Under the pieces are notes generated by a model. That model had not been told where the DNA came from. It worked only from the letters and a program-made list of their open reading frames with translations, and did not search any database. DNA of 64,000 bases, taken from NCBI GenBank assembly GCA_937930635.1, contig CALHCF010000017.1:82724-146723 (forward strand). The letters run 5' to 3'. Both the position numbers and the translations under genes were made by a program. Below are positions 1-64,000 of this stretch, in pieces. This DNA is from an uncultured Rhizobiaceae group bacterium. Its GTDB lineage: Bacteria > Pseudomonadota > Alphaproteobacteria > Rhizobiales > Rhizobiaceae. Each line of letters opens with the position of its first letter. Positions within the stretch are counted from its first letter, which is position 1.

Positions 1-60
1 CCAATATACTCCCCTGTATGGGCCAAGATTCCAGACCTGGTGGTCAAGCGAGGCAGAGAA

Positions 61-744
61 ATGAGCGAAGAGCCAAAAAACGATGTCGTCCAAGTAGACG
101 TTGTCTCCGATGTCATGTGCCCATGGTGCTACATCGGCAAACGCCGTCTCGAAGAAGCGGTGGAATCCCTTGACGGAGTAGACGTTGAGATTCGCTGGCG
201 CCCCTTTCAGCTGGACGCCACCCTTCCGCCTGAAGGGCGTGATCGACGCGAATATCTTGAAACCAAGTTCGGCGGGCCGGAACGGGCTAAAGAAATCTAT
301 GCGCGTATCGAGGATGCCGGTCGTGATGAAAACCTCGACTTCGACTTCCAGGCCATCAAGGTTTCACCCAATACAATCGACGCGCACCGGGTTATCCGCT
401 GGGCTGCCAATGAAAAAGGTGAGGTTCAGGACAAGCTGGTTGAACAGCTTTTCAAGCTCTATTTCATGGAAGGCAGCAATGTTGGCGACCACAGCGTTCT
501 GATACAGGCTGCAAAGGACGCAGGCATGGATGAGGCAATCGTTGGAGCCCTGCTTGCCACTGATCAGGATAAAGATGCCGTAACGCAGGAAATTGCGGTG
601 GCTCAGCAGATGGGCGTGACAGGGGTTCCCTGCTTTATCATCGACAACAAATACGCTGTTATGGGGGCTCAGGAAGCCGGGCACATTGCCGAAGCCATCA
701 AACAGGCGTCGGAAATGAAAGAGGTCGAAGCGCCGCGAACTTAG
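61..744 (+). CDS. DsbA family oxidoreductase (FrnE-like, CPWC active site)
   Basis: ORF 40..744; ATG at 61 (MSEEPKND) is a likelier start than the GTG at 40. Contains DVMCPWCYIGKRRLE and a C-terminal GVTGVPCFII cis-Pro motif. Confidence 0.9.
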   Translation: MSEEPKNDVVQVDVVSDVMCPWCYIGKRRLEEAVESLDGVDVEIRWRPFQLDATLPPEGRDRREYLETKFGGPERAKEIYARIEDAGRDENLDFDFQAIKVSPNTIDAHRVIRWAANEKGEVQDKLVEQLFKLYFMEGSNVGDHSVLIQAAKDAGMDEAIVGALLATDQDKDAVTQEIAVAQQMGVTGVPCFIIDNKYAVMGAQEAGHIAEAIKQASEMKEVEAPRT

Positions 745-835
745 GGCGTTACAGTTTTCGACGGGCTCACGCACATCCGGCATAGCCGAATGACCGTACG
801 CGGAAACCAATCAGACTGATTGTGCAACAAACAGC

Positions 836-1675
836 CTATGCCGTTTTCTTGGCAATCCGGTCGAACTCCATGAGTTGATCAATAAGCGCCGGCATAGCGT
901 GCAAATGCATCATGTTTGGACCGTCCGACGACAGGGTGTTATCGGGATCATCATGGGTTTCGACAAATACACCGGCCACCCCTACAGCAACCGCCGCGCG
1001 GGCCAGAACCTGCACAAATTCACGCTGGCCACCAGATGAAGCACCAAGACCACCCGGCTGCTGAACCGAATGGGTAGCGTCAAAAATTACCGGCGCACCC
1101 ATGGCAGCCATTGTCGGCAAACCACGAAAATCATTGACCAGAGTGTTGTAGCCAAAACTCGTTCCCCGCTCCGTCAGCAGAACATTGGGATTACCCGTAT
1201 CAGTGACTTTCTTCAAAACATTTTCCATGTCCCAGGGGGCAAGGAACTGCCCTTTTTTGACATTGATCACCTTGCCCGTTTTTGCTGCTGCCACCAGCAA
1301 ATCGGTCTGACGGCAAAGAAAGGCCGGGATCTGCAGAACATCGACATGAGGAGCTACCTCAGCACATTGCTCGCTGGTGTGAACATCAGTCAGTACGGGC
1401 AGGCCAAATTCAGTGCGAATATCCGAAAAAATCTCCAACGACGCCTCGAGACCAAGCCCCCGCGACGCAGAAATACTGGTTCGATTGGCCTTGTCATAGG
1501 ATGATTTATAAACGAGCCCGATACCGGCTTTGGCACAGATTTCACGCAGCGCTCCCGCCATGGCGAAGGCATGATCCCGGCTTTCCAACTGACAGGGACC
1601 TGCAATCAGCGACAGTGGAGCGTCCTGGGCGAAGGAAACATTGCCCACCGTCACTTTTGAATTGGCTCCACTCAT
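836..1675 (-). CDS. kdsA: 3-deoxy-8-phosphooctulonate synthase
   Basis: 279 aa with LIAGPCQLES, YKSSYDKANRTS, LTDVHT and FDATHSVQQPGG motifs typical of KdsA. Confidence 0.95.
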   Translation of the reverse strand: MSGANSKVTVGNVSFAQDAPLSLIAGPCQLESRDHAFAMAGALREICAKAGIGLVYKSSYDKANRTSISASRGLGLEASLEIFSDIRTEFGLPVLTDVHTSEQCAEVAPHVDVLQIPAFLCRQTDLLVAAAKTGKVINVKKGQFLAPWDMENVLKKVTDTGNPNVLLTERGTSFGYNTLVNDFRGLPTMAAMGAPVIFDATHSVQQPGGLGASSGGQREFVQVLARAAVAVGVAGVFVETHDDPDNTLSSDGPNMMHLHAMPALIDQLMEFDRIAKKTA

Positions 1676-2577
1676 GCTGCTTCCTCAAATAGGATCGGGC
1701 ATCCCTGGCCACCTGCCGGGGCGACCGTCAACCGCTTTCCATTGTCGTGATAGTCAACCTTGTTGGCATCGAACAATGCCCGTGTTGTTGCAAGGCTTTT
1801 CACCTCCAGCACGAAAGTCTGAAACAGCAATCCGCGTTCGGTATCGCGGACATCCAGACCGTGGAACACCTGCATTCCTTCCGGCGATAAAACTGAAACC
1901 CTGCACTGGGGCGTTTCAAACGACATGCCAAACGAGTCGGCATCCATATAGCGCTGGTTCAGATAGGTCTGGAAGAAATACTGAAAATCGGTCGGGTTGG
2001 TCTCCGACAGGATCACTTCCTTCAAACCGGTCACACCATTGGCATGGGTTTGCAGGGCTGACCGGTCAACTTTTGGAGCATCAGCAACCTGAACCGTAAA
2101 AAAACGGGCATCGGGTGCGCGCCTGTCTGCGGCAAATGCCAGATGAAAGGCAATGGTCCCATTCTGGCCTTCCGGCGTGTCGAAATTACGGGAAAAACTC
2201 ACCATATCTCCGCCACCAACGCCTTCCTGTTTAAAATAGGCATGGTCGGCTTTTGCATCCTGCGACTTCAGCACCATGTGGGAAAAGCCCTCGTCTCCAC
2301 GCCTGAACCGAAAAGCCTGATCGTCGATCATGAATGTGTGTCCGGCCTTTGCCTCAGCCTCACAGGTTTCGCGGTGGGCAACCGCCAGCGGTTCAAGAAA
2401 AGTGTCGTCCGGCAAAAAGATGCAGCAGTTTTCTGTCCCAAACGGGTGCTTGCCATCCGGTGCGACGGTAAAACCCATACGGGTATAGCGCTCCCGCGCG
2501 CTATCGATGTCGATAACCGGCAGAACGAGATGATCAACGGTGCGCGGTTCGGCACCTGCGGATAAGTGTGAGGTCAT
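1672..2577 (-). CDS. VOC family (glyoxalase-like) protein
   Basis: Starts MTSHLSAGAEPRTVDHLVLPVIDIDSARERYTRMGFTVAPDGKHPFGTEN; overlaps the kdsA start by 4 nt. Confidence 0.8.
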   Translation of the reverse strand: MTSHLSAGAEPRTVDHLVLPVIDIDSARERYTRMGFTVAPDGKHPFGTENCCIFLPDDTFLEPLAVAHRETCEAEAKAGHTFMIDDQAFRFRRGDEGFSHMVLKSQDAKADHAYFKQEGVGGGDMVSFSRNFDTPEGQNGTIAFHLAFAADRRAPDARFFTVQVADAPKVDRSALQTHANGVTGLKEVILSETNPTDFQYFFQTYLNQRYMDADSFGMSFETPQCRVSVLSPEGMQVFHGLDVRDTERGLLFQTFVLEVKSLATTRALFDANKVDYHDNGKRLTVAPAGGQGCPILFEEAA

Positions 2578-2608
2578 TGGCCTGTCCTGCCCCAAGCCGG
2601 GCACGGTT

Positions 2609-3711
2609 TCAAGACACCGCGGCAGCTTCCAGCGCCTGAGGCAGCTTTTCTTCCAGCAGATCGAGATCAACAGGGGTTCCTGCTGAAATGCGAATACAGC
2701 GGTTTTGGGGTGCAACGAATGGCATACGTGCAAAAATATTCTGCTCAACCAGCGCGGCAACAACCCGCTTGGCAAAATCCCCGTCGCGCATACAGTCTAT
2801 GGTGACGAAATTGGTGGCGGTTGGCAGCGGCTTGAGCCCGTTGGCCGATGCAATCGTCGCAATGCGTTCGTTAGCCTCGCGAACTCTTTTGAGCACCGCG
2901 CCCAACCAATCCTGATCAGCCAATGCCGCCAATGCCCCTGCCTGGGCAATGCGATTAACCCCGAAATGATTACGAACCTTGTTGAATGCATCTGCAAGAT
3001 CTTCATGCGCGATGGCATAGGCAATCCTGGCTCCTGCCATTCCATAGGCCTTGGAAAAGGTTCGCATACGGATCACGCGCCTTTCATCAACATTAAGCGG
3101 GGGCAGCACCCCGTCAGGCGCAAATTCACCATAGGCCTCATCGAGGCAAAGAAGGCAGTCTTCCTGCAGAGCATCAATCATCGCCCCACCGTATCAGCCT
3201 CATGCCAACTGCCCATCGGGTTGTCGGGGTTAGCCAGATAGACCAGCCGCGACTGGTGTTGGGTAGCAGATGCAACCAGCGCATCGGGGTCTTCGCGGTC
3301 GTCTTTGTAAGGCACCGTGACGAGTTCACCTCCAAAGCCTGCCACGTGGAAATTGAAAGTTGGATAAGCACCAAGTGAGGTCACAATTGGCGCACCGGGT
3401 TCACAGACCATTCTCACCAGAAGGCCCAAAAGCCCATCAATCCCTTCTCCGATGACAATATTGCTGGTTTTGACACCGTAATGCTCCGCCAAAGCCAGTT
3501 TCAGGTCATAATTTTCGAGATCAGCGTATTGCCATACCTGCGCGGCGGCGGCCTCCATCGCTACAATGGCTCTTGGTGACGGTCCAAAGACGTTTTCATT
3601 AGCTCCCAAACGCGCCCGAAAATTGCGCCCCCGCGCACGTTCCTGGGTTTCAGGACCAACAAAAGGAACTGTCGAGGGAAGGCTTTCGACAAGAGTTGTG
3701 TAGCGGGGCAT
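2609..3711 (-). pseudogene. HisC-like PLP-dependent aminotransferase, split into two ORFs (3178..3711 N-terminal, 2609..3181 C-terminal)
   Basis: The N-half ends LVYLANPDNPMGSWHEADTVGR*; the C-half begins MIDALQEDCLLCLDEAYGEFAP and carries the RMRTFSKAYGMAGARIAYAIA PLP-lysine motif. The halves join if one base is added near the GGGG tract. ORFs overlap by ATGA. Confidence 0.75.
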
Positions 3712-3872
3712 CAGGTTTTTCTCAGTTTGTTCGGTTCGCAGGTATTTATCACGGCATGTTCGTCTTCAATGCAAGCCACTCCAAAGCAAGCCATGGCCCC
3801 TGCTCAAATACAGTTGCCTGGCGAAGGGCTGGCGCATAAGGTTGCAGCACGGGGCGGTAACGGAGGAATGCA

Positions 3873-4121
3873 ATGATGTTTGATTGCAGGACGGTCGTCG
3901 TTTCAATCATCGCCGGAGGTTTTCTCCTGTCGGTCCAACCGCAAGAGGCGGCAGCAGCAGGCGTTGGTTGCTGCATGAAGCGAGCCGAGGCAAAGGACGA
4001 AGCTCCCTGGGTCCAAATTCCCGAGCAGTTTAGCGAGTGCGAGAAGAAAAACCGCGAAGAGGATGATGACGACAATATTCTAGAGCCGCTGGGCCTCTAC
4101 CGTTGGAACATTGAATGCTGA
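3873..4121 (+). CDS. small putative exported Cys-containing protein
   Basis: 82 aa, hydrophobic N-terminus (VVVSIIAGGFLLSV...AAAA), GGAGG ribosome-binding site upstream (cggaggaatgcaATG), acidic stretch EEDDDD. No family recognised. Confidence 0.5.
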   Translation: MMFDCRTVVVSIIAGGFLLSVQPQEAAAAGVGCCMKRAEAKDEAPWVQIPEQFSECEKKNREEDDDDNILEPLGLYRWNIEC

Positions 4122-4143
4122 CCGGATCGACAGGCTTTTGTCG

Positions 4144-5565
4144 TCAGCCCGGTTGCCCCAGAGCAATGTAGAGTTTGCGCAAGGTGGCTTCTTTGTTCAG
4201 CCGGCGGGTCTCATCCTTTTCAGCCGCCGTAATGATCCTGACAAATTCGCCTGAATCAAAACCATTGCTTCCAAACAACGTCGTGAAAAACTCGCGGCCA
4301 CGCGACTTTTCCGTAATCAGCCGCTCAAACTGAGCCGCCTCCTCGGGCTCTCCCTGAAGAACATAAACGACAGCCGCAAAATAATAGGTCGTGATTTGAC
4401 CTTCCAGGTCCATCTCCCGTTCGCTTTCCTCCAGCACGGTGTTGAGAAAAGGCAAAAGTGCGTCACGCCTCAACCCTGAGATTGTCTGCGCGTGGACGAA
4501 GTTCATGAAACGCTCGCGAAGCTTGGGTGTCTTGATGCCCAAAGCCCTCAGATAAGAGGCTTGGGTTTTTTGCGAATATCCATTGGATGCAAAATCGCCA
4601 AGGAACTGCGCAAGAACGAACTCATCGCGCAAAAGGTCAATTTCCTTGCGAACTGACTGGGCGCGTTCGAGTTCACGATCCAGTTCATCAGACGATTCTT
4701 TGGCCTTTGCATTGGCGTCACCGGCTTCCGTGGCACTTTTTCCCGCCCCGGCAGCAGATCTTTGAGCCTCTTTTGCCGCGTCAGAAGCACGGCCTTCTGC
4801 TTCATTGACCAATTTAACCGACGCATCAATTTGGCGAAGAGATCGCTCGAAATTAACGAACCCTACCGCCGAAATCAGAGCAACAACAGCCGTGGCCGTG
4901 CTCAGCAGCCAGGTTGTGCGGGTACGACCGCGGTCAGCATTGGCCAACAGTTCAGAACGGGTGCGTTCTGCGGCATCAATCGCTTCCCCCGCCCGTGCAT
5001 TGGTGCGCTCAAACATCGACTGGGCGGCGGCCAGTTTGGCGTCTGTAGTCTGTGTAACGATATCCAGACGGCTGCCCAACTGCACCATTGAGCCATCGGT
5101 TCCCAAAGACCGTTGCGACAAAAGGAGATCGTCCATCCGGTGAAGACGTTCGCTCAGCTTTGTCAGTAGAAAAATCGAAATCTCGTGATGTTTCTCCATG
5201 ATCTTGAGAAAATCATCACCGCGAATCTCTAGAAGATTGCTGGTTTCCGCCGCAACCAGTGTCGCCGTGCGCAAATCCTGACCAAACAGGGCCATCTCTC
5301 CAAATATCTCTCCACTCGACAGTTTGTAGAGTTCGATATCCTGGCCTTCTTCACCCTCAAGCATGACCGACACCACACCATCCCCAATGATGAACAGGGA
5401 ATCCCCCGTGGAATCGTGATGAATAATGGCTTCACCAGCCATGGCTGTGCGTTTTGTCGAAACCTGATCTGAGAGAAGAACTTCGCGTTCATGTTTGCTA
5501 AGTGGCGCAAACATGGGATGAAATTCTATTGTGGCTTTCCACTCAAACGGTGCTTTCCTGGTCAT
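4144..5565 (-). CDS. cyclic nucleotide-binding domain protein with TM helix and coiled coil
   Basis: cNMP-binding region (GDSLFIIGDGVVSVMLEGEEGQDIELYKLSSGEIFGEMALFGQDLRTATLVAAE), then TM segment TWLLSTATAVVALISAVGFV. ORF extends to a TTG at 5658; the start at 5565 (MTRKAPFEW) is inferred. Confidence 0.75.
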   Translation of the reverse strand: MTRKAPFEWKATIEFHPMFAPLSKHEREVLLSDQVSTKRTAMAGEAIIHHDSTGDSLFIIGDGVVSVMLEGEEGQDIELYKLSSGEIFGEMALFGQDLRTATLVAAETSNLLEIRGDDFLKIMEKHHEISIFLLTKLSERLHRMDDLLLSQRSLGTDGSMVQLGSRLDIVTQTTDAKLAAAQSMFERTNARAGEAIDAAERTRSELLANADRGRTRTTWLLSTATAVVALISAVGFVNFERSLRQIDASVKLVNEAEGRASDAAKEAQRSAAGAGKSATEAGDANAKAKESSDELDRELERAQSVRKEIDLLRDEFVLAQFLGDFASNGYSQKTQASYLRALGIKTPKLRERFMNFVHAQTISGLRRDALLPFLNTVLEESEREMDLEGQITTYYFAAVVYVLQGEPEEAAQFERLITEKSRGREFFTTLFGSNGFDSGEFVRIITAAEKDETRRLNKEATLRKLYIALGQPG

Positions 5566-5939
5566 GGTGAAATCACTTTCTTCCAAACAGCCCGCGATCA
5601 TCTTCTCTTCATCGAACCAGAAGTTGAGGCCGACAAACATCCGAGTGTTTTTATACAAGCACGCGACATTCTAACTTTAAAGAGCCGCAATTTACTGGCC
5701 GCCTGACGGGTTGAGACTACCGGAAGGACAGAAAGCCTATAAAAGCTTGTTCATCAAACTATTCGGCGGCCCCGCTTTATCTTGAACGGTTTCATTCAAG
5801 TCTCACTCATCGCCCGTTACGACCCGCAGCCTCACGCCCCGCTACAGGCGGTTCAACGGATAAACAACGGCCCTCGTTTGAAACCAAGACAGCAAAGCTG
5901 AACATTGTACCACCACCCTAAGAGGCTTATGACGTTGCA

Positions 5940-7196
5940 ATGAAACCTGAACCACCAAGCCTTGATCTTATCCAGCCTCCGGTTTTTGGATCAACGGTGG
6001 TTGCAGCGGTTCCGCAAGGAACGGGCTGGCGCACGCCCGCTGTTTTATTGATGCTGATGGCCGCTGCCATGCAACTGACTTTTGCCGCGTGGTCCGCACT
6101 TCAGTACAATTTTGCCCACGAAATGCTGTCTTTCACGGGCCGCGAAATTGGCATTCAGCAGTCAATTCGCGAAATTCCGGGCTTTTTGTCTTTTGCTGCG
6201 GTTTTCTTCCTGTTTGCCTTTCGCGAACAGACATTCGCCATGATCTCCCTCGTGCTGCTGGGCCTTGGTGTTGCAGCAACCGGATATTTCCCAACGGCAA
6301 TGGGCTTTTACATCACGACTTTTATAGGGTCGGTTGGCTATCACTATTACGAAACGATGCACCAGTCGCTGACCCTGCAGTGGCTTCCCAAAAAAACGGC
6401 CGCCAGTACGATGGGAAAGATACTGGCTGTCGCAGGTGTCGCCCAGCTTGTTGCCTACGGGCTTATTTTTGTTGCCGGGCAGCTGTTTGATCTTTCCTAC
6501 ACTATCATGTTCGTGATTGCAGGCGGCACAACGCTGGCGATGGTTGCCTTCATGATGTCAACCTTCCCCACCTTTCCTGAGTCCTCCCCGCAGCGCAAAG
6601 CCCTGATCGTACGAAAGCGTTACTGGCTGTACTACGCGCTGACTTTCATGGCAGGCGCGCGCCGACAGATTTTCCTGGTTTTTGCAAGCTGGATGATGAT
6701 TGAACGGTTCGGCTACGCCTTTCACGACATCGCCGCACTGTTTTTTGTCAATGCAGCGATTTTGATGGTCACTGCCCCGTTTATCGGCAAACTGGTGGAA
6801 CACCTGGGCGACCGCCGTGCGCTGCTGATTGAATATGCCGGACTGGCAATTGTGTTCACCACTTATGCCTTTGTTTCCAGCGCCTGGCTGGCGATTGCCC
6901 TTTATATTCTCGACCATGCGCTGTTTGCCATGGCGATTGCCAAGAAGACCTATTTTCAGAAGATTGCAGACCCCGGTGATATCGCCGGAACAACGGGGGT
7001 TGCTTTTACCATCAATCACATCGCTGCCGTCTTCATCCCTGTGGCTTTCGGGCTTTTATGGCTGGTCAGCCCGGCAGCCGTATTCTTATCAGGTACAGCC
7101 ATGGCGTTGTTTTCTTTGGCATTTGCCTGGCTTGTCCCCAACGCCCCTGAACCGGGTATAGAGACCATCTGGAAAGAGAGAACCGCGAAAACGTGA
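5940..7196 (+). CDS. MFS transporter
   Basis: 418 aa, about 12 hydrophobic segments, e.g. TPAVLLMLMAAAMQLTFAAWSALQYNF. Confidence 0.85.
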   Translation: MKPEPPSLDLIQPPVFGSTVVAAVPQGTGWRTPAVLLMLMAAAMQLTFAAWSALQYNFAHEMLSFTGREIGIQQSIREIPGFLSFAAVFFLFAFREQTFAMISLVLLGLGVAATGYFPTAMGFYITTFIGSVGYHYYETMHQSLTLQWLPKKTAASTMGKILAVAGVAQLVAYGLIFVAGQLFDLSYTIMFVIAGGTTLAMVAFMMSTFPTFPESSPQRKALIVRKRYWLYYALTFMAGARRQIFLVFASWMMIERFGYAFHDIAALFFVNAAILMVTAPFIGKLVEHLGDRRALLIEYAGLAIVFTTYAFVSSAWLAIALYILDHALFAMAIAKKTYFQKIADPGDIAGTTGVAFTINHIAAVFIPVAFGLLWLVSPAAVFLSGTAMALFSLAFAWLVPNAPEPGIETIWKERTAKT

Positions 7197-7274
7197 TTAC
7201 CTTTCTTTGCAAAACAGGTGGCGATCCCGTCACATTGTGCTTAAGCTAAAGAGAGAAAATAAGGTGCGCGCCCT

Positions 7275-7874
7275 ATGACCAGACAATTCAACATCGCGAG
7301 AACGGCAGCCGTGCTGTTAACGCTCGGTGTTGTGTCTGCGTGTCAAAGCACTTCAGCCAGCAAGGTTTCGGTTGGCTATTATCAGATTTCCGGGCAAACA
7401 ACGGCAGCCTTGGACCGTGAGATAAGACAAAAAGGCCCCAGAATTGACGGAGGCCGCCATGCGGTTGCCGTTGCACGCATCAAAATGGTGCCCAACGTCA
7501 CCTTTACCAACACCACAGCCGGATGCCGCATCACCAAGGCCAAGGTCGCGGTTCAGGCGGCCGTAACCCTCCCTCAGTGGAAGGGCCGCAAAACGGCTTC
7601 AAGAGAGCTTGGGCAGGCCTGGGACAACATTGAACGCTATACCCGGCTCCATGAAGCCGTTCACGTGGCCATTGCATTCCGGTTCGCCAAACAGATCGAA
7701 GATGACCTTGTAGCACTGCCAGCTCAGGCCAAATGTGCGCAAACAAGAGTGATTGCCCGCAGGATTATCGACGATCACCTCGACAAACACGACAAGATGC
7801 AAAAGAAGTTTGATGCCGATGAGCAAAAACGCTTTGCCCGTGTTGCCAAAGAGCAAGAGAAAAAGCGTTCCTGA
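7275..7874 (+). CDS. DUF922-like putative secreted Zn-dependent protease/lipoprotein
   Basis: Lipobox-like LGVVSAC; YYQISGQTTAALDREIRQKGP; YTRLHEAVHVAIAFRFAKQ (HExxH). Confidence 0.75.
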   Translation: MTRQFNIARTAAVLLTLGVVSACQSTSASKVSVGYYQISGQTTAALDREIRQKGPRIDGGRHAVAVARIKMVPNVTFTNTTAGCRITKAKVAVQAAVTLPQWKGRKTASRELGQAWDNIERYTRLHEAVHVAIAFRFAKQIEDDLVALPAQAKCAQTRVIARRIIDDHLDKHDKMQKKFDADEQKRFARVAKEQEKKRS

Positions 7875-8079
7875 CGCAATGACAAGCCGTGGTGATTGGT
7901 CCTGCTGACCGGTCCTCCCCAATAATTGGCCCTCTCAATGATTGGTCCTGCCTGGCGTATAACGCCGCTCGGGAATTTTAACTTTTTGAGATGAATAGCT
8001 TCAACGCCCCTATGCAGATGGACAGCTGTGCCCTACCCTGTAGTTTAAGGGAGAGCTTGCATTGTCTACGGGGAGATAG

Positions 8080-8673
8080 ATGTCTGGAATACGCATCTTG
8101 GGAGTCGCTCTAATAGGGCTCATATTCACGGCACCGGGGGTCGGCGCCATGGATTTGAAAATATCGGAACGCAACAAATATTACAGGATCAATGGCAAAT
8201 CAGCTCAGGATTTTGCCCTTGCGATGAGCCGCAAAGGCCCCTACTCGCGTCAGCACCGGCGCCGAGCGTGGGCAACCGCGGGGCGGGAGTTGAGCTTCCA
8301 GCTTGAACGGCGCAAATCCCGTGGAAAATGCGCTGTAAAACGCGCCAAAGTATCCATGGAAATCACCTACACGCTTCCCAAACTGCGCAGCAAATCGCGC
8401 GTTCCAAAGCGCGAGCTCAAAAAATGGCGTTTAATGCTGGGTCTGCTGAAAAAACACGAACAGACCCACGGGCGGTTTTACCGTGAACTGGCAAGGAAGG
8501 CACAAAAGTCGTTGCGTCGGCTTCCAACCGCGTCATCGTGCCGGCAACTGGAACAGAGCGCCCTTCAGCTGGTCCGCCGTCTCAGTGAAGAAGACCGCGT
8601 TCGCAATGACCGCTTCGATGAACGAGACGGTCGAAACTATCGCCGGATGTCGAGGCTTTATAACGGAAGCTGA
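8080..8673 (+). CDS. DUF922-like putative secreted Zn-dependent protease (paralogue of 7275..7874)
   Basis: Signal peptide; KYYRINGKSAQDFALAMSRKGP; LGLLKKHEQTHGRFYRELARK (HExxH). Confidence 0.75.
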   Translation: MSGIRILGVALIGLIFTAPGVGAMDLKISERNKYYRINGKSAQDFALAMSRKGPYSRQHRRRAWATAGRELSFQLERRKSRGKCAVKRAKVSMEITYTLPKLRSKSRVPKRELKKWRLMLGLLKKHEQTHGRFYRELARKAQKSLRRLPTASSCRQLEQSALQLVRRLSEEDRVRNDRFDERDGRNYRRMSRLYNGS

Positions 8674-8697
8674 CCGGTCAGGGCGATGGATATACCC

Positions 8698-8720
8698 AAA
8701 CCCAAGGCTAAACCCAAGGC

Positions 8721-8721
<1 letters not shown>
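8698..8721. repeat. perfect 12-bp tandem duplication (aaacccaaggct x2)
   Basis: 8698-8709 and 8710-8721 are identical; the repeat abuts the stop codon of the ferredoxin reductase gene. Confidence 0.9.
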
Positions 8722-9770
<1,049 letters not shown>

Positions 9771-9903
9771 TCAGACCAGTTTGTTTCAACCGCTCTTCTT
9801 ATGTCGAAACATGAGGCGCGCAACAATGCGGGTAAAACAAAATATTCCCGCAATATTCAGGGTCAGACAGAATTTCAGGTATAGGAGCGTGGGAAGCCGC
9901 CGT

Positions 9904-10305
<402 letters not shown>

Positions 10306-10360
10306 TCACGGGGACACAAATTCATCAAAATTGCTGATCACTGAGTGATCGCAGGAAAAA

Positions 10361-10777
10361 TCAGGCCATTAATTCCGCGATATAGGCGTTTGCTTCAGCA
10401 ATGGCCGCCCCTAATTCGCCCAGATCCGCATTGCCTTCGCAATTCATTTCGACCTTCTCAGCCTCACGGGCAACGCGCCAAGCCCCAATTCCCCGGGCAG
10501 AGCCGAGTATGGTGTGGGCGGCCAGCTTACGCACGCTGGCGCTTTTGCCGTTTTCCAGGCGGTCGAGATAAAGGTTCGACTGGTTTCGGAAAAGCTCAAG
10601 AATTTCCATCTCCAGCGCACGATCGCCAAGCGACTGGCGCGAGAGATGAACGAGATCGACAGGATTAGCGGCACTGGCGCATTCAGGGATACTGGAAATC
10701 GTCCTGGGGGCTGTTGACGGTATCGCACATCCTCCGTGAGCAGTTGCAAATGCCGCTGTATGGGCCGGGTTTGTCAT
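10361..10777 (-). CDS. Hpt (histidine phosphotransfer) domain protein
   Basis: 138 aa; ALEMEILELFRNQSNLYLDRLENGKSASVRKLAAHTILGSARGIGAWRVAREAEKVE fits an Hpt helix with phospho-acceptor His (AAHTILGSARGIGA). Confidence 0.7.
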   Translation of the reverse strand: MTNPAHTAAFATAHGGCAIPSTAPRTISSIPECASAANPVDLVHLSRQSLGDRALEMEILELFRNQSNLYLDRLENGKSASVRKLAAHTILGSARGIGAWRVAREAEKVEMNCEGNADLGELGAAIAEANAYIAELMA

Positions 10778-11148
10778 TATCTTGCATCCTGTCGCAAACT
10801 TGCACTATCGCCATTGTCCTGAGACAAACTATAAGATTGCGACTTTTAAATTGACCATTGGTTAACCGAACTGCCAGCCTGAATTTATGGTTAAGTTGGG
10901 GTGAATGAGGGAGCCACCAATCCACAGGTTTGGTAAACGAAAGGTAGACACGTTAACCTAAATTAACTTTTTATGAATTGGGGGTACTTCTGGAGTACCA
11001 AAATGGTTAGCGGCATATTAATGTCGCGGTGCGGCGGGCTTACAAATTTGTGCTCGCAGGGTTTCAAAATGAAACCAGAGATAGAAGTGTATTAAGTCGA
11101 TTTCTCTGTTTTTCCCGAGAGTTATCGCAGTGAGCGAGGCGAAACCCG

Positions 11149-14100
11149 ATGGCTAAAGCAGCCAAGAAAAAGACTGATGAGATTGCTGACGAAGCTTTGT
11201 CAGCAGTCGAAGAGGCATTGAAAATCGACTTCGGCAAAGAAGCCGATGCCGATGGGTCGGAAAAAAATCTCTCCAAAACGCCGGAGGACGGTCCGCTTGA
11301 TCAGAAGGAAACGGTTCCTGCCGCCCCCAATGATCGCAAGAATGTTGTTTCCCCCGAAGCCCCCGCTGCCAATGATGACCGCCGTGGATCAGCCCGCTTT
11401 TCCGCCTCGCTTGCCCGCAAACCTTCTTCGCTCACCCTCTGGTTTGCCTTTATCCTGGCTGGCCTGTGGATAACTGCGGCCTGTTGGGCGGGTTATCAGG
11501 CCATCGGCCCTGATCTGCTGAAAACAGATGCATGGCTGACCATTCTGCAACGTCCCAACTTCATCTATTTCACCGCCAGCCTGCTGATCCCTCTTCTTTT
11601 GATCCTGGGGTTTGCTTTCATGATCCGCCGCGCGCAGGAAATGCGCCTTGCTGCCCGTTCAATGACAGAAGCTGCCTATCGTCTGCTTGAGCCTGAAGCC
11701 GAAGCCGTTAATGGCGTGCGCAGTGTGAGCCAGGCGGTGCGCATCGAAGTTAATGCGCTGACGGATGGCATTGACCGCGCCATGTCACGGGCCAGTGAGC
11801 TTGAATCGCTGGTTCACAACGAAGTTGCTTCACTTGAAAGTGCTTATTCGGAAAATGAACTGCGTATGCGCGGTTTGGTTGAAGAACTGGCCAATGAGCG
11901 CGATGCGATTGTCAATCACACCGAACGGGTTCGTTCTTCAATCTCCGGCGCAAGCGAAGCGCTGAAAGACGATCTCAACGTTTCGGCTCAGCAAATCAGT
12001 GAGAACGTCGCTCAGGCTCAAAGAAAATTCAGCGATGCCCTCGATAATACAAGTGACGAAGTTCAGGCCTCGCTCTCCTTTGCCGGAGAAACCCTGCTTG
12101 AGCGGCTGACATCAAAGAGTTCCGAACTGGGCGATCAAATTCAGGCCTCAGGCGCTGATCTTGTCGAAAAACTCAACATCCTCAACTCATCGGGCGCCAG
12201 TGCCTTTGAAGATGTTCTCGCCTCATTCAGCTTTGCCAGTGAAAATCTGCTTGAACAGCTGGCAACCCGGGGCGGTGAAATTGGAGAACGGGTCGAAACA
12301 GCCGGACTGGGGCTTGTCGAAAGTATTTCCACAAGTGGAACAGCCACCAGCAATGCCATCGAGATAAAGGCAACTGAACTGGCCGACCGCATTCATACTC
12401 TTTCTGAAAACATTCAGACGACCGTCAACGACCGCTTCTCCTCCATCGATGAGGATCTCAATGTGCGCGGCGGCGCCCTGGTTGCCGCATTGGGTCAAAA
12501 GACCGAACAGCTGGCATCAGCACTTGATACCGGCGCCGATCGTATCAACGAGACGGTCAACGACCGTATTACGAGTTTTGGCGCAACAATCAGCGGCCGT
12601 GTCGATGATATGGTTCAAAAGCTGGATGATCGCAGTTCCGCTCTTGAAGCCAATGTTCTCAAGATTGATACCGCACTGGACAACCGCACGCGCCAGATCA
12701 ATGAAACGCTGTTTGAAAGAACGCGCGAGATTGCGGGAGCATTCAGCGATGGTCAAAAAGCCATCCAGACCGATATGGCCTCGCAGCTTGAAGAAACACG
12801 CGACGCGCTTGATACCAAGGCTCTGGAACTCAGCATGTCGCTGGCTGCACGGGTCGACAAGATCAACGAGAAAGTGGTCGAGCAGATTGACACAACCAGC
12901 GCCAAGCTTGGTGAAACAGTCGCCGAACTCAACGAGCGTATCGACACAGCTGACGCCCGCCTCTCCAGCCGTCTGGAATCATTCAGCAACGACTTCGAAG
13001 GCCGGTCGAAGGAAGTCGACGAGCGTATTGGCGAGCGTCTGGGAGAGATCGGACGTACATTCAGTCAAAGTGCTGACAACCTGAATTCGAAACTGGTCGA
13101 GAGCACCAGCGGATTTAATGACAATTTTGATGCCGTTGACCAGCGCATTGGCTCACGTGTCAAAGACATAAGCGAGACGCTGAACCAGGGCGCGGAAGTT
13201 GTCGGCAACAAATTCGACGAGGTGGATGGCCGCATTACCGCTCGTATCGGCGATATCGAAGGTACCCTCACCCGCGGTGTCGAAACAGTGGGCGCAAAAC
13301 TTGCCGAAGGTGCGACCAATCTGCAAAGCAATTTTGATGAGCAGGTCAGCGTTGTCGACCGCACGTTCTCCAACCGTATCGACTCAATCAATGCATCGCT
13401 TGAAGCTGGTGCCGGGCGAGTAAACGAGGTTCTGTCTGAGCAGGCCAAGGAACTATCGGCCTCACTGGACAGCAACCTGGCAGGCATTTCGACCGCTCTT
13501 ACAGCCGAAGCCAAGCGGGCTGAACACGCTGTATCCGGTTCCGTTCAGGCGCTGGAAGGCAAGATTGGTGAGAAACTTGACGCCATCGGCTCCGCTCTCC
13601 AGGCACGTGCGGACAAGGTGACAACCTCACTGGCCGAGCGCACGGCGGAACTTAACACCACATTGGCCGCCCGTTCCCGCGAACTTAGCCAGTTGCTGAC
13701 CCGCGACACGCTTCCATTGCTGCGCAATTTCGAAACTGAAAGCCAGAACGTCGCCGCTATCTTGACCCAGTCAACGGAACAGATCGCTGCAGGATTGGTG
13801 GACCGGATTGGCGCATCATCGAGCCAGCTGTCGTCAGCCGCCGACGATGCAGCCCGTAAGCTGGAAAACATGCTTCTTGCATCAAACGAGCGCATGGAAC
13901 TTGCGGCTCAGGCGGCTGCCGAAGATCTGGCGTCGCGCTATCTTTCACTTGAAGAGCGCACCACAGATCTGGTGACCAAGCTAACCGACTCCTCTGAATC
14001 ACTCACATCGGCTGTCGAAAATCAGAGCACGTCGCTGGTCTCAAGCGGTGAATCCATGTCTCGCCAGATTTCCGATGTTGCCGAGCGGGTCGGCGAACGC

Positions 14101-15597
14101 GTGCGCACGGAAAGTGCCGCGATGGTGGACACGCTGACAGCCAAATCAACCGAGACTATTGAAGCGCTCAGCCGCACCAATGACCGGTTGCGCACAGAGG
14201 TCGGCGACCTGCTGTCGCGTCTATCTCAGTCCAACGATGTCTTGTCCACACTGATCACAACGGCAGACGAGAACCTGACGCGGACACAAAGCACACTAAC
14301 TGAGCAGACGACTGCCTTTGAATCGGCAATCGGCCTCGCCTCAGAAAGCCTCAATTCATCGACCAATCGCATTGAATCAAACTACACCGGGTTGAAATCC
14401 GTATCATCAGAAGTTCTGTCAGAAATCTCCAGCATTGCCAGCCGGTTTGAGGTTCAAAGCAAGGCACTGGAAGACGTCTCCAAGCTGCTCGACAGCACAC
14501 AAAACAATATGGCCGTCAGCCTGGATGACCGACGCGATGCCATCGAGACGCTCACCAATGGCCTTGTTACCAAATCTGGCGAACTTGAAGACCTCATGCG
14601 CCGCTTCACCACAATGATGGGAGAGTCCGTCACCGATGCGGAGATGCGCGCAAGAGGCCTGTCGGAAAGCCTGATGGAAAGCGTCTCTTCCGCTGCAGGC
14701 GAAGCGACAGAACGTTTTGCTGCCGCCACCGCAGAGATGCGCAATACTGCCGTTGATCTTCGTCAGGAACTGGCCTCAACGCGCAACGAACTTAAACAAA
14801 GCGTTCTGGAACTTCCTGAAGAAACCAAGGAGAGCGCCAACGCCATGCGCCGCGTGGTGTCGGATCAGATCAAGGCACTCAAGGACCTGACCGAGATTGT
14901 CGGCAAGGCTCCAAGCTCGGCAAGTGCGCCAGCCCGGCCTGCCCCGATTGCTGAAGCCGCGCCGCAACTGCCGGCAACGCCGACGCCGACGCCAGCACCA
15001 GCTCCCTCTCCGGCGCTGTCCATGCCCAAGCCCGCGCCAGCGAGCACAGAGCGTACTCCAGAGCCGCCAACCATATCGGCTGGAGATATTCTGGAACCGG
15101 CTCCGTCTCAACTGCGTGGCGGTCTGAGCTTCGAGGCACCGGAACCTGCACCGGCCAGCAATTCCGGAAGCACCGGATGGGTCAGCGATCTGTTGCGACG
15201 CGCCTCCCGTGACGAGGAACCGGCACCTGTTGAAAAACCGGCCCCGGCCCGCATCAGCTCCGACTCGCTCAACACCCTGTCGGCAGATATAGCCAAGTCG
15301 ATTGATCATCAAGCGGCTGTGACACTGTGGCAGCGCTATCAGCGTGGAGAACGCAATGTTTTCAACCGGGAGATTTATACATCTCAGGGTCGTCTGACAT
15401 TCGATGAGATTCAGGGAAAATATCATGCCGATGACAAATTCCGCGACTCTGTTGATCGCTACGTGGCAGATTTCGAACGGCTGATTGCTGATGTTTCGAA
15501 AAATGACCGTGACAATGTCATGACCCAGACCTACCTGACATCAGATACAGGCAAGGTTTACACAATGCTGGCTCATGCAGCAGGCAGGTTCGCGTAA
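11149..15597 (+). CDS. giant membrane-anchored coiled-coil protein, Growth Pole Ring (GPR)/RgsE-like
   Basis: 1482 aa; charged N-tail, two TM helices (TLWFAFILAGLWITAACWAGYQA; FIYFTASLLIPLLLILGFAFMI), ~1000 aa of repetitive coiled coil, Pro/Ala linker, distinct C-terminal domain (LWQRYQRGERNVFNREIYTSQGRLTFDEIQGKY...). Family call from architecture and memory. Confidence 0.7.
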   Translation: MAKAAKKKTDEIADEALSAVEEALKIDFGKEADADGSEKNLSKTPEDGPLDQKETVPAAPNDRKNVVSPEAPAANDDRRGSARFSASLARKPSSLTLWFAFILAGLWITAACWAGYQAIGPDLLKTDAWLTILQRPNFIYFTASLLIPLLLILGFAFMIRRAQEMRLAARSMTEAAYRLLEPEAEAVNGVRSVSQAVRIEVNALTDGIDRAMSRASELESLVHNEVASLESAYSENELRMRGLVEELANERDAIVNHTERVRSSISGASEALKDDLNVSAQQISENVAQAQRKFSDALDNTSDEVQASLSFAGETLLERLTSKSSELGDQIQASGADLVEKLNILNSSGASAFEDVLASFSFASENLLEQLATRGGEIGERVETAGLGLVESISTSGTATSNAIEIKATELADRIHTLSENIQTTVNDRFSSIDEDLNVRGGALVAALGQKTEQLASALDTGADRINETVNDRITSFGATISGRVDDMVQKLDDRSSALEANVLKIDTALDNRTRQINETLFERTREIAGAFSDGQKAIQTDMASQLEETRDALDTKALELSMSLAARVDKINEKVVEQIDTTSAKLGETVAELNERIDTADARLSSRLESFSNDFEGRSKEVDERIGERLGEIGRTFSQSADNLNSKLVESTSGFNDNFDAVDQRIGSRVKDISETLNQGAEVVGNKFDEVDGRITARIGDIEGTLTRGVETVGAKLAEGATNLQSNFDEQVSVVDRTFSNRIDSINASLEAGAGRVNEVLSEQAKELSASLDSNLAGISTALTAEAKRAEHAVSGSVQALEGKIGEKLDAIGSALQARADKVTTSLAERTAELNTTLAARSRELSQLLTRDTLPLLRNFETESQNVAAILTQSTEQIAAGLVDRIGASSSQLSSAADDAARKLENMLLASNERMELAAQAAAEDLASRYLSLEERTTDLVTKLTDSSESLTSAVENQSTSLVSSGESMSRQISDVAERVGERVRTESAAMVDTLTAKSTETIEALSRTNDRLRTEVGDLLSRLSQSNDVLSTLITTADENLTRTQSTLTEQTTAFESAIGLASESLNSSTNRIESNYTGLKSVSSEVLSEISSIASRFEVQSKALEDVSKLLDSTQNNMAVSLDDRRDAIETLTNGLVTKSGELEDLMRRFTTMMGESVTDAEMRARGLSESLMESVSSAAGEATERFAAATAEMRNTAVDLRQELASTRNELKQSVLELPEETKESANAMRRVVSDQIKALKDLTEIVGKAPSSASAPARPAPIAEAAPQLPATPTPTPAPAPSPALSMPKPAPASTERTPEPPTISAGDILEPAPSQLRGGLSFEAPEPAPASNSGSTGWVSDLLRRASRDEEPAPVEKPAPARISSDSLNTLSADIAKSIDHQAAVTLWQRYQRGERNVFNREIYTSQGRLTFDEIQGKYHADDKFRDSVDRYVADFERLIADVSKNDRDNVMTQTYLTSDTGKVYTMLAHAAGRFA

Positions 15598-15829
15598 CCT
15601 GTCTGACTCTATTATCTGCCTATTTTCAATTGCCTGAGCCGGCGCGCCAGTCAGAGCTTGCCCAATTCTTGTGCCTGCTTAATTTGGATAATCGGCTCGC
15701 GCCGGGAAACCGACGCACAAGCTGCACTGGCGGCGGCACTGGTGCCGGTACTGGTATTAAATGAAGAGCGCTGACAACAGCGCATCCGGCACGCCATAAT
15801 CTTGCAAGATTTGGCTTGCGAAATCGGGG

Positions 15830-16465
15830 CTACACCTGACCAACAACCCAGCGGATAATCCCTTTGGCCAGATCATCGAACGCGGCATCAAACGCGGCCA
15901 CATAAGCTTGCGCGTCGCTGCCTCCTGCCGGGGATGTTGCCGTGAAGATGCGGGTTTCGCGCACCAGCCCGGATTTGTCAGCCAGCAGCTTGATGGAAAG
16001 CTCGATGATGGCGTCCCCATTTGAAATCTCAAACCGCCGGATGTCGCTCACCAATTGAAAATCAATCACCAGTCCGTCGCCGGGCCTGGCGGTGGCACCG
16101 ATACGTCCCGTGTTCTCAAAGGCCTCCACAAGCCGGGCCTGCAACAGGCGCGGCACGGTATCAGACCACTGCGCACCCTGCAGGTAGGTGACGACCGACG
16201 GTGATGGCTTGACGATGATACGGTCACTGTCAATCGCCTTCAAAGAGGTGGGCAGTTTCACCAGAATCTGTGCAGAAGTACCGCCACCCAGCCCGGCAAC
16301 GCTGGCAGGTGCTGTTAATTCAAAGGTATCACGCGGCGCTTCCTGGGGCTTTATCAAGGCACAGGAGGTCAGCAAAGCCGCTGCCAGTCCAGTGACCAAC
16401 AGACGATGCAGCCCTGTCACGCGTGCGCCTGAAGCAGGAGAAGCTCGCTGGTGCAATTCAGGCAT
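15830..16465 (-). CDS. ABC-type transport auxiliary lipoprotein (PqiC/DUF330-like)
   Basis: Lipobox LLTSCALIKPQEAPRDTFELTAP; directly downstream of MCE/ABC genes; start chosen at MPELHQ. Confidence 0.8.
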   Translation of the reverse strand: MPELHQRASPASGARVTGLHRLLVTGLAAALLTSCALIKPQEAPRDTFELTAPASVAGLGGGTSAQILVKLPTSLKAIDSDRIIVKPSPSVVTYLQGAQWSDTVPRLLQARLVEAFENTGRIGATARPGDGLVIDFQLVSDIRRFEISNGDAIIELSIKLLADKSGLVRETRIFTATSPAGGSDAQAYVAAFDAAFDDLAKGIIRWVVGQV

Positions 16466-16560
16466 GTTTTTGTTTTTGCACCGCATAAATATTGAACTTG
16501 TCCACTTCGCACCATTCCAGCCTTATGCGTTTTTAAGCGGATTCCCAAGCACACGCCATT

Positions 16561-18435
16561 CTAGCGCCTGGGCCTTCCACTGGTAGTTTCGCGTACGCGA
16601 GAACCACCAGCACCGGAAATTAAAGCAGAAGGATTGTTCTCAATGTTCCTGATAACACGATCAATGCGGTTGATCGACTGACGTGCATCACGAATAAGGC
16701 TCTGTGTGTCTCCCAGGCCACGTCTGGTGAAAGAGGTAACGCTGCCTGAAATTTCAGAAATACGGGCATCAAGAACCCGTGCAGTCTTTCTAAACTGCGT
16801 GAGGGTTGCCCGCGCTTCGGCGACAAGTCCACTTCCGTCATTGGGACCAAGCAGCGCGTTGATCCTCTCAATCACCCCGTCAATCTTCTTCGACGACTCA
16901 TTGAGACGCGCAGCAAGTTCACTGGTGTTGGTGACAACGCTATCTATATCGTCTCCCCGCCCCCGGAACCGACCCGTCACTGACGCAACATCATCAACAA
17001 CACGCTGTGCTCCAGCCGATGCACTGGCAAAGCCATCTATGGCCGCATTGACCCGGGCCGCATCGATTGCAGCCAGCAGTGTTGTCACATTCTTACTGGC
17101 GGTGCTGAGATTGTTGATCAACGTGCGCACGACCTCCTGATCGACACCATCGACAATGCGACGCGCATTGGCAGCGGCCGTCGATACATCTTCAATTGTC
17201 TTGCTGACCTGTTTCTCATCTATTGAAGTCAGCACTTCATTGGCCCGCCCTGCAGCCTTTTCGAAGTTTTCGACAACCGAGGTTACGCGCCAGGGTTCAA
17301 CAGCACCGACAATGGTATCGACCTTACCCAGCGTGCCGGTAATCTGTTTTGAAAACGTTCCCAACTGAGTGGCAGCGTTGTTGACCGACGCGATCAACGT
17401 GGAAATTTGCTCGCGCTGATCAGCCAGCGTCTTTGAGAAAGCCTCGGCATTGGCGATTGTTCTGCCAACACTCTCTCCATCAACACCTGACAAGACTGAA
17501 TCAACCTGACCTGCGGCCTTGCTGATATTGGACACGGCATCAGACACCTGCTTGGGGTCAACCGCCGCCAAAACCTGATCTACCCGGTTTATGGTCTGTG
17601 ATAGCGATGTGGACAGTGTCTCCAACTGACCTGCCGCCGCACTGACCGAACTCATAACGGCAGTAATCCGTTCCTGCTGGTCAGACAGGGTTTTGGTAAA
17701 AGCGGCAGCATTATCTACCGCACCCCGAACCGTGGTCGGGTCCACCGCACCAACAATCTTTTCAACCTGTGAAATTGTGCCATCGAGCTTGCCCGACAGA
17801 CTTTCAAGCGACCTCGACATGGACCCTGCGCTTTGGAGGAACCGATTGAGGCCTTCACTGTTTTGCGAAAGCGACCGGGAAAAGACCTGTATGCTGCCAA
17901 TCGTGTCGGTAACATTGGTGCTGTTTTGAGCAACAAACGACTCAAGCGACCCCATGATGCGCTCTGTACGCGATGCTATCGCGGTCACGCGCTTCAACAG
18001 ATCAACCAGCGCCGCCGGATCACCGCTGATACTGGGTGTTGGCCCGTCTTCCGCCGGGTCTTTCAGCAGCGCAGGAGCCACCGGGCTGCCGCCGTCAAGC
18101 TGGATATAAGCGCCGCCCGAAAGCCCTCTAATTCCGATACTGGCCCGTGTATCTTCGCGCACAGGGGTATTCTTGTTGATTTCGGTATGCACAATCACAT
18201 AGCGCGGATCATCGGTGTCCAAGGACAAAGTCCTCACCCGCCCAACATTGATACCGTTAAACTGGACAGGACTGCCTGCCCCCAGACCGGAAACCGACCC
18301 CTGAATACGAACATCCAAGGGTGCCAGGTTGTTTCCGTCAGAATACCGCCCAAACCAATAGGTCAGCACAAACGCCGAAACGATTGCAGCCAAAGCAAAT
18401 ATACCAACAGCAATGTAGTTTGCTCTCGTCTCCAT
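16561..18435 (-). CDS. MlaD/MCE family substrate-binding protein
   Basis: 624 aa; METRANYIAVGIFALAAIVSAFVLTYWFG, RIQGSVSGLGAGSPVQFNGINVGRVRTLSLD, IGIRGLSGGAYIQLDGG; long helical repeat C-terminus. Confidence 0.9.
   Translation of the reverse strand: METRANYIAVGIFALAAIVSAFVLTYWFGRYSDGNNLAPLDVRIQGSVSGLGAGSPVQFNGINVGRVRTLSLDTDDPRYVIVHTEINKNTPVREDTRASIGIRGLSGGAYIQLDGGSPVAPALLKDPAEDGPTPSISGDPAALVDLLKRVTAIASRTERIMGSLESFVAQNSTNVTDTIGSIQVFSRSLSQNSEGLNRFLQSAGSMSRSLESLSGKLDGTISQVEKIVGAVDPTTVRGAVDNAAAFTKTLSDQQERITAVMSSVSAAAGQLETLSTSLSQTINRVDQVLAAVDPKQVSDAVSNISKAAGQVDSVLSGVDGESVGRTIANAEAFSKTLADQREQISTLIASVNNAATQLGTFSKQITGTLGKVDTIVGAVEPWRVTSVVENFEKAAGRANEVLTSIDEKQVSKTIEDVSTAAANARRIVDGVDQEVVRTLINNLSTASKNVTTLLAAIDAARVNAAIDGFASASAGAQRVVDDVASVTGRFRGRGDDIDSVVTNTSELAARLNESSKKIDGVIERINALLGPNDGSGLVAEARATLTQFRKTARVLDARISEISGSVTSFTRRGLGDTQSLIRDARQSINRIDRVIRNIENNPSALISGAGGSRVRETTSGRPRR
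17176..17883 (-). repeat. tandem ~87-aa repeat within the MCE protein
   Basis: FTKTLSDQQERITAVMSSVSAAAGQLETLS... (aa 246) and FSKTLADQREQISTLIASVNNAATQLGTFS... (aa 333) align over the full period; a shorter related unit starts at aa 185. Confidence 0.8.
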
Positions 18436-18481
18436 ACTGCCTTCTAGCTTGTCCTTGGTATTTACACCATGGCAACGCCCG

Positions 18482-19291
18482 TCACGACGTCAGATGCGGC
18501 ACAAGTTTTTGTGCACGTTTTCCCAAAAAGTACGAAATGACCCAGGGGTCATCGACCTCCATCATTTTTTCCAGCGATCCGTGCACCAGCACTTTTCCGT
18601 CTCTCAATACGGCAATACGGTCGCAAACCGCTTCCAGACTGTCGAGGTCATGCGTGACCATGAACACGGTCAGCCCCAGCGTATCCCTCAAAGATGCAAT
18701 AAGCTCATCAAATTCCGCCGCCCCGATCGGATCGAGACCTGATGTCGGCTCATCCAGGAAAACAAGATCGGGGTCCAGCGCGAGAGCGCGCGCCAGGCCC
18801 GCCCGCTTGATCATGCCGCCTGACAACTGGGATGGATATTTATCGGCAGCATCCGCGGGCAGACCAACGAGATCCATCTTCACAGCCGCCATCTCATCCA
18901 TCAAACGCTGATCAAGATTGAAATATTCCCGCATGGGAACCTGAATATTTTCACGCACCGTCAATGATGAAAACAGCGCGCCATGCTGAAACAACACGCC
19001 CATGCGCTGGTCTATGGAGAGGCGGGTTGGTCCATCCGCATGATCATAGTCGATGCCAAAAAGCTCAATCTGACCGGCTTCTCGCCGCACCAGACCGAGT
19101 ATGGCGCGCATCAGCACCGACTTGCCAGTACCGGAGCCGCCGACAAATGCCAGAATTTCACCGCGATATACGTCGAGGTCCAATTCGTGCAGCACTCGGT
19201 TTTTGCCAAAAGCGACATTGACCCCGCGAACCCGCAGCACGACTTCGCGATCATCGACCCCTGGTTTTTCCTGCCCCTTAGATGACGCCAT
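18482..19291 (-). CDS. MlaF-like ABC transporter ATP-binding protein
   Basis: Walker A GGSGTGKSVLMRAILGL, signature LSGGMIKRAGLARALALDP, Walker B LVFLDEPTSGLDP. Confidence 0.92.
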   Translation of the reverse strand: MASSKGQEKPGVDDREVVLRVRGVNVAFGKNRVLHELDLDVYRGEILAFVGGSGTGKSVLMRAILGLVRREAGQIELFGIDYDHADGPTRLSIDQRMGVLFQHGALFSSLTVRENIQVPMREYFNLDQRLMDEMAAVKMDLVGLPADAADKYPSQLSGGMIKRAGLARALALDPDLVFLDEPTSGLDPIGAAEFDELIASLRDTLGLTVFMVTHDLDSLEAVCDRIAVLRDGKVLVHGSLEKMMEVDDPWVISYFLGKRAQKLVPHLTS

Positions 19292-19302
19292 GGAACCGTC
19301 TC

Positions 19303-20436
19303 TCAATAGTCAACTGCGGCGTAGTACATGGCAAACAATCCATCGACCACGATGACCACGAAAATCGAACGCACGACCGCAGATGTTGTATGGCGACCAA
19401 GAGATTCAGCACTTCCTCCCACTTTCAACCCCTCCACCGTGGCAACCAGTCCGATGATGATTGCCATGCATGGCGCCTTGATCAGTCCGGAAATGAGATG
19501 GTTGGAGCCGACGCTTGCCTGCAACGCATCAAGAAACTGCCCCGGTGTTATTCCCACATAGAGGTCAGCAACAACCATAGCCCCTGCAATACCGGCGAAA
19601 TCAGCCAGAAGTGTGAGAATTGGCAGCGCAATGATCAGGGCAACCAGACGAGGAAAAACCAGCACCCCGATGGGGTTGAGACCAATAACCTGCAGCGCAT
19701 CAATTTCCTCGCGCATTTTCATGGTGCCGATCTCAGCCGTTATGGCGCTTCCGGTTCGGCCGGCGACCATGATTGCAGTGAGCAGGACGCCAATTTCGCG
19801 CAACAGCAAAATACCGACCAGATCCACAACCAGAAGCTCTTCCCCAAACTGCTTAAGCTGGAATGCACCCTGTTGCGCGATGATCGCACCAATCAGAAAG
19901 GACATCACGGCAATGACGGGCACCGCCTTGAGCCCCATGTGATCAAGCTGATTGATGATTGATTTTGGGCGAAAACGACGGCCTGAACGACCGGCCGCCC
20001 GTGGTCCCCGAATGGACGCGCCAAGCAGGTAGAAAGCCATGACCATATCACGTGCCATGCCTGTAACCGCCTGCCCCAACGCCTCAAAGACATTGATCGG
20101 CAGCAGGGAGCGGGACCGCTCAATCGGTCCGTCATCCTGAGTATGAGGCCCGACCACCTCAACCAGCCGCAGGTGCCGCTCATTGGTATCGAGATGATGG
20201 AATGTGGCCCCGGTTTTTTGCGCATCACGCCGCAACCGTTCAACCATCCAGGCAGCGGCTGTATCAAAACTCGTGACAGCGCTTGTATCGAATTCAATGG
20301 CCGCGAATTTCTCTGTCCCAAGCTGCCGCAGGCTGGCATCGACATCGCCAAGCGTTGAAATCGTCCAATCGCCCGTACCACGAACGACCCAACGGTCCGA
20401 CAGACGCTCAACATTTATGGATGCTGGAACTGACAA
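19303..20436 (-). CDS. MlaE-like ABC transporter permease with N-terminal STAS-like domain
   Basis: 377 aa; MlaE motifs (VAGRTGSAITAEIGTMKMREEIDALQVIGLNPIGVLVFPR). TTG start inferred. Confidence 0.9.
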   Translation of the reverse strand: MSVPASINVERLSDRWVVRGTGDWTISTLGDVDASLRQLGTEKFAAIEFDTSAVTSFDTAAAWMVERLRRDAQKTGATFHHLDTNERHLRLVEVVGPHTQDDGPIERSRSLLPINVFEALGQAVTGMARDMVMAFYLLGASIRGPRAAGRSGRRFRPKSIINQLDHMGLKAVPVIAVMSFLIGAIIAQQGAFQLKQFGEELLVVDLVGILLLREIGVLLTAIMVAGRTGSAITAEIGTMKMREEIDALQVIGLNPIGVLVFPRLVALIIALPILTLLADFAGIAGAMVVADLYVGITPGQFLDALQASVGSNHLISGLIKAPCMAIIIGLVATVEGLKVGGSAESLGRHTTSAVVRSIFVVIVVDGLFAMYYAAVDY

Positions 20437-20536
20437 GCTCTACTGTTCCGGATCACGGTCCCAAGGTCAGCAATCATGCCATTTCCAGTCGAACGCGTCC
20501 ATGTAAGATGCAATCATTCAGGTGCAGATTGGCAAT

Positions 20537-21445
20537 CTATCTTGCCAACAGGATAAGCAGGATTGCGACGGCGATCAAAACGATCCCGAAAACCTCCAGA
20601 CGCGAAACTTTTTCACGAAAATAAAAAACACTGGCAGCGAAGGTGAAAAGCAATTCAACCTGACCCAGCGCCCTGACATAAGCAGCATTTTGAAGCGCAA
20701 AAGCTGTGAACCAGCAAACCGACGCGACCATGCCGACAATACCAACCGGCCCAGCAACGCGCCATTCCTTCAAAACCCGCAGCAATTCAGCCCGGTTAAA
20801 AATGAGGAACCACCCTCCCATCATGATCGACTGCATCAAAAGCGCACCTGCCAGCGCAAACGCCGCGGCTATGATGAAATCTGCACCATCGAGTGCCAGA
20901 ACCGCTCCCCGGAAAAACACAACGGAAGCACCAAGCAATGCTGCACATAAAAGCCCGATCCACGTGGCTTTTTCCCTAAGACCGCGCAAAACTCCCATGA
21001 TCGACAGTTTCGTTTCATTGAAGGCCAGAAGGACAGTCCCTGCAGCTCCAGCAGCAATTGCGAAAATGCCAACAGGCCCGACTGTATCTCCCAGCAACAA
21101 GGCACCGAGTATCGCAATCAGAACAACTTCCAGTTTGGAGAACGTTGTTCCCACCGCAAAACTTCTGAATGAAAACATCCACAAAAGGACGACGGTGAAC
21201 AGAATTTGTGCAACAGCACCAAGGGCGCAGTAAACCAGAAACCGCTCATTGATCCCGGGAACTTCATAGCCGCCCCAAAAACTCAACGCCGCGACATACA
21301 GGAGTGCAAGTGGTAACGCGTAGAGAAACCGCGCATAGGCCGCTCCGGCCGTCGACAAACGCCCCTGGATCGACTTCTGGAGCATCGAACGCAGGTTTTG
21401 AAGAAAAGCTGCAGCAATCGTGATGGGAACCCAGAGCGAAATCAT
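20537..21445 (-). CDS. DMT (EamA-like) family transporter
   Basis: ~302 aa, about 10 TM segments. Confidence 0.75.
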   Translation of the reverse strand: MISLWVPITIAAAFLQNLRSMLQKSIQGRLSTAGAAYARFLYALPLALLYVAALSFWGGYEVPGINERFLVYCALGAVAQILFTVVLLWMFSFRSFAVGTTFSKLEVVLIAILGALLLGDTVGPVGIFAIAAGAAGTVLLAFNETKLSIMGVLRGLREKATWIGLLCAALLGASVVFFRGAVLALDGADFIIAAAFALAGALLMQSIMMGGWFLIFNRAELLRVLKEWRVAGPVGIVGMVASVCWFTAFALQNAAYVRALGQVELLFTFAASVFYFREKVSRLEVFGIVLIAVAILLILLAR

Positions 21446-21488
21446 CACACGCCGTGTATTTCAGTTGTCATGCCTTCAAGCATCAAAA

Positions 21489-21923
21489 CTAGGCCGCCAA
21501 CATCGTGCGGGTTTGCTCAATCATAAGCGCGGCCCGCGCCGCTTCACGCCCTTTTTCAACGAAATGAGCTCTGAATATCTCACGATGATGGTCTGTCTCC
21601 TGATAGTGATGGGGTGTCAGCGAGACAGAAAGGATCGGAACACCCGTATCAAGAGCAACCCGCATCAAACCGTCAACCACAGCACCGGCAACAAACTCGT
21701 GACGGTAAATCCCCCCATCAACCACCAGGGCCGCTGCCGCCACTGCGGCGTAGCGACCACTTGTCGCAAGATCCTTGGCCAACAGAGGCATCTCAAAAGC
21801 CCCCGGCACGTCAAAAACCTGAACCTTGTCCGCGGGTATAAGCTCGCAAAACCCGTCCAGTGCGCGATCAACAATATCGCCATGCCAATTGGCTTTGATA
21901 AATGCGTAGCGGGTGGTGGTCAT
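21489..21923 (-). CDS. ribH: 6,7-dimethyl-8-ribityllumazine synthase (RibH2-like)
   Basis: FDVPGAFEMPLLAKDLATSGRYAAVAAAALVVDGGIYRHEFVAGAVVDGLM; PILSVSLTPHHYQETDHHREIFRAHFVEKGREAARAAL. FMN riboswitch upstream. Confidence 0.92.
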   Translation of the reverse strand: MTTTRYAFIKANWHGDIVDRALDGFCELIPADKVQVFDVPGAFEMPLLAKDLATSGRYAAVAAAALVVDGGIYRHEFVAGAVVDGLMRVALDTGVPILSVSLTPHHYQETDHHREIFRAHFVEKGREAARAALMIEQTRTMLAA

Positions 21924-22004
21924 GGCAATCTCCTTTTAAGCAACGACACTGTCACCCAAGGCGATTACGGATCAGCCGCAGCCGGGATACGGCGCAGCTG
22001 ATAC

Positions 22005-22143
22005 GTTCTCTTCCATCCGGACTTTAACCGTCGGCTCAGGCCTCTCACCTGATCTGCTTGACCCTTCCAGCGGAAGGCGCTCGCGGGCTCGCATATGTTC
22101 ACATGCATACCGCCGGTGGGGAATTTCACCCCGCCCTGAGAAC
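22005..22143 (-). promoter_or_regulatory. FMN riboswitch (RFN element)
   Basis: Reverse complement has TCAGGGCGGGGTGAAATTCCCCACCGGCGGTA...GTCAAGCAGATCAGGTGAGAGGCCTGAGCCGACGGTTAAAGTCCGGATGGAAGAGAAC, the RFN consensus blocks. Confidence 0.97.
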
Positions 22144-22180
22144 AACATCACTATCTTCGAAATCCAGAAGGCAGGCAAGC

Positions 22181-23158
22181 CTATAAGGCCAAGGCACGGG
22201 CCATGATATCCGCATCAATATTACCGCCCGACAGAACGACCAGTACTGACTGGCCGGAAACATCAACCTTTCCCGAAAGCAGCGCAGCCAGCGCAACAGC
22301 ACCGCCTGGTTCAACAACAAGCTTGAACTCCCGAAAGGCAAAGGCAACAGCCCGCAGCGCTTCTTCGTCGCTGACAACCAGCCCGTCCGACAAACTATCC
22401 TTGCAGATTTCAAAAGCTATCTTACCAGGCATCGGTGTCAGCAGCGCGTCACAGACGCTGGGGGTCTTCACATTGCCACCAAGACGCTTTCCGGCACGCA
22501 GGGAACGTGACTGATCATCATAGCCCTGCGGTTCAACCGGATGAACATCGACGGCCGGGAAATAGTGTTTCAGCGCCAGCAGCACGCCCGAGGTCAGCCC
22601 TCCACCGCCAGTACAGACCAGAACACGATCCGGAGTCACACCAAGCGCATTCATATCCTGCGCCATTTCCAGACCTGCCGTGCCCTGCCCGGCAATGACA
22701 TAACGGTTGTCATAGGGATGGATGACCGGCGCTCCGGTGTCCTTCGACAAGGCTTCGACAATCGCTTCGCGATCCTCATTGTGACGGTCATAATCGATGA
22801 TCTGCGCGCCCGACCGACGGGTACGATCCTTCTTTGCCTGCGGTGCATCGGACGGCATGACAATGCGAGCCCTCAAACCCTTGATCCGTGCCGCCTCGGC
22901 AACGCCCTGTGCATGATTTCCAGAAGAACAGGCAAGAATTCCTTCCTGACTATTTACTTCACCTAAATTCTCTATCGCATTGAAAGCACCACGAAACTTG
23001 AAACTACCCGTACGCTGAAGACATTCCGGTTTGAGAAATATCTGCGCATCCAGTTTTTGATCCAGAACGTCCGAGCGCAGGAGCGGCGTGCGGATAGCCT
23101 GTCCTGCGATCGCATTCGCAGCCTTCTCGATATCGCTAAAATCAACGGTGTCTTGCAT
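22181..23158 (-). CDS. PLP-dependent threonine/serine dehydratase
   Basis: Start MQDTVDFSDIEKAANAIAGQAIRTPLLRSDVLD; PLP motif LQRTGSFKFRGAFNAI; CSSGNHAQGVA; VCTGGGGLTSGV. The longer ORF (to 23494) runs into the divergent gene. Confidence 0.9.
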   Translation of the reverse strand: MQDTVDFSDIEKAANAIAGQAIRTPLLRSDVLDQKLDAQIFLKPECLQRTGSFKFRGAFNAIENLGEVNSQEGILACSSGNHAQGVAEAARIKGLRARIVMPSDAPQAKKDRTRRSGAQIIDYDRHNEDREAIVEALSKDTGAPVIHPYDNRYVIAGQGTAGLEMAQDMNALGVTPDRVLVCTGGGGLTSGVLLALKHYFPAVDVHPVEPQGYDDQSRSLRAGKRLGGNVKTPSVCDALLTPMPGKIAFEICKDSLSDGLVVSDEEALRAVAFAFREFKLVVEPGGAVALAALLSGKVDVSGQSVLVVLSGGNIDADIMARALAL

Positions 23159-23318
23159 GAATCTCACCCAAGATAAATTTCTCCTCTGGCCGTAGGCGCC
23201 TACAATCTCCGGGTCAAGCGTATCAGACTGTTTGAAAAAACCGGGTTTCCTCAATCGCGCCTTGGCAGCCTGCATTGTTTGAGCAATGATCTTTCCATGC
23301 AAATCTGGGAGAAACCTT

Positions 23319-24098
23319 ATGGATCTGGGTATCAAGGGACGTAAAGCCATCGTATGCGCATCAAGCGAAGGACTGGGCAAGGGATGCGCCCGTGCTCTCG
23401 CAGAAGCAGGCTGCGAAGTGATCGTCAACGCACGGACACAGGCCACCGTTGAGTCCACGGTGGCTGAACTGCGCAACTCCACGGATGCCACCATAACCGG
23501 TGTCGCCGCCGATGTTGGAACGGCTGAGGGTCAACAGGCCATTCTGGCTGCCTGTCCCTCCCCCGACATTCTTGTCAACAACAACGGCGGGCCACCACGC
23601 CGCAATTTTAACGAGCTTGACCGTCAGGCCATGATTGAGGGTGTTGTACAAAACATGGTGACGCCCATCGAACTCATCCAGGCGGTCGCCGATGGCATGG
23701 CCGAAAGGCAATTCGGGCGCATCGTCAACATCACATCACTTTCAGTTCTCATGCCAATTGAAGGGCTGGACCTTTCTTCAGGTGCCAGAGCGGGTCTGAC
23801 CGCCTTTCTGGCCGGAGTGCGCCCTCTCTATGCAGCTCACAATGTCACCATGAACAACCTGCTTCCAGGCAAGATGGACACCAAACGCCTGCGTGGTGGC
23901 CTTGAAGCAGCAGCAAAAGCAAGAAACATTGATGTAGAGAAAGTTGCCCAGGCTCAGATGGACGAAATTCCAGCCAGGCGCTTTGGTACGGCGGATGAAT
24001 TTGGCAATGCCTGCGCATTCCTGTGTTCTGCCCACGCTGGTTATATTACCGGCCAGAATATTCTGATGGATGGCGGATTGTACCCGCACGCCTTCTAA
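23319..24098 (+). CDS. SDR family oxidoreductase
   Basis: MDLGIKGRKAIVCASSEGLGKGCARALAEAGCEVIVNAR; VNNNGGPP; C-terminal ITGQNILMDGGLYP. Confidence 0.9.
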   Translation: MDLGIKGRKAIVCASSEGLGKGCARALAEAGCEVIVNARTQATVESTVAELRNSTDATITGVAADVGTAEGQQAILAACPSPDILVNNNGGPPRRNFNELDRQAMIEGVVQNMVTPIELIQAVADGMAERQFGRIVNITSLSVLMPIEGLDLSSGARAGLTAFLAGVRPLYAAHNVTMNNLLPGKMDTKRLRGGLEAAAKARNIDVEKVAQAQMDEIPARRFGTADEFGNACAFLCSAHAGYITGQNILMDGGLYPHAF

Positions 24099-24254
24099 CG
24101 GCTGCAGAACCGCATCTGCCACGTGCAAAGAGTTGGAAATTGTTAACCTTGCGTCACTTTTTTTGATCAAAAGCCCTTATTTCTATTGATTCTTGCGCAA
24201 GAACCCGCTGCAATGAATCAGCGGCAGGGGATTTAATTAAAAACGGGCGCTGTT

Positions 24255-25460
24255 TTGCGTATTTTGAGTATCATGGACGGCTTGGTGTGCTGCTTTGCGC
24301 GGTATATGCGCTCTTTTGCGGGTCTATTGGGCCTGTTTTCGGCTTGTATAGTCTTTTTGACGACAGTGAACCCAACCCCGGCAAACGCCCAGTCTGCCAG
24401 TTGCACACGCCTTGAGCGGCAACTGGTTTCATTAGGCCGCGGGAAAGTGCGCAAACGGTCATCCAACCGGTTCTCATCAGCAATCCGCTCGCAAAAGCGA
24501 GAAATTTCACGCATGAAGTCGGCTATGCGGCAGCGCGGTTGTTCAACCAAAAAATGGTTTTTCGTGCGCGATGCTCATTCATCTTGCTCCGGCTATCGCA
24601 ACACGTTGGGAAGGATGCAAAGAAACCTGAAGTCTTTGCAGCGTAAAGGCGGCGGGAGTGCGGGATCGTCAGAACGCACTATCCGCTCGGTGGCAAAACA
24701 GCGCCGCTCCATTAAACGCCGCATGCAACGTGCAGGTTGTTTTAAAAAGAATGTCCGCAGCGCCAGCCTTCGTAAGAAACAACGCCGCAGTTCTGTGGTT
24801 GAACAAATATTTGGTCGCAATGCCAAAAAACGTCCGGTGAGTGCGGCACAGCGCAAACGGGACAAACGGCGACTGGAACGGGCTCTGCGGCGCTCGCGCG
24901 ACTCCAAATCCAAAGTGAAGAATACCGTGCGCACCATCTGTGTGCGGACCTGTGACGGCTTTTTCTTTCCCGTAAGCTTTTCCACCAGCAAAGGCGGAGT
25001 GGCCCGGGATTCCCAAAACTGCAACAACTTGTGTCCAGGAACCGATATGGAACTGTTCTTCCACAAGACAGCCAACGAAACCGTCGAGGAAATGATCTCG
25101 GTTCGCGATGGCAAGAAATACCTGGATCATCCCAATGCTTTTGCTCACCAGCAGCGCTTCGACCCGGCCTGTCGGTGCAACCATAGTCTGGCCCGCAAGA
25201 ACAGAAAGAAACAGTCCACGCCGAAGCAAGATGGCCTGCCAAAACTGAGAATTGCCGAGGAACGCAAGGTTATATCGCGCGTTGCCATGCCTGCCTGGCG
25301 CATCGACCGGGGACAGGATCCCGAAACTCTGGGCAATTTACGGGGTGCGCTGTCCGTCGATTCCATGGCCAAACTGAAATCCAAAGGACCCGGTACGGAA
25401 GTCGCACAGCAAACCCGGCGTATCAGGGTAATCGGCGACGCGTTCTTTCCCACCCAATAA
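24255..25460 (+). CDS. DUF2865 domain-containing exported protein
   Basis: 401 aa; [82 protein letters not shown]. Confidence 0.8.
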
Positions 25461-26799
25461 CCGGCAGTAGTTGGGCAAGCTCCGGCCCATGATCAAGGCC
25501 GGTCAGCGCTTTGCGCAATGGCATGAACAAACCCCTGCCCTTGCGCCCTGTTTCCTGCTTCAACGCATTGGTCCACTGCGCCCAGACATCCTCGCCCCAG
25601 GGTTCAGCCGGTAAAAGTTCTGCAGCAGCCGCGAGAAACTCCGCATCTTCCGCCAACACCTCGACCGGTTCAAACTGTCCCTCGACAATTTTTTGCCAAT
25701 CGACAGCTTCCCCAAACTTGCTGAGATTGGCCCGGATCGCGAGCCAGAAACTCTCGCCAAGATCGGCGTCAGCCTCCTTTAGACGCGGTAGCGCACGTTC
25801 ATAGGACATGGACTGAAGCAGCTTCTCGTTCAGCGCACCAAGATCATTGTCATCAAACTTGGCATCGGATTTAGAGACCTTTGTGGGATCAAAAACCGAG
25901 TTCAGTTCCTCCAGTGAAGCACATGCCTCGACGGCCTGCCCCGTTCCAATGAGCGTAGCCAGCGAGGCAACAGCCATTGGTTCCAGCCCTGCTTCTCGCA
26001 GCGACGCAATGGACAGCGCTCCCTTGCGCTTGGAAAGCCCTTCGCCTGAAGCGCTCATCAGCAGATTGTGGTGCCCAAACCGGGGTGCCGGTCCGCCCAG
26101 CGCTTCAAACAAGGCAATCTGAGCGCCTGTATTGGTAACATGGTCGCCGCCGCGAATGACATGCGTCACGCCCATGTCCAGATCATCGACAACGGAAGGC
26201 AGGGTATAAAGATAGCTGCCATTGCCCCGTATCAGCACAGGGTCGGACATGGATGCCAGATCGACCGTTTGCTGACCGCGCATCACATCATCCCAGTGAA
26301 CATCGGTTCTTTGCGTTTCAAAGGGCGTGCTGGAAAAGTTTGGCAGCAAAAACCGCCAGTGCGGCGTACGGCCTTCTGCCTCGAAAGCGGCCTTTTCCTC
26401 GTCTGTCAACTTCAGTGCCGCGCGATCATAGACGGGAGGCAAACCTCGCGCCATGAGCCGTTTGCGCCGCCGCTCGATTTCATCGGGCGTCTCGTAACAG
26501 GCGTAGAGCAACCCTGCTTCGCGCAGTTTATCAGCCGCTTCATCATAGATTTTGAAGCGGTCGGACTGCCGTTCGGTCCGGTGGGGTTCGACCCCAAGCC
26601 AGGCGAGGTCATCGATGATGCCCTGCGCAAACGCCTCCGTCGATCGCTCGACATCGGTATCATCAAGGCGAAGAATAAAGCATCCGTCACTGGCGCTGGC
26701 AAAGAGCCAATTGATCAGTGCGGTTCGAATATTACCGATATGCAGCCGGCCAGTGGGCGATGGTGCAAAACGGACGGTGGGAGCGGAATTTTCTGTCAT
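25423..26799 (-). CDS. gltX: glutamyl-tRNA synthetase
   Basis: [26 protein letters not shown] (HIGH motif), [19 protein letters not shown] (KMSKS-like). Confidence 0.95.
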
Positions 26800-26847
26800 A
26801 GCGCCGGGATAGTAGACGGGGCATCAAAGTGCAATCGCTGGTGAAAT

Positions 26848-28080
26848 CTAAGTGCCTTCCAACCCCTGCTCTGCACGGATCATCAACCTGTTTGAGACGG
26901 TCAGCATGACGAATGCACCCAAAAGGCAGTAAAACCCGATAAAGAAAAGCTGGCGCGGAAAAGAAATATCATAGTCAATCAATATGCCGGTAATTCCCGG
27001 TCCGGCTGCAGATGCAAAAACCATGAGCGCCATTGCGACAGAGCGCACCGAACCCAGATGACGAACGCCATAGATTTCAGGCCAGACCGCACCAAACAGC
27101 GCCGATGATACGCCATAGCTCAGCCCCATGAAAAACATGGTGGCAAAGATTGCGGCCGTCGCCGAAAAATTGGCCAGAATCAGGCAAGCCACACCCAGTG
27201 GCACAAGAAACAGCGGGAGCAGACGGATCGCGCTCCAACGGTCAATGGCGTAACCGGTAACCAGTGTCACGCAAACCGTGGTCACGGCCATCAAGGCAAA
27301 GGAACTGTAATAGATTTCGGGTTTCCAACCGTTGAGTTCAATCAGATAGTCCTGGTGAAACCAGATCGATGTGCCAATGAAAGCGGGAGACAAAACACCC
27401 GTACACAGCATCCAGAACAAAGGGTCCCGCAACACCTCATCGCGCTGCCATTGTCTGCCGGTCTCCTGATGATTGTCTGATATATCCTGCACCGTTGTTC
27501 GCGGTATCCGTTCAACACGCATCAAGGCAATGATTGCGGGAAGAGCAACCAGCAACAGCAACAAGGCAGCCGCAAGCCAGGCGTTGCGCCAGCCCACCGA
27601 TGCTGCAATCAGGACAAACAGGCTTGGCATCAGGGCTTCGGAACACTGATGCCCGATATTGGATGCAGAGACCGCTTTACCGCGATTTGCCGAATACCAC
27701 CGCCCCATCGCTGTCATCGCCGTATGCCCCATCATTCCCTGCCCGAAAAGGCGAAGGAGAAATATGACCGCGATCAACATGGGAACCGAGGTAATGAACC
27801 CCATGGAAACGGTTGCACATATCAAAAACAACAGGGTCACGCCTGCACAAATGACGACACTCGTGCGGTCAACGAAACGCCCGACAAACGGAAAGCAACA
27901 GGCGCTTGCCAGAGTGGCCGTCATATAAACAGTTCCGAAACTGCCATGACTGAGGCCAAACTCCTGGCGTATCTCCGAACCCCAGATCGAGATGAAGAAT
28001 GTCTGGCCAAAGGCAGAAAAGAATGTCAGCAGAAACCCGCCGAGCAACCAGCGGGCATTCTCGCGATAGAAATCGAACAT
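26848..28080 (-). CDS. MFS transporter
   Basis: 410 aa, 12-TM pattern, GSFGTVYMTATLASACCFPFVGRFVDRTS loop motif. Confidence 0.87.
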   Translation of the reverse strand: MFDFYRENARWLLGGFLLTFFSAFGQTFFISIWGSEIRQEFGLSHGSFGTVYMTATLASACCFPFVGRFVDRTSVVICAGVTLLFLICATVSMGFITSVPMLIAVIFLLRLFGQGMMGHTAMTAMGRWYSANRGKAVSASNIGHQCSEALMPSLFVLIAASVGWRNAWLAAALLLLLVALPAIIALMRVERIPRTTVQDISDNHQETGRQWQRDEVLRDPLFWMLCTGVLSPAFIGTSIWFHQDYLIELNGWKPEIYYSSFALMAVTTVCVTLVTGYAIDRWSAIRLLPLFLVPLGVACLILANFSATAAIFATMFFMGLSYGVSSALFGAVWPEIYGVRHLGSVRSVAMALMVFASAAGPGITGILIDYDISFPRQLFFIGFYCLLGAFVMLTVSNRLMIRAEQGLEGT

Positions 28081-28228
28081 CGAACCGGCGCTGGGAAAAT
28101 TGAGACGCCAATCGGCTTAAGCCTCAACACCTCTGCTGACAAGTACCGCAGTTTTTTGCTCAAGTGTCCAAAGGAAACAGCCGACAGGCTTTCTTTCGCG
28201 ACATTGAGCGCACAGCCATCAATTCAGA

Positions 28229-30703
28229 TTAGAAAAGACCACCTGCCCCGCTTTTGGCAGCACTTTTGGCGGCTTTGGTTGCGCGAAGCTTACCGCGCAG
28301 AATTTCAGATTCAAACCCAATGATTGAACTGCGATTGGGTGGTTTGGTCCCCGGTTTGAACGCTTCCATAATCACGCCCGATTTTCCGGCCTTTGCCAGC
28401 AATCCCGTCTTCGCGTTGATGGGATAAAGCTTGATGCCTTCTGGAACACGAAAATCAATAGCGGCAGTTTCGGTCAGAGCAGACTTCATGAACTCGGCAA
28501 AAATTGGCGCAGCAAGCCCGCCCCCTGTATTGCCTTTACCCATGGGCTCCGGGCGGTCGTAGCCAACAAAAACGCCAACGACGAGGTCCGGAGAATACCC
28601 CACGAACCAGGCATCCTTTTCCTCGTTGGTTGTGCCGGTCTTGCCAGCAATCGGCACACCAAGACCAGCAACCACCTTGGCGGTACCCCGTTGCACAACA
28701 CCTTCCATCATCGACGTAACCTGATAGGCCGTCATCGGATCAAGAACCTGATCACGATTGTCGATCAGCACAGGCTCTTCCTGCTGAATCCAGCCGTTGG
28801 ACTGGCAATCCTCACAGATACGCTCGTCGTGCTTGTAGATAGTCTTGCCATAGCGGTCCTGAATACGGTCAATCATGGAGGGATTGATGCGTTTTCCACC
28901 ATTGGCCAATACAGAATAAGCGCTAACCATGCGCAAAACGGTGGTTTCCCGTGACCCCAGAGAGGACGCAAGCCCGGCAATCGGCTTGTCATAGATACCG
29001 AACCGCTTGGCGTATTCAGCAATCAGCGGCATGCCCATATCGTTAGCCAGGCGCACCGTCATCAGATTACGGGATTTTTCGATACCAAGACGCAAGGTTG
29101 ACGGCCCTGCATAGCCACCGCCGTAGTTCTTCGGCTCCCAGATACCCAGCGTTCCGCCCTGATCCTTTTTGAAAGGACCATCCAACACGACAGACGACGG
29201 CGTGTAACCGTTATCAAGTGCGGCTGCATAAACAAAAGGCTTAAATGATGATCCCGGCTGCCGTTTGGCCTGAGTGGCACGATTGAACTGCGACTCATCG
29301 AAAGAAAAACCGCCAATCATCGCCAACACACGTCCGGTGTGGGGATCCATTGCAACCAGCGCCCCTGATACCTCCGGCACTTGCTCAAGCTTGTAACCGC
29401 TCTCCTGACGCGACACGTGAATAACATCGCCGGGTTGCAGCAGTTCGGTCATATCCTTGATCTTTTTAGAGCGACGGTCCTTGCGCGATTCCTTGATCGT
29501 GACACGTTGAGCCCACGGAGCATCCTTAAGGCTGATCGTAGCTTCCTCGCGTTCGTCAGAAATCGCACGGCTCGGCAAAAGCTTTGGTTTAAGGCCAATC
29601 CTTGCCGCATCCTCGCCAACTTCCAGAACAACGGCCTGCTGCCAGTCATCCACATCGTTAAGCTGTTTGACCTCCGACAGGGTCTTTCCCCAATCGCCTT
29701 CCAGCGAAATTTTCTGAAAGGCCCCGTGATACCCTTTGGAGCGATCAAATTTCATCAGTCCCGAAATCAGTGACTTGCGGGCGAGTTTCTGCATTTTCGG
29801 GTCAAGGGTAGTGCGGATCGACAATCCGCCTTCGTAGAGCTGGTCGACGCCATAACGTTCGATAATCTCGCGACGCACTTCTTCAGAGAAATATTCAGAC
29901 GCACTGAGATAAGACCCCTGTTTGCGCGCCACCACACCAAGTGTCGTTTTCTTGGCCTCTTCGCCATCCTTCAGTGTGACATATCCATTGGCGACCATGC
30001 GGTCGATCACCCAGTTGCGGCGCTCCAGCGCCTGCTCGGTGCGGCGGTATGGATGGTAGTTGTTGGGACCTTTGGGAAGGGCTGCCAGATAGGCGGCTTC
30101 ATGTATTTCGAGATCACCAACAGTCTTGTCAAAATAGGCCAGCGAGGCCCCTGCCACACCATAGGACCCCAACCCCAGAAAAATCTCGTTGAGATAGAGT
30201 TCCAGGATTTTATCCTTGGAATAGGCTTCTTCCATGCGCAGCGAGAGAATAGCTTCCTTGATCTTGCGGTCGGCTGTCCGGTCACTGGTCAGGAGGAAGT
30301 TCTTAGCCACCTGCTGCGTGATCGTTGACGCACCACGGGCGCGGGTGCCCCGTCCACTGAGTTTTGATTCTCCAAAATCGTAGGCGGCCTTGGCAAGCGC
30401 ACCGAAATCGATCCCGATATGCTTGTAAAAATTCTTATCCTCGGCAGAAATGAAAGCCTGCTTCAACCGGGCGGGAATGGCCTGAATTGGCAAATAAAGC
30501 CGCCGCTCACGGGCATATTCCGCCATCAGCTGACCGTCTGAGGCATGTATCCGGGTTGTTACGGGTGGCTCGTAGCGGTTCAACACCTCGTAGTCGGGGA
30601 TATCTTTCTTGAGTTTATCCACATAGAGCATCACGCCGCCCAAAACGAGAAGCAAAAGCACTGTTCCGATACCAAAGAGATAGCCGAAGAGCCTCAAAAA
30701 CAT
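28229..30703 (-). CDS. mrcA: penicillin-binding protein 1A (class A)
   Basis: 824 aa; transglycosylase (AFISAEDKNFYKHIGIDFGALAKAA; GASTITQQVAKNFLLT) and transpeptidase (RQPGSSFKPFVYAAALDNG; GKTGTTNEEKDAWFVGY). Confidence 0.95.
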   Translation of the reverse strand: MFLRLFGYLFGIGTVLLLLVLGGVMLYVDKLKKDIPDYEVLNRYEPPVTTRIHASDGQLMAEYARERRLYLPIQAIPARLKQAFISAEDKNFYKHIGIDFGALAKAAYDFGESKLSGRGTRARGASTITQQVAKNFLLTSDRTADRKIKEAILSLRMEEAYSKDKILELYLNEIFLGLGSYGVAGASLAYFDKTVGDLEIHEAAYLAALPKGPNNYHPYRRTEQALERRNWVIDRMVANGYVTLKDGEEAKKTTLGVVARKQGSYLSASEYFSEEVRREIIERYGVDQLYEGGLSIRTTLDPKMQKLARKSLISGLMKFDRSKGYHGAFQKISLEGDWGKTLSEVKQLNDVDDWQQAVVLEVGEDAARIGLKPKLLPSRAISDEREEATISLKDAPWAQRVTIKESRKDRRSKKIKDMTELLQPGDVIHVSRQESGYKLEQVPEVSGALVAMDPHTGRVLAMIGGFSFDESQFNRATQAKRQPGSSFKPFVYAAALDNGYTPSSVVLDGPFKKDQGGTLGIWEPKNYGGGYAGPSTLRLGIEKSRNLMTVRLANDMGMPLIAEYAKRFGIYDKPIAGLASSLGSRETTVLRMVSAYSVLANGGKRINPSMIDRIQDRYGKTIYKHDERICEDCQSNGWIQQEEPVLIDNRDQVLDPMTAYQVTSMMEGVVQRGTAKVVAGLGVPIAGKTGTTNEEKDAWFVGYSPDLVVGVFVGYDRPEPMGKGNTGGGLAAPIFAEFMKSALTETAAIDFRVPEGIKLYPINAKTGLLAKAGKSGVIMEAFKPGTKPPNRSSIIGFESEILRGKLRATKAAKSAAKSGAGGLF

Positions 30704-30867
30704 GAGATTTAACTTTCAGTCATTTCAGAGCGCTGCCCCTTGCCGCGCTTTTTTCTGGTTGTTACCCGAAATTGAGGGGTCAGTGTGACTTGTTTACGCA
30801 AGGTTAAAAAATGATCCCTGTGCGTGACAAATTAAACACAATTCGGGGGTGGCGTTTCTAACTGTTC

Positions 30868-32130
30868 TCATTGACCCGCAAGTCTGGCTCTAAAGAAACT
30901 CTCAATAGCCTCTTTCGTTCTCAGAACCGCCTTTGCCTGCCAGTCCTCCGAACGCATCAACTGTTCGTCTTCGCGGTTAGACAGGTACCCTAGTTCCAAA
31001 AGAACAGAGGGTATTTCGGGTGCCTTGAGCACAAAAAAATCAGCTGAACGATGCGGATTTCGAATCAGGCGGATATCGTTTTTCATCTTTTGCACTATAA
31101 GGGAGGCGAACTTAATGGAAAATTTCTCCGTTTCGCGCCGGGTCAGGTCGATGAGAATATCCGTCACTTCCGTTTCAATCTTTGGCAACGAGAGGCCGGC
31201 AACCAGATTGGCCCTGTTTTGTTTGCGGGCAAGGGCATTTGACAGGTCGTCCGACCCCTCCTCAGAAAGGGTATAGACCGTCGCCCCTCGGATATCGCGC
31301 TGGCGCAGCGAGTCGGCATGAACCGAAATCAGAAGGTCCGCCTTGGCTTTCCTGGCCAAAGCAACACGATCCTCCAGCGCAACAAAAGTATCTTCATCAC
31401 GACTCAAAATCACCTCAAATGCAGGGTTTACCTGCATCGCCGTCCGCAGTTTTTTAGCAAAGTTGAGAGTGATCCGTTTTTCGGCGGTGCCATCAAGCCC
31501 GGTTGCCCCACCATCGACACCACCATGACCGGCATCCACAAAGATTGTGAATTTGCGGTTGCTTGGTTCCTTCGCCTTTGTCTTTGACTTTTGTGCTTCG
31601 GGCTTGTCGGGTTTCGCCGCAGTCACCTGCTGTATCACGCGCGCGTTGGCTGCAAATTCGGCACTGCTGGTCGCGACCAGATCAACGATCAGGCGGTGCC
31701 GTTTTTCGGCTTCAATCTCGCGCAAAGTCTCGTTTTCCACCAGGACCGGCTTTGCCAGCTGCATCACGATCCGTGATTTCCCGGCCGCAATCGTTCCGTA
31801 TCGTAGATCCGAGACAATTGACTTTGGCAAACGCCTGGCCTCGCCATCGAGACTGAAAACAGTTTGCGACAAGTCGACGATAATTCGGCGTGGATCCGTC
31901 AGAAGATAGACATCATGCGTAACGGGTTGGTTGAAATCGACAATCAGGCGCGCCCGATTCCCGTCTCCGACCACGCGCGCGGCGAACGCTATCGCCGGTT
32001 GCGCGGCGGTATCCTGGGCAAATGCAGTCTCAAAGTTCTGGACAGAAAGCAAAAACACCAACGCGAAGATGAAACTGATTCTCTTCCTCACTTGATCAGA
32101 ACTCCTGAAGGTTGAAACGATTTTCTGCAT
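30868..32130 (-). CDS. N-acetylmuramoyl-L-alanine amidase (AmiC-like, N-terminal AMIN-like domain)
   Basis: Signal peptide; FTIFVDAGHGGVDGGATGLDGTAEKRITLNFA; LLISVHADSLRQRDIRGATVYTLSE; VLLELGYLSNREDE. Confidence 0.93.
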   Translation of the reverse strand: MQKIVSTFRSSDQVRKRISFIFALVFLLSVQNFETAFAQDTAAQPAIAFAARVVGDGNRARLIVDFNQPVTHDVYLLTDPRRIIVDLSQTVFSLDGEARRLPKSIVSDLRYGTIAAGKSRIVMQLAKPVLVENETLREIEAEKRHRLIVDLVATSSAEFAANARVIQQVTAAKPDKPEAQKSKTKAKEPSNRKFTIFVDAGHGGVDGGATGLDGTAEKRITLNFAKKLRTAMQVNPAFEVILSRDEDTFVALEDRVALARKAKADLLISVHADSLRQRDIRGATVYTLSEEGSDDLSNALARKQNRANLVAGLSLPKIETEVTDILIDLTRRETEKFSIKFASLIVQKMKNDIRLIRNPHRSADFFVLKAPEIPSVLLELGYLSNREDEQLMRSEDWQAKAVLRTKEAIESFFRARLAGQ

Positions 32131-32939
32131 TGTACCAACAATGAAACAGCCACCACAGATCAGTAACTTGTAACGAAATTATGGTTAATGCGCGGTAACG
32201 ATTGGGCGATGGCGAGGTTTTGTATGACTTCAAAAATCAATAAAGCCGTCCGCTTGCCAATTAGGCGCTTGTGTTTCTGTCTGCACGGGCCTAAATCGAT
32301 TATGCGGTATATTTTACTGAACTGTCTGAACCGGATAGAGGGAGCGGTATTCAGGTTAAGCATCGACCAAGGCAACACTGGGCAATCTGCTCAGGATCAC
32401 AAATCAATGCCTTCAGATCGTTAGATCTTATCAAAAGATGCTGACCCGAAATCTCACCTTGCCGGATCATTATCAAAGACGCTCAGTTCATACCGGAAAT
32501 TCAGATTTGCAGTTCGCCCGCAATTAAGGACGGTTGGGAACTGCGATGTAACAGCCCTCTTCAGGACAAAGTTGCAGGGCGCATGGACCAACAGGTCCAT
32601 TTTCGCTGTTCGAATGTGACCTTAGCGGTCGCGCTAGATTTATTAAGGCCAAGACTGAGCAATTGATAGTACAGGCAACAGGACAGGACGAAACCAACAA
32701 CGCATGGAGATCGCCTTCGCGACCATGCGTAAATTCGTCTGAATCCGGTCCATGCAGACCGGTTCCCCGCCACATTCCAGAGACTATGCGGACTTTTTCT
32801 GCGTTCACTCTCATAAATCGATTGCCAGCCCAACAAACCAGCACTCCCAAACATACGCCTTTAGGAACGCTGTCTCGCCCCTCGTGGTCCGGCAGATTCA
32901 ATAAGGAGTATTTGTCTGGAGCTGCGGAAAGACAAACCC

Positions 32940-35900
32940 ATGGCAAACAACAAAATGCTAATCGACGCGGCCCACCCGGAAGAAACCCGGGTTGCAATGG
33001 TCCGCGGAAACCGCATTGACGAATTCGACTTTGAATCAGAACACAAAACCCAACTTCGCGGCAATATCTACCTCGCCAAAGTAACTCGTGTTGAACCTTC
33101 CCTGCAGGCCGCCTTTGTCGACTATGGCGGAAACCGGCACGGTTTTCTCGCTTTCAGCGAAATTCACCCGGACTATTATCAAATTCCGGTCGCTGATCGT
33201 CAGGCTCTGATCGAAGCCGAAGCCGAAGATGCGCGCGCTGCAGCCCGCGAAGAAGACGACGATGAGGCATCAAGCGATCTCGATGCGGTCTCTCAACAAG
33301 ACGAAGATGACGCGCCTGCAAAACCTGCACGCAACAAGCGTTCTCGTCGCCGTGGTGGCAAAAAAGCAGCCGAAGCGGCGGAAACCAATGCCGATGACGC
33401 TGAAGTCGCATCTGCTGATGACGATGTTGAATCGCCCAAAACTGCGGCAACCGAATCACCGCAGGACGATGATGTTGCTCTCGCAGCCGACGCAGAAGGC
33501 GAAGAGGATGATGACGATGCCGATACGATAGCGGCGGAAAACGACGGCGATGATGTTGTGTCGGAACCTGTCGAAACACCGGAGCCGGTCAAAAAGACAC
33601 GCCGCAAAACCTCCCGCAAGAAAAAAGACGAGGCAAAAACCAACAGCACAGAGGGCGAAGCTGCGCCTGAAACTGAGGATAGTAAGGCGGAAGCGGCAGA
33701 CAGCGAGGGCGAAGCAGAAAAGCCCGCAAAGAAAACGCGCCGCAGAACGTCACGTAAGAAAAAGGATGCTCCTGAGGCCGAAATTGAAGCGGAAGCTGAA
33801 AGCGCACCAGAATCCAGCACCGATTCGACGGAAGAAAAACCGAAAAAGACGCGCCGCAGAACATCACGAAAGAAAAAGTCGGAAGACACCGATACAAAAG
33901 CCGCCGACACTGAGGTTTCAACCGACGGGGAAGCAGATGCAGCGTCGGAAGAGCCTGATAGTGAGACAAAACCCGCTGAAGAAAGCGGTCGCAAGCCCCG
34001 GTCTCGTCGTTCAAAGCGCAAAAGTGCAAAACCGGCAGACGATAATGGTGATGACGGCGATACCGCTGTTGAGGATCTGGGGTCAGAGGATGCTCTTGAA
34101 GAGGTTCCAGCCCGTCGCACAAGCCGGCGCCACTACAAGATTCAGGAAGTTATCAAACGCCGCCAGATCCTGCTTGTGCAGGTTGTAAAGGAAGAACGCG
34201 GCAACAAAGGCGCGGCGCTCACAACCTATCTGTCACTGGCCGGGCGCTATTCCGTCCTCATGCCCAACACAGCACGTGGTGGTGGCATTTCCCGCAAGAT
34301 TACCAACGCTGCCGACAGAAAACGGTTGAAGGCGGTGGCATCATCGCTGGAAGTGCCCCAGGGAATGGGAGTTATCCTGCGAACCGCTGGTGCATCCAGA
34401 AAACCGGAGGACATTCAACGAGACTTCGAATATCTCATGCGTCTTTGGGAAAACGTGCGCACGCTGACGCTTGAATCGACCGCCCCCTGCCTGGTGTATG
34501 AAGAAGGCAATCTGATCAAACGGTCCATCCGTGACCTTTATGACAAGGATACGGGTGAGATACTGGTGGCTGGCGAGGCCGGATACCGTGAAGCCAAAGA
34601 CTTCATGACCATGTTGATGCCCAATCATGCCAAGAACGTGAAGCTCTACAAGGATCGTATCCCAATGTTTGCCCGTATGGGCGTCGAGGCGCAGCTGGAT
34701 GCCATGCTGCAACCTCAGGTGACGCTGAAATCAGGCGGATATCTGGTCATAAACCAGACCGAAGCCCTGGTGGCCATCGATGTGAACTCCGGTCGTTCAA
34801 CACGACAGCATTCTATCGAGGAAACAGCGACGCAGACCAACCTGGAGGCTGCCGATGAGGTGGCCCGTCAGTTGCGGCTGCGAGACCTTGCGGGTCTGAT
34901 TGTCATCGACTTCATCGACATGGAAGACAAGCGCAACAACCGCGCCGTTGAAAAGCGTCTGAAAGAAGCTTTGAAAAGCGACCGGGCCCGTATTCAGGTC
35001 GGACGTATCTCTCATTTCGGCCTGATGGAGATGTCGAGACAGCGCATCCGGGCGAGCGTTCTGGAATCAACGACGCAGGTCTGCCCGACGTGTGAAGGGC
35101 TTGGCCATGTGCGCGCTTCATCTTCTGTCGTGCTGCAGGTACTGCGTTCAATCGAGGAACATCTCAACCGCAATTCACGCAACAACCTGACGGTCAAGGT
35201 CAGTTCATCAACCTCGATTTATATGCTCAACAACAAACGCGAAACCTTGAGCGATCTTGAAAGCAGGTTTGGCGTTGCCTTGACAATCGAGGTGGATGAC
35301 ACCCTTGGCACCACGCCATGCACAATCGAACGGGGCGAAGCCTCCCGCAAAAAACCTGCTCTGGAAACTGCTGTTCAACCTGACACCATATTCCAGGATG
35401 AGGACGAAGGTGCCGAACAGCCTGATCAAAAGCCTGACGATGGGAATGAGGGCAATGAAGGCAGTGGCGATGGACGCAAACGCCGTCGCCGTCGTCGCCG
35501 CAAACGCGGCAGCGGCTCAGACAAAGATGCAGGCAATGGCGAAGCCAACCAGGCCACGGATGACAGCGCCTCACAAGAGGCTCAGTCCATAGCCGAAGAG
35601 GGTAATGCGTCGAGTGAGACTGCGCCTGCATCCGATACTGAGGATCCGCAACCTGATGCGGAAACGGAGAAAAAACCGCGCCGGCGTTCACGCCGCACAA
35701 AGGCCAAGGCAGATGAGGCGCAACCCGATGCTGGTGAAGCTCAGGGTGAAGAGACTGACCCGGCTGACGTCGCAGACGAAAAGCCAAAACGCCGTACAAG
35801 CCGGTCGCGAAAGAAAAAAGAAGAGCCTGTGGCGGAAGAAGTCGCAGCCGCCGCTGTGCCCTCGCAGACGACCGCGGAACCTGCAGACTCCGCAGAACCT

Positions 35901-36062
35901 TCCAAACCGAAGCGCCGAACGACCCGCCGCAAATCCGAGCCTGCTGAGGCTGCCGCCGAACAGCACGAGGAAACTGTTTCTGCAGTCGCGACAGCAGAAA
36001 CAGAAGATGCGACCCCGGAACCGACAAAGCGTCAGGGCTGGTGGAAGCGTAAGTTTTTCTAG
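32940..36062 (+). CDS. rne: ribonuclease E/G (RNase E) with long low-complexity insertion and C-terminal tail
   Basis: N-terminal S1 segment (KTQLRGNIYLAKVTRVEPSLQAAFVDYGGNRHGFLAFSEIHPDYY); catalytic core (VAIDVNSGRSTRQHSIEETATQTNLEAADEVARQLRLRDLAGLIVIDFIDM); Zn-link VCPTCEGLGHVR. Confidence 0.95.
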   Translation: MANNKMLIDAAHPEETRVAMVRGNRIDEFDFESEHKTQLRGNIYLAKVTRVEPSLQAAFVDYGGNRHGFLAFSEIHPDYYQIPVADRQALIEAEAEDARAAAREEDDDEASSDLDAVSQQDEDDAPAKPARNKRSRRRGGKKAAEAAETNADDAEVASADDDVESPKTAATESPQDDDVALAADAEGEEDDDDADTIAAENDGDDVVSEPVETPEPVKKTRRKTSRKKKDEAKTNSTEGEAAPETEDSKAEAADSEGEAEKPAKKTRRRTSRKKKDAPEAEIEAEAESAPESSTDSTEEKPKKTRRRTSRKKKSEDTDTKAADTEVSTDGEADAASEEPDSETKPAEESGRKPRSRRSKRKSAKPADDNGDDGDTAVEDLGSEDALEEVPARRTSRRHYKIQEVIKRRQILLVQVVKEERGNKGAALTTYLSLAGRYSVLMPNTARGGGISRKITNAADRKRLKAVASSLEVPQGMGVILRTAGASRKPEDIQRDFEYLMRLWENVRTLTLESTAPCLVYEEGNLIKRSIRDLYDKDTGEILVAGEAGYREAKDFMTMLMPNHAKNVKLYKDRIPMFARMGVEAQLDAMLQPQVTLKSGGYLVINQTEALVAIDVNSGRSTRQHSIEETATQTNLEAADEVARQLRLRDLAGLIVIDFIDMEDKRNNRAVEKRLKEALKSDRARIQVGRISHFGLMEMSRQRIRASVLESTTQVCPTCEGLGHVRASSSVVLQVLRSIEEHLNRNSRNNLTVKVSSSTSIYMLNNKRETLSDLESRFGVALTIEVDDTLGTTPCTIERGEASRKKPALETAVQPDTIFQDEDEGAEQPDQKPDDGNEGNEGSGDGRKRRRRRRRKRGSGSDKDAGNGEANQATDDSASQEAQSIAEEGNASSETAPASDTEDPQPDAETEKKPRRRSRRTKAKADEAQPDAGEAQGEETDPADVADEKPKRRTSRSRKKKEEPVAEEVAAAAVPSQTTAEPADSAEPSKPKRRTTRRKSEPAEAAAEQHEETVSAVATAETEDATPEPTKRQGWWKRKFF
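33591..33880 (+). repeat. repeated basic motif (KKTRR[KR]TSRKKK x3) inside rne
   Basis: Near-identical segments at about 33591-33629, 33727-33766 and 33842-33880 encode KKTRRKTSRKKK, KKTRRRTSRKKK and KKTRRRTSRKKK, separated by acidic spacers. Confidence 0.9.
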
Positions 36063-36070
36063 TCAGCTTT

Positions 36071-36110
36071 TTGGGCTGGGCCTGCAATCAGCGGGCCCGG
36101 CCCAAGTTTT
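36071..36110 (+). terminator. intrinsic terminator after rne
   Basis: Stem ttgggctgggcctg / cgggcccggcccaa (with G-U pairs) followed by gtttt, 9 nt after the rne stop. Confidence 0.7.
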
Positions 36111-36202
36111 GCTGGCCAGGCTCATGCGATGACGCCAAAAGGCCGGTTATTTTTCAAATATGCGCGCTCAACGGACGCTTGATGCCTGGACATCAGGGCA
36201 AA

Positions 36203-36240
36203 TGAAAAACGGGTGGCCTCCCCCCGGATAGCCACCCGTT
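36203..36240 (-). terminator. intrinsic terminator for the 36287..37273 gene
   Basis: Perfect 10-bp stem aacgggtggc (36208-36217)/gccacccgtt (36231-36240); minus-strand RNA ends ...CCACCCGUUUUUCAUUU. Confidence 0.75.
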
Positions 36241-36286
36241 GAACCTCCCGTACGCAAAACCAGTCGGGAGGTAACTCGATTTTTGA

Positions 36287-37273
36287 TCAGGCTGCGGCGA
36301 TCAACTCGCGCAGGTCCGGGTGAAGGTTGCTGGATTCATCGCGCAAAAAGCGGATCAACGCTTTTTCATTGTCGTGAAACGTGCCATCGCGTCCGATACG
36401 CTCTACCACCCATCCAGCTTCATCGGCGGTAACAATCTCTGCAACGCGCCATGCGTCCTGCATGACGGCGGTATCGCGCTTGAATGCGTCTTCCACCACT
36501 TTATGCGGGGACAGAGCCATCTTGTAGATACTGCGCAGCATGTCGACCAAACCATCAACCGGGCTTGATGAATTTGTGTCTGCGGAGAATGGGTCTAGCG
36601 ACGACCGGCGTTCGGGAACCGCACCTCCCGTTGTTGCCAGGAGATAGTTGGCAACACCTTTGACAAACAGCTGCGACCATGTCGGATCGTTTTCATTCTG
36701 TTTTGTCTTGTCATTAAGATCAAAAAGAAACTCTGCTTCAGCGCGTGTCACGGCCATTCCGCCATCACCACCAAAAGCAAACATGACACGACGAATGAGG
36801 TCGACATCAAAGCGGCAGATAACCTGCTGGTCACCGGCACGAAGAGCTGCAACCGGTCCCTGATTGTTCAAAACCGCTTCGGCAACCTGATCCAGAACAA
36901 ACCGGACCAGTTTCTGGGGCGAGGATTTGGCAGCCTCAAGCACCTGAACCACCATTTCAAACCGTTCAGCGCTGTCGATCAGACCCTGGCGGGCGATACA
37001 AGCCATGAGCCAATTGGCGTTGTCCTCATTGATCTCACCGGTGGGCTCAGTTTGGTGAACAATATGATTGACCAGCGCCTCAGAAAAAAACTGCCCCCAT
37101 TCGCGGCATTTATCCTGGACAGCCGCATCAAGAGCCAGCAAGGCCTCGGCTTCGCTGCGGTCAATCTTGTCATTATTGTAGAAATCCCTGCGCAACATAA
37201 GGACATCGTCGGCTGAAATACGACTGTTTTGCGCCATTGAATGCAATGGTTCTTCCAACTTCAAATCACCCAT
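36287..37273 (-). CDS. conserved-looking hypothetical protein with internal repeats
   Basis: 328 aa; coding with its own terminator; repeated D-x-L-R-R-x-F/Y ... EAExLLxLxxxxxxxxxxWxxxFxxxxxNxx modules. Confidence 0.75.
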   Translation of the reverse strand: MGDLKLEEPLHSMAQNSRISADDVLMLRRDFYNNDKIDRSEAEALLALDAAVQDKCREWGQFFSEALVNHIVHQTEPTGEINEDNANWLMACIARQGLIDSAERFEMVVQVLEAAKSSPQKLVRFVLDQVAEAVLNNQGPVAALRAGDQQVICRFDVDLIRRVMFAFGGDGGMAVTRAEAEFLFDLNDKTKQNENDPTWSQLFVKGVANYLLATTGGAVPERRSSLDPFSADTNSSSPVDGLVDMLRSIYKMALSPHKVVEDAFKRDTAVMQDAWRVAEIVTADEAGWVVERIGRDGTFHDNEKALIRFLRDESSNLHPDLRELIAAA

Positions 37274-37493
37274 TTGAACCCACTCCCAAAAATTCGCTCA
37301 CGCAAATCTAGTTCAAGAGGGTTGAAAATGTACGAACGCCGTCAGTTAACCTTGTGTAAACCAAAGTTGGGCGGTTTTTGGTGAGGCATACTCGCTTTTC
37401 CCCTTGCCTTCCGGCCTTGTGACTTGCAGATTTCGACAATAGGGAATCTACAACCGCCGTCCCATGGAGCGGCTTACAACTGGGGTAGCTCAA

Positions 37494-38606
37494 ATGGATG
37501 TAAGAGCCGCAGTAGCCTTCGAGGCCGGCAAACCACTGGAAGTGACGACCGTTCAGCTTGAAGGGCCACGCGAAGGTGAAGTTCTGGTTGAGATCAAGGC
37601 GACGGGGATTTGCCACACCGATGAATTTACACGTTCGGGTGCTGATCCTGAGGGAATTTTCCCGGCGATACTGGGTCATGAAGGTGCCGGCGTTGTTGTC
37701 GATGTTGGCCCTGGGGTGAAATCGCTGAAGAAAGGCGCCCATGTCATTCCGCTCTACACGCCGGAATGCCGGGAGTGCGACTATTGTCTTCACCCCAAAA
37801 CCAATCTTTGCCAGAGAATTCGGGTCACGCAGGGTCAGGGGCTCATGCCCGATGGCACCAGCCGGTTTTCCATCGATGGCAAACCAATCATGCACTACAT
37901 GGGCACATCGACCTTCGCCAACTTTACAGTCCTGCCCGAGATCGCCCTTGCCAAGGTACGCGAAGACGCGCCTTTCGACAAAATCTGCTATATCGGTTGT
38001 GGTGTGACGACCGGCATCGGTGCCGTCATCAACACCGCTAAAGCCGAGCCTGGATGCAATGCCGTCGTTTTTGGCCTGGGCGGCATTGGTTTGAATGTTC
38101 TCCAAGGTCTGCGCCTTATTGGTGCCAACAAGATCGTTGGCGTCGATATGAACAACGATAAAAAATCCTGGGGCGAGAAATTTGGAATGACACATTTCGT
38201 CAACCCTTCCGAGATTGGCGAAAACGATCTGGTAGACCATCTCGTTGAGATCACAGATGGCGGGGCAGACTATTCGTTCGAATGTATCGGCAATGTTAAT
38301 GTCATGCGAACAGCCCTTGAATGTGCCCACAAGGGGTGGGGAGAATCCATCATTATCGGCGTTGCTGGCGCGGGACAGGAAATATCCACCCGGCCCTTCC
38401 AGCTTGTGACAGGCCGCTCCTGGCGCGGCACAGCCTTTGGCGGTGCACGGGGGCGTACAGATGTCCCAAAAATTGTGGACTGGTATATGGATGGCAAAAT
38501 ACAGATTGACCCCATGATCACCCATAAAATGCCCCTTGAAGACATCAATAAGGGGTTTGATCTCATGCACGAGGGAAAATCCATCCGCTCGGTGGTCGAA
38601 TTTTGA
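37494..38606 (+). CDS. S-(hydroxymethyl)glutathione dehydrogenase / class III alcohol dehydrogenase
   Basis: MDVRAAVAFEAGKPLEVTTVQLEGPREGEVLVEIKATGICHTDEFTRSGADPEGIFPAILGHEGAG; ECRECDYCLHPKTNLCQ; SFECIGNVNVMRTALECAHKGWGESIIIGVAGAGQEISTRPFQLVTGR. Confidence 0.96.
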   Translation: MDVRAAVAFEAGKPLEVTTVQLEGPREGEVLVEIKATGICHTDEFTRSGADPEGIFPAILGHEGAGVVVDVGPGVKSLKKGAHVIPLYTPECRECDYCLHPKTNLCQRIRVTQGQGLMPDGTSRFSIDGKPIMHYMGTSTFANFTVLPEIALAKVREDAPFDKICYIGCGVTTGIGAVINTAKAEPGCNAVVFGLGGIGLNVLQGLRLIGANKIVGVDMNNDKKSWGEKFGMTHFVNPSEIGENDLVDHLVEITDGGADYSFECIGNVNVMRTALECAHKGWGESIIIGVAGAGQEISTRPFQLVTGRSWRGTAFGGARGRTDVPKIVDWYMDGKIQIDPMITHKMPLEDINKGFDLMHEGKSIRSVVEF

Positions 38607-38653
38607 TCGTCTTGCATCAGCAACTGACCGGAAACAAAAACACAAACGCAGCC

Positions 38654-39379
38654 ATGCTTCTATTGCTGGCGGCGCTGGTATTTGGCGTGTTTTCGCTAAC
38701 CGGCATTTCAGCTCACGCTCAAACGACGACGGTAACGCCTCCCGGCACCCCGTCAGAAACTCAGCAACCGCCGAACGAAGAACCCGCGCAGGAAGCGCCA
38801 GACTCTGGGTCTGAAAACACGCAACGCAATACATTTGAGGTTCTGGAACAGGAACCAGACTCAAATGAAAGCGAGGCGGAAGAGCAGGAAGCCGAAAAGC
38901 CCAAAGATGAAACCGATAAAAAGGCCGAAGACCAGGCCGCCCTTGATGCGGACCTGCTTGGCAATTGGGTGTTTATCGTTGATGGCCTGGAATCCGAACT
39001 GGAGGGAACGGCTGTTCTGGACGCTGTGAAAAGGTGTTTGGAGTTTAATGACAAGCTCACTGTAAGAGCCAACAGGCAGACCAACATTGATCCTCCCGAT
39101 ATCAAAAGCCTTTTTGGCGATCTTCTTTTCTACCGCACTGAAAGAGGCCTGCATCGCCTCGACCTGCGACAAGGGCTGTTGAGCATTTTTCTGGCGCAGG
39201 CCAGGGCAACCAATGCGCAGGGAAGAGTTTTATGGGTGTTGCAGGGGCAAAACAACCAAAGTCAGCTGACATTTGTCGACATGAAGCCGCGCGGTGGCAA
39301 AGGCTTCCTCATGCTGGAAAATCAATCAGTCTATCTGAAATGCCCCAAGCTTCCGGTTGCAGCCGGATCCGGCGAGTAA
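38654..39379 (+). CDS. hypothetical exported protein with acidic linker
   Basis: Signal peptide MLLLLAALVFGVFSLTGISAHAQ, Glu/Pro-rich region, then a folded-looking segment (LLGNWVFIVDGLESELEGTAVLDAVKRCLEFND). TTG start at 38603 is possible. Confidence 0.65.
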   Translation: MLLLLAALVFGVFSLTGISAHAQTTTVTPPGTPSETQQPPNEEPAQEAPDSGSENTQRNTFEVLEQEPDSNESEAEEQEAEKPKDETDKKAEDQAALDADLLGNWVFIVDGLESELEGTAVLDAVKRCLEFNDKLTVRANRQTNIDPPDIKSLFGDLLFYRTERGLHRLDLRQGLLSIFLAQARATNAQGRVLWVLQGQNNQSQLTFVDMKPRGGKGFLMLENQSVYLKCPKLPVAAGSGE

Positions 39380-39439
39380 TCGCGGTTGGAGGGGTAGTCT
39401 GATTATCTTCCACTCCCTTGTGTTTACGGACCATCACTG

Positions 39440-39886
39440 ATGCGCATTTTCATTGATGCAGATGCCTGCCCCGTAAAAGAGGAAACCTTTAAGGTTGCAG
39501 CCCGGTATCAGGTGCCCGTGGCCGTGGTCTCCAATGGCGGGATACGCCCCTCTCGTGATCCACTGATCGAAAATGTCATCGTTGCAGCAGGCGCAGACGC
39601 GGCAGACGACTGGATCGCAGATCATGCGCAGCAGGGAGATGTTGTCATTACCGCCGATATTCCGCTGGCTGCACGTGTCCTGGAACGTGAAGCCAGCCCT
39701 ATTGGTCCGACCGGAAAACCTTTCACCGAAGAAACAATCGGCATGGCACTTGCCATGCGCGATCTGAAGCAACACCTGCGCGAAGCAAACAACACGCAGA
39801 CATATAACCGCAACTTTACAGACCGCGATCGATCCAACTTTCTTCAGGCATTGGACCGGCTTGTGGTACAACAACAACGCAAATAA
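39440..39886 (+). CDS. YaiI/YqxD family (DUF188) protein
   Basis: MRIFIDADACPVKEETFKVAARYQVPVAVVSNGGIR...GADAADDWIADHAQQGDVVITADIPLAARVLE. Confidence 0.92.
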   Translation: MRIFIDADACPVKEETFKVAARYQVPVAVVSNGGIRPSRDPLIENVIVAAGADAADDWIADHAQQGDVVITADIPLAARVLEREASPIGPTGKPFTEETIGMALAMRDLKQHLREANNTQTYNRNFTDRDRSNFLQALDRLVVQQQRK

Positions 39887-39900
39887 GCGAGGCTGCGACC

Positions 39901-40731
39901 ATGGAAACCGTTTCAACAGCACTGGCCTTCGGTGGAACACAAGGCGTCTATACCCACGACTCCACGGTCTGTGGCTGTGTGATGACATTTGCGGTGTACG
40001 TCCCTCCGCAGGCGGCAGAAGGTCCCTGCCCTGTACTTTGGTATTTATCGGGCCTTACCTGCACCCATGCCAATGTGATGGACAAAGGCGAATACCGCGC
40101 TCACGCAGCGCGAAACGGGGTGATCATTGTCTGCCCGGATACGAGCCCACGGGGAGATAACGTTCCCGATGACAAGGACAACTGGCAATTCGGATCGGGA
40201 GCAGGTTTCTATATCGATGCAACGAGCGAACCCTGGCGCAAAAACTACCAGATGTATTCATACATTACCCGCGAACTCCCGGATCTGATTGCAGCCAATT
40301 TTCCCGCCGACATGGATCGCCAGGGTATCTTTGGCCACTCGATGGGTGGGCATGGTGCGCTGACAATCGCCCTCAAGAACCCGGATCGGTATAAAAGCTG
40401 CTCGGCCTTTGCTCCTATCGTCCAGCCATCAACTGCTGACTGGTCCGCCGGTGCTTTCAAACGGTATTTGGGCGATAACGAAGACGATTGGGCGCACCAC
40501 GATGCCACCCGACTGATTGAAAACGGCGCTCGTTTTCCCGAATTCCTGATTGATCAGGGAACCGCTGACAGCTTCCTCGACGAGGGCCTGCGTCCCTGGC
40601 TTTTCGAAACGGCCTGCAAAGAGGCTGGAATACCGCTCAATCTGCGTATGCAGCCAGGATACGATCATTCCTATTTCTTTATTTCAACATTCATGGGCGA
40701 TCACATCGACTGGCATTGCAAGAAGCTCTAA
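39901..40731 (+). CDS. S-formylglutathione hydrolase
   Basis: FAVYVPPQAAEGPCPVLWYLSGLTCTHANVMDKGEYRAHAARNGVIIVCPDTSPRG; FGHSMGGHGALTIALKNPDRYKSCSAFAPI. Confidence 0.96.
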   Translation: METVSTALAFGGTQGVYTHDSTVCGCVMTFAVYVPPQAAEGPCPVLWYLSGLTCTHANVMDKGEYRAHAARNGVIIVCPDTSPRGDNVPDDKDNWQFGSGAGFYIDATSEPWRKNYQMYSYITRELPDLIAANFPADMDRQGIFGHSMGGHGALTIALKNPDRYKSCSAFAPIVQPSTADWSAGAFKRYLGDNEDDWAHHDATRLIENGARFPEFLIDQGTADSFLDEGLRPWLFETACKEAGIPLNLRMQPGYDHSYFFISTFMGDHIDWHCKKL

Positions 40732-41687
40732 GTTTCATTGGCGACTGCGCGTTCACGCAGGAACAGATAGATCCCCGAACCCACAATGATCAAAATACCA
40801 AGCCATTTCAGCGCATCTGGAAATTCGCCAAATACCCAAAAGCCCAACGCGGTTGCTGAAATAATCTCCAGGTACTGGAACGGAGCCAGAAGCGACGCAC
40901 TGGCCAAACGAAACGCCTGCACCACCATCAGATGACCGATGGTCGCCAGGACACCTATTGCAAAAATCAAGACCCATGGGACCCCAAATTCTGGCCATTG
41001 GGGGGCCGAAAAATTGACAGAGCCGGCCCAGGTTCCAACAACAAGCACCGCCGTCAACATCAGCACACCGCCAATCCCTGCGACGAACTGCATGGTCATC
41101 GGATCATCATCACCTGCGATGAGCCGCGTGATTGTCAGATATACGGCGAACAAAAAGGCCGTCGCGATGGGCATCAGGGACACCACGCCAAAAACGGCAT
41201 AGCTTGGCTGAATGATCAGCATGGCCCCCGCAAACCCGCAAAGAACCGCCAGCACGCGGCGCCAACCAACGCTTTCCTTGAGAACCACGACAGACAGAAG
41301 GGTCAGAAAGAACGGCTCAACAAAAAAGACCGCGATTGCATCAGCGATCGGCATATAGCGCAGCGTTGCAAAAAATATCATCACCGCAAGGCTCATGATC
41401 GCCCCGCGCAGCAGATTTGCGAAAACTCTTGCAGGCATCAGAGCCGAGAAACCCCGCAGCCCAACAATGACGGGCGCCAGAAGGCTGGCCTGTACAACGA
41501 AACGACCGAACGTTGTCTGGCCAGCGGTCACGTCATAGCGCAGCGTCAGCAACTTCGCCATCGCGTCCATGATGGGCAACAGCAGCATCGCAATCACCAT
41601 CAATGCCATGCCGCGCGCAACTTGCGACTGCGGTTTTGTTGAGAGGGACCCGGCGGCTTGTCCGTTCGAGGCAGGCGAAGATTCCAT
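40728..41687 (-). CDS. DMT (EamA) family transporter
   Basis: ~319 aa, about 10 TM helices; ATG at 41687 preferred to the upstream GTG. Confidence 0.85.
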   Translation of the reverse strand: MESSPASNGQAAGSLSTKPQSQVARGMALMVIAMLLLPIMDAMAKLLTLRYDVTAGQTTFGRFVVQASLLAPVIVGLRGFSALMPARVFANLLRGAIMSLAVMIFFATLRYMPIADAIAVFFVEPFFLTLLSVVVLKESVGWRRVLAVLCGFAGAMLIIQPSYAVFGVVSLMPIATAFLFAVYLTITRLIAGDDDPMTMQFVAGIGGVLMLTAVLVVGTWAGSVNFSAPQWPEFGVPWVLIFAIGVLATIGHLMVVQAFRLASASLLAPFQYLEIISATALGFWVFGEFPDALKWLGILIIVGSGIYLFLRERAVANET

Positions 41688-41720
41688 CAATGTCACGCCT
41701 CAAACCCGGTTGCGTAATTG

Positions 41721-42818
41721 TTACGCGAATTTCAGCCGATTCAAAGCAAATTCAGAATCTGCACCCTTCAATTCAACGGCAAGAAAAGCTTCAACATGAA
41801 CCTGAGGAGGCAATTCGAGTTTCTCCAGCAGTTCGTGGGAAATCAGGAACGGTTCATCATATTGTTTGGCCACGGCTTCAATACGTGCGGTCATGTTCAC
41901 GACATCTCCCAGGAACATGACCTGCCGCCGACTGTCACCACACTCGCCAACCACAACAGCTCCGCCATGCAGCGCTGCTCTGAATCGCGGGGGAGAGCCA
42001 AATTCCTTTTCAAACTCCGGAGCATGTTCCACCATGCGTTGACGGACCAGATTCAGTGCTTTCAGGCATCGGGCGTTGCGCTGTCCATCTTCACCCAGCG
42101 GCCAGGTCGCGATCACTGCGTCGCCAACATAGGAAACAATCTCTCCTCCGGTTCGAACGATGGCCTGATCGCACTGGTAGAAAAATTCAGCCAGATATTC
42201 ATGAAAACGAACGTCGCCCAGTCGGCGGGCAAGCCGGGTGGAATCCACCAGGTCAAGAAACAGGAAAATTCGTTCTTCGGATACAGGTCGAAAATACCGA
42301 CCAATGACGAGATTGAGGAAGCGCTTGAAACCGATAATGGTCGACAATTGCGACAGCACGACAAATACGATCACGATTCCCATGCTGAACAACGTATCGC
42401 GCACCTGTTGACCTGGCTCAAAATCGAGAACCAGCGGCCGGCCGGCAATATAATCTGTCAGAAGTTCATTCCCCACCAGCCCAATGCGAACGATCAAAGT
42501 CAGTGCCAGAATACGGACAACCAGGCCGGGCAGAAAAGCGGTCCGTCTGATCCAGCTGCGCCGTACTGCCCGAATATAAAAGACCTCAATCAGGGCGGAG
42601 ATAGCACCAATTGTGAAACCCGTGCGGAAGCCAAGATAAAACTCCCCCTCCTCCGGGCCATAGACCAGCCGTGAATAGCTTTCACCAATGAGACCACTCA
42701 ATATGGCAATGATGACGACAACAAACAGACGCAGATAAAACGATGTATCGCGCCACCAGACCGGCGCCAGCATTACAGGCGCGGGCCGGCCTGCAGATTG
42801 CTCGGCAGAGCTTCTCAC
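41721..42818 (-). CDS. membrane-anchored class III adenylate/guanylate cyclase domain protein
   Basis: TM helices then EERIFLFLDLVDSTRLARRLGDVRFHEYLAEFFYQCDQAIVRTGGEIVSYVGDAVIATWPL; FRAALHGGAVVVGECGDSRRQVMFLGDVVNMTARIE. Confidence 0.9.
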   Translation of the reverse strand: MRSSAEQSAGRPAPVMLAPVWWRDTSFYLRLFVVVIIAILSGLIGESYSRLVYGPEEGEFYLGFRTGFTIGAISALIEVFYIRAVRRSWIRRTAFLPGLVVRILALTLIVRIGLVGNELLTDYIAGRPLVLDFEPGQQVRDTLFSMGIVIVFVVLSQLSTIIGFKRFLNLVIGRYFRPVSEERIFLFLDLVDSTRLARRLGDVRFHEYLAEFFYQCDQAIVRTGGEIVSYVGDAVIATWPLGEDGQRNARCLKALNLVRQRMVEHAPEFEKEFGSPPRFRAALHGGAVVVGECGDSRRQVMFLGDVVNMTARIEAVAKQYDEPFLISHELLEKLELPPQVHVEAFLAVELKGADSEFALNRLKFA

Positions 42819-43594
42819 ACCAGCAACCGGATGAGTTGGCAGGCAGCCTTCATATCTTTGAAGCGCTTGGCTCGAATTTCGCTGGCTTCCTCATCTTCCC
42901 CCCACTGTGAACGATTCCAGTCTTCATCAACATGAGCCGCAGCCCATGCTTCATCACGGTCCAGCTCGCCTCGGTAGACCGCCATGGCAATAATGGCCGA
43001 TCCCGTGAGTGAGGTGACAACATGGGTTGCGGCAAGCACCACGGGATCATCAATAGCGGCAACATGCACCCCAAAGGCCGCGATAGATTCAGGCGGTTGC
43101 AGCACATGCATGAGGCCCTCGGCCAGCACAAATCTCGCACCCAGCTGCGCCTGCGCCCAGTCAATCAAAGGGTCCCAATGTGCAGTTTGAAGATCGACCA
43201 GACCTGCGGGCGATCCAGCCCTGTAGCAAAGCAGGTCGGTACCGGCATATCGGATGATATCTTCTTTGACGGCCTGCATATCACTGGCAACACCGTCCAG
43301 TGCGGTATTGACCAACCGCGTTACCGGCATCGTCATGGGGTCTATGCGTTCTGTCTGGGCTTTCCATTCATGCGCGAGCAGATCGATTGCGTCACGCGAT
43401 GCCAGTGCCAACGGCAATCGACCCGGCGTTTTTACCGGCTTGCCGTCAAGGGTTACGGTAAACCTGTCTTCAGCAAAAACGACGTCGACATCTTTGTAAA
43501 AGCGCTTTGGCAGCTGACTTTCCCTCGATGGTTCAGCGACCCGGCTCGGAATCTGAGGCACATGAGGATCCCGCTCTCCAAGAATATCACTCAT
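42815..43594 (-). CDS. ATP12 family F1-ATPase assembly chaperone
   Basis: RFYKDVDVVFAEDRFTVTLDGKPVKTPGRLPLALASRDAIDLLAHEWKAQTERIDPMTMPVTRLVNTALD. Confidence 0.92.
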   Translation of the reverse strand: MSDILGERDPHVPQIPSRVAEPSRESQLPKRFYKDVDVVFAEDRFTVTLDGKPVKTPGRLPLALASRDAIDLLAHEWKAQTERIDPMTMPVTRLVNTALDGVASDMQAVKEDIIRYAGTDLLCYRAGSPAGLVDLQTAHWDPLIDWAQAQLGARFVLAEGLMHVLQPPESIAAFGVHVAAIDDPVVLAATHVVTSLTGSAIIAMAVYRGELDRDEAWAAAHVDEDWNRSQWGEDEEASEIRAKRFKDMKAACQLIRLLV

Positions 43595-43681
43595 AATTCT
43601 GCCGTTCGTATCTTGAACTCACAAAGGACATATCGAGCACCACCTAAGCTATTGTAAGACCGTTTTGAAGAAGGTCATCTG

Positions 43682-44692
43682 CTATTGAAGGACATCTTCA
43701 TCAAGCGACATCCCGTCTTCTTCATCAAAGACAAACAGATTCCAGCTTTGAACCATGTGCGATGGCAAGGGCGCGGTAATATCCAACATGGGTTGCCCGG
43801 CATCTGGATGGGGAATGCGGATACGGCGTGCATGAAGGTGCAGACGCTTTTGCACGCCTCCCGGAATTTCCCAGTTTTCAACATCGAAATATTTGGGGTC
43901 TCCCACGATGGGATGACCGATATGCTGGGCATGAACCCGCAATTGGTGGGTCCGCCCCGTCACCGGCTTCATCTCCACCCAGCTCACGCTTCTGGGGCCT
44001 GAATCAATAACACGAACATGCGAAACTGAATGGTCGGCGCCTCGTTCACCATGCTTGGCGACCCGCATACGGTCTCCATTTTCGGTTTGCTCTTTAACAA
44101 GATAGGTCGATATCCGGATATCGCGCTTTCGCGGCACGCCCCGGACCAGAGCCCAATACGTCTTGTCAGTGTCGCGGTGACGGAAACTCTTGGTCAGGGC
44201 CGCCGCCGCGCCCCGGGTCTTGGCGACCACAAGAACGCCGGAAGTATCGCGGTCAAGCCTGTGGACCAGCCGGGGTTTTTGCCCGCTTTTGTCACGCAAG
44301 GATTCAAGCATGGAATCAACCGAACGGTTGATGCCGGAGCCCCCCTGAACAGCCAGTCCCGAAGGCTTGTTGAAGACAAAAACCTTCTTGTCCTCAAACA
44401 GCAACATGTCGCGCAGCACATCGGCGTCGTGACGGTCTCGAATGGTGTTTGCCGTCATATGGCGTGGCTTGCCAACAGCAGAATCGAGAGGCGGCACACG
44501 CACCACCTGCCCGGTCTCCACACGGGAAGAGGTTTTTGCCCGCGACCCGTCTATCCGAACCTGCCCCGAACGCAGAAGCTTTTGCAATTGTCCAAAGCCA
44601 AGACCGGGAAAATGTGCCTTGAACCAGCGATCAAGACGCATTCCCTCTTCATCATCACTCACTGTTTTTTGAGTTACACCTGTCAAAGCCAT
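43682..44692 (-). CDS. RluA/RluC-family 23S rRNA pseudouridine synthase
   Basis: S4 domain then VFNKPSGLAVQGGSG, LVHRLDRDTSGVLVVAKTRGAAA, GRTHQLRVHAQHIGHPIVGDPKY. Confidence 0.94.
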   Translation of the reverse strand: MALTGVTQKTVSDDEEGMRLDRWFKAHFPGLGFGQLQKLLRSGQVRIDGSRAKTSSRVETGQVVRVPPLDSAVGKPRHMTANTIRDRHDADVLRDMLLFEDKKVFVFNKPSGLAVQGGSGINRSVDSMLESLRDKSGQKPRLVHRLDRDTSGVLVVAKTRGAAAALTKSFRHRDTDKTYWALVRGVPRKRDIRISTYLVKEQTENGDRMRVAKHGERGADHSVSHVRVIDSGPRSVSWVEMKPVTGRTHQLRVHAQHIGHPIVGDPKYFDVENWEIPGGVQKRLHLHARRIRIPHPDAGQPMLDITAPLPSHMVQSWNLFVFDEEDGMSLDEDVLQ

Positions 44693-44704
44693 GGGTATCG
44701 ATTC

Positions 44705-45082
44705 CTAAACACCGGCCGAACGCGTCAGCCACAGACCAGCAAATACCGCAGCAATGGAAATCACCACCGAGGCCAGAATATAGGTTGCGGCCTGACCTCC
44801 CGCACCCCTTTCCCACAGATTGGCAACATCAAGCGAAAAGGCCGAGAAAGTGGTAAAACCGCCCAACACTCCTGTAGCAAGAAACAGACGCATATCCTGA
44901 CTGCCGCCTCGCCTTACCAGCCAGCCAATCAATAATCCCATGGCCAGACAGCCAAGAACATTGACGATCAATGTACCGTAGGGAAAGCCGAACCCGAAAA
45001 ACCGAACAGCGCCCTGCCCAACCAAATGACGCCCTGCGGCTCCCAGCCCTCCTCCGACAAAAACCAAAAACAACTGAAACAT
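44705..45082 (-). CDS. crcB: fluoride efflux transporter CrcB
   Basis: GGGLGAAGRHLVGQ, FPYGTLIVNVLGCLAMGLLIGW, GVLGGFTTFSAFSLDV. Confidence 0.94.
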   Translation of the reverse strand: MFQLFLVFVGGGLGAAGRHLVGQGAVRFFGFGFPYGTLIVNVLGCLAMGLLIGWLVRRGGSQDMRLFLATGVLGGFTTFSAFSLDVANLWERGAGGQAATYILASVVISIAAVFAGLWLTRSAGV

Positions 45083-45203
45083 TGCGCGGGTCTACCTTAT
45101 CGGCCTGACATTGACCATATTCTAGATTGTGAACAATGACGTATTGTGTCTGCGCATTTTGCGCCACACAATTGCGATGCTTCCTGTTTTTCGAGGTTAA
45201 ATA

Positions 45204-45587
45204 ATGAAAATCGCAATCCTGGCAATTATCACCTGCGCCACAGCTTTGAGCGCCTGTCAAACCGCAAAACGGGGCCGAACAGATGTTGTTAAGGTCTATG
45301 TCCAACCATCATCAGCCAAGATAACCACGTCCCTGGGTCATACCTGCAAAAGCCCCTGCAGCCTGACCGTGAAGCGCCGCAAAAAATTTACAGTCACGGC
45401 ATCAAGACCGGGCTATCGCAGCCAGACCGTAAAGGTTGGCAAGAAACTGGACAGAAAGTCTGCGGCCAAGACCGCAGCCAGTTTCATTGTGCCTGGCGGC
45501 TCAGCTCTTGTCGCAATTGATGCGGTTACCGGAGCCAATTTCGATCATCACCCCAACCCGGTTCGCATCAGGCTGAAAAGGAAGTAA
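45204..45587 (+). CDS. putative lipoprotein with PEGA-like segment
   Basis: Lipobox ALSACQT; VYVQPSSAKITTSLGHTCKSPCSLTVKRRKKFTVTASRPGYRSQTVKV. Confidence 0.7.
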   Translation: MKIAILAIITCATALSACQTAKRGRTDVVKVYVQPSSAKITTSLGHTCKSPCSLTVKRRKKFTVTASRPGYRSQTVKVGKKLDRKSAAKTAASFIVPGGSALVAIDAVTGANFDHHPNPVRIRLKRK

Positions 45588-45662
45588 GGCTGATTGCAGA
45601 GCGTTTCGGTCTTTGACTGACACACAAATTCGGTTGACGGGTGATAATGCGTCTATATTGAT

Positions 45663-46982
45663 TCAGGATTGCTTGTTGCGTTCATTGCGCAGGTTTGCCC
45701 AATATTCGAGGCGCTTCCCGATTTCGCGTTCAAACCCACGGTCCAGCGGGTCATAGAACTTTTGTCGCCCAAGTTTCTGCGGGAAATAATCCTGCCCGGA
45801 AAAGCCATCCGGCTGATCATGATCATAGAGGTAGCCGCTGCCATAACCTTCGTCTTTCATGAGGTTTGTGGGAGCGTTGAGAATGTGTTTGGGCGGCGGC
45901 AGCGAACCACCTTGTTTGGCGGCGCGAGCGGATGATTTAAAGGCGACATAGAGAGCGTTCGACTTCGGCGCTGTGGCCAGATAAACGCATGCCTGCGCCA
46001 ACGCCAGTTCCCCTTCGGGCGATCCCAAAAAGTCGTAAGCATCTTTGGCAGCATTGGCGATGACCAGAGCCTGCGGGTCTGCAAGCCCGATATCTTCCGA
46101 CGCCATGCGAACAAGGCGGCGCCCCAGGAAAAGCGGATCCTCTCCCGCATCAAACATGCGCGCGAGATAGTATAAGGCCGCGTCCGGGTCGGAGCCTCGT
46201 ACCGACTTATGCAGCGCCGAAATCAGATTGTAATGGCCATCCTGCCCCTTGTCGTAGATTGGGGCGCGGCGTTGCAGAACGTCTTGTAATTCACTTGCAC
46301 CAAAAACCTCCCCTTCCCGCGCTGCACGCCAGATTTCTTCCGACAAGGTCAAAATGGCACGGCCGTCTCCATCCGCCATGCGCACCATGACCTCCCGGGC
46401 TTCCTCATCCAGCGGCAGAGGTTTTCCCTCAACTTCCTCTGCCCGCGTCATCAGCGCGGAAAGGCTGTTGGAATCATGGGGCTTGAAAGTCAAAACCCTG
46501 GCGCGTGACAGAACAGCGGCATTCAGCTCAAAAGACGGGTTTTCGGTGGTTGCACCGACAAGCACGATCGTACCGTCTTCCATTACCGGTAAAAAGGAAT
46601 CCTGTTGGGCCCGGTTAAACCGGTGAATCTCATCGACAAAGAGAAGTGTTTTCATTCCATTGGAAGCCCGCATTTTTGCAGCTTCAAATGTCTTTTTCAG
46701 GTCTGCGACACCGGAAAATATTGCTGAAATCTGTTCAAAATGATGATAGCCCTCACCGGCAAGAAGACGGGCAACAGTCGTCTTACCGGTACCCGGCGGC
46801 CCCCAGAAGATCAGGCTTCCGAGATTTTCCCCCACCAGCAGCCGTGACAGGACACCATCTTCGCCAAGTAGATGATCCTGCCCAACAACTTCGTTCAATT
46901 TGTTGGGGCGCAACCTGTCTGCCAGCGGCCGGGCAGCCATGGAATTCGCAGAACCTGCCGTATCTCCAAAAAGATCAGCCAT
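45663..46982 (-). CDS. rarA: replication-associated recombination protein A (RarA/MgsA)
   Basis: MADLFGDTAG...PLADRLRPNKLNEVVGQDHLLG; SLIFWGPPGTGKTTVARLLA; FVDEIHRFNRAQQDSFLP. Confidence 0.95.
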   Translation of the reverse strand: MADLFGDTAGSANSMAARPLADRLRPNKLNEVVGQDHLLGEDGVLSRLLVGENLGSLIFWGPPGTGKTTVARLLAGEGYHHFEQISAIFSGVADLKKTFEAAKMRASNGMKTLLFVDEIHRFNRAQQDSFLPVMEDGTIVLVGATTENPSFELNAAVLSRARVLTFKPHDSNSLSALMTRAEEVEGKPLPLDEEAREVMVRMADGDGRAILTLSEEIWRAAREGEVFGASELQDVLQRRAPIYDKGQDGHYNLISALHKSVRGSDPDAALYYLARMFDAGEDPLFLGRRLVRMASEDIGLADPQALVIANAAKDAYDFLGSPEGELALAQACVYLATAPKSNALYVAFKSSARAAKQGGSLPPPKHILNAPTNLMKDEGYGSGYLYDHDQPDGFSGQDYFPQKLGRQKFYDPLDRGFEREIGKRLEYWANLRNERNKQS

Positions 46983-47020
46983 GACCAGAACCCCGACAGG
47001 ATCGCAGGGGCCCAGTCACC

Positions 47021-48472
47021 CTAGCGAACAAACTGACGCAAACGTCTGCCGCCGCGTTCAATAATAAAACCCCACCCGCTCGACTCCCCGGAAGCAACCT
47101 GTGAGAGAATACCCGTATCCTTGATGGGCACATCATTGACCGCAACAAGGATGTCATTTTTCCTAAACCCGAACCGGGCAGCCGGGCTGCCATTGTCCAC
47201 GGCCAGAACAACAACCCCTGTTGAGGACGTGGACAAGCCGACTTCCTGAGCAACACGTGGCGACAGATTGGCAAAAGTGGCCCCTGTAAAGGGCGTGCGG
47301 CCAGTCACCTGGGTCACGTTTCTTTCCGGGACTTCCGGCGCTTCATTCAAAGCCAGTTTTAGCTTTCGCCGCTCACCACGAGAAAGAACCGTCAGATCAA
47401 CAACACGTCCCAAGCCGGCGGTTGCGAGGCGGTACCCCAGAGCGTTTACATGCTGAACAGGTTTCCCATCGATCATCAAAATGACATCACCAACCTTCAG
47501 CTCAGCCCCCTCGGCAGGACCTCCCGAAGCAACTCCGGCAACAAGCGCACCCCTGGGGCGATCCAGCCCCAAAGAATCCGCAATATCCGATGTAACCGCT
47601 TGGAAATCCGCTCCAATCCATGGCCGCAGAAGCTTGTCGCTGCCCTGACGTACCGATTGCAGGACCACGCGCACCATATTGGAAGGCACAGCAAAGCCGA
47701 TACCGTTCGATCCACCCGAACGCGTATATATGGCCGTATTAACGCCAATCAGACGCCCGGTCATATCGATAAGGGCCCCGCCGGAATTGCCCGGGTTGAT
47801 GGAAGCATCAGTTTGAACAAAGAAACCAAAATCCTTGATTCCGGCCTGGCTGCGGGCGAGAGCCGAAACAATCCCGCTGGTCACAGTCTGGCCAACACCA
47901 AACGGATTGCCGATAGCAAGAACAAGGTCGCCAACTTCAAGGTCTTCTGAATCGCCAAGCTGAACAACCGGAAAATCTTCCTGCGTATCCACCTTCAGAA
48001 CCGCAAGGTCGGATTTCTTGTCGATCAGCTTGATTTCTGCCTCAAACTCCCGCCCATCCGACAAAGCCACCTTCACCTGATCGGCATCCTTGATGACGTG
48101 ATGGTTGGTAATGACAATGCCATCAACACCGACAATAACCCCCGAACCCAATGAGCGGGCTGTCCGCTGCCTGGCCTGGCCACCGAACGCGCCACGACCA
48201 AAAAACCTTTCAAAGAACGGGTCTCCCGCAAAAGGAGAACGGCGTTGTTTGACCTGGCGGGCAGCGTAAACATTCACAACAGCCGGGGCGATGCGCTTGA
48301 CCAGCGGCGCATAGGAAAACCGTATCTCGGCAGCATTATCCGGAACTGTTCGCAAGGCATCTGAACTGCCACGAAGGGTCGTATCTTCTGCGGTTCCCGG
48401 CTGCACAGAAATGGCAAGGAAACTGAACGCTAATGCCGCGATTATCGAACCGCTTCCGTATTTTCTCAGCAT
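47021..48472 (-). CDS. Do family serine endopeptidase (DegP/DegQ-like)
   Basis: Signal peptide; SLGSGVIVGVDGIVITNHHVIKDADQ; TDASINPGNSGGALIDMTGRLIGVNTAIY; two PDZ regions. Confidence 0.94.
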   Translation of the reverse strand: MLRKYGSGSIIAALAFSFLAISVQPGTAEDTTLRGSSDALRTVPDNAAEIRFSYAPLVKRIAPAVVNVYAARQVKQRRSPFAGDPFFERFFGRGAFGGQARQRTARSLGSGVIVGVDGIVITNHHVIKDADQVKVALSDGREFEAEIKLIDKKSDLAVLKVDTQEDFPVVQLGDSEDLEVGDLVLAIGNPFGVGQTVTSGIVSALARSQAGIKDFGFFVQTDASINPGNSGGALIDMTGRLIGVNTAIYTRSGGSNGIGFAVPSNMVRVVLQSVRQGSDKLLRPWIGADFQAVTSDIADSLGLDRPRGALVAGVASGGPAEGAELKVGDVILMIDGKPVQHVNALGYRLATAGLGRVVDLTVLSRGERRKLKLALNEAPEVPERNVTQVTGRTPFTGATFANLSPRVAQEVGLSTSSTGVVVLAVDNGSPAARFGFRKNDILVAVNDVPIKDTGILSQVASGESSGWGFIIERGGRRLRQFVR

Positions 48473-48670
48473 GTCCGTTTTCCTTCACCTTTGTTGCGCG
48501 TCTATAGCGATATTGGACTACACGTGAGAAATTTCCAGCCGTCTGCTGTTAGCAAAATTGTGTAGACAGCGCCGCAGGAGAAAGGAACCACTCCATTCTT
48601 TCGCCTTGGCTTTGGTCAAAACTCGTTGAATCAAATACCTAATTACAATTTTATACCACCTTCAAAACAC

Positions 48671-48697
48671 AAAAAAGGGCGACCATCAGGCCGCCCC
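48671..48697 (-). terminator. intrinsic terminator after rplQ
   Basis: Minus-strand RNA GGGGCGGCC-UGAU-GGUCGCCCUUUUUU; 30 nt downstream of the rplQ stop. Confidence 0.85.
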
Positions 48698-48727
48698 ATG
48701 AAATCATTGGGAAGTGATAAAGGTACG

Positions 48728-49177
48728 TTATGCGGCAGTTTCCGCAGCCGGAGCAGCAGCAGCTTCCAACGCCTCTTCTTCTTCCATACGCTCGCGGTCG
48801 GCCTTGCCTTTAGCATCTTCGTCGCGATCAACGAGTTCTATAACAGCCATCGGCGCGTTGTCGCCATAACGGAAACCGGCTTTAAGCACACGGGTATAGC
48901 CACCGGGGCGCTCTTTATAGCGTTCTGCGAGAACTGAAAAAAGTTTCTTCACCACCTCATTGTTCTGCAATTGTGAGGCTGCCTGGCGACGGGCATGCAG
49001 ATCACCGCGTTTGCCCAGCGTGATCAGTTTATCAACCACAGAACGCAGTTCCTTGGCTTTGGGCAAAGTGGTTACAATCTGCTCATGGGTCAGCAATGCC
49101 ACTGACATGTTCATGAACATGGCCTTACGATGGCTTGCCGTCCGATTGAGCTTGCGGCCTTGTTTGCGGTGTCTCAT
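48728..49177 (-). CDS. rplQ: 50S ribosomal protein L17
   Basis: [45 protein letters not shown]. Confidence 0.98.
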
Positions 49178-49273
49178 TTTGCCTACTCCAGGTTCAAGCC
49201 GCTCTAGGTCTTAAGGGCGGCATATTGTTCTTCATTCCCCCCCGGCTTTTTAGCCGGTCAGGGTCGTTTTCAG

Positions 49274-50281
49274 TTAGTACTGATCTTCGTAGCGCTTGGC
49301 CAGATCTTCGATGTTTTCGGGAGGCCAGGCCGGAATTTCCATACCCAGATGCAGCCCCATCGTGGCCAGAACTTCCTTGATTTCGTTCAGCGACTTACGC
49401 CCAAAGTTCGGCGTACGCAGCATTTCGCCTTCGGTTTTTTGAATAAGATCACCGATATAGACGATGTTATCGTTTTTGAGGCAATTGGCGGAACGAACCG
49501 ACAGTTCCAGCTCATCAACCTTCTTGAGCAGAGCCGGGTTGAAGGCAAGTTCCGTAACCTGCTCCTGAACAACCTCTTTTTGTGGTTCTTCAAAATTCAC
49601 GAAGATCGACAGCTGATCCTGCAGAATGCGGGCGGCATAGGCCACGGCATCATCGGGAGAAACGGATCCGTCTGTCTCGATGGTCAATGTCAGCTTGTCA
49701 TAATCGAGAACCTGACCTTCACGCGTGTTCTCAGTCTTGTAGGAGACTTTTCTCACAGGTGAGTAGAGGCTATCAACGGGAATGAGGCCGATCGGCGCAT
49801 CTTCAGGACGGTTGCGTTCAGCAGCAACATATCCCTTGCCGGTATCGACCGTAAATTCCATACGAATTTCGGCATCTTCATCCAGCGTGCACAAAACAAG
49901 CTCAGGGTTCAGAATTTCAATATCGCCAACGGTCTGAATGTCACCTGCAGTAACAACGCCGGCCCCTTCCTTGCGCACAACCATACGCTTCGGGCCCTCA
50001 CCTTCCATGCGGATGGCGAGTTCCTTGATGTTCAAAATGATGTCTGTGACATCTTCGCGGACACCAGGGATGGACGAAAATTCATGCAACACGCCGTCAA
50101 TCTGTACGGATGTAACCGCAGCGCCCTGCAACGAAGATAGCAAAACACGCCGCAATGCATTGCCCAGGGTCAAACCAAAGCCACGCTCCAGAGGCTCTGC
50201 AATCAGGGTGCCCTTGGTACCGGTCGACGAAACGTCCAGCTTGTTTGGTTTAATAAGCTCTTGCCAGTTTCTATGGATCAT
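49274..50281 (-). CDS. rpoA: RNA polymerase alpha subunit
   Basis: [59 protein letters not shown]-terminal domain. Confidence 0.99.
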
Positions 50282-50371
50282 TGAAAAATCCTTCCGAATA
50301 CGTTGCTGCCATCCAATCGCAACAACAAACGTCTGAGCCCCGCAGGATGGAAACGGGGCAAGGATAAAGGC

Positions 50372-50761
50372 TTAAACGCGGCGCTGTTTGCGCGCACGGC
50401 AGCCATTGTGTGGAACCGATGTCACGTCACGGATCGACGTGATTACGAAACCAATCGACTGCAGGGCACGCAAAGCCGACTCCCGACCCGATCCGGGACC
50501 GCGAACCTCAACTTCAAGCGTCTTCATGCCATGGTCCTGAGCTTTCTTGCCAGCATCCTCAGCCGCCACCTGGGCAGCAAACGGAGTGGACTTGCGCGAG
50601 CCCTTGAAACCCTGAGCACCTGCAGAAGACCAGGCAATTGTATTGCCCTGGGCATCGGTGATTGTGATCATGGTGTTGTTGAAAGTTGAACTTACATGAG
50701 CAACGCCAGAGGCGATGTTCTTACGTTCACGCCTTTTTACGCGAGCGGCATCTTTTGCCAT
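50372..50761 (-). CDS. rpsK: 30S ribosomal protein S11
   Basis: [49 protein letters not shown]. Confidence 0.98.
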
Positions 50762-50889
50762 TTCATTTCCTTCTGGTGATATCTGCACCGCCGTAATGCC
50801 AGCGGCTACATCGAATAAAGGTGGACCTAAAGACAGCTACCGGACCCGAACCAATCGCGAACCCGACCCTCAACCCTGTCTTTTTGTAA

Positions 50890-51258
50890 TTATTTTTTCT
50901 TACCTGCGATTGCCTTTGCCGGACCTTTGCGCGTTCTGGCATTGGTATGGGTACGCTGACCACGCACAGGAAGGTTGCGACGATGGCGCAAGCCACGATA
51001 GCAACCCAAATCCATAAGACGTTTGATATTCATCGATGTTTCACGACGAAGATCCCCCTCGACCATATAATCACGGTCGATGATCTCGCGAATTTGCAAA
51101 ACCTCTGCATCGGAAAGCTCATTGACCCGGCGAGGCGCCGGAATGTTTGCTTTTTCAACAATATCAGCAGCATGTTTTTTGCCGATACCGTGAATATACT
51201 GCAGTGCAATTACAGTACGCTTGTTTGTTGGAATATTGACGCCAGCGATACGAGCCAC
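50890..51258 (-). CDS. rpsM: 30S ribosomal protein S13
   Basis: [43 protein letters not shown] start. Confidence 0.98.
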
Positions 51259-51522
51259 GCTGATCTCCTTGAAAGGTTCCCCAAAAGGCCATCAACGACC
51301 TGACTTGGGTTATTTTGGACCGAACAAAACCGACAAATATAGGTTCAAAACCCGAAAACGACCGCTTCCAGCACCAAAAGATGCCCGAATCCGATCGTAC
51401 AATTGTCGCGAATTGTGATGCCGTTCTAAGGCGATTTATTGCGCCCGTCAACAGGTGTGTGAACGTATTTGAAGAATGAACTTAAACCGCCATCAGCCGG
51501 GAAAGACCGGGCAATATTTTCT

Positions 51523-52173
51523 TCAAATTTTGTCTAAAACAAGCGCAATTTCTTCGCTGACACCATCAATGCTGGCCATGCCATCCACTGGCCGCAATTT
51601 GCCCTTGGCGTAATAGTATCCAATCAGCGGTGACGTCTCTTTGTAGTATATCTGCAGACGGGTGCGCATTGCTTCGGCATTGTCATCGGGGCGGCGTTTG
51701 AATTCACCGCCACCACATTTGTCGCAAACGCCCTCAACGTCAGGCTTTTTAAGGCTATCATGATAGCCCTGGTCGCAATTGACGCAGGTATAGCGCCCTG
51801 AAACCCTTTCCACCATCGCGTCGTCGTCAACACGCAATTCCACCACGGCATCCAGATGCGTGCCCCTGTCGGACAACATCGCTTCTACAGCATCGGCTTG
51901 CGTCAGGGTCCTTGGATAACCGTCGAGGATGAACCCTTTGGCACAATCAAGCTGATCAATGCGGTCAGATACAATCTCGTTCACCACTTCGTCTGGGACC
52001 AGCTTGCCAGAATCCATAAGAGCCTTGACCCGCTTGCCGGTTTCCGTCCCGGCAGCAATGGCAGCGCGCAACAGATCACCAGTGGAGAGTTGCGGGATGC
52101 TATGCTTATCAACCAGACGCCGGGCTTGTGTGCCTTTGCCCGCGCCGGGAGGCCCCAGAAGAATCAGTTTCAT
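51523..52173 (-). CDS. adk: adenylate kinase
   Basis: MKLILLGPPGAGKGTQARRLVDKHSIPQLSTGDLLRAAI; zinc LID CVNCDQGYH...CDKCGG. Confidence 0.98.
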   Translation of the reverse strand: MKLILLGPPGAGKGTQARRLVDKHSIPQLSTGDLLRAAIAAGTETGKRVKALMDSGKLVPDEVVNEIVSDRIDQLDCAKGFILDGYPRTLTQADAVEAMLSDRGTHLDAVVELRVDDDAMVERVSGRYTCVNCDQGYHDSLKKPDVEGVCDKCGGGEFKRRPDDNAEAMRTRLQIYYKETSPLIGYYYAKGKLRPVDGMASIDGVSEEIALVLDKI

Positions 52174-53561
52174 TTCTTGCGTTTCCCGGCGCCACCGCGC
52201 TGGCCGGGGCCTTTTGTGCCGCGGGCGTTGCCTTTGGCACCGCGAAGTTTGGATTTCTGAATCAAGCCTTCATATTGCTGTGCAAACAAATGCCCCTGAA
52301 CCTGCTGCACCGTATCCATGGTCACACTCACAACAATGAGCAGCGACGTACCGCCAAGAAAGACGGAAATCCCCAACCCGGTAAGGAACATCTCCGGAAT
52401 CAGGCAGACAAAAACAAGATAAAGAGCGCCCAGAACGGTAACACGGGTCAGGACATAATCGATGTACTCAGCTGTCCGGTCACCGGGGCGGATGCCGGGA
52501 ATGAACCCACCCTGCTGTTTGAGATTGTCAGCCGTTTCCTTCGGATTAAAAACAATGGCGGTGTAGAAGAAGGCAAAGAAGGCAATCATCACACCGTAGA
52601 AAATGAGATAGCCAGGTTGCCCACGGCCCAAAATGGCAGAAACCGTACTGAGAAGATCAGACTGCCCTGGCTGCGTTGAAAAGCCTGTGACGGTTGCCGG
52701 AAGCAGCAACAGCGAAGAAGCAAAAATTGGCGGAATGACACCAGCGGTGTTGAGTTTCAAAGGCAGGTGCGAAGAATCGCCCTGGAACATCTTGTTGCCA
52801 ACCTGACGCTTTGGGTACTGGATCAGCAACCGGCGCTGCGCGCGTTCAATAAACACGATAAAGGCGATCAGCCCGATAATGGCAACGATCACAGCAAAAG
52901 ATGTAAAGGTGGAGATACTGCCTGTGCTGCCTGCATCAAGAAGCTGAGCAAGAGCACCGGGAAGCGCCGCAACAATACCGGCAAAGATAATCAACGAAAT
53001 ACCGTTACCAATGCCCCGGGCGGTTATCTGTTCACCCAGCCACATCAGGAACATCGTACCACCAACCAGAGTTACAACGGTTGTCAGCGTGAAAAACCAG
53101 CCGGGATTAAGCACCATACCGTCCGAAGCCTGGAGACCTGCGGCAATACCCCAAGCTTGCGCGGTTCCAAGTATCACCGTGCCGTAGCGGGTATATTGGT
53201 TGATAACCTTACGTCCCTGCTCGCCTTCTTTCTTCAGCTGCTCAAGGGTCGGCACAACCGACGTCATGAGCTGCATGATAATGGAGGCCGAGATATACGG
53301 CATGATGCCAAGAGCGAAGATCGCTAACCGTTCAACGGCCCCTCCGGCAAACATGTTGACCAGCCCCAGAACGCCCTGGCTCTGCTGCTGGAACGCCGCA
53401 GCCAGTTGTTCCGGATTAATGCCGGGAAGCGGAATATAGGTTCCAAGCCGATAAACGATCAGGGCAAAGAGAGTGAACCAGAGCCGCTTTTTTAGATCGG
53501 TCGCCTTTGAAAAGGTCGAATAGCTAAGATTGGCTGCAAGTTGCTCGGCAGCTGATGCCAT
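52170..53561 (-). CDS. secY: preprotein translocase subunit SecY
   Basis: MASAAEQLAANLSYSTFSKATDLKKRLWFTLFALIVYRLGTYIPLPGINPEQLAA; 10-TM SecY, stop overlaps adk start. ATG at 53561 preferred. Confidence 0.97.
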   Translation of the reverse strand: MASAAEQLAANLSYSTFSKATDLKKRLWFTLFALIVYRLGTYIPLPGINPEQLAAAFQQQSQGVLGLVNMFAGGAVERLAIFALGIMPYISASIIMQLMTSVVPTLEQLKKEGEQGRKVINQYTRYGTVILGTAQAWGIAAGLQASDGMVLNPGWFFTLTTVVTLVGGTMFLMWLGEQITARGIGNGISLIIFAGIVAALPGALAQLLDAGSTGSISTFTSFAVIVAIIGLIAFIVFIERAQRRLLIQYPKRQVGNKMFQGDSSHLPLKLNTAGVIPPIFASSLLLLPATVTGFSTQPGQSDLLSTVSAILGRGQPGYLIFYGVMIAFFAFFYTAIVFNPKETADNLKQQGGFIPGIRPGDRTAEYIDYVLTRVTVLGALYLVFVCLIPEMFLTGLGISVFLGGTSLLIVVSVTMDTVQQVQGHLFAQQYEGLIQKSKLRGAKGNARGTKGPGQRGGAGKRKK

Positions 53562-53620
53562 TTTCGTCTCCCATCCGGCAAAGACGAAGAGCCCTGCCCG
53601 ACTGAATAATAGTTTGAATG

Positions 53621-53821
53621 TTAGTAGAACAGACTGCCCAAATGCGCAAAGGGTGATGATGCCCACGCTTCGCTATTCACACCTGGTAGCGGAATAAAAG
53701 AACCAAGGCGCATCGCAACGAAAGCCAGAAGAAGAAATCCCAGGCTCCGCTTAAGCGTCTTGTTCCGCCAAAGCTGCGAGATTGAGAAATTCGAAACCAA
53801 CTGCTCAATCGGAGATGCCAT
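53621..53821 (-). CDS. free-standing SecY N-terminus-like mini-ORF (TM1 region only)
   Basis: MASPIEQLVSNFSISQLWRNKTLKRSLGFLLLAFVAMRLGSFIPLPGVNSEAWASSPFAHLGSLFY*; 26/55 identical to adjacent SecY by ungapped eye alignment; AAGGA ribosome-binding site 8 nt before the ATG. Confidence 0.7.
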   Translation of the reverse strand: MASPIEQLVSNFSISQLWRNKTLKRSLGFLLLAFVAMRLGSFIPLPGVNSEAWASSPFAHLGSLFY

Positions 53822-53926
53822 CACTCTTATCCTTTGTAAGGCCGGACCCTATCGATCCACGCATTTACCCGCGCTCATAGCGTAAATATGGAGCAGTTGC
53901 AGATTTTTGCCACCCTAAAATAGACA

Positions 53927-53959
53927 AAAGCCCCGAAACGAAAACCGTTTCGGGGCTTT
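53927..53959 (-). terminator. intrinsic terminator-like hairpin between rplO and the SecY mini-ORF
   Basis: Perfect 14-bp inverted repeat aaagccccgaaacg (53927-53940)/cgtttcggggcttt (53946-53959), 5-nt loop; minus-strand RNA ends ...GGGGCUUUUGUCUAUUUUA. Confidence 0.75.
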
Positions 53960-53974
53960 ATTCATCGCCTAAGC

Positions 53975-54463
53975 TCAGGCTTTGGTTTCTTCTTTACTGA
54001 CAGGAGCCAGAACCTTGACCGATCCACCCGCCTTTTCGATTGCCGTTATCGCTCCTTTTGAAGCACCGGCAACTTCCAGATTGAACTTGGACTTGGCTTC
54101 ACTGCCACCCAGCACCCGGACACCGTCACGAACACGGCGGATAACCCCCGCTTCTTTCAAAACATCAGCCGTGATGGTGGCCTTTGCATCCAGTTTCTTG
54201 GCGTCAACTGCTTTTTCCAGGCGCGCAATGGATACCTCGTTATAGTCCTTGGCAAACATGGCGTTGGAAAAACCACGTTTAGGCAAACGACGGTAGATGG
54301 GCATCTGCCCGCCTTCATAACCGTTGATCGACACACCGGAGCGAGATTTCTGCCCCTTAACGCCGCGGCCACTGGTTTTACCCATGCCGGACCCAATGCC
54401 GCGTCCAACCCTTTTGCGGGAAGGCGAAGAGCCGTCTTTATCGGAAATTCCGTTAAGTTTCAT
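53975..54463 (-). CDS. rplO: 50S ribosomal protein L15
   Basis: [55 protein letters not shown]. Confidence 0.98.
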
Positions 54464-54468
54464 CGTCC

Positions 54469-54657
54469 TTACTCCTCCACCACGCGCACGAGGTGAGAAA
54501 CTTTCCTGATCATGCCACGCACGGCAGGAGTGTCTTCCAGGGTGCGGCGGCGATTCATTTTGTTAAGGCCAAGTCCAACCAGCGTCTGACGCTGGTCCTT
54601 GGGCCGCCGAAGCGGACTGCCAATCTGCTCGACCGTGACTGTTTTCTTGTCAGCCAT
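54469..54657 (-). CDS. rpmD: 50S ribosomal protein L30
   Basis: [53 protein letters not shown]. Confidence 0.97.
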
Positions 54658-54669
54658 ATCCCTGCCCTC

Positions 54670-55236
54670 TTACTCTTCCGCACCGATCAGGTCACGACGG
54701 CGTGCCTGCAGGGTGGAAAACTTGATGCCGCGTTGTGCCGCAATATCCTTGGGGTGCATCTGACGCTTCAATGCATCGAAAGTTGCACGAACCATGTTGT
54801 AGGGGTTCGAGGAACCCAGTGATTTAGCAACAACATCAGACATGCCGACAGTCTCAAACACCGCACGCATCGGACCACCGGCAATAATACCGGTCCCTGG
54901 AGGCGCTGCACGAAGGACAACCTTGCCGGCACCGTGACGACCATTGACATCGTGATGCAATGTACGGCCGTCGCGCAACGGCACGAAAATCATATCGCGT
55001 TTGGCAGATTCGGAAGCCTTACGGATTGCTTCAGGAACTTCACGTGCCTTGCCGTGTCCAAAACCAACGCGCCCCTTTTGATCACCAACAACAACCAGTG
55101 CGGCGAAGCCGAATCGACGTCCCCCTTTGACCACCTTGGCCACCCGGTTTATGTGTACAAGCTTGTCGACGAAACCATCGTCTTCCTGCTCATCGCGGCG
55201 GTTGTTACGACCGCCTCTTTCTGGTCTCTGTGCCAT
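54670..55236 (-). CDS. rpsE: 30S ribosomal protein S5
   Basis: [52 protein letters not shown]. Confidence 0.98.
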
Positions 55237-55346
55237 ATCCTGTTCCTTATTCTTTTCCGGTAGCACAAACATCTGTCAGCCATGCAAGACAGCCGACGGT
55301 GAACGGGTCTTTTGACCCTTGTTATTTCAGCACGGCTTAAGCCGAC

Positions 55347-55700
55347 TTAGAATTTAAGTCCACCCTCACGGGCCGCTTCAGCAAGCGCTCTGACACGGCC
55401 ATGATACAGGAATGATCCTCGATCAAACACAACATCTGTGACACCAGCCTTGGACGCCCGTTCGGCAATGAGCTTGCCAACAGCAGCAGCAGCAGCGGCA
55501 TTGCCACCCTTGTCGGCAACGCCTTTTTCAAGGGTCGATGCAGCTGCAAGAGTGTGACCATTGGAATCGTCAATGATCTGGACATACATATTGGCGTTCG
55601 AGCGGTGGACGCTTAAACGGGGACGGCCATTGGCAACCTTTTTAAGGCTGCGACGGACGCGGGCAGCGCGACGCTGCTTTGTGGAAAGTACACTAGCCAT
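55347..55700 (-). CDS. rplR: 50S ribosomal protein L18
   Basis: [37 protein letters not shown]...[26 protein letters not shown]. Confidence 0.98.
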
Positions 55701-55704
55701 TTGA

Positions 55705-56238
55705 TTACTTCTTCTTGCCTTCTTTGCGGAAAATCACTTCGTCCGCATATTTTACACCTTTGCCTTTGTAGGGCTCTGGTGGCCGGTGCGCCCGGATCTC
55801 AGCAGCAACCTGACCAACCACCTGTTTGTCATGACCGCTTATCACGATCTCGGTGGGCTTGGTTACCTGAATGGTGACATTTTCCGGTGCTGTGTAAACC
55901 ACCTCGTGACTGAAGCCCAAAGACAGCTGTAGCTTATTGCCCTGCATGGCAGCACGATAACCAACACCGTTGATCTCAAGCGTCTTGGAGAACCCGTCTT
56001 TGACCCCGGTAAAGATATTTTCAATCATCGTACGGGACATGCCCCAAAAGGAACGGGCTTCTTTGGACTGATTTGCAGGATCAACACTGATCTTACCGTC
56101 TTCCATTTTTACAAGCACCTGCTCATTGACCACAAAGGACAACTCGCCCTTGGGGCCTTTTGCAGTAACGGTCTGACCGTCCAGCGATGCGGTCACTCCA
56201 TCAGGAATACTGACCGGCTTTTTACCAATGCGTGACAT
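55705..56238 (-). CDS. rplF: 50S ribosomal protein L6
   Basis: [34 protein letters not shown]...[19 protein letters not shown]. Confidence 0.98.
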
Positions 56239-56303
56239 TGTTTTCTCGCCTGTTTTCTTCTCGAACCCGCCAGGGTTCTGTAAAATTCAATCAACCATGC
56301 CCA

Positions 56304-56702
56304 TCAGAAGATGCGGCACAGCACCTCGCCACCCACGTTTTGTTCACGCGCATCATGATCCGCCATCACACCTTTGGGTGTTGAAAGGATGGAGATACCA
56401 AGGCCGTTTGCAACACGGGGCAGGCTTTTCACCGACGAATACACCCGACGACCCGGCTTGGAAATGCGGGTAATTTCGCGAATAACCGGCTTGTCTTCGT
56501 AATATTTCAGCTCGATTTCCAACTCGGCTTTACCATTGTCGAAATCAGTACGGGTGTAACCGCGAATATAGCCTTCGGCTTCCAGAACATCGAGCACATG
56601 GGCGCGAAGATTTGAGGCAGGAGTAGACACCTTGCCTTTGCCGCGCATCAAGCCGTTACGCATACGGGTCAGCATATCGCCAACAGGATCGTTCATAGAC
56701 AT
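56304..56702 (-). CDS. rpsH: 30S ribosomal protein S8
   Basis: [47 protein letters not shown]. Confidence 0.98.
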
Positions 56703-56714
56703 CTGCTTGCTCCC

Positions 56715-57020
56715 TTACCAGCTTGACTTAACGAGGCCGGGAATCAGGCCCTTGGAGCCAAGTTCCCGCAGCGCGATACGCGAAAGACCAAGTTTGCGGT
56801 AATAACCACGCGGACGGCCAGAAACCACACAACGATTGCGAAGGCGTATCTTGGCGCTGTTGCGCGGCATTTCAGCAAGCTTCAGCTGAGCTTTGAAGCG
56901 CTCTTCAATCGGCAATTCCCGATTGTTGATGATAGCCTTGAGCTGCGCACGCTTGGCGGCGTGTTTTTTTACCAGACGAACCTTCTTCTGGTTATTTTCA
57001 GTGGCACTGACTTTCGCCAT
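56715..57020 (-). CDS. rpsN: 30S ribosomal protein S14 (zinc-free type)
   Basis: 101 aa; [51 protein letters not shown]. Confidence 0.98.
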
Positions 57021-57089
57021 GCTTTTTTCCTTTATTTCGTTTGCCGTTACGACTGGGCACCATTGCCACCCGCAAGAAGAGGATATCGC

Positions 57090-57668
57090 CTAAGCGGCTT
57101 CCTTTTCCTTCTCAGGAGGAAACGGGAAGTTGAAGGCGCGCAGTAGTTCACGCGCTTCATCATCCGTATCAGCCGTCGTACACACGATGACGTCCATGCC
57201 CCAGATCTCATCTACCTTGTCGTAGTTGATTTCCGGGAACACGATATGTTCCTTGATACCCATGGCGAAATTGCCACGACCATCAAAACTTTTAGGGTTG
57301 AGGCCACGAAAGTCACGCACGCGCGGCAGCGCGATGGTGATCAGTCGATCAAGAAATTCAAACATCTGCGCGCCGCGCAGTGTAACCTTGGCCCCCAAAG
57401 GCATCTGCTCACGCACCTTAAAGCCGGCAATCGACTTCTTGGCACGGGTTACAACAGCCTTCTGACCGGCGATCAGCGTCAGATCTTCAGCCGCAACCGA
57501 TGCTTTCTTGGAGTCGGCAGTTGATTCACCGATACCCATATTGATGACGATCTTGTCGATCTTGGGCATCTGCATGACGTTCTTATAACCAAACTTTTCC
57601 TGCATCGCTGCACGAACGCTGTCATTGTAGAACTTCTTAAGCCGTGGCTCGTTGGACTTGTCAGCCAT
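57090..57668 (-). CDS. rplE: 50S ribosomal protein L5
   Basis: [27 protein letters not shown]...[35 protein letters not shown]. Confidence 0.98.
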
Positions 57669-57975
57669 CGATCAGGTCTCCCGAACGCTTGGCAAAACGC
57701 ACGCGTTTGCCATCATCATTTGTCTTGATGCCCACCCGTGTTGCCTTACCGTCCTTGGGGTCAGCAATTGCCACGTTGGAAATGTGAATAGCGGCTTCCT
57801 TGGCGATAATACCGCCTTCGGAAGTCTGCGACTGCTTGGTATGACGCTTCACCATATTGATGCCTTGTACCAGAACACGGTCGCTCTTGGTCAGCATCTC
57901 CATGACAGTACCGCTGCGCCCTTTGTCCTTGCCGGACAAAACAACAACGGTGTCACCCTTTTTGATCTTGTTCAT
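57661..57975 (-). CDS. rplX: 50S ribosomal protein L24
   Basis: [49 protein letters not shown]. Confidence 0.98.
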
Positions 57976-58011
57976 CGTCTTCTCTTTCCTTGCGATCCGT
58001 TGAAGTCGCCG

Positions 58012-58380
58012 TTACAGCACTTCGGGTGCGAGCGAGATGATTTTCATATGTTTCTTGGCACGCAGTTCGCGGGGAACCGGGCCAAAAATACGTGTACCAG
58101 TCGGCTCGCCCTTACCGTCGATCAACACAGCTGCATTGGTATCAAAGCGGATGACGCTGCCATCGGCACGCTGAATGTCCTTTGCAGTGCGCACGACAAC
58201 GGCTTTTGCCACATCGCCCTTTTTGACACGACCGCGCGGAATAGCTTCCTTGACCGACACTACAATAACGTCGCCCACACCAGCATATTTACGCTTTGAG
58301 CCGCCCAGCACCTTGATGCACATGACGCGGCGCGCGCCGGAATTGTCGGCAACGTCCAGGTTAGTTTGCATCTGAATCAT
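58012..58380 (-). CDS. rplN: 50S ribosomal protein L14
   Basis: [57 protein letters not shown]. Confidence 0.99.
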
Positions 58381-58474
58381 GGCTGTTCTTCTCTTACTTG
58401 TTGGACACCGGAACCGGCATCCTTGCCATTGAAAAGGCGTTTCCGCCCGTTTTTATCATTCACCGGGTGAAGGA

Positions 58475-58705
58475 CTAGCCTTCTAAAACCACCCAGCATT
58501 TGTCCCGCGAAATCGGCTTGCTCTCCTGTATGGAGACAATGTCACCGACTTTCTTGGTATTAGCCTCGTCATGCGCCTTATAATTCTTCGAACGGCGAAC
58601 CGTCTTCTTGAACAGCGGATGTGTAAAGCGGCGCTCCACCTTCACAACCACAGTCTTGTCGTTCTTGTCGGAGACGACGGTGCCCTGCAAAATTCGTTTC
58701 GGCAT
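58475..58705 (-). CDS. rpsQ: 30S ribosomal protein S17
   Basis: [47 protein letters not shown]. Confidence 0.98.
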
Positions 58706-58718
58706 ATCTTGTAATTCC

Positions 58719-58931
58719 TTAAGCGCCAGAGGAAGCGGTTGCTTCCGCCTGCTTCAAACGGGCAATGGTGTGAATGCGGGCGATATCGCGACGCAACTGG
58801 CGCAGGCGCGCCGTATTTTCCAACTGGCCCGTGGCCCGCTGAAACCGCAGGTTAAACTGCTCTTTTTTCATTTTGACCAGTTCGTCTTTCATCTGGTCTT
58901 CGCTTAAAGCGCGAACGTCGCTGGGCTTCAT
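58719..58931 (-). CDS. rpmC: 50S ribosomal protein L29
   Basis: [56 protein letters not shown]. Confidence 0.98.
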
Positions 58932-58970
58932 CGCCTCAACCTTTCACTTTTCATCGTCCCGCGTACCCGG

Positions 58971-59384
58971 TCAGTCCTGAATACGCTGTACAAACTTGGT
59001 CTTCACCGAGAGCTTCATCGCTCCCAGGCGCAATGCTTCGCGGGCCACCGGCTCGCTCACACCATCAATCTCAAACATGATCCGCCCGGGTGCCACACGA
59101 GCAGCCCAGTATTCCGGCGCGCCCTTACCTTTACCCATGCGAACTTCCGTCGGCTTGGACGAAATCGGCAGATCTGGGAAAATGCGGATCCACACTCTGC
59201 CCTGACGCTTCATCTGACGTGTGATCGCACGACGTGCGGCCTCAATCTGACGCGCATTGATGCGGTCCGGCTCAAGTGCCTTAAGGCCATATGAACCGAA
59301 AGTCAGCGACGTACCGCCCTTGGCATTGCCATGGATACGCCCCTTGTGGGCCTTGCGGAATTTTGTGCGTTTTGGTTGCAGCAT
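58971..59384 (-). CDS. rplP: 50S ribosomal protein L16
   Basis: [54 protein letters not shown]. Confidence 0.99.
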
Positions 59385-59415
59385 AATTTTCTACCTTGTT
59401 TCCGGATCGCCAGGC

Positions 59416-60126
59416 TTAGTTGCGCGGCGGGCGACGGCCACCGCCACCACCGGATTCCTGAGCCTCAACCGACCGGCGTTCGGATGCCATGGGGTCATGT
59501 TCCAGAATTTCACCTTTGAATATCCAGACCTTCACACCACAGATGCCGTAAGCGGTCATGCCTTCAGCAGTACCATAATCGATGTCTGCACGCAGGGTAT
59601 GCAACGGCACACGACCTTCACGGTACCATTCCATGCGGGCAATCTCGGCACCACCAAGACGGCCACCACAGTTGATGCGGATACCACCGGCACCAAGACG
59701 AATGGCGGATTGCACGGCGCGCTTCATGGCACGGCGGAAAGCAACACGGCGTTCCAACTGCTGTGCGATGGATTGCGCAACAATCGTTGCATCAACTTCC
59801 GGCTTGCGAATTTCAACGATGTTGAGATGAACTTCAGATTCCGTCATCGCCGAAATCTTCTTCTTCAAACGCTCAATATCTGCACCTTTTTTACCGATAA
59901 TAAGACCGGGCCGCGCGGAATGAATGGTTATGCGGCATTTCTTATGCGGACGTTCAATGACGATCTTGGCAATCGAGGCAGCCTTCAGCTCTTTTTCAAG
60001 ATAGGTGCGGATATCAAGATCTTCTGCAAGCAGACCACGGTAGTCGCCCTTGGTAGCAAACCAGCGTGAATCCCATGTGCGGTTAATACCGAGGCGAAGC
60101 CCGATCGGGTTAATCTTCTGACCCAT
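59416..60126 (-). CDS. rpsC: 30S ribosomal protein S3
   Basis: [24 protein letters not shown]...[23 protein letters not shown]. Confidence 0.99.
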
Positions 60127-60512
60127 TACGCGGCCTCCTCTTCTTCGACTTCACGAACAATGATCGTCAGGTGCGCAAAGGGTTTTTGAATACGGCTGGC
60201 ACGACCACGACCACGCGCCATGAAGCGCTTCATGACGATTGAATGACCGACATGAGCTTCCGCCACGATCAGGCTGTCCACGTCGAGGTCATGGTTGTTT
60301 TCCGCGTTTGCGATTGCAGACTGAAGGCATTTGCGAACAGTTGCGGCAATGCGTTTGGATGAGAATTCAAGATCGGACAACGCCCGCGACGCTTTCTTGC
60401 CGCGGATCAGCTGGGCGACAAGGTTGAGCTTCTGCGGAGAGACACGGATCATCTTGTGAACCGCTTTTGCCTCATTGTCGGCGAGTTGCCTTTCAAGCTT
60501 GGGCTTACCCAT
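60126..60512 (-). CDS. rplV: 50S ribosomal protein L22
   Basis: [55 protein letters not shown]. Confidence 0.98.
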
Positions 60513-60515
60513 GAC

Positions 60516-60794
60516 TTACTTCCTTTTCGCCTTCTTGTCCGCGCCGTGGCCATAGTAGGAGCGGCTTGGCGAAAACTCGCCCAACTTATGCCCAACCATA
60601 TCTTCCGAGATATTCACCGGGATATGCTTCTGGCCGTTATAGACACCAAAGGTCAGGCCGACGAATTGCGGCATGATGGTGGAGCGACGGCTCCATGTTT
60701 TGATGACTTCGTTGCGGCCGCCTTCGCGTACCTTCTCGGCTTTCTTGAGAAGGTAGCCATCGACAAACGGGCCTTTCCAGACTGAACGTGACAA
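60516..60794 (-). CDS. rpsS: 30S ribosomal protein S19
   Basis: [21 protein letters not shown]...[49 protein letters not shown] start. Confidence 0.98.
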
Positions 60795-60805
60795 TCTCTC
60801 GATCC

Positions 60806-61639
60806 TTATTTCTTACGCTGGTGGCGGGAGCGCATGATGAATTTATCAGTGGTCTTGTTAGACCGGGTACGCTTGCCTTTTGTTGGTTTACCCCAGGGTG
60901 TCACCGGATGACGACCACCAGATGTACGCCCTTCACCACCACCATGCGGGTGATCGATGGGGTTCATGGCAACACCACGCACCTTGGGGCGATTGCCATA
61001 CCAGCGGTTGCGGCCGGCCTTACCCATATTGGTGTTGGAATTATCCGGGTTTGAAACGGCCCCTACAGTTGCCATACAGGAACCGTGGATCAGGCGCTGT
61101 TCGCCGGAGTTCAGGCGCAAAATGGCATAAACACCGTCGCGCCCAACCAGTTGAGCATAAGTTCCGGCAGAACGGGCAATCTGCCCTCCTTTACCCGGCT
61201 TCATCTCAACATTGTGGATGATGGTACCAACCGGGATAGCCGACATGGGCATGGCATTGCCGGGTTTTACGTCAGCCGAAGCCGCCGAAATCACCTTGTC
61301 TCCAACACCGATACGTTGCGGAGCAAGAATATACGCAAGCTCACCATCATCATATCTGATCAACGCGATAAAAGCCGTACGGTTTGGATCATACTCCAGA
61401 CGCTCGACTGTACCTTCAACATCCTTCTTGAGACGTTTGAAATCGATCTTGCGGTAGGAACGCTTGTGACCGCCACCGATACCACGTGATGTCATACGAC
61501 CCACATTGTTACGGCCGCCGGACTTTGAAAGACCTTCGGTCAGCGTCTTGACAGGTTTACCCTTCCAAAGGCCTTCGCGCGAAACGATGACCAATTGGCG
61601 GGTACCGGGTGTCATAGGACGGAATTTTTTAAGAGCCAT
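60806..61639 (-). CDS. rplB: 50S ribosomal protein L2
   Basis: [23 protein letters not shown]...[38 protein letters not shown]. Confidence 0.99.
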
Positions 61640-61644
61640 GACTT

Positions 61645-61938
61645 TTAGAGCCCCGTGGTTACATCGATCGACTGGCCTTCAGCCAGCGTCACAAATGCTT
61701 TTTTGACATCACTCTGCTTGCCAAGGTGACCGCGGAAACGCTTCACCTTGCCTTTACGCAGAACCGTATTGACGGCCATGACCTTCACACCAAACAGGCC
61801 TTCTACAGCGCGTTTGATTTCCGGCTTGGTCGCATCGCGCGCGACATTGAACACAACCTGGTTCTGTTCAGAAGCCATGGTTGATTTCTCGGTAATGACC
61901 GGCTCAATAATCACGTCGTAGTTTCTGATATCGCTCAT
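61645..61938 (-). CDS. rplW: 50S ribosomal protein L23
   Basis: [52 protein letters not shown]. Confidence 0.98.
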
Positions 61939-62555
61939 TTGAAACGCTCCTCCAGAGCTTCAACGGCAGCCTTCGACAGGACCAGCGTGTTGCGACGCAA
62001 AATGTCATACACGTTGATACCCTGGATCGGCAGCACATCGATATTGGGGATGTTACGAGCAGCCAGCTTGAAATTGCTATCCAGCTCGGAACCGCCGATC
62101 ATCAGCGCGTTTTCCAGACCAAGTTTGCCAAACTGGCCCCGAAGAGCAGACGTTTTCGCATCCTTTGCGGCCAGATCATCAATAACGACGAGAGACCCTT
62201 CTTTAGCCTTTGCCGACAAAGCATGGCGCAAAGCCAGTGCGCGAAATTTCTTCGTCAGATCATGGCTGTGGTCACGGGACTGCGGACCATGCGCTTTACC
62301 ACCGCCACGAAACTGCGGCGCGGACGCCGCGTGGTGACGTGCATTACCTGTACCCTTTTGGCGGTACAGGCGCGCACCCGTCCGGTCAACATCCGAACGA
62401 CCCTGAGTCTGATGCGTGCCCTGCCGCGCCTTGGCGCGCTGATAACGAACCATGCGCGCGATAATATCCTCACGCGGATCAAGACCGAACACCGTGTCGG
62501 AGAGCGACACTTTGCCGGATTTTTTGCCTTCGAGGGTCTGGACTTCAATATCCAT
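61935..62555 (-). CDS. rplD: 50S ribosomal protein L4
   Basis: [48 protein letters not shown]. Confidence 0.98.
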
Positions 62556-63364
62556 TATTCTGCCCCTCCATCTTTTGCCGATTCAGTTTCAGCGGCAGCA
62601 TCCTGCTCAGCCTGCTGTGCTGCAGCGGCTTCAGCTTCTGCCGCCATTGCAGCTTCGGCCTCTTCAGCAGCAGCCATGGCTTCTTTGGCATCTCCCCGCA
62701 GCGCAGCTGGGTAGATAGCGCTCTCATGGGGTGCTTTCTTCACGGCGTCCTTTACGGTCACCCATCCGCCTTTTGGCCCTGGAACCGCGCCTTTGACAAG
62801 AACCAGACCACGCTCGATATCAACCTGCACAACCTGAATGTTCTGGGTGGTCACGCGGGTATTACCCATGTGGCCAGCCATTTTCTTGCCCTTAAATACC
62901 TTGCCAGGGTCCTGACACTGGCCGGTAGAGCCGTGGGAACGGTGGGAAACGGAAACACCATGTGACGCACGAAGACCACCAAAGTTGTGGCGCTTCATAG
63001 CTCCCGCAAAGCCCTTACCGATCGTTGTTCCCGTCACATCGACATACTGACCGGGCAGATAGTGAGCCGCAATCAGCTCCTGACCGACATCAATCATGTT
63101 CTCTTCTGAGACGCGGAATTCAGCCAGCTTGCGCTTCGGCTCGACCTTGGCAACGGCAAAATGGCCACGCATCGGCTTGGAAACGTTTTTCACTTTCGCC
63201 TTGCCAGCACCGAGCTGAACCGCCGTGTAGCCGTTTTTCTCATTGGTACGCTGAGCAACCACCTGGACATTCTCCATACGAAGAACAGTCACAGGAATAT
63301 TGACACCTTCGTCTGTATAGACGCGGGTCATCCCAACCTTTTGTGCAATCACGCCTGAGCGCAT
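62555..63364 (-). CDS. rplC: 50S ribosomal protein L3 with Ala/Glu-rich C-terminal tail
   Basis: [83 protein letters not shown]; ~50-aa A/E-rich tail. Confidence 0.98.
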
Positions 63365-63439
63365 TGTTCCGTTCCTTTAGCGTTTTCGGGCAGGCAATTC
63401 TGCCCCGCTTGTTACTTTTTCAACCCGGCCCGTGCGGAC

Positions 63440-63748
63440 CTAGAGCCTGATTTCAACATCCACACCAGCAGCCAGATCGAGCTTCATCAGCGCGTCCACT
63501 GTTTGCGGCGTCGGATCAACGATATCGAGAAGCCGCTTATGTGTTCGCATTTCGAACTGCTCACGGCTCTTCTTATCGATATGTGGCGAGCGGTTAACTG
63601 TATAGCGCTCAATGCGCGTAGGCAGTGGAACCGGTCCGCGAACCTGAGCACCCGTCCGCTTGGCCGTCGAGACAATTTCTTTCGCCGACGTATCAAGAAT
63701 GCGGTGGTCGAACGCTTTCAGGCGAATACGGATATTCTGGCCATTCAT
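63440..63748 (-). CDS. rpsJ: 30S ribosomal protein S10
   Basis: [73 protein letters not shown]. Confidence 0.99.
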
Positions 63749-63795
63749 GTCGCGTAGTCCTTAAAGTCTGCGCCCGTTCTGGAGCACTCAACTGT

Positions 63796-63832
63796 CAAAA
63801 AATTACGCGGGAGAAACGTGTCTCTCCCGCGT
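63796..63832 (-). terminator. intrinsic terminator between tuf and rpsJ
   Basis: Stem acgcgggaga (63805-63814)/tctcccgcgt (63823-63832); minus-strand RNA continues AAUUUUUUG. Confidence 0.8.
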
Positions 63833-63843
63833 ATGGGTTCTCT

Positions 63844-64000
63844 TTACTCAATAATCTCAGCGACGATACCGGCGCCGACGGTTCTGCCGCCTTCGCGGAT
63901 CGCGAAGCGCAGACGGTCTTCCATCGCAATCGGCACAATCAGCTCAACCATCATCTCAACATTGTCGCCCGGCATCACCATCTCCGTGCCATCCGGCAAA
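63844..64000 (-). CDS. tuf: elongation factor Tu, C-terminal part (truncated by window edge)
   Basis: Reverse complement translates to [51 protein letters not shown]. Confidence 0.97.

Follow-up and report, generated by a model that had tools for sequence, protein, structure and literature searches.

Why should the beginning of a gene for a membrane channel be present twice at one locus? As an essential gene, secY occurs in a single copy in almost all cases. In the window analyzed here, a 64,000-nucleotide stretch from an uncultured Rhizobiaceae group bacterium (genome G000), a small ORF is nevertheless positioned between rplO and secY on the minus strand, as the initial annotation had reported. 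Its upstream neighbor, rplO, encodes ribosomal protein L15 (53975–54463, minus strand) and is followed on the same strand by an intrinsic terminator (53927–53959), which was identified in a consensus scan and has a similar hairpin visible in the second species discussed below. The terminator after rplO makes secY a separate transcription unit, and the mini-ORF lies in its leader. On its other side, a gap of 59 nt separates it from the full-length, native secY (52170–53561, minus strand; 463 aa), whose ribosome-binding site, GGATGGGAGAC (53566–53576, minus strand), is conserved in the genus.

The ORF was initially listed with 67 codons from a GTG at 53824. The reading frame stands, but the start is more likely the ATG at 53821, one codon further on in the same frame, since in the orthologue of the second species the codon just ahead of the ATG is not a start codon. 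With this predicted start the mini-ORF (53621–53821, minus strand) comprises 66 codons and a stop. A ribosome-binding site had also been proposed, and AAAGGATAAGAG at 53824–53835 (minus strand) is a plausible candidate. A search against Rfam gave zero matches at the locus.

The mini-ORF product resembles the N terminus of the protein encoded next to it. The earlier count of 26 identical positions of 55 is correct and corresponds to 47% identity over residues 1–55 with an E value of 6e-10, and hence the likeness is not due to chance. Moreover, phmmer recovered SecY chains from the PDB (best E value 1.7e-5), while comparison with TIGR00967 gave 11 bits against a cut-off of 253.6, and Pfam and NCBIfam returned sub-threshold matches to the peptide only (DUF1418, E 0.05; SecY, E 0.12). 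Residues 1–54, copied from secY, correspond to the cytosolic N-tail, TM1, and the PLPG turn. Past residue 54 or so the ORF runs through leader DNA instead of SecY and ends in the novel 12-residue tail SSPFAHLGSLFY. Of the coverage first suggested, the N-tail and TM1 are thus borne out, but the start of the plug is not. The hydrophobic segment lies near residues 25–43, with the end of TM1 near residue 43–46, and a single-sequence AF2 model has one long helix at residues 21–42 (mean pLDDT 77). The protein is therefore a SecY homologue that, with 66 residues and one helix, differs from SecY, whose channel has ten TM segments, a plug, and a lateral gate; with neither the plug nor TM2–TM10, it is unable to form one. 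On a crude Hessa-type sum, its TM segment exceeds SecY's own TM1 in hydrophobicity, which, as far as this crude estimate goes, may be what an autonomously inserted protein would need.

Is the mini-ORF a peculiarity of a single assembly? A second genome of the genus, G009 (contig CALIOE010000079.1), carries an ORF at the same place (L003:1501-1698) that encodes 66 aa and is 65% identical to the one in the window. In the tail, 11 of 12 residues are identical between these two sequences (n = 2), in DNA that overlaps a conserved leader element. An assembly artefact was considered and is ruled out, since a second MAG has this diverged orthologue in the same position. A frameshift fusion of the mini-ORF to SecY is likewise excluded: the SecY frame is open upstream as far as 53666 in the window, but in G009 it is closed by a stop a short distance ahead of the SecY start. 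Nine residues are common to both minis and absent from 25 SecYs, among them the TM changes T30L, L34F, and V36A, while at 19 positions, including RLG and IPLPG, both retain the SecY consensus. As judged from these shared residues, the two minis are one orthologous gene with constraints of its own.

Within the genus, the carriers are 2 of 15 genomes, the window genome included. The mini-ORF was not found in the 13 other members, one of which (G008, 87% complete) has no secY match at all, so its locus is absent from the comparison. A contig scan with narrow peptide patterns returned G009 only, and no remnants were seen by eye in the secY leaders of the other members. One member, G014 (L004, L037), is a single contig of 0.9 Mb at 98% completeness, compared with 2.4–4.8 Mb in its relatives, and represents strong genome reduction. 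Beyond the genus, no counterpart with a short open frame was present among the matches listed for the sampled genomes of the family (398; threshold E 1e-10), order (398), and class (190), in a search set covering about half of the known species. The number of matches per genome was one, as expected for secY alone, and no convergent mini-SecY with a second tandem copy was detected in the order and class sets. G789 was rejected as a convergent case, its two matches being full-size and on different contigs in a genome with 7% contamination.

Such a patchy distribution raises the question of whether the mini-ORF is maintained at all, or is a functionless relic of a tandem partial duplication that is slowly decaying. 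The presence in 2 of 15 genomes, the absence of a mini-ORF from close relatives with an un-duplicated leader, and an evolution faster than that of SecY are all as a relic would have it. The pattern of substitution, however, is that of a coding sequence. Differences between G000 and G009 at codon positions 1/2/3 number 21/13/42 (binomial p 7e-5); codons 1–54 alone give 20/13/38 (p 4e-4), and in the 12 C-terminal codons four of five differences are at third positions. NG86 estimates are dN 0.35 and dS 2.0, rough values as dS is saturated, and in the neighboring genes dS is 1.0–2.4 or saturated beyond measurement. For comparison, dN of the SecY N terminus is 0.07, and the mini-ORF thus evolves about five times faster, or is that much less constrained. 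In neutral simulations started from either sequence, open frames with at least 65% identity were kept in 1.5% of runs at a divergence of 0.3, whereas at the realistic values of 0.5, 0.8, or 1.2 not one of 3000 runs kept them. Collectively, synonymous saturation in the neighbors, third-position bias, low dN/dS, and the simulations provide good support for the mini-ORF as a protein-coding gene that has been under purifying selection during most of the period after the two lineages parted. With synonymous sites saturated, the 65% amino acid identity and the lack of stops and indels in both lineages are incompatible, for most of the separation, with neutral drift. Function might still have been lost recently in one lineage, and we regard the relic explanation as improbable overall. 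The constraint at which the initial annotation had hinted, and its suggestion that the duplication is not very recent, are both upheld; the finding of a single genome, or of stops in a relative, which would have spoken for decay, did not materialize.

The origin of the gene can be read from its 3′ end. The segment TCACCCTTTGCGCATTTG (53639–53656, minus strand) matches, at 17 of 18 bases, a promoter-like element before secY in members of the genus that lack the mini-ORF; against the G013 leader the score is 31, whereas 300 mononucleotide shuffles reached 25 at most. In eight mini-less members, the corresponding position ahead of secY is occupied by TCACCTTTTGCGCATTTG or a variant thereof, with a TAAGA-like box about 17 bases further on. 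Since the mini-ORF thus ends in secY leader DNA native to the genus, at the same place as in species without a mini-ORF, a tandem partial duplication in situ is indicated. The leader alignments show how the gene arose: codons 1 to about 54 of secY were duplicated in tandem within the genus lineage, the end of the duplicate was joined to native leader DNA immediately ahead of secY, from which it gained 12 new C-terminal codons and a stop, and the chimeric gene was then retained by purifying selection in two lineages. A copied secY leader ahead of the mini-ORF would show as similarity in the DNA before it, and none was detectable there.

This history bears on another proposal, that the ORF is what remained of an ancestral secY after replacement by a foreign one. 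In its favor, the mini-ORF and the SecY encoded next to it are highly diverged (47% identity). The full SecYs of G000 and G009 are nevertheless positioned inside the genus in the tree, with support of 100/100, which identifies them as native and leaves replacement by a foreign secY without support; the mini-ORF is, moreover, the divergent copy of the two, joined as it is to native leader DNA. We consider the chance that the proposal is correct to be close to negligible. In the best 14-gene tree, G009 branches off at the base of the genus and G000 at another position, so that they are not sisters, although a G000 + G009 clade is not rejected (AU p 0.18). The separate placement implies either an ancestral gain of the mini-ORF followed by several losses, in which case it is dispensable, or that the tree is wrong.

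The same 3′ end permits a reading in which DNA and not protein is conserved, namely an internal promoter for secY at the end of the ORF with the surrounding frame incidental. Eight members of the genus without the ORF carry an element of the type TTTGCGCAT...CTG...TA at the equivalent position before secY, and a promoter at the DNA level can account for the conservation of the C-terminal tail. The tail is therefore ambiguous, protein and promoter-like DNA coinciding there. Such a promoter, however, accounts for codons 55–66 only, and the third-position bias extends through codons 1–54 (see above). Furthermore, the promoter was called by eye, and a scan with the sigma-70 consensus found none. 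As an account of the whole ORF, we deem this very unlikely.

Several other features of the genus's secY leaders were observed. In seven (G013, L039; G011, L040; G007, L038; G004, L028; G002, L029; G010, L043; and G001, L021) an inverted repeat is apparent by eye around the TAAGA box. Its arms seem to change together between species (TGTCTG..CAGACA, GACCTG..CGGGTC, and TGACTG..CGGTCA), and the repeat is possibly an operator or an RNA hairpin. A hairpin of variable length directly precedes the secY ribosome-binding site in several members, for example CAACTGC-TGATTT-GCAGTTG in G007 (z −4.0); its covariation counts are weak, and the copy in the window (53604–53571, minus strand) folds differently. 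In G005 (L047), a membrane protein gene, by eye of the nucleoside-recognition/transport type, lies between rplO and secY, and the end of a similar ORF is upstream of secY in G012 (L042). Given these inserts, the rplO/secY junction has undergone more than one rearrangement within the genus.

If the mini-ORF is selected as a coding sequence, does its product act as a free protein, or does its translation matter in cis? As a leader ORF, its translation rather than the peptide would control secY through ribosome delivery, through coupling across the 59-nt gap, or through peptide-dependent pausing at the conserved SSPFAH(L/M)GSLFY-stop. The ORF is indeed in the secY leader behind a terminator, its last 12 residues are those that are 11/12 identical with four of five differences at third positions, and Sec-related upstream ORFs with arrest feedback constitute a known, patchily distributed class (PMC10987492, PMC7897499). 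The Sec/YidC-related arrest peptides SecM, MifM, VemP, ApdA, and ApdP belong here (PMC7897499, PMC10987492). With these the mini shares its position as a small ORF directly upstream of a sec gene (59 nt), an N-terminal TM segment (near residues 25–43), a lineage-restricted distribution, and possibly a conserved C-terminal end, as read from two sequences in DNA that overlaps the leader element. It differs in that it is homologous to the downstream protein itself and in that its gene neighbor is secY as opposed to secA, secDF, or yidC. It also lacks a RAPP-like or other known arrest motif. One published criterion for arrest ORFs is a spacer of >30 aa between the signal and the end of the conserved sequence (PMC10987492), whereas only about 20 residues follow TM1 in the mini. 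The helix would consequently still be largely within the ribosome at the stop codon, which disfavors an arrest-peptide role. In addition, the junction between the mini-ORF and secY has neither an unusually stable fold nor a shared one (z −0.9 and +1.0), and it is in the TM/PLPG core that the mini is closest to SecY, beyond the needs of a leader peptide. Control in cis is accordingly a rather unlikely, though not an idle, explanation.

The retention of the TM/PLPG core, and not of the end alone, favors a protein function rather than a leader function. Our preferred reading, held at just short of even confidence, is that this tandem-duplicated, selected chimera is made as a free single-span SecY-TM1 microprotein that would act in trans on the translocon. 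In this scenario, the mini-ORF would be translated off the secY transcript, yielding a free 66-residue single-span membrane protein, N-in/C-out, that corresponds to the N-tail and TM1 of SecY. The microprotein would then meet the partners of SecY, be it SecE, other copies of SecY, the quality-control protease FtsH, or the SRP/YidC insertion route, and thereby tune translocon assembly, turnover, or level. Because both would share one transcript, as proposed, its synthesis would be in step with that of secY. That a free first-helix peptide encoded on the secY transcript regulates the assembly or abundance of the translocon in trans is plausible, and we advance it tentatively. Against a microprotein weigh the restriction to two carrier species, which the best tree does not group as sisters, its faster evolution than the SecY N terminus, and a tail whose conservation a promoter could explain.

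MicroProteins are small proteins of one domain that act on the complexes of a larger, related protein; those described are mainly from plants and animals and have soluble interaction domains (PMC5381583, PMC7534434). Like them, the mini is a short protein from one segment of a larger protein (secY codons 1–54), selected as a protein, with a potential interaction surface retained. It differs in being bacterial, in consisting of a single membrane helix, and in its tandem arrangement with the parent gene. No report of a SecY-derived upstream ORF was found in the open-licence literature.

In two species of one Rhizobiaceae genus, then, the start of secY was copied in tandem and became a tiny membrane-protein gene of its own that selection has preserved. 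The birth event is still readable in the DNA, since the tail of the mini is the old leader. If the proposed role is correct, the mini would be a microprotein of a kind rare in bacteria, one that arose when part of a membrane channel gene was duplicated in tandem and that is carried on the transcript of its parent. Cells would then have a novel means of regulating their export channel.
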